A stretch of 11,612 nucleotides of DNA from Thermoanaerobacterales bacterium (GTDB lineage: Bacteria; Bacillota; Thermosediminibacteria; Thermosediminibacterales; Tepidanaerobacteraceae). Shown here in pieces: positions 1-11,612 of this stretch. The notes below the pieces were generated by a model. It searched no databases and was not told the origin of the DNA. It was given only the letters and a program-made list of their open reading frames with translations. The DNA lies in contig DUNY01000096.1 of the NCBI GenBank assembly GCA_012839145.1, positions 1 to 11,612 of the forward strand, read 5' to 3'. Each line of letters opens with the position of its first letter. Position 1 is the first letter of the stretch. Both the position numbers and the translations under genes were made by a program.

Positions 1-151
1 GGATTTAAGGATATTATTCTTAACTATTAAGGTAGTATTTGTGAGTGACAGTTCCCGAGGCCGCGATGAGCTTGAGGAACTGGACAATACTTTATTAAAG
101 GAAGTTCAGGTATTGACCAATGAAAATATTGCTGCGGCAAAGGATCAATAG
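1..151 (+). CDS. C-terminal end of a bacterial sugar transferase (lipid-carrier phosphosugar transferase), cut by the window edge
   Basis: An open frame enters from the left edge (first full codon at base 2) and stops at TAG 149-151, giving about 49 residues. It begins DLRILFLTIKVVF, which resembles the conserved tail of the bacterial sugar transferase family (PF02397; undecaprenyl-phosphate glucose or galactose phosphotransferases), where a D-[IL]-K-I-L-F-x-T-[IV]-K-V-V motif closes the catalytic domain. A charged tail rich in E, D and K follows. Members of this family are membrane enzymes that move a sugar-1-phosphate from a UDP-sugar to undecaprenyl phosphate, the first step in exopolysaccharide or O-antigen repeat synthesis. 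galE follows 18 bases later on the same strand, which fits a shared operon. The call rests on a short stretch, so the exact sugar specificity is open. Confidence 0.6.
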   Translation, partial: DLRILFLTIKVVFVSDSSRGRDELEELDNTLLKEVQVLTNENIAAAKDQ

Positions 152-157
152 GAATGA

Positions 158-1140
<983 letters not shown>

Positions 1141-1141
<1 letters not shown>

Positions 1142-1149
1142 GGACGGTT
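1141..1149 (+). repeat. GGGACGGTT short dispersed repeat (also 6050-6058, with variants elsewhere)
   Basis: ATTTAGGGACGGTT occurs at the end of both galE and murJ, with the stop codon TAG inside it. Related GGGGAC-G/A-G/T motifs lie at 6082-6091 (GGGGACAGTT), 9138-9147 on the - strand (GGGGACGGGT) and 9888-9897 (GGGGACGTTT). Confidence 0.5.
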
Positions 1150-1157
1150 CATTTTGA

Positions 1158-1848
<691 letters not shown>

Positions 1849-1849
1849 A

Positions 1850-2041
1850 CTAAGCACTCCAAACTATATCAGAAGAGTCTGAGTATAACGAAAGCTTAAT
1901 TAAGTTTGAAATGGATTCCAAATGAGTAAACCATGATTCCATGATTTGTACTATCTTTTCAACCCCTTTAAGGGTATAAATGACTATGTTAGTATCAACT
2001 ATGTATCTACTGAATACTGGTTCCTGAGCGATTATCTTCAT
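1850..2041 (-). pseudogene. Truncated VapC-like PIN-domain toxin remnant
   Basis: A 63-residue frame on the - strand contains YIVDTNIVIYTLKG (residues 13-26), the first strand of a PIN domain with the conserved first acidic residue D16 and N18. PIN toxins of the VapC family are Mg2+-dependent RNases of about 130 residues with three or four acidic residues; here the homology fades after about residue 40 and the later acidic positions and the C-terminal half are absent. The 3' end abuts the pgi remnant, so a deletion probably removed the rest. The only ATG (2041) touches its GGGAGG sequence with no spacing, so even the start looks altered. It overlaps the upstream antitoxin-like frame by 35 bases, the usual antitoxin-first order of VapBC. 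Confidence 0.6.
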
Positions 2042-2141
2042 CCTCCCTAATTCGTAACATCTCGTCAGTCAAATCGTTGCGATCCCCCAAGATACCTGCA
2101 GCAGCTTTAATATCACCCTTGGGTTTTGTTCTTTTAGCCAT
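2007..2141 (-). CDS. Small antitoxin-like protein upstream of the PIN toxin remnant
   Basis: A 44-residue frame (MAKRTKPKGDIKAAAGILG at the start, LTDEMLRIRED near the end) begins at ATG 2141 with an excellent GGAGG at 2150-2154, 8 bases away. It lies directly upstream of, and overlaps, the VapC-like remnant, so by position it is the likely antitoxin. I do not recognise its family with certainty. The same frame stays open upstream as far as a stop at 2235-2237 and encodes a plausible segment (GLDGKIAIGEVLK) but without an ATG; a run of eight A residues (- strand, 2183-2190) would, with one more A, join it to an upstream ATG frame. The present gene may therefore be an N-terminally broken antitoxin, or simply start at 2141. 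Confidence 0.5.
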   Translation of the reverse strand: MAKRTKPKGDIKAAAGILGDRNDLTDEMLRIREDEDNRSGTSIQ

Positions 2142-2243
2142 CTTTAGCACCTCCCCAATGGCAATCTTGCCATCTAATCCTACTTTTTTTTGATTGGCAA
2201 CATAGCATATTCCTCCGAATGAATCATTATCATCTCATTTAAT

Positions 2244-2252
2244 ATTATAACA
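2244..2252 (-). promoter_or_regulatory. Extended -10 promoter element for the VapBC-like pair
   Basis: On the - strand the sequence reads TGTTATAAT, a perfect extended -10 box (TGnTATAAT). No good -35 box lies at the 17-base distance; extended -10 promoters need less of one. It sits about 100 bases ahead of the antitoxin-like start at 2141. Confidence 0.45.
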
Positions 2253-2348
2253 CCTTGAGTTTGAATAATCTATCAATTTACTTAAAATAAAGACTACAAA
2301 CATATTAATCTCTCAAACTTCTTCTTTTATCCCTCATTTTAACATTTA

Positions 2349-2357
2349 TGCTATAAT
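2349..2357 (+). promoter_or_regulatory. Extended -10 promoter element for the diguanylate cyclase gene
   Basis: TGCTATAAT is a perfect extended -10 box. Transcription would start near 2364, about 54 bases ahead of the ATG at 2418. The -35 region is weak. Confidence 0.55.
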
Positions 2358-2417
2358 TATATCTGAAAAATTAATATTCAAAACAAAGCTACTTTCATGA
2401 AATAAGGGGTGCCCTCA

Positions 2418-4340
2418 ATGCAAAATAAAAAGCGGCTCATGTTTGGTTTGCTGACAGCGGTATTGATATTATCTTTTTTAGGAGGCTGCTCCAACCAGAT
2501 TCCCCACAAACGTCCAAAAGCAGAAATGGGGGTCCTCGACCTAACCCAATGGCGATTGGATGAAGAGGTCATTAAGTTAGATGGGCAATGGGAGTTTTAC
2601 TGGAATCAACTGCTGGAACCTCTAGATTTAAAGGATTCCGGCGCACAAAAAACCGGGTACATAGATATTCCAGGCTCATGGAATCATTACACAATTGAAG
2701 ATAAGGAATTATCCGGGGATGGCTATGCTACTTACAGGTTAATTTTCAAAACGGAGAAAAACAGAAGATTAGGTATAAAGATACCAAGAATATTTACATC
2801 CTATAAGCTTTGGGTTAATGAAGAACTTATTGCTACTGCCGGAACGGTAGGTAAAAGCAGAAGGACAATGATCCCCCAGTATCTCCCACAAGTAGCTCTC
2901 TTTGAATCACAGCAAGGTGAAAATGAAATAGTAATACAGGTTTCTAACTTTTATCACCGCAGTGGGGGAATACTTGAAAGCTTAATAACAGGTAATGAAA
3001 ATCAAATTATTGGACTGCGCGATAGAAGCATAGCTTACGAGCTTCTCTTATTTGGTAGTTTATCGATTATCGGAGCTTATCATCTTGCTTTATTTTTGCA
3101 TAGAAAAAAGAATACCCCTCCTCTTTATTTTGGCTTGTTCTGCTTATTCATCGGAATAAGGACTTTGTTGGTAGGAGAAAGATTCTTCATCTATCTATTC
3201 CCAGAGTTCAACTGGGAAATTGCTCATAAAATCCAGACGATGACTTTCTATCTTGGGGTGCCTTTAATCCTAATGTATTTTAAGTCGGTTTTTCCAAATG
3301 ATTTTCACCCCAATATTGCCAAAACCGTTATGGGGATTGGAATTGCTTTTGGAGGCTTGGTTCTTTTCACTCCCGCAAAAATATTCACCATCTTTAACCC
3401 TGCATATCAGGTATTTACGTTTATCGTAATTATATACATCATAAGTACTTTTATTAAAATTCTTCACCGGAAGGAAAAGGGCATCGAGCTGATTATTGTG
3501 GGTGGCCTTGCTTTGATTCTAACCAGCCTAAATGATATTGTGTTTTTAAGCATATGGATGAATGATCATAGCTCCTACTTTTTGAGAAGCTTATTTAGAA
3601 CCGGTAGTCTTTCCTCTGTTGGTCAATTGGTTTTTGTGTTTGCAAACTCCTTAGTATTAGCCAAAAAGTTTTCCAATGCTCTTGAGCAGGAAGAAGTGAT
3701 GACAGCGCAGCTGAAAGAAATAAACCTCAATCTGGATGAATTGGTGATTAAACGAACGGAGGCTCTGGAGGAGTCGAGGGAAAAAATAGAATATCAGAAA
3801 CTTGAACTGGAAAAGGCAAATCGAGCTCTTCAACTGCTTTCTTTGAAAGATCCATTAACGGGCTTGTGGAACAGGCGACACTATGACGATACTATTCAGC
3901 TGGAATGGAATCGCACTTTAAGACATAAGAGACCTATTTCTTTAATGATGCTGGATATTGATTGTTTTAAAGAATATAATGATTGTTACGGCCATAAGGC
4001 AGGGGATGAGTGTCTGATACAGGTTGCGCAAGCAATTGAGGGTTTATTTAAACGTGCAAGCGACCTGGTAGCCCGCTATGGTGGAGAAGAATTTATTGTA
4101 ATCATGCCGGAACAAGGAAAAGACGAAGCTATTAAAATGGCTCATTTAGTGCGAAAAACCATTGAAGACCTTAACATCCCTCATAAATGCTCATCTGTAA
4201 GCCTCTGGGTTACGGTTAGTATAGGGGTAACTTCTATGATTCCGCATGTTGATTGTTCACCGAAAGAAATATTCCTGGCTGTTGATGAAGCCCTATACCA
4301 AGCAAAAGCTGCTGGCAGGAACCAAGTTAAATTTTTATAG
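2418..4340 (+). CDS. Membrane diguanylate cyclase receptor (lipobox, sugar-binding-like ectodomain, 7TMR-DISM, coiled coil, GGDEF)
   Basis: The 640-residue protein should make c-di-GMP from two GTP in response to an outside signal. It has a positively charged start, a hydrophobic stretch and the lipobox LGGC (C24), then an outer domain of about residues 40-185 resembling galactose-binding/jelly-roll folds (DGQWEFYW, IPGSWNHY, GDGYATYRL). About seven membrane segments follow between residues 203 and 416 (7TMR-DISM type), a coiled coil at about 418-472, and a GGDEF domain from DPLTGLWNRR (478-487) to the end. The active-site motif is GGEEF (555-559) with the metal-binding D513 and D515, and the product-inhibition site RASD (546-549) is five residues upstream, so the enzyme should be active and feedback-inhibited. 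Start 2418 is preferred over GTG 2409 because AAGGGG at 2404-2409 is its ribosome binding site. c-di-GMP often controls polysaccharide production, fitting the neighbours. Confidence 0.92.
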   Translation: MQNKKRLMFGLLTAVLILSFLGGCSNQIPHKRPKAEMGVLDLTQWRLDEEVIKLDGQWEFYWNQLLEPLDLKDSGAQKTGYIDIPGSWNHYTIEDKELSGDGYATYRLIFKTEKNRRLGIKIPRIFTSYKLWVNEELIATAGTVGKSRRTMIPQYLPQVALFESQQGENEIVIQVSNFYHRSGGILESLITGNENQIIGLRDRSIAYELLLFGSLSIIGAYHLALFLHRKKNTPPLYFGLFCLFIGIRTLLVGERFFIYLFPEFNWEIAHKIQTMTFYLGVPLILMYFKSVFPNDFHPNIAKTVMGIGIAFGGLVLFTPAKIFTIFNPAYQVFTFIVIIYIISTFIKILHRKEKGIELIIVGGLALILTSLNDIVFLSIWMNDHSSYFLRSLFRTGSLSSVGQLVFVFANSLVLAKKFSNALEQEEVMTAQLKEINLNLDELVIKRTEALEESREKIEYQKLELEKANRALQLLSLKDPLTGLWNRRHYDDTIQLEWNRTLRHKRPISLMMLDIDCFKEYNDCYGHKAGDECLIQVAQAIEGLFKRASDLVARYGGEEFIVIMPEQGKDEAIKMAHLVRKTIEDLNIPHKCSSVSLWVTVSIGVTSMIPHVDCSPKEIFLAVDEALYQAKAAGRNQVKFL

Positions 4341-4465
4341 TGAAAACATCATACTGGACTTTACTTGAAACTTTTATGAGCACCTATTGTCGCCCTTTTT
4401 GTTTGGAAATTTCTCAAGATCTGACATGACCTCTTTTTTAATTGCATTAATGTAGATTTATTCAA

Positions 4466-4494
4466 TTCACTAAATAAAATATTCATGATATAAT
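4466..4494 (+). promoter_or_regulatory. Promoter for murJ
   Basis: A -35 box TTCACT (4466-4471) and a -10 box TATAAT (4489-4494) are separated by 17 bases, and TG at 4486-4487 makes the -10 extended. Transcription would start near 4501, about 32 bases ahead of the murJ ATG. Confidence 0.65.
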
Positions 4495-4532
4495 CAAAAC
4501 GAATAAACTCAAGAAAACGGAGCATATAACAT

Positions 4533-6050
4533 ATGAAAAAAACCGCAATTATTTTAATGATTATCACTATACTTTCAAAAATATTTGGTTTTACCAGAGA
4601 AATAGCATTATCATATTTTTATGGGGCATCCAACATAAGTGATGCCTTCTTGATATCACTTACGATTCCCAGTGTGATTTTTTCCTTTATAGGGACAGGC
4701 ATATCTACTGGATATATACCTATGTACAGTAAGATAGAGCAAAAGTATGGGGAAAAAGAAGGAAACAGATATACCAATAATCTTGTCAATATCTTGTTAA
4801 TCCTGTGTACGGTTATGATTATTTTTGGACTTTTATTTACAGATAAGATAGTGAAGATATTTGCATCAGGATTTGCAGGAGATACTTTGGCATTAGCGGT
4901 GCAATTTACGAGAATAAGCTTAGTGGGAATATATTTCACAGGACTTATATCTGTTTTCGGTGCGTTTCTTCGAATAAAGGGGAACTATGCTATACCGGCA
5001 TTAGTCGGGTTTCCTATGAACTTTTTTATCATAATATCCATATTTTTAAGTTCAAAGACAAATATATTGGTGCTGGCCATAGGAAGTGTGATAGCTACTG
5101 CTTCTCAGCTAGTATTATTAATACCTTTCGTACATAAAAAAGGCTATAGATACGGGTTTGTATTGGATGTAAAAGATAAATACATTAAAAAGATGTTATA
5201 TATAGCACTGCCGATTGTTCTTGGAGTATCGGCAAATCAGATAAATGTGCTTGTCGACAGAACTTTGGCTTCGAGTATTGCGGTAGGCGGAATATCGGCT
5301 TTAAATTATGCCAGCAGGCTCAACGGTTTTGTCCAGGGTATGTTTGTCACAACTGTATCCTCTGTCATGTATCCCATGATATCTAAAATGGCCGCTCAAA
5401 ATAACATGAACGGATTGAAGAAATCTGTATCAGAGGCTATCAATTTCATAAGCCTATTGGTCATCCCGGCTACAGTTGGAGCTATGGTGTTCGCGGAGCC
5501 GATAGTAAAACTTCTCTTTGGAAGAGGCGCATTTGATCCACAGGCTATATCCATGACTTCCGATGCATTATTTTACTACTCAATAGGAATGATAAGTTTT
5601 GGCCTGAGAGAGGTTTTATCAAGTGCTTTTTACTCTCTACAAGATACCAAGACGCCTATGATAAATGGTGCAATAGCCATGGGCATGAACATAATATTAA
5701 ACATTATACTTTCAAAGTGCTTAGGGAATGGCGGCCTTGCCTTGGCAACAAGTATATCGGCCATATTCTGCACTGGTTTACTATCTATCAATCTTAGAAA
5801 GAAAATAGGGGCATTCGGTATGAAGGAGATAACTATATCATTTATAAAGATCCTGGTGGTATCACTGGGGATGGGGATGGTGGCCAATTTAGTGTATGGG
5901 ATGTTACTTAATAATATAAGTGCTAACTTATCACTGATAATTTCTATCTGTACAGGTGCACTGTTCTATTTCGTTATAATATTCTTCATGAAAATAGAGG
6001 AAGTCGATACTATGGCAACTGCAGTAAAGAAAAGAATAGCGAATATTTAG
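4533..6050 (+). CDS. murJ: MurJ/MviN-type lipid II (or lipid-linked oligosaccharide) flippase
   Basis: The 505-residue protein is almost entirely hydrophobic with about 14 membrane segments, the length and layout of the MurJ branch of the MOP exporter superfamily. The first segment carries the family signature SKIFGFTREIALSYFYGAS, with K16, R22 and D37 (in SDAF) at the positions of the charged cavity residues Arg18, Arg24 and Asp39 known to matter in E. coli MurJ. It moves undecaprenyl-linked wall precursor across the membrane. The start ATG 4533 has GGAG at 4519-4522. It has its own promoter. The surrounding galE/galU sugar genes leave open that it serves an accessory polysaccharide rather than peptidoglycan; a second housekeeping copy elsewhere would support that. 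Its stop codon runs straight into a GGGACGGTT repeat, as galE does. Confidence 0.9.
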   Translation: MKKTAIILMIITILSKIFGFTREIALSYFYGASNISDAFLISLTIPSVIFSFIGTGISTGYIPMYSKIEQKYGEKEGNRYTNNLVNILLILCTVMIIFGLLFTDKIVKIFASGFAGDTLALAVQFTRISLVGIYFTGLISVFGAFLRIKGNYAIPALVGFPMNFFIIISIFLSSKTNILVLAIGSVIATASQLVLLIPFVHKKGYRYGFVLDVKDKYIKKMLYIALPIVLGVSANQINVLVDRTLASSIAVGGISALNYASRLNGFVQGMFVTTVSSVMYPMISKMAAQNNMNGLKKSVSEAINFISLLVIPATVGAMVFAEPIVKLLFGRGAFDPQAISMTSDALFYYSIGMISFGLREVLSSAFYSLQDTKTPMINGAIAMGMNIILNIILSKCLGNGGLALATSISAIFCTGLLSINLRKKIGAFGMKEITISFIKILVVSLGMGMVANLVYGMLLNNISANLSLIISICTGALFYFVIIFFMKIEEVDTMATAVKKRIANI

Positions 6051-6133
6051 GGACGGTTGAAATTATTCATCAATAAAGCAAGGGGACAGTTGTTGCTTTT
6101 TTTGATAAGAAAATTGTTTTGGAGGTTGTGGTT

Positions 6134-6301
6134 GTGAAGATACGTAAAGCAGTAATTCCTGCGGCAGGGTTAGGGACAAGGTTCTTGCCAGCTACAAAGG
6201 CACAGCCCAAGGAGATGCTGCCTATTGTTGATAAACCGACAATACAGTTTATTGTGGAGGAAGCGGTAAAATCCGAGATTGAGGAGATTCTTATTATCAA
6301 A
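6134..6301 (+). pseudogene. galU: Second truncated galU stub (about 55 codons), fused to galE sequence
   Basis: A GTG at 6134, 8 bases after GGAGG (6121-6125), starts a GalU N-terminus that follows the family through residue 55: [23 protein letters not shown], then IVEEAVKS and EEILII. The expected TGRNK motif is replaced by KGIK and the frame stops at TAG 6323-6325. From about 6299 on the sequence is the tail of a galE gene. The upstream leader (TTTTGGAGGT before the start) and codon choice resemble the stub at 1215, and a 26-base stretch is identical in both (1284-1309 and 6203-6228). Everything needed for sugar and metal binding is absent, so no activity is expected. Confidence 0.9.
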
Positions 6302-6463
6302 GGAATTAAGGCCCTTATGAAATAGTGGATAGCAGACCTGGAGACATTGCAAAATTTACGCAGATGCAAGTAAGACGGAGATGGAACTAGGACGGAAAGC
6401 AAAACGAGGCATAAAAAAATGGTTCGTGATGCTTGGAATTTTGAGAAGAAATATAAAGATTAG
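6302..6463 (+). pseudogene. galE: Decayed C-terminal piece of a second UDP-glucose 4-epimerase
   Basis: Read across three frameshifts, bases 6302-6463 give GIK then [15 protein letters not shown] (from 6313), YADASKTEMELG (from 6357), KAKRGI, and MVRDAWNFEKKYKD ending at TAG 6461-6463. This is the last 50-odd residues of GalE, matching the family pattern RRPGDIA-x-x-YAD-x-[ST]K-x-x-x-ELGW-[KE]A. The Trp of LGW is Arg here (CGG). It is not a copy of the intact galE at 170, whose tail reads [16 protein letters not shown], but of another epimerase subtype. One-base losses occur near 6313, 6356 and 6417, so the piece has been without selection for some time. Confidence 0.85.
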
Positions 6464-6528
6464 ATAACATAAAATCCCTCATCTTAATAGGTGTAGGGCT
6501 TATATTCAAAGAAAAGGAGGACTCATTA

Positions 6529-7443
6529 ATGAAAGTACGTAAAGCCATAATACCAGCTGCAGGATTGGGAACTCGCTTCCTTCCAGCTACTAAAGCACAG
6601 CCAAAAGAAATGTTACCTATAGTAGATAAACCTACTTTACAATACATCATCGAAGAAGCTATAGAATCAGGGATAGAAGAAATACTTATTATTACAGGAA
6701 GAAATAAATCCTCTATTGAAAATCATTTTGATAAATCAGTGGAGTTAGAGCTTGAATTGGAGAAGTCAGGTAAAACTGAATTATTAGAAGAAGTAAGGAA
6801 AATATCCGATATGGTGAATATCCATTATATACGTCAAAAAGAACCAAAAGGACTGGGACATGCTATTCATTGTGCAAAGAGCTTTATCGGAGATGAACCT
6901 TTTGCGGTATTATTAGGTGATGATATTGTATATAATCCGGAAAAGCCTTGTTTGAAGCAAATGATTGAGGCTTATGATGAATACAAGACTTCTATATTAG
7001 GTGTACAAGAGGTAGCACATGAAGATGTAAGTAAATATGGTATTGTAGAAGGAAAGCATATAGAAGGAAGAGTATATAAGGTAAAGGATTTAGTTGAAAA
7101 GCCATCTATAGAAGATGCACCTTCTAATATTGCTATTCTTGGAAGATATATCATCAATCCTGCCATATTTGAAATCCTAGAGCATACTAAGCCGGGCAAA
7201 GGTGGAGAGATTCAGCTTACAGATGGCTTAAAGGAATTAGCGCAAAGAGAAGCAATGTATGCCTATGTATTTGAAGGAAGAAGATATGATGTAGGAGATA
7301 AGCAAGGTTTCTTAGAAGCTACTGTAGAGTTTGCCCTTAGACGTGAAGATTTAAGACAAGAATTTCTTGATTATTTAGTGAAGACTGTTGAAAAGGAAAC
7401 AAAGAATCTTGATATAGAAGAAGCAGCTATAACTAAAGAATAG
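6529..7443 (+). CDS. galU: UTP-glucose-1-phosphate uridylyltransferase
   Basis: This intact 304-residue enzyme makes UDP-glucose from UTP and glucose-1-phosphate in the cytoplasm. It contains the nucleotide-binding loop [13 protein letters not shown] (residues 10-22), ITGRNK (55-60), the GLGHAI segment (108-113), the metal-binding LLGDD (128-132), the substrate motif VEKPS (189-193), GGEIQLTDGL (225-234) and GRRYDVGDKQGFLEA (250-264). The length is normal for bacterial GalU. AAAGGAGG at 6513-6520 precedes the ATG by 8 bases. Its codon use is more AT-rich than that of the two stubs upstream and the wording at the DNA level differs, so it is an older paralogue or a separate arrival. With galE it would provide UDP-glucose and UDP-galactose for envelope sugars; a terminator follows 73 bases later. 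Confidence 0.97.
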   Translation: MKVRKAIIPAAGLGTRFLPATKAQPKEMLPIVDKPTLQYIIEEAIESGIEEILIITGRNKSSIENHFDKSVELELELEKSGKTELLEEVRKISDMVNIHYIRQKEPKGLGHAIHCAKSFIGDEPFAVLLGDDIVYNPEKPCLKQMIEAYDEYKTSILGVQEVAHEDVSKYGIVEGKHIEGRVYKVKDLVEKPSIEDAPSNIAILGRYIINPAIFEILEHTKPGKGGEIQLTDGLKELAQREAMYAYVFEGRRYDVGDKQGFLEATVEFALRREDLRQEFLDYLVKTVEKETKNLDIEEAAITKE

Positions 7444-7516
7444 TAATTTTATTAGAACTTCGGGCAAGTTTATCCGCTGTATATGTATTAAAATATAATC
7501 AAAGGACATAAAGACA

Positions 7517-7557
7517 AGCCTGGTTTGGTTTTAATCAACTAGGCTCATCTTTTTTTA
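7517..7557 (+). terminator. Rho-independent terminator after galU
   Basis: AGCCTGGTT (7517-7525) pairs with AACTAGGCT (7537-7545), a 9-base-pair stem with one G-U pair and an 11-base loop, followed within 4 bases by a run of T residues (7550-7557). Confidence 0.85.
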
Positions 7558-7633
7558 TAGGTTATGAACATTTACACGGATTAATATTCAGCCTCTCGGA
7601 AAAATTTAAAGACAAATAGCGTCTCTCCAAACA

Positions 7634-7664
7634 GTCGGGTTTTCCCGGCCCGGCGCCTTTTTTT
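7634..7664 (+). terminator. Possible second terminator hairpin
   Basis: GTCGGG (7634-7639), a TTTT loop and CCCGGC (7644-7649) form a short GC-rich stem with one U-G pair. A run of seven T residues follows at 7658-7664, but 8 bases downstream, which is further than usual. The hairpin stands out in GC content from its surroundings; it could be the relic of another transcript end. Confidence 0.35.
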
Positions 7665-7695
7665 GTTTGAATTAGAATAAATATGTTCAATTAAA

Positions 7696-7720
7696 TTGCA
7701 TCTACATAGCGTAGATGCAA
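7696..7720 (-). terminator. Perfect 10-bp inverted repeat, likely terminator of the hicA-hicB-secB operon
   Basis: TTGCATCTAC (7696-7705) and GTAGATGCAA (7711-7720) are perfect inverted repeats with a 5-base loop. Read on the - strand the stem lies 60 bases after the SecB-like stop and is followed by TTTAATTG, a modest U-rich tail. A symmetrical protein-binding site is the alternative. Confidence 0.5.
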
Positions 7721-7779
7721 AGTATGGGGTTGATAAAATGGACTTACACAAACTATTTACACTTTCGTCTAACCATAAT

Positions 7780-8172
7780 TTACTTTTCTATCTTTAAGTG
7801 CGGTGGTAGTATGAGATGCACGCCAATCATTTTTCTGGTTATTGATGCAACAATATAACTAACTTCGGCACCTAATGGTGATAATAATTCTTTAATATTT
7901 TCTTTAACGTCTTCATCAGACATTTCTTTTTTAAGCATAAAGTCTGCTATATGTTCTAATTTTATATAAAATAATTCGTTAGGATCTACAAAAGTTTCAG
8001 TAGTAACTTTTATTGTAAGATTATCCTTTTGGTTTTTTAAAATTTCATAATTAACTTCTTGTGCAATATTATATTTTTTCTTATCTGGATCCTCTTTAAT
8101 TTTGTTTGCAACTATTTCATTTAAATAGAATCTGCTTGCTTTAATATTTTCAGGAATACTTTTATTACCCAT
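7780..8172 (-). CDS. SecB-like chaperone of a toxin-antitoxin-chaperone (TAC) module
   Basis: The 130-residue protein has the size and layout of SecB: an N-terminal strand region starting at SRFYLNEI (residues 13-20), paired strands VNYEILKNQKDNLTIKVTTET (about 40-60), an ELFYIKLEHIADF strand (66-78), a charged turn, then a helix and the closing SYIVASITRKMIGV...LILPP (105-124), equivalent to the SecB pattern of an arm ending in PP-L-LPP. SecB-family proteins are cytoplasmic tetramers that hold clients unfolded. Most Firmicutes lack export SecB; solitary SecB-like genes next to toxin-antitoxin pairs act instead on the antitoxin, as in the M. tuberculosis HigBA1-Rv1957 TAC system. It is the third gene of the operon, 30 bases after hicB, with AAGGATGG as ribosome binding site. 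The role here is inferred from fold signature and context. Confidence 0.75.
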   Translation of the reverse strand: MGNKSIPENIKASRFYLNEIVANKIKEDPDKKKYNIAQEVNYEILKNQKDNLTIKVTTETFVDPNELFYIKLEHIADFMLKKEMSDEDVKENIKELLSPLGAEVSYIVASITRKMIGVHLILPPHLKIEK

Positions 8173-8202
8173 GATTAATCCATCCTTTTTAATAAATTTC
8201 CT

Positions 8203-8724
8203 TTATAGAGCTTTAAATCCAGGGTTTTCTATATTAAAGCTTGAACCTCTATTACCTTGATTTAGCTTTCTATATTCATCCCATGGATTTTTAATTAATT
8301 TATCAAAAAGAGGGTAATCACCATCAAAGCTAACAGAAATTTGATTTCTACCAAATTCATTCCCTATTCCCATTGAAATGTAAGTTATTATCAATTGATT
8401 TATACTACACCCTTCTTTTTCTGCTTGTTCTGCTATCATTTTATGCAAAAGTTTGGGCATTCTTAGTGTTAACTTACCGCTAAAATCATCTTCCACTTTA
8501 TATTTATCTGGTTCAGGGACCTTTCTTCCTAATTCCCTTGCAGTTTCTATCCAACATTTAATTGCATCTTTAACGTTTACCAATGCTTCTTCAGGAGTTT
8601 CTCCGTCACTCATACAACCAGGTAATTTGGGTACAGTAGCTAAAAAACCGCCTCCATCATTATTGGAAAGTTTTATTATTTCTACTTTGTAATCATTGAT
8701 GTCAATTTTATTAATTTCAGACAT
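8203..8724 (-). CDS. hicB: HicB antitoxin with ribbon-helix-helix domain and C-terminal extension
   Basis: The 173-residue protein neutralises HicA and should repress its own operon. Residues 11-75 form the HicB partial RNase H-like fold (YKVEIIKLSNNDGGGFLATVP, then LPGCMSDGETPEEALVNVKDAI), and residues 83-118 a ribbon-helix-helix DNA-binding segment (GKLTLRMPKLLH, EGCSINQLIITYIS). HicB of this type normally ends soon after the RHH part, near 110-140 residues; here about 55 more residues follow, with the aromatic stretch DYPLFDKLIKNPWDEYRKL (136-154). In TAC systems such a tail is the chaperone-addiction region that SecB-like proteins bind, so this extension may be the chaperone site. It lies 21 bases after hicA with AGGAGGAG as ribosome binding site. 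Confidence 0.9.
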   Translation of the reverse strand: MSEINKIDINDYKVEIIKLSNNDGGGFLATVPKLPGCMSDGETPEEALVNVKDAIKCWIETARELGRKVPEPDKYKVEDDFSGKLTLRMPKLLHKMIAEQAEKEGCSINQLIITYISMGIGNEFGRNQISVSFDGDYPLFDKLIKNPWDEYRKLNQGNRGSSFNIENPGFKAL

Positions 8725-8745
8725 TCTATCTCCTCCTATGACATT

Positions 8746-8997
8746 TTAAAATTCTTCCCTGACAGTTTCGAAAGCGCTTAATGCTTTTTTTATGTAAAAG
8801 TGCTTAATAGGTCTATCTTTTGGTATTGTTATAATTTCATCCAAATCAGAATGACTATATGTATAATGACTAGATCCGCCTTTTGGACTTCTTTTTGTAA
8901 AACCACCTATTTTAGTTAATAACTTATCAATATCTTGAAAGCTTACATCTTTAGGATTATTCCTAATTTTTTCATACAGTTTTTTATAATGGGCCAT
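8746..8997 (-). CDS. hicA: HicA mRNA interferase toxin
   Basis: The 83-residue protein is a HicA toxin, a small dsRBD-fold RNase that cleaves translated mRNA and halts growth unless bound by HicB. Seen in the sequence are the helix with SFQDIDKLLTKIGGF (19-33), the KGGSSHYTY strand bearing the catalytic His (H44), and ITIPKDRPIKHFYIKKAL (56-73), matching the usual HicA ending in which a conserved basic segment precedes a last helix. It is somewhat longer than the smallest HicA proteins. Start ATG 8997 has GGAGG 7 bases away (9005-9009); an in-frame ATG at 9036 lacks a binding site and is disfavoured. It is the first gene of the - strand operon, the usual toxin-first order of hicAB. Confidence 0.9.
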   Translation of the reverse strand: MAHYKKLYEKIRNNPKDVSFQDIDKLLTKIGGFTKRSPKGGSSHYTYSHSDLDEIITIPKDRPIKHFYIKKALSAFETVREEF

Positions 8998-9065
8998 GCA
9001 TAGTCCTCCATTATAGTTCCCTTTAATTGCTCCCATAAGGTAATAAATTAGATCATTTATGTTGC

Positions 9066-9104
9066 GGTATTATATATGATACCATAGCATTTCGGTTTTG
9101 TAAA
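9066..9104 (-). promoter_or_regulatory. Promoter and operator-like palindrome of the hicA operon
   Basis: On the - strand a -35 box TTTACA (9104-9099) and -10 box TATCAT (9081-9076) are exactly 17 bases apart, with TGG giving an extended -10. An 18-base imperfect palindrome, GGTATCATATATAATACC (9083-9066, 16 of 18 positions symmetric), covers the -10 box. RHH-type HicB antitoxins repress their operons by binding such sites, so this is the likely operator. Confidence 0.75.
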
Positions 9105-9171
9105 CATATTAGAAAAGAAAACTTACACTAAGTCAATACCCGTCCCCTTTTATTCATAAAAATATGCAAAC

Positions 9172-9204
9172 TTTGATGGAAGCTATGCGGCGGTATGGTA
9201 TAAT
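9172..9204 (+). promoter_or_regulatory. Orphan promoter-like element, related to the antitoxin promoter at 10673
   Basis: TTTGAT at 9172-9177, GAAGC, CGGTATGGTATAAT ending at 9204: this closely matches the element at 10673-10707 in front of the DUF2281/MazF pair, which is two bases longer. The -10 TATAAT (9199-9204) is perfect and preceded by TGG. There is no reading frame within the following 300 bases. Confidence 0.5.
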
Positions 9205-9462
9205 TAAATCAGATTTCCTTTTTGGACATAAGAGCTACATAAGCAAAGACATAGCTTTTCAATTATATAGCACTGCCTGTAATGATTGACGTATCTTGTT
9301 ATTAAGCACGTTATTTTACATTAAAAGCCGAGAAAAACTGCAAACTAAACCCACCTGTGATCATCACGTCAAATTAAACAATCTGACTTAAAAAACGTAA
9401 GATTACTTAATCTACATTATTACTTGGTTAGAAATGGATTTATCGGTAAATAATAATAATAT

Positions 9463-9493
9463 AGAGGGAAGCCACGTTAATCGCCTTCCCTCT
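9463..9493. repeat. 9-bp perfect hairpin before the transposase remnant
   Basis: AGAGGGAAG (9463-9471) and CTTCCCTCT (9485-9493) form a perfect stem with a 13-base loop, 26 bases ahead of the transposase-like frame. It could be a - strand terminator (an AT-rich tail follows on that strand) or a structural end of the mobile element. Confidence 0.4.
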
Positions 9494-9519
9494 AAATACA
9501 GTAAAGAAATTTAGTTGTC

Positions 9520-9942
9520 ATGATTATTATAACCAAATTTGATATAAATATTACGAAATATGCAAAATTAGGGAAGGAAAATACCTTTCCATCAATATGC
9601 GGGTGTAAATATTGTGGTTATGAAAAAAGATTACATCGTCACGGTTTTTATGAAAGAAATGCCATAACCCTTTATGAGGTTTTAAGGAACAGTGATACCG
9701 CTGTACGTAGTTGGGGGACTCCTTACGTGCTTATTTCTAATTTAATGATCGGTTGATGCGAAAAATAAAAAGAGCCCTTGACCCGCAAAAAGGAGGACAA
9801 TTAGTTAAAGTATAGAAATATGTAGAATAGCATCACAAATGGCATAATGAAAGAGGAGATTAGCCCATTTGGGAATCTGTATGTCAAGGGGACGTTTCGC
9901 TTGTCATTTTTTGCTTTTCAACAACTTTCTGGTGCTCTTCAA
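9520..9942 (+). pseudogene. Decayed zinc-ribbon transposase-associated protein (DUF6431-like)
   Basis: The frame from ATG 9520 starts MIIITKFDINITKYAKLG and has C-x-C-x-x-C (residues 28-33) and HRHGFYERNAI, the pattern of short zinc-ribbon proteins seen in clostridial transposon families (I associate it with DUF6431, from memory). Near 9690 a frameshift moves the likely original sequence to another frame that reads YRCT (9696), then DRLMRKIKRALDPQKGGQLVKV, KYVE and HHKWHNERGD. The three are split by TAG stops at 9816, 9831 and 9861; the first two sit where Trp (TGG) would fit. So the later half survives as a stop-riddled relic running to about 9930. It has no plausible activity. The family name is less certain than the statement that it is a broken gene. 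Confidence 0.5.
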
Positions 9943-10640
9943 AAAGTATGGAATGCTGTAGATATACATGGAGGGACAACCCTCCTTAGTACCGGTTTAA
10001 CGGGTGATGATGCGAGAATGGCCCGAGCGGCGGTGGCGGCTAGAGCTAGACTTCTTGAGCCAAACCATCCGGCAGTGGTATTAGCCCGGGGATTATATGG
10101 AGCCAAAGACATGCATGCGGCTGAGGCTGTAAGGCATAGACTTTCTTTAGACGAAATGTTAAAGGTCATATCCGGTGTTAGAAGTGCTGTAGGAGAGGAA
10201 ATTTTCATTACAGTTGGAGTTCCAGGAGGATTTACTGAAAAGCAACCTATTATTCTTGAAGATGAAGATTTTTATAATATAGCTCGAGCAGGAGCTGATG
10301 GTCTTTATACACATAAGACCACCTTAGAGGACCTTGAAGAATGGGTTACAAAGGCTCACAAATCCGGTCTATTAGTGGATGCATACATAGCCCATCCTGA
10401 CGATAAGCATCTTCTGGGAATACCGGCAAGAACACCTGAAGAAGTTGGTGAAGCTGCTCAAGCCATAGAACAATAAGGGTAGACATGATAGGCTTAATTA
10501 CAGGTATGACTTATGAAGGTGTATCGGCTGGAGAAATACATCCACAGGTAAAAGAAAGGGTGTTAGCTCTGGCAAATTCAGTAAAAAAGACACCTACATT
10601 GGCTGATGCAGTAAAACGATATCTTTCCTTAGGAGAATAG
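9943..10640 (+). pseudogene. Broken gene for an unrecognised, barrel-like protein
   Basis: From VWNAVDIHGGTTLLSTG (about 9946) a long coding stretch runs to TAA 10474, then continues in another frame from 10479 (VDMIGLITGMTYEGVS, HPQVKERVLALANS, DAVKRYLSLGE) to TAG 10638. Its 5' end is missing: the preceding residues belong to the transposase relic, which happens to stay in frame back to 9847. One base lost or gained near 10474, plus a probable small internal deletion between TPTLA and DAVKRYL, completes the damage. Alternating hydrophobic strands and helices (EIFITVGVPGG, GADGLYTHKTT, GLLVDAYIAHPD) suggest a TIM-barrel-like enzyme, but I do not recognise the family. The DNA (GCGGCGGTGGCGGC near 10025) is clearly richer in GC than its neighbours, which suggests a different origin. 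Confidence 0.55.
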
Positions 10641-10672
10641 TCCTTGATTTGTTTGCCCTTAAGGATCACTCA

Positions 10673-10707
10673 TTTGATTGAAGCCAACGGCTTCGGTATG
10701 ATATAAT
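10673..10707 (+). promoter_or_regulatory. Promoter with palindromic operator candidate for the DUF2281/MazF module
   Basis: The -35 box TTGATT (10674-10679) and -10 box TATGAT (10697-10702) are 17 bases apart; an overlapping TGATATAAT (10699-10707) gives an alternative extended -10. A perfect inverted repeat, GAAGCC-AAC-GGCTTC (10680-10694), fills the spacer, a suitable place for repression by the antitoxin or its complex. Confidence 0.65.
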
Positions 10708-10741
10708 GAATATACTACATTATTTGAAAGGTAGTGATAGA

Positions 10742-10939
10742 ATGAACACTGCTAAACAAGTATTATTAAAACTTATAGATGAAATTCCAGAAAATCAAAT
10801 ACATGAAGTAATAGATTTTATAGGCTATTTAAGAATAAAAAACGAGAGAGATATGTTTAAAGAGCTCGAAGAGGCAAGTAAAAGCAGTATAGATTTTTGG
10901 GATAATGACATAGATGATGAGGTATGGAATAATGTATAA
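10742..10939 (+). CDS. Antitoxin of the DUF2281/MazE-like type, partner of the downstream MazF
   Basis: The 65-residue acidic protein has an N-terminal helical part, LIDEIPENQIHEVIDFIGYLR (about residues 11-31), resembling DUF2281-type antitoxin domains, and an acidic, Trp-rich tail (SSIDFWDNDIDDEVWNNV) of the kind that wraps around the MazF active site. Its stop overlaps the toxin start by 8 bases (ATGTATAA), the usual coupling of antitoxin and toxin. An ATG at 10706 is in frame but falls inside the promoter's -10 region, so ATG 10742, after AAAGG at 10728-10732, is preferred. The pair probably represses itself through the palindrome at 10680-10694. The antitoxin family assignment is from general resemblance and context. 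Confidence 0.8.
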   Translation: MNTAKQVLLKLIDEIPENQIHEVIDFIGYLRIKNERDMFKELEEASKSSIDFWDNDIDDEVWNNV

Positions 10940-11267
10940 GCAAGGAGATATCTTACTAATTCCAATACCATTTACAGATTTGACATCCAGTAAAAAGAGA
11001 CCTGTTCTTGTGCTATCAAATGATGATTATAATTCTAAAACAGATGATATAATAGTTGTTGCTATTACTTCAAATCTTACATCAAAGGACTATAGTGTAT
11101 TTATTACGAATAGTGATTTGGTGGAAGGAAATTTAAAAGTAGATTCATGCATAAGAGTAGATAAGATTTATACTTTAGCCCAAAATATTGTTATTAAGAA
11201 ATTTGGCGAAGTGAATGATGATGTTATAAATGAGATAAAGAATAGAATTAATGAACTAATAAAATAA
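10932..11267 (+). CDS. MazF/PemK-family mRNA interferase toxin
   Basis: The 111-residue protein starts MYKQGDILLIPIPFTDL, the typical first strands of the PemK/MazF barrel, followed by KKRPVLVLSN with the catalytic Arg (R23) and VVAITSN with the catalytic Thr (T46). CIRVDKIYTL (73-82) is the usual late conserved strand and a C-terminal helix closes the fold. MazF toxins cut RNA at short sequence motifs and arrest growth when the antitoxin is lost; the motif cut cannot be read from the sequence. Length is normal. ATG 10932 is chosen because GAGG at 10919-10922 is 9 bases ahead and the family begins at this methionine; the ATGs at 10914 and 10917 are less well placed. Confidence 0.92.
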   Translation: MYKQGDILLIPIPFTDLTSSKKRPVLVLSNDDYNSKTDDIIVVAITSNLTSKDYSVFITNSDLVEGNLKVDSCIRVDKIYTLAQNIVIKKFGEVNDDVINEIKNRINELIK

Positions 11268-11435
11268 CATTAACTTTTACCGACAGTGGCAGGAAAGGCA
11301 AAATGGAGACATGAAACACTGAAAAAGATATTGCAGAATGAGATTATTTGAACATAAAACATTTAGTAATGAAATAATTAGCCGTATTAAACAGATTAAT
11401 GACCATTTTCCATTCCAGAAGGGAGTGAGGTTGTC
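11268..11435 (+). other. Short region with probable Rpn gene wreckage
   Basis: No intact gene is seen. The bases just ahead of the next start read, in its own frame, PEGSEVV (11415-11435), which matches the usual lead-in to the C-terminal part of Rpn-family proteins, but TGA at 11400 closes that frame. A 33-residue frame at 11338-11439 overlaps the next start by ATGA; I do not recognise it. A 5'-deleted rpn gene is the simplest reading. Confidence 0.4.
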
Positions 11436-11612
11436 ATGACTTTAGCTGAACAGCTTAGGGCAGAAGGAATAGAAAAAGGAAGAGCAGAGGCGCTGGTGAA
11501 GGCTGTGATAAAATTATTAACTAAAAAATTCGGAATGCTACCGGATGAATTTAAGACAAGAATATCAAAGCTAGACACCGTAACTTTAGAAATCATAATT
11601 GATGATATATTA
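11436..11612 (+). CDS. C-terminal part of an Rpn-family (PD-(D/E)XK nuclease/transposase-like) protein, cut by the window edge
   Basis: The 59 visible residues, starting MTLAEQLRAEGIEKGRAEAL and continuing LLTKKFGMLPDEFK and LEIIIDDIL, match the tail of Rpn/YhgA-like proteins, whose repeats of EGIEKG precede a small helical C-terminal domain (DUF4351-like). The N-terminal nuclease domain is not present in frame: a stop lies at 11400-11402. GGGAG (11421-11425) and GTGAGG (11425-11430) stand in front of ATG 11436, so a short protein could be made from this start. Either it is a 5'-truncated pseudogene, or it is the equivalent of the small C-terminal Rpn products made from internal starts that inhibit the full toxin in some enterobacteria. 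The right end is missing, so length is unknown. Confidence 0.65.
   Translation, partial: MTLAEQLRAEGIEKGRAEALVKAVIKLLTKKFGMLPDEFKTRISKLDTVTLEIIIDDIL

Follow-up and report, generated by a model that had tools for sequence, protein, structure and literature searches.

A SecB-like gene behind hicAB in a Thermoanaerobacterales bacterium probably completes a toxin-antitoxin-chaperone operon

In a Thermoanaerobacterales bacterium (GenBank assembly GCA_012839145.1, contig DUNY01000096.1) a hicA-hicB pair is followed by a third small gene, and we asked what this gene encodes and if the antitoxin depends on it. The window that we analysed is the whole stretch of 11,612 nt, read on the forward strand. 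A sequence-only reading of this DNA had described three closely spaced minus strand genes, and these are present: hicA at 8746-8997 (83 aa), the hicB ORF at 8203-8724 (173 aa) and the ORF of the putative chaperone at 7780-8172 (130 aa), with gaps of 21 nt between hicA and hicB and 30 nt between hicB and the third gene. The hicA frame is open from an ATG at 9036 (ORF 8746-9036), and the internal ATG at 8997, which lies 5 nt after GGAGGAC, is the more likely start.

The same reading had placed the three genes under one promoter. We found a promoter-like site, TTTACA-17-TATCAT, at 9076-9104 on the minus strand, with 10 of 12 positions matching and an extended TG before the second hexamer. However, such sites are not in excess in the region (10 against 12.2 ± 3.6 in shuffles), and the promoter is plausible but not above chance. 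An inverted repeat read from the sequence, GGTAT-8-ATACC (9066-9083, minus strand), overlaps the -10 site and is a possible HicB operator. Downstream of the operon a terminator-like stem, TTGCATCTACGCTATGTAGATGCAA, occupies 7696-7720 of the minus strand; counting both strands, two such stems occur in the region against 0.9 ± 1.0 in shuffles. Elsewhere in the window, positions 10706-11267 hold a second toxin-antitoxin pair, made up of a PemK/MazF-like toxin (PF02452, 1.7e-20) and an ORF with a DUF2281 match below the cut-off. A sequence of 126 nt from the 5' end of a galU-like gene (named by resemblance) occurs three times, at 1195-1320, 6114-6239 and 6509-6634; relative to the first copy the second has 83% identity and the third 66%, and the third copy alone is part of a full-length ORF (6529-7443).

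The hicB product passed the cut-offs of two Pfam families, PF15919 (residues 19-116, 44.2 bits against a cut-off of 27, E 2.6e-11) and PF05534 (residues 79-114, 40.9 bits against 21, E 1.9e-10), and a profile of its relatives matched the HicB chains 6u0i, 6g1c, 6g1n and 6hpb in the PDB (E 4e-8 to 2e-7). The hicA product stayed below the cut-off of PF07927 (23 bits against 27, E 8.4e-5), and a profile of 14 HicA relatives gave weak matches in the PDB to 1whz (0.0022) and to HicA3, 4p78 (0.057). His44 is invariant in all 14 aligned HicAs, and we take it to be the conserved catalytic histidine. From the weak family match, the conserved histidine and the position beside hicB the first gene is called HicA-like, and the identities that had been proposed for both genes are retained. 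Searches of the window's genome with its own HicB and with the HicB profile A9 gave one match each. A PADLOC scan of all three operon proteins gave no match.

The 130-aa protein had been proposed to be SecB-like. Against Pfam and NCBIfam it matched nothing over the cut-off; one NCBIfam match was weak and far below it, as were the Pfam matches to DUF5742 and DUF2808, both of which we rejected. In PHROGs the one match was weak, to a family of unknown function (E 0.0054). None of 28 family members (21 of profile A3, the window's included, and 7 further) reached the cut-off of PF02556, the Pfam family of SecB, and a search of PDB sequences with profile A3 missed SecB (best E 0.53). When the family was compared with the PF02556 SecBs of the phylum by hhalign, the probability was 96.5. 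A first AlphaFold2 model from 6 close homologues (alignment A1) had a pLDDT of 38.8 and was useless. A model from 31 diverse rows had a pLDDT of 86.3; loci from the PF02556 search had been deliberately excluded from this input, which kept the SecB fold out of it, and no row matched PF02556. Foldseek and VIA-align both gave Rv1957 and SecB as top matches of this model, with Rv1957 the best by Z (12.6), and the protein is about 10% identical to solved SecBs, Rv1957 included. The predicted topology, from the model and the profile-profile comparison, is that of the SecB superfamily: a four-stranded sheet followed by helices. These predictions support a SecB-like fold for the third gene product. 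Lack of such a fold had been named as grounds for dropping the proposal, and the fold was predicted even though the PF02556 search itself was negative. The protein database holds four close-type chaperones, P0001-P0004, at 75-95% identity.

We then considered where this gene occurs. The window's genome (2.58 Mb, 493 contigs) contains one copy of the chaperone and, in a draft that is 89% complete, no PF02556 match, which agrees with the suggestion that the host lacks an export SecB. When 299 genomes from the phylum were searched, 21 had PF02556 SecBs, and the 12 of these loci that were fetched carried no HicA or HicB match. In a draw of 398 genomes from the phylum, profile A2 of the chaperone family matched in 17. 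At 13 of these 17 loci the gene comes immediately after hicB, and each of the 13 has a HicA match, weak in one (L020, 7e-4) and split over two frames in another (L015). In the latter (L015:1927-2750, genome G338) the second part of hicA is in frame with hicB; we left this sequence unmended. A wider profile, A5, found 28 loci in 27 genomes of a second, overlapping draw of 398. Pooling both draws gave 29 distinct loci in 28 genomes, and the order hicA-hicB-chaperone was found in 16 genomes of 13 families. The survey of relatives that had been called for thus finds the three genes together in 16 of 29 loci, directly behind hicB, a share that is a biased and not a neutral estimate, since the profiles grew from the window's own chaperone, which is HicAB-linked. 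Among 22 genomes of the window's own order, one had the chaperone. A scan of genome contigs with profile A8 gave four loci, from Peptococcaceae, Clostridia, Thermincola ferriacetica and Bacillota MAGs, which were kept out of the counts; all four have HicA and HicB in front, and three share their HicB tail with L011, L012 and L014, which makes Bacillota or a near phylum the most likely source of the sampled genomes. No relative was found in viral contigs scanned with P0001, or in plasmid and phage collections searched by tblastn with the chaperones of the window and L014.

Pairwise distances between chaperones correlate with those between HicB cores (r 0.68, p 5e-5, 15 pairs) and with those between HicAs (0.73, 12 pairs). 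On a maximum-likelihood tree of 43 chaperones the HicAB label is clustered, with 4 changes where shuffles give 8.2, but the HicAB-linked chaperones do not form one clade. The pairing of hicAB and chaperone is therefore old or repeated, and the long branches forbid a closer statement.

Thirteen of the 29 loci are not behind hicAB, so the family is not linked to this toxin-antitoxin pair alone. At L070:1486-3099 an MqsA antitoxin gene (PF15731, 5e-14) adjoins a SecB-like gene that belongs to the same branch. An MqsR-like ORF, recognised by eye and with no Pfam match, is also present there, and the locus reads as an MqsRA-type toxin-antitoxin-chaperone (TAC) system. The SecB-like gene lies beside an ART-like gene (by eye) in L079 and in other three-gene sets in L075, L080, L077 and L078. 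No toxin-antitoxin gene was recognised among the neighbours read in genomes G030 and G051, or in L071, L073 and L074; in G076 and G228 the search was for HicA and HicB only, and neither is in front of the chaperone.

Several further gene sets were noted on the way. Eight loci of the phylum (L041, L042, L043, L044, L047, L048, L050 and L079) hold sets resembling CmdTAC, with an ART-like toxin, a small antitoxin and SecB; L041 has a PADLOC PD-T4-9_A match (1e-6), and the others were assigned by resemblance. At L115:4349-6086, and also in L075 and L080 (two genomes, G142 and G247), a SecB-like gene stands between a RAMP-superfamily protein and a 232-aa protein with no Pfam match. The RAMP-superfamily protein, scanned in the L075 copy, matched PF03787 (8e-6) and PADLOC Csm3 (5e-8), which points to a possible chaperone-containing defence module. 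Other gene sets surround a SecB-like gene in L077, L078, L052 and L051. In L051 a 404-aa protein has a PF02556 domain as its C-terminal portion, and a 247-aa ORF comes next; apart from this domain no family over the cut-off was found in the flanking proteins that were scanned in L077, L051 and L052.

The antitoxin had been described as elongated, and this is real: about 50 residues follow the HicB domain (residues 124-173; 50 codons, 8206-8355, minus strand). We compared tails of HicBs with and without the chaperone gene, for which the best 30 HicB matches were fetched. Tails after the RHH-type core measure 43-77 residues (median 54) in 15 chaperone-linked HicBs and 3-47 residues (median 18.5) in 14 of the nearest chaperone-less ones (Mann-Whitney p 7e-6). 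Of the 15 linked tails 14 contain a tryptophan, against 2 of the 14 others (Fisher p 2e-5), both p-values being too optimistic because related tails and genes are not independent. By chance 5.5-7.9 of 15 tails would carry a tryptophan at a frequency of 0.8-1.3%. The antitoxin thus has a C-terminal extension beyond its two-component relatives: two-gene HicAB modules share the HicA and HicB domains with the window, but their nearest HicBs mostly have no long tail. Chaperone-less here means that no same-strand SecB-like ORF lies within the fetched flank, mostly 1-1.5 kb (589 bases in L024 and 137 in L102); G145, G396, G231 and G255 have a SecB-like gene elsewhere in the genome. L024 (G004) was counted as chaperone-less, as it has a chaperone remnant only. 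The comparison excluded L010 (a near copy of L009), L025 (a copy of L023), L106 (masked tail), L105 (a near copy of L102) and the repeats L085-L096, L098, L100, L101, L104 and L110; L103, also close to L102, was kept. Two exceptions were seen, a 77-aa tail with no tryptophan (G170) and a chaperone-less HicB with two tryptophans in 19 residues (L111).

The window's tail has a single tryptophan, in ...KNPWDEYRKL..., and the contexts of tail tryptophans include NPWDEY (the window), NLWQKI, DKWHER, RLWEEA, REWYKH, EQWSRA and NQWRHF. In Mycobacterium tuberculosis HigA1 the tail, termed ChAD, is reported to confer chaperone dependence and to be graftable (PMC5105189), and its W108, R110 and Y114 are described as the main chaperone contacts (PMC6377645). 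These residues are the Trp, Arg and Tyr of the HigA1 sequence WHRLSSYR (PMC5105189, PMC6377645), to which WDEYRKL in the tail of the window's HicB can be compared. By analogy with this ChAD the HicB tail is a candidate chaperone-addiction region.

Relatives without the chaperone gene show what the antitoxin looks like there. Genome G011, of the same family, keeps HicA and a HicB of 75% identity that stops at residue 147 with 24 tail residues left; a search of the 2.5-kb locus revealed no piece of the chaperone. On both sides of this truncated hicAB (L022/L117) lies a short repeated element, ...GRFVCQV.NL..., seen by eye. In G004, also of the same family, the HicB tail is 29 residues, and what is left of the chaperone, strands 3-4 (E 6e-10 among 13 pieces), overlaps its end; the stretch at L024:1840-2090 looks like a decayed relative. 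Genomes G016 and G017, of the same order, encode a HicB of 128 aa with a tail of 10 residues and no adjoining chaperone gene. The database entry P0006 itself joins HicB residues 1-74 to chaperone residues 98-128, a chimera that resembles an internal deletion. Cut tails without a chaperone fit addiction, in which the antitoxin could do without the chaperone once the tail is gone. For the joint loss in G004, one deletion running through both genes could be explanation enough.

Our data are best explained if the operon is a HicAB-type TAC in which a tailed HicB has been made dependent on the co-encoded SecB-like chaperone; we give this a probability of about 0.8. A gene for a SecB-family chaperone adjoins a type II toxin-antitoxin pair, and the gene identities, the SecB fold, the linkage, the tail and the tryptophan were all computed. 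From its family HicA would be a small RNA-cleaving toxin. HicB would neutralise it and would probably repress the operon through its RHH-type domain, possibly via the GGTAT-8-ATACC repeat over the -10 site. The binding of the tail, the dependence of HicB, the toxicity and the trigger we infer as follows. Newly made HicB would depend on the chaperone through its extra C-terminal tail, which the chaperone would hold, probably around the single tryptophan, until folding of HicB and its binding to HicA are complete. A shortage of chaperone would then lead to loss of HicB and leave HicA active.

The third gene could instead encode a SecB-like chaperone with a general or an export role in a monoderm, one that happens to lie behind hicAB, with HicB folding unaided. 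This would accommodate the members that have no hicAB in front (G030, G051, G076 and G228), the solitary SecB-like genes of monoderms that have been published (PMC4257090), and the report that TAC chaperones, among them the one from the Methylomonas HicAB system, can stand in for E. coli SecB when overexpressed (PMC5105189). It is, however, hard to reconcile with 16 of 29 loci directly behind hicB, or with HicB tails that are long with the chaperone and mostly short without it, and the close HicBs in the order that have no intact chaperone (G004, G011, G016 and G017) have cut or very short tails. We consider it unlikely.

A little less improbable, and compatible with the TAC reading, is that the SecB-fold protein serves not as a folding helper but as an extra HicAB subunit, an operon regulator, or a sensor that sets off HicA when phage or stress proteins remove it. 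CmdTAC, a SecB-containing TAC, is described as acting in phage defence (PMC11618068), and the GC content of the operon (0.27-0.32) is below that of the nearby galE, murJ and galU (0.35-0.44), as is often the case in mobile genes. Against this, PADLOC matched none of the three proteins, the plasmid and phage collections held no match to the chaperone of the window or of L014, and a sensor role has no direct support. That an unrelated small gene lies beside hicAB by chance is very improbable: the third protein taken alone has no family match over the cut-off, but the same order in 16 genomes of 13 families, the correlated divergence and the SecB fold contradict a chance arrangement.

Methylomonas methanica is a proteobacterium. 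That a HicAB-type TAC is something new is not supported, as a HicAB-SecB TAC of M. methanica (Mmet-TAC) is already published; TACs generally are described in that 2016 paper as HigBA, HicAB or MqsRA with SecB, and control by the M. methanica HicAB was shown in E. coli to need its chaperone (PMC5105189). Compared by description, Mmet-TAC has hicA, hicB and a SecB-like chaperone as the window does, and its HicB has a C-terminal extension at residues 119-159, against about 124-173 in the window (PMC5105189). It differs in its proteobacterial host, and the window's chaperone lies outside PF02556 recognition. The M. tuberculosis system Rv1955-Rv1956-Rv1957 (HigBA1-SecB-TA) has a chaperone fold like the window's, but its pair is HigBA, not HicAB, and the chaperones are only about 10% identical. 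CmdTAC (PD-T4-9) likewise has a SecB-like chaperone behind toxin and antitoxin, but its toxin is an ADP-ribosyltransferase (PMC11618068), and the chaperones of its relatives listed in our search match PF02556.

According to a 2014 review, SecB is mainly a proteobacterial chaperone with ties to the outer membrane, but Firmicutes also have SecB sequences; 33 TAC chaperones fall outside PF02556, and what SecB-like proteins do in monoderms is still to be discovered (PMC4257090). Our literature search for HicAB with a SecB-like chaperone in Firmicutes or Clostridia found none. Relative to the literature searched, which was without the taxon list of TACs of Sala et al. 2013, the additions are the Pfam-invisible HicAB-linked branch in the phylum, its recurrence, the tail tryptophan and the loss events.

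A broader proposal, which we hold tentatively and at somewhat less than even odds, is that the Pfam-invisible SecB branch has moved with HicAB across the phylum and is a dedicated antitoxin chaperone, not an export factor. It would recognise an addiction tail marked by one tryptophan, with the chemistry of the M. tuberculosis HigA1 tail placed on an RHH-type antitoxin. If this is true, TAC modules of monoderms would be commoner than PF02556 counts suggest, and an antitoxin whose chaperone gene has been lost would escape addiction by shedding the tail. Relatives in which the tail is cut would be natural experiments on losing chaperone dependence. A SecB branch tied to HicAB would give some monoderm SecB-like genes a concrete job, and that job comes down to a defined test: one tail, one tryptophan and one chaperone.
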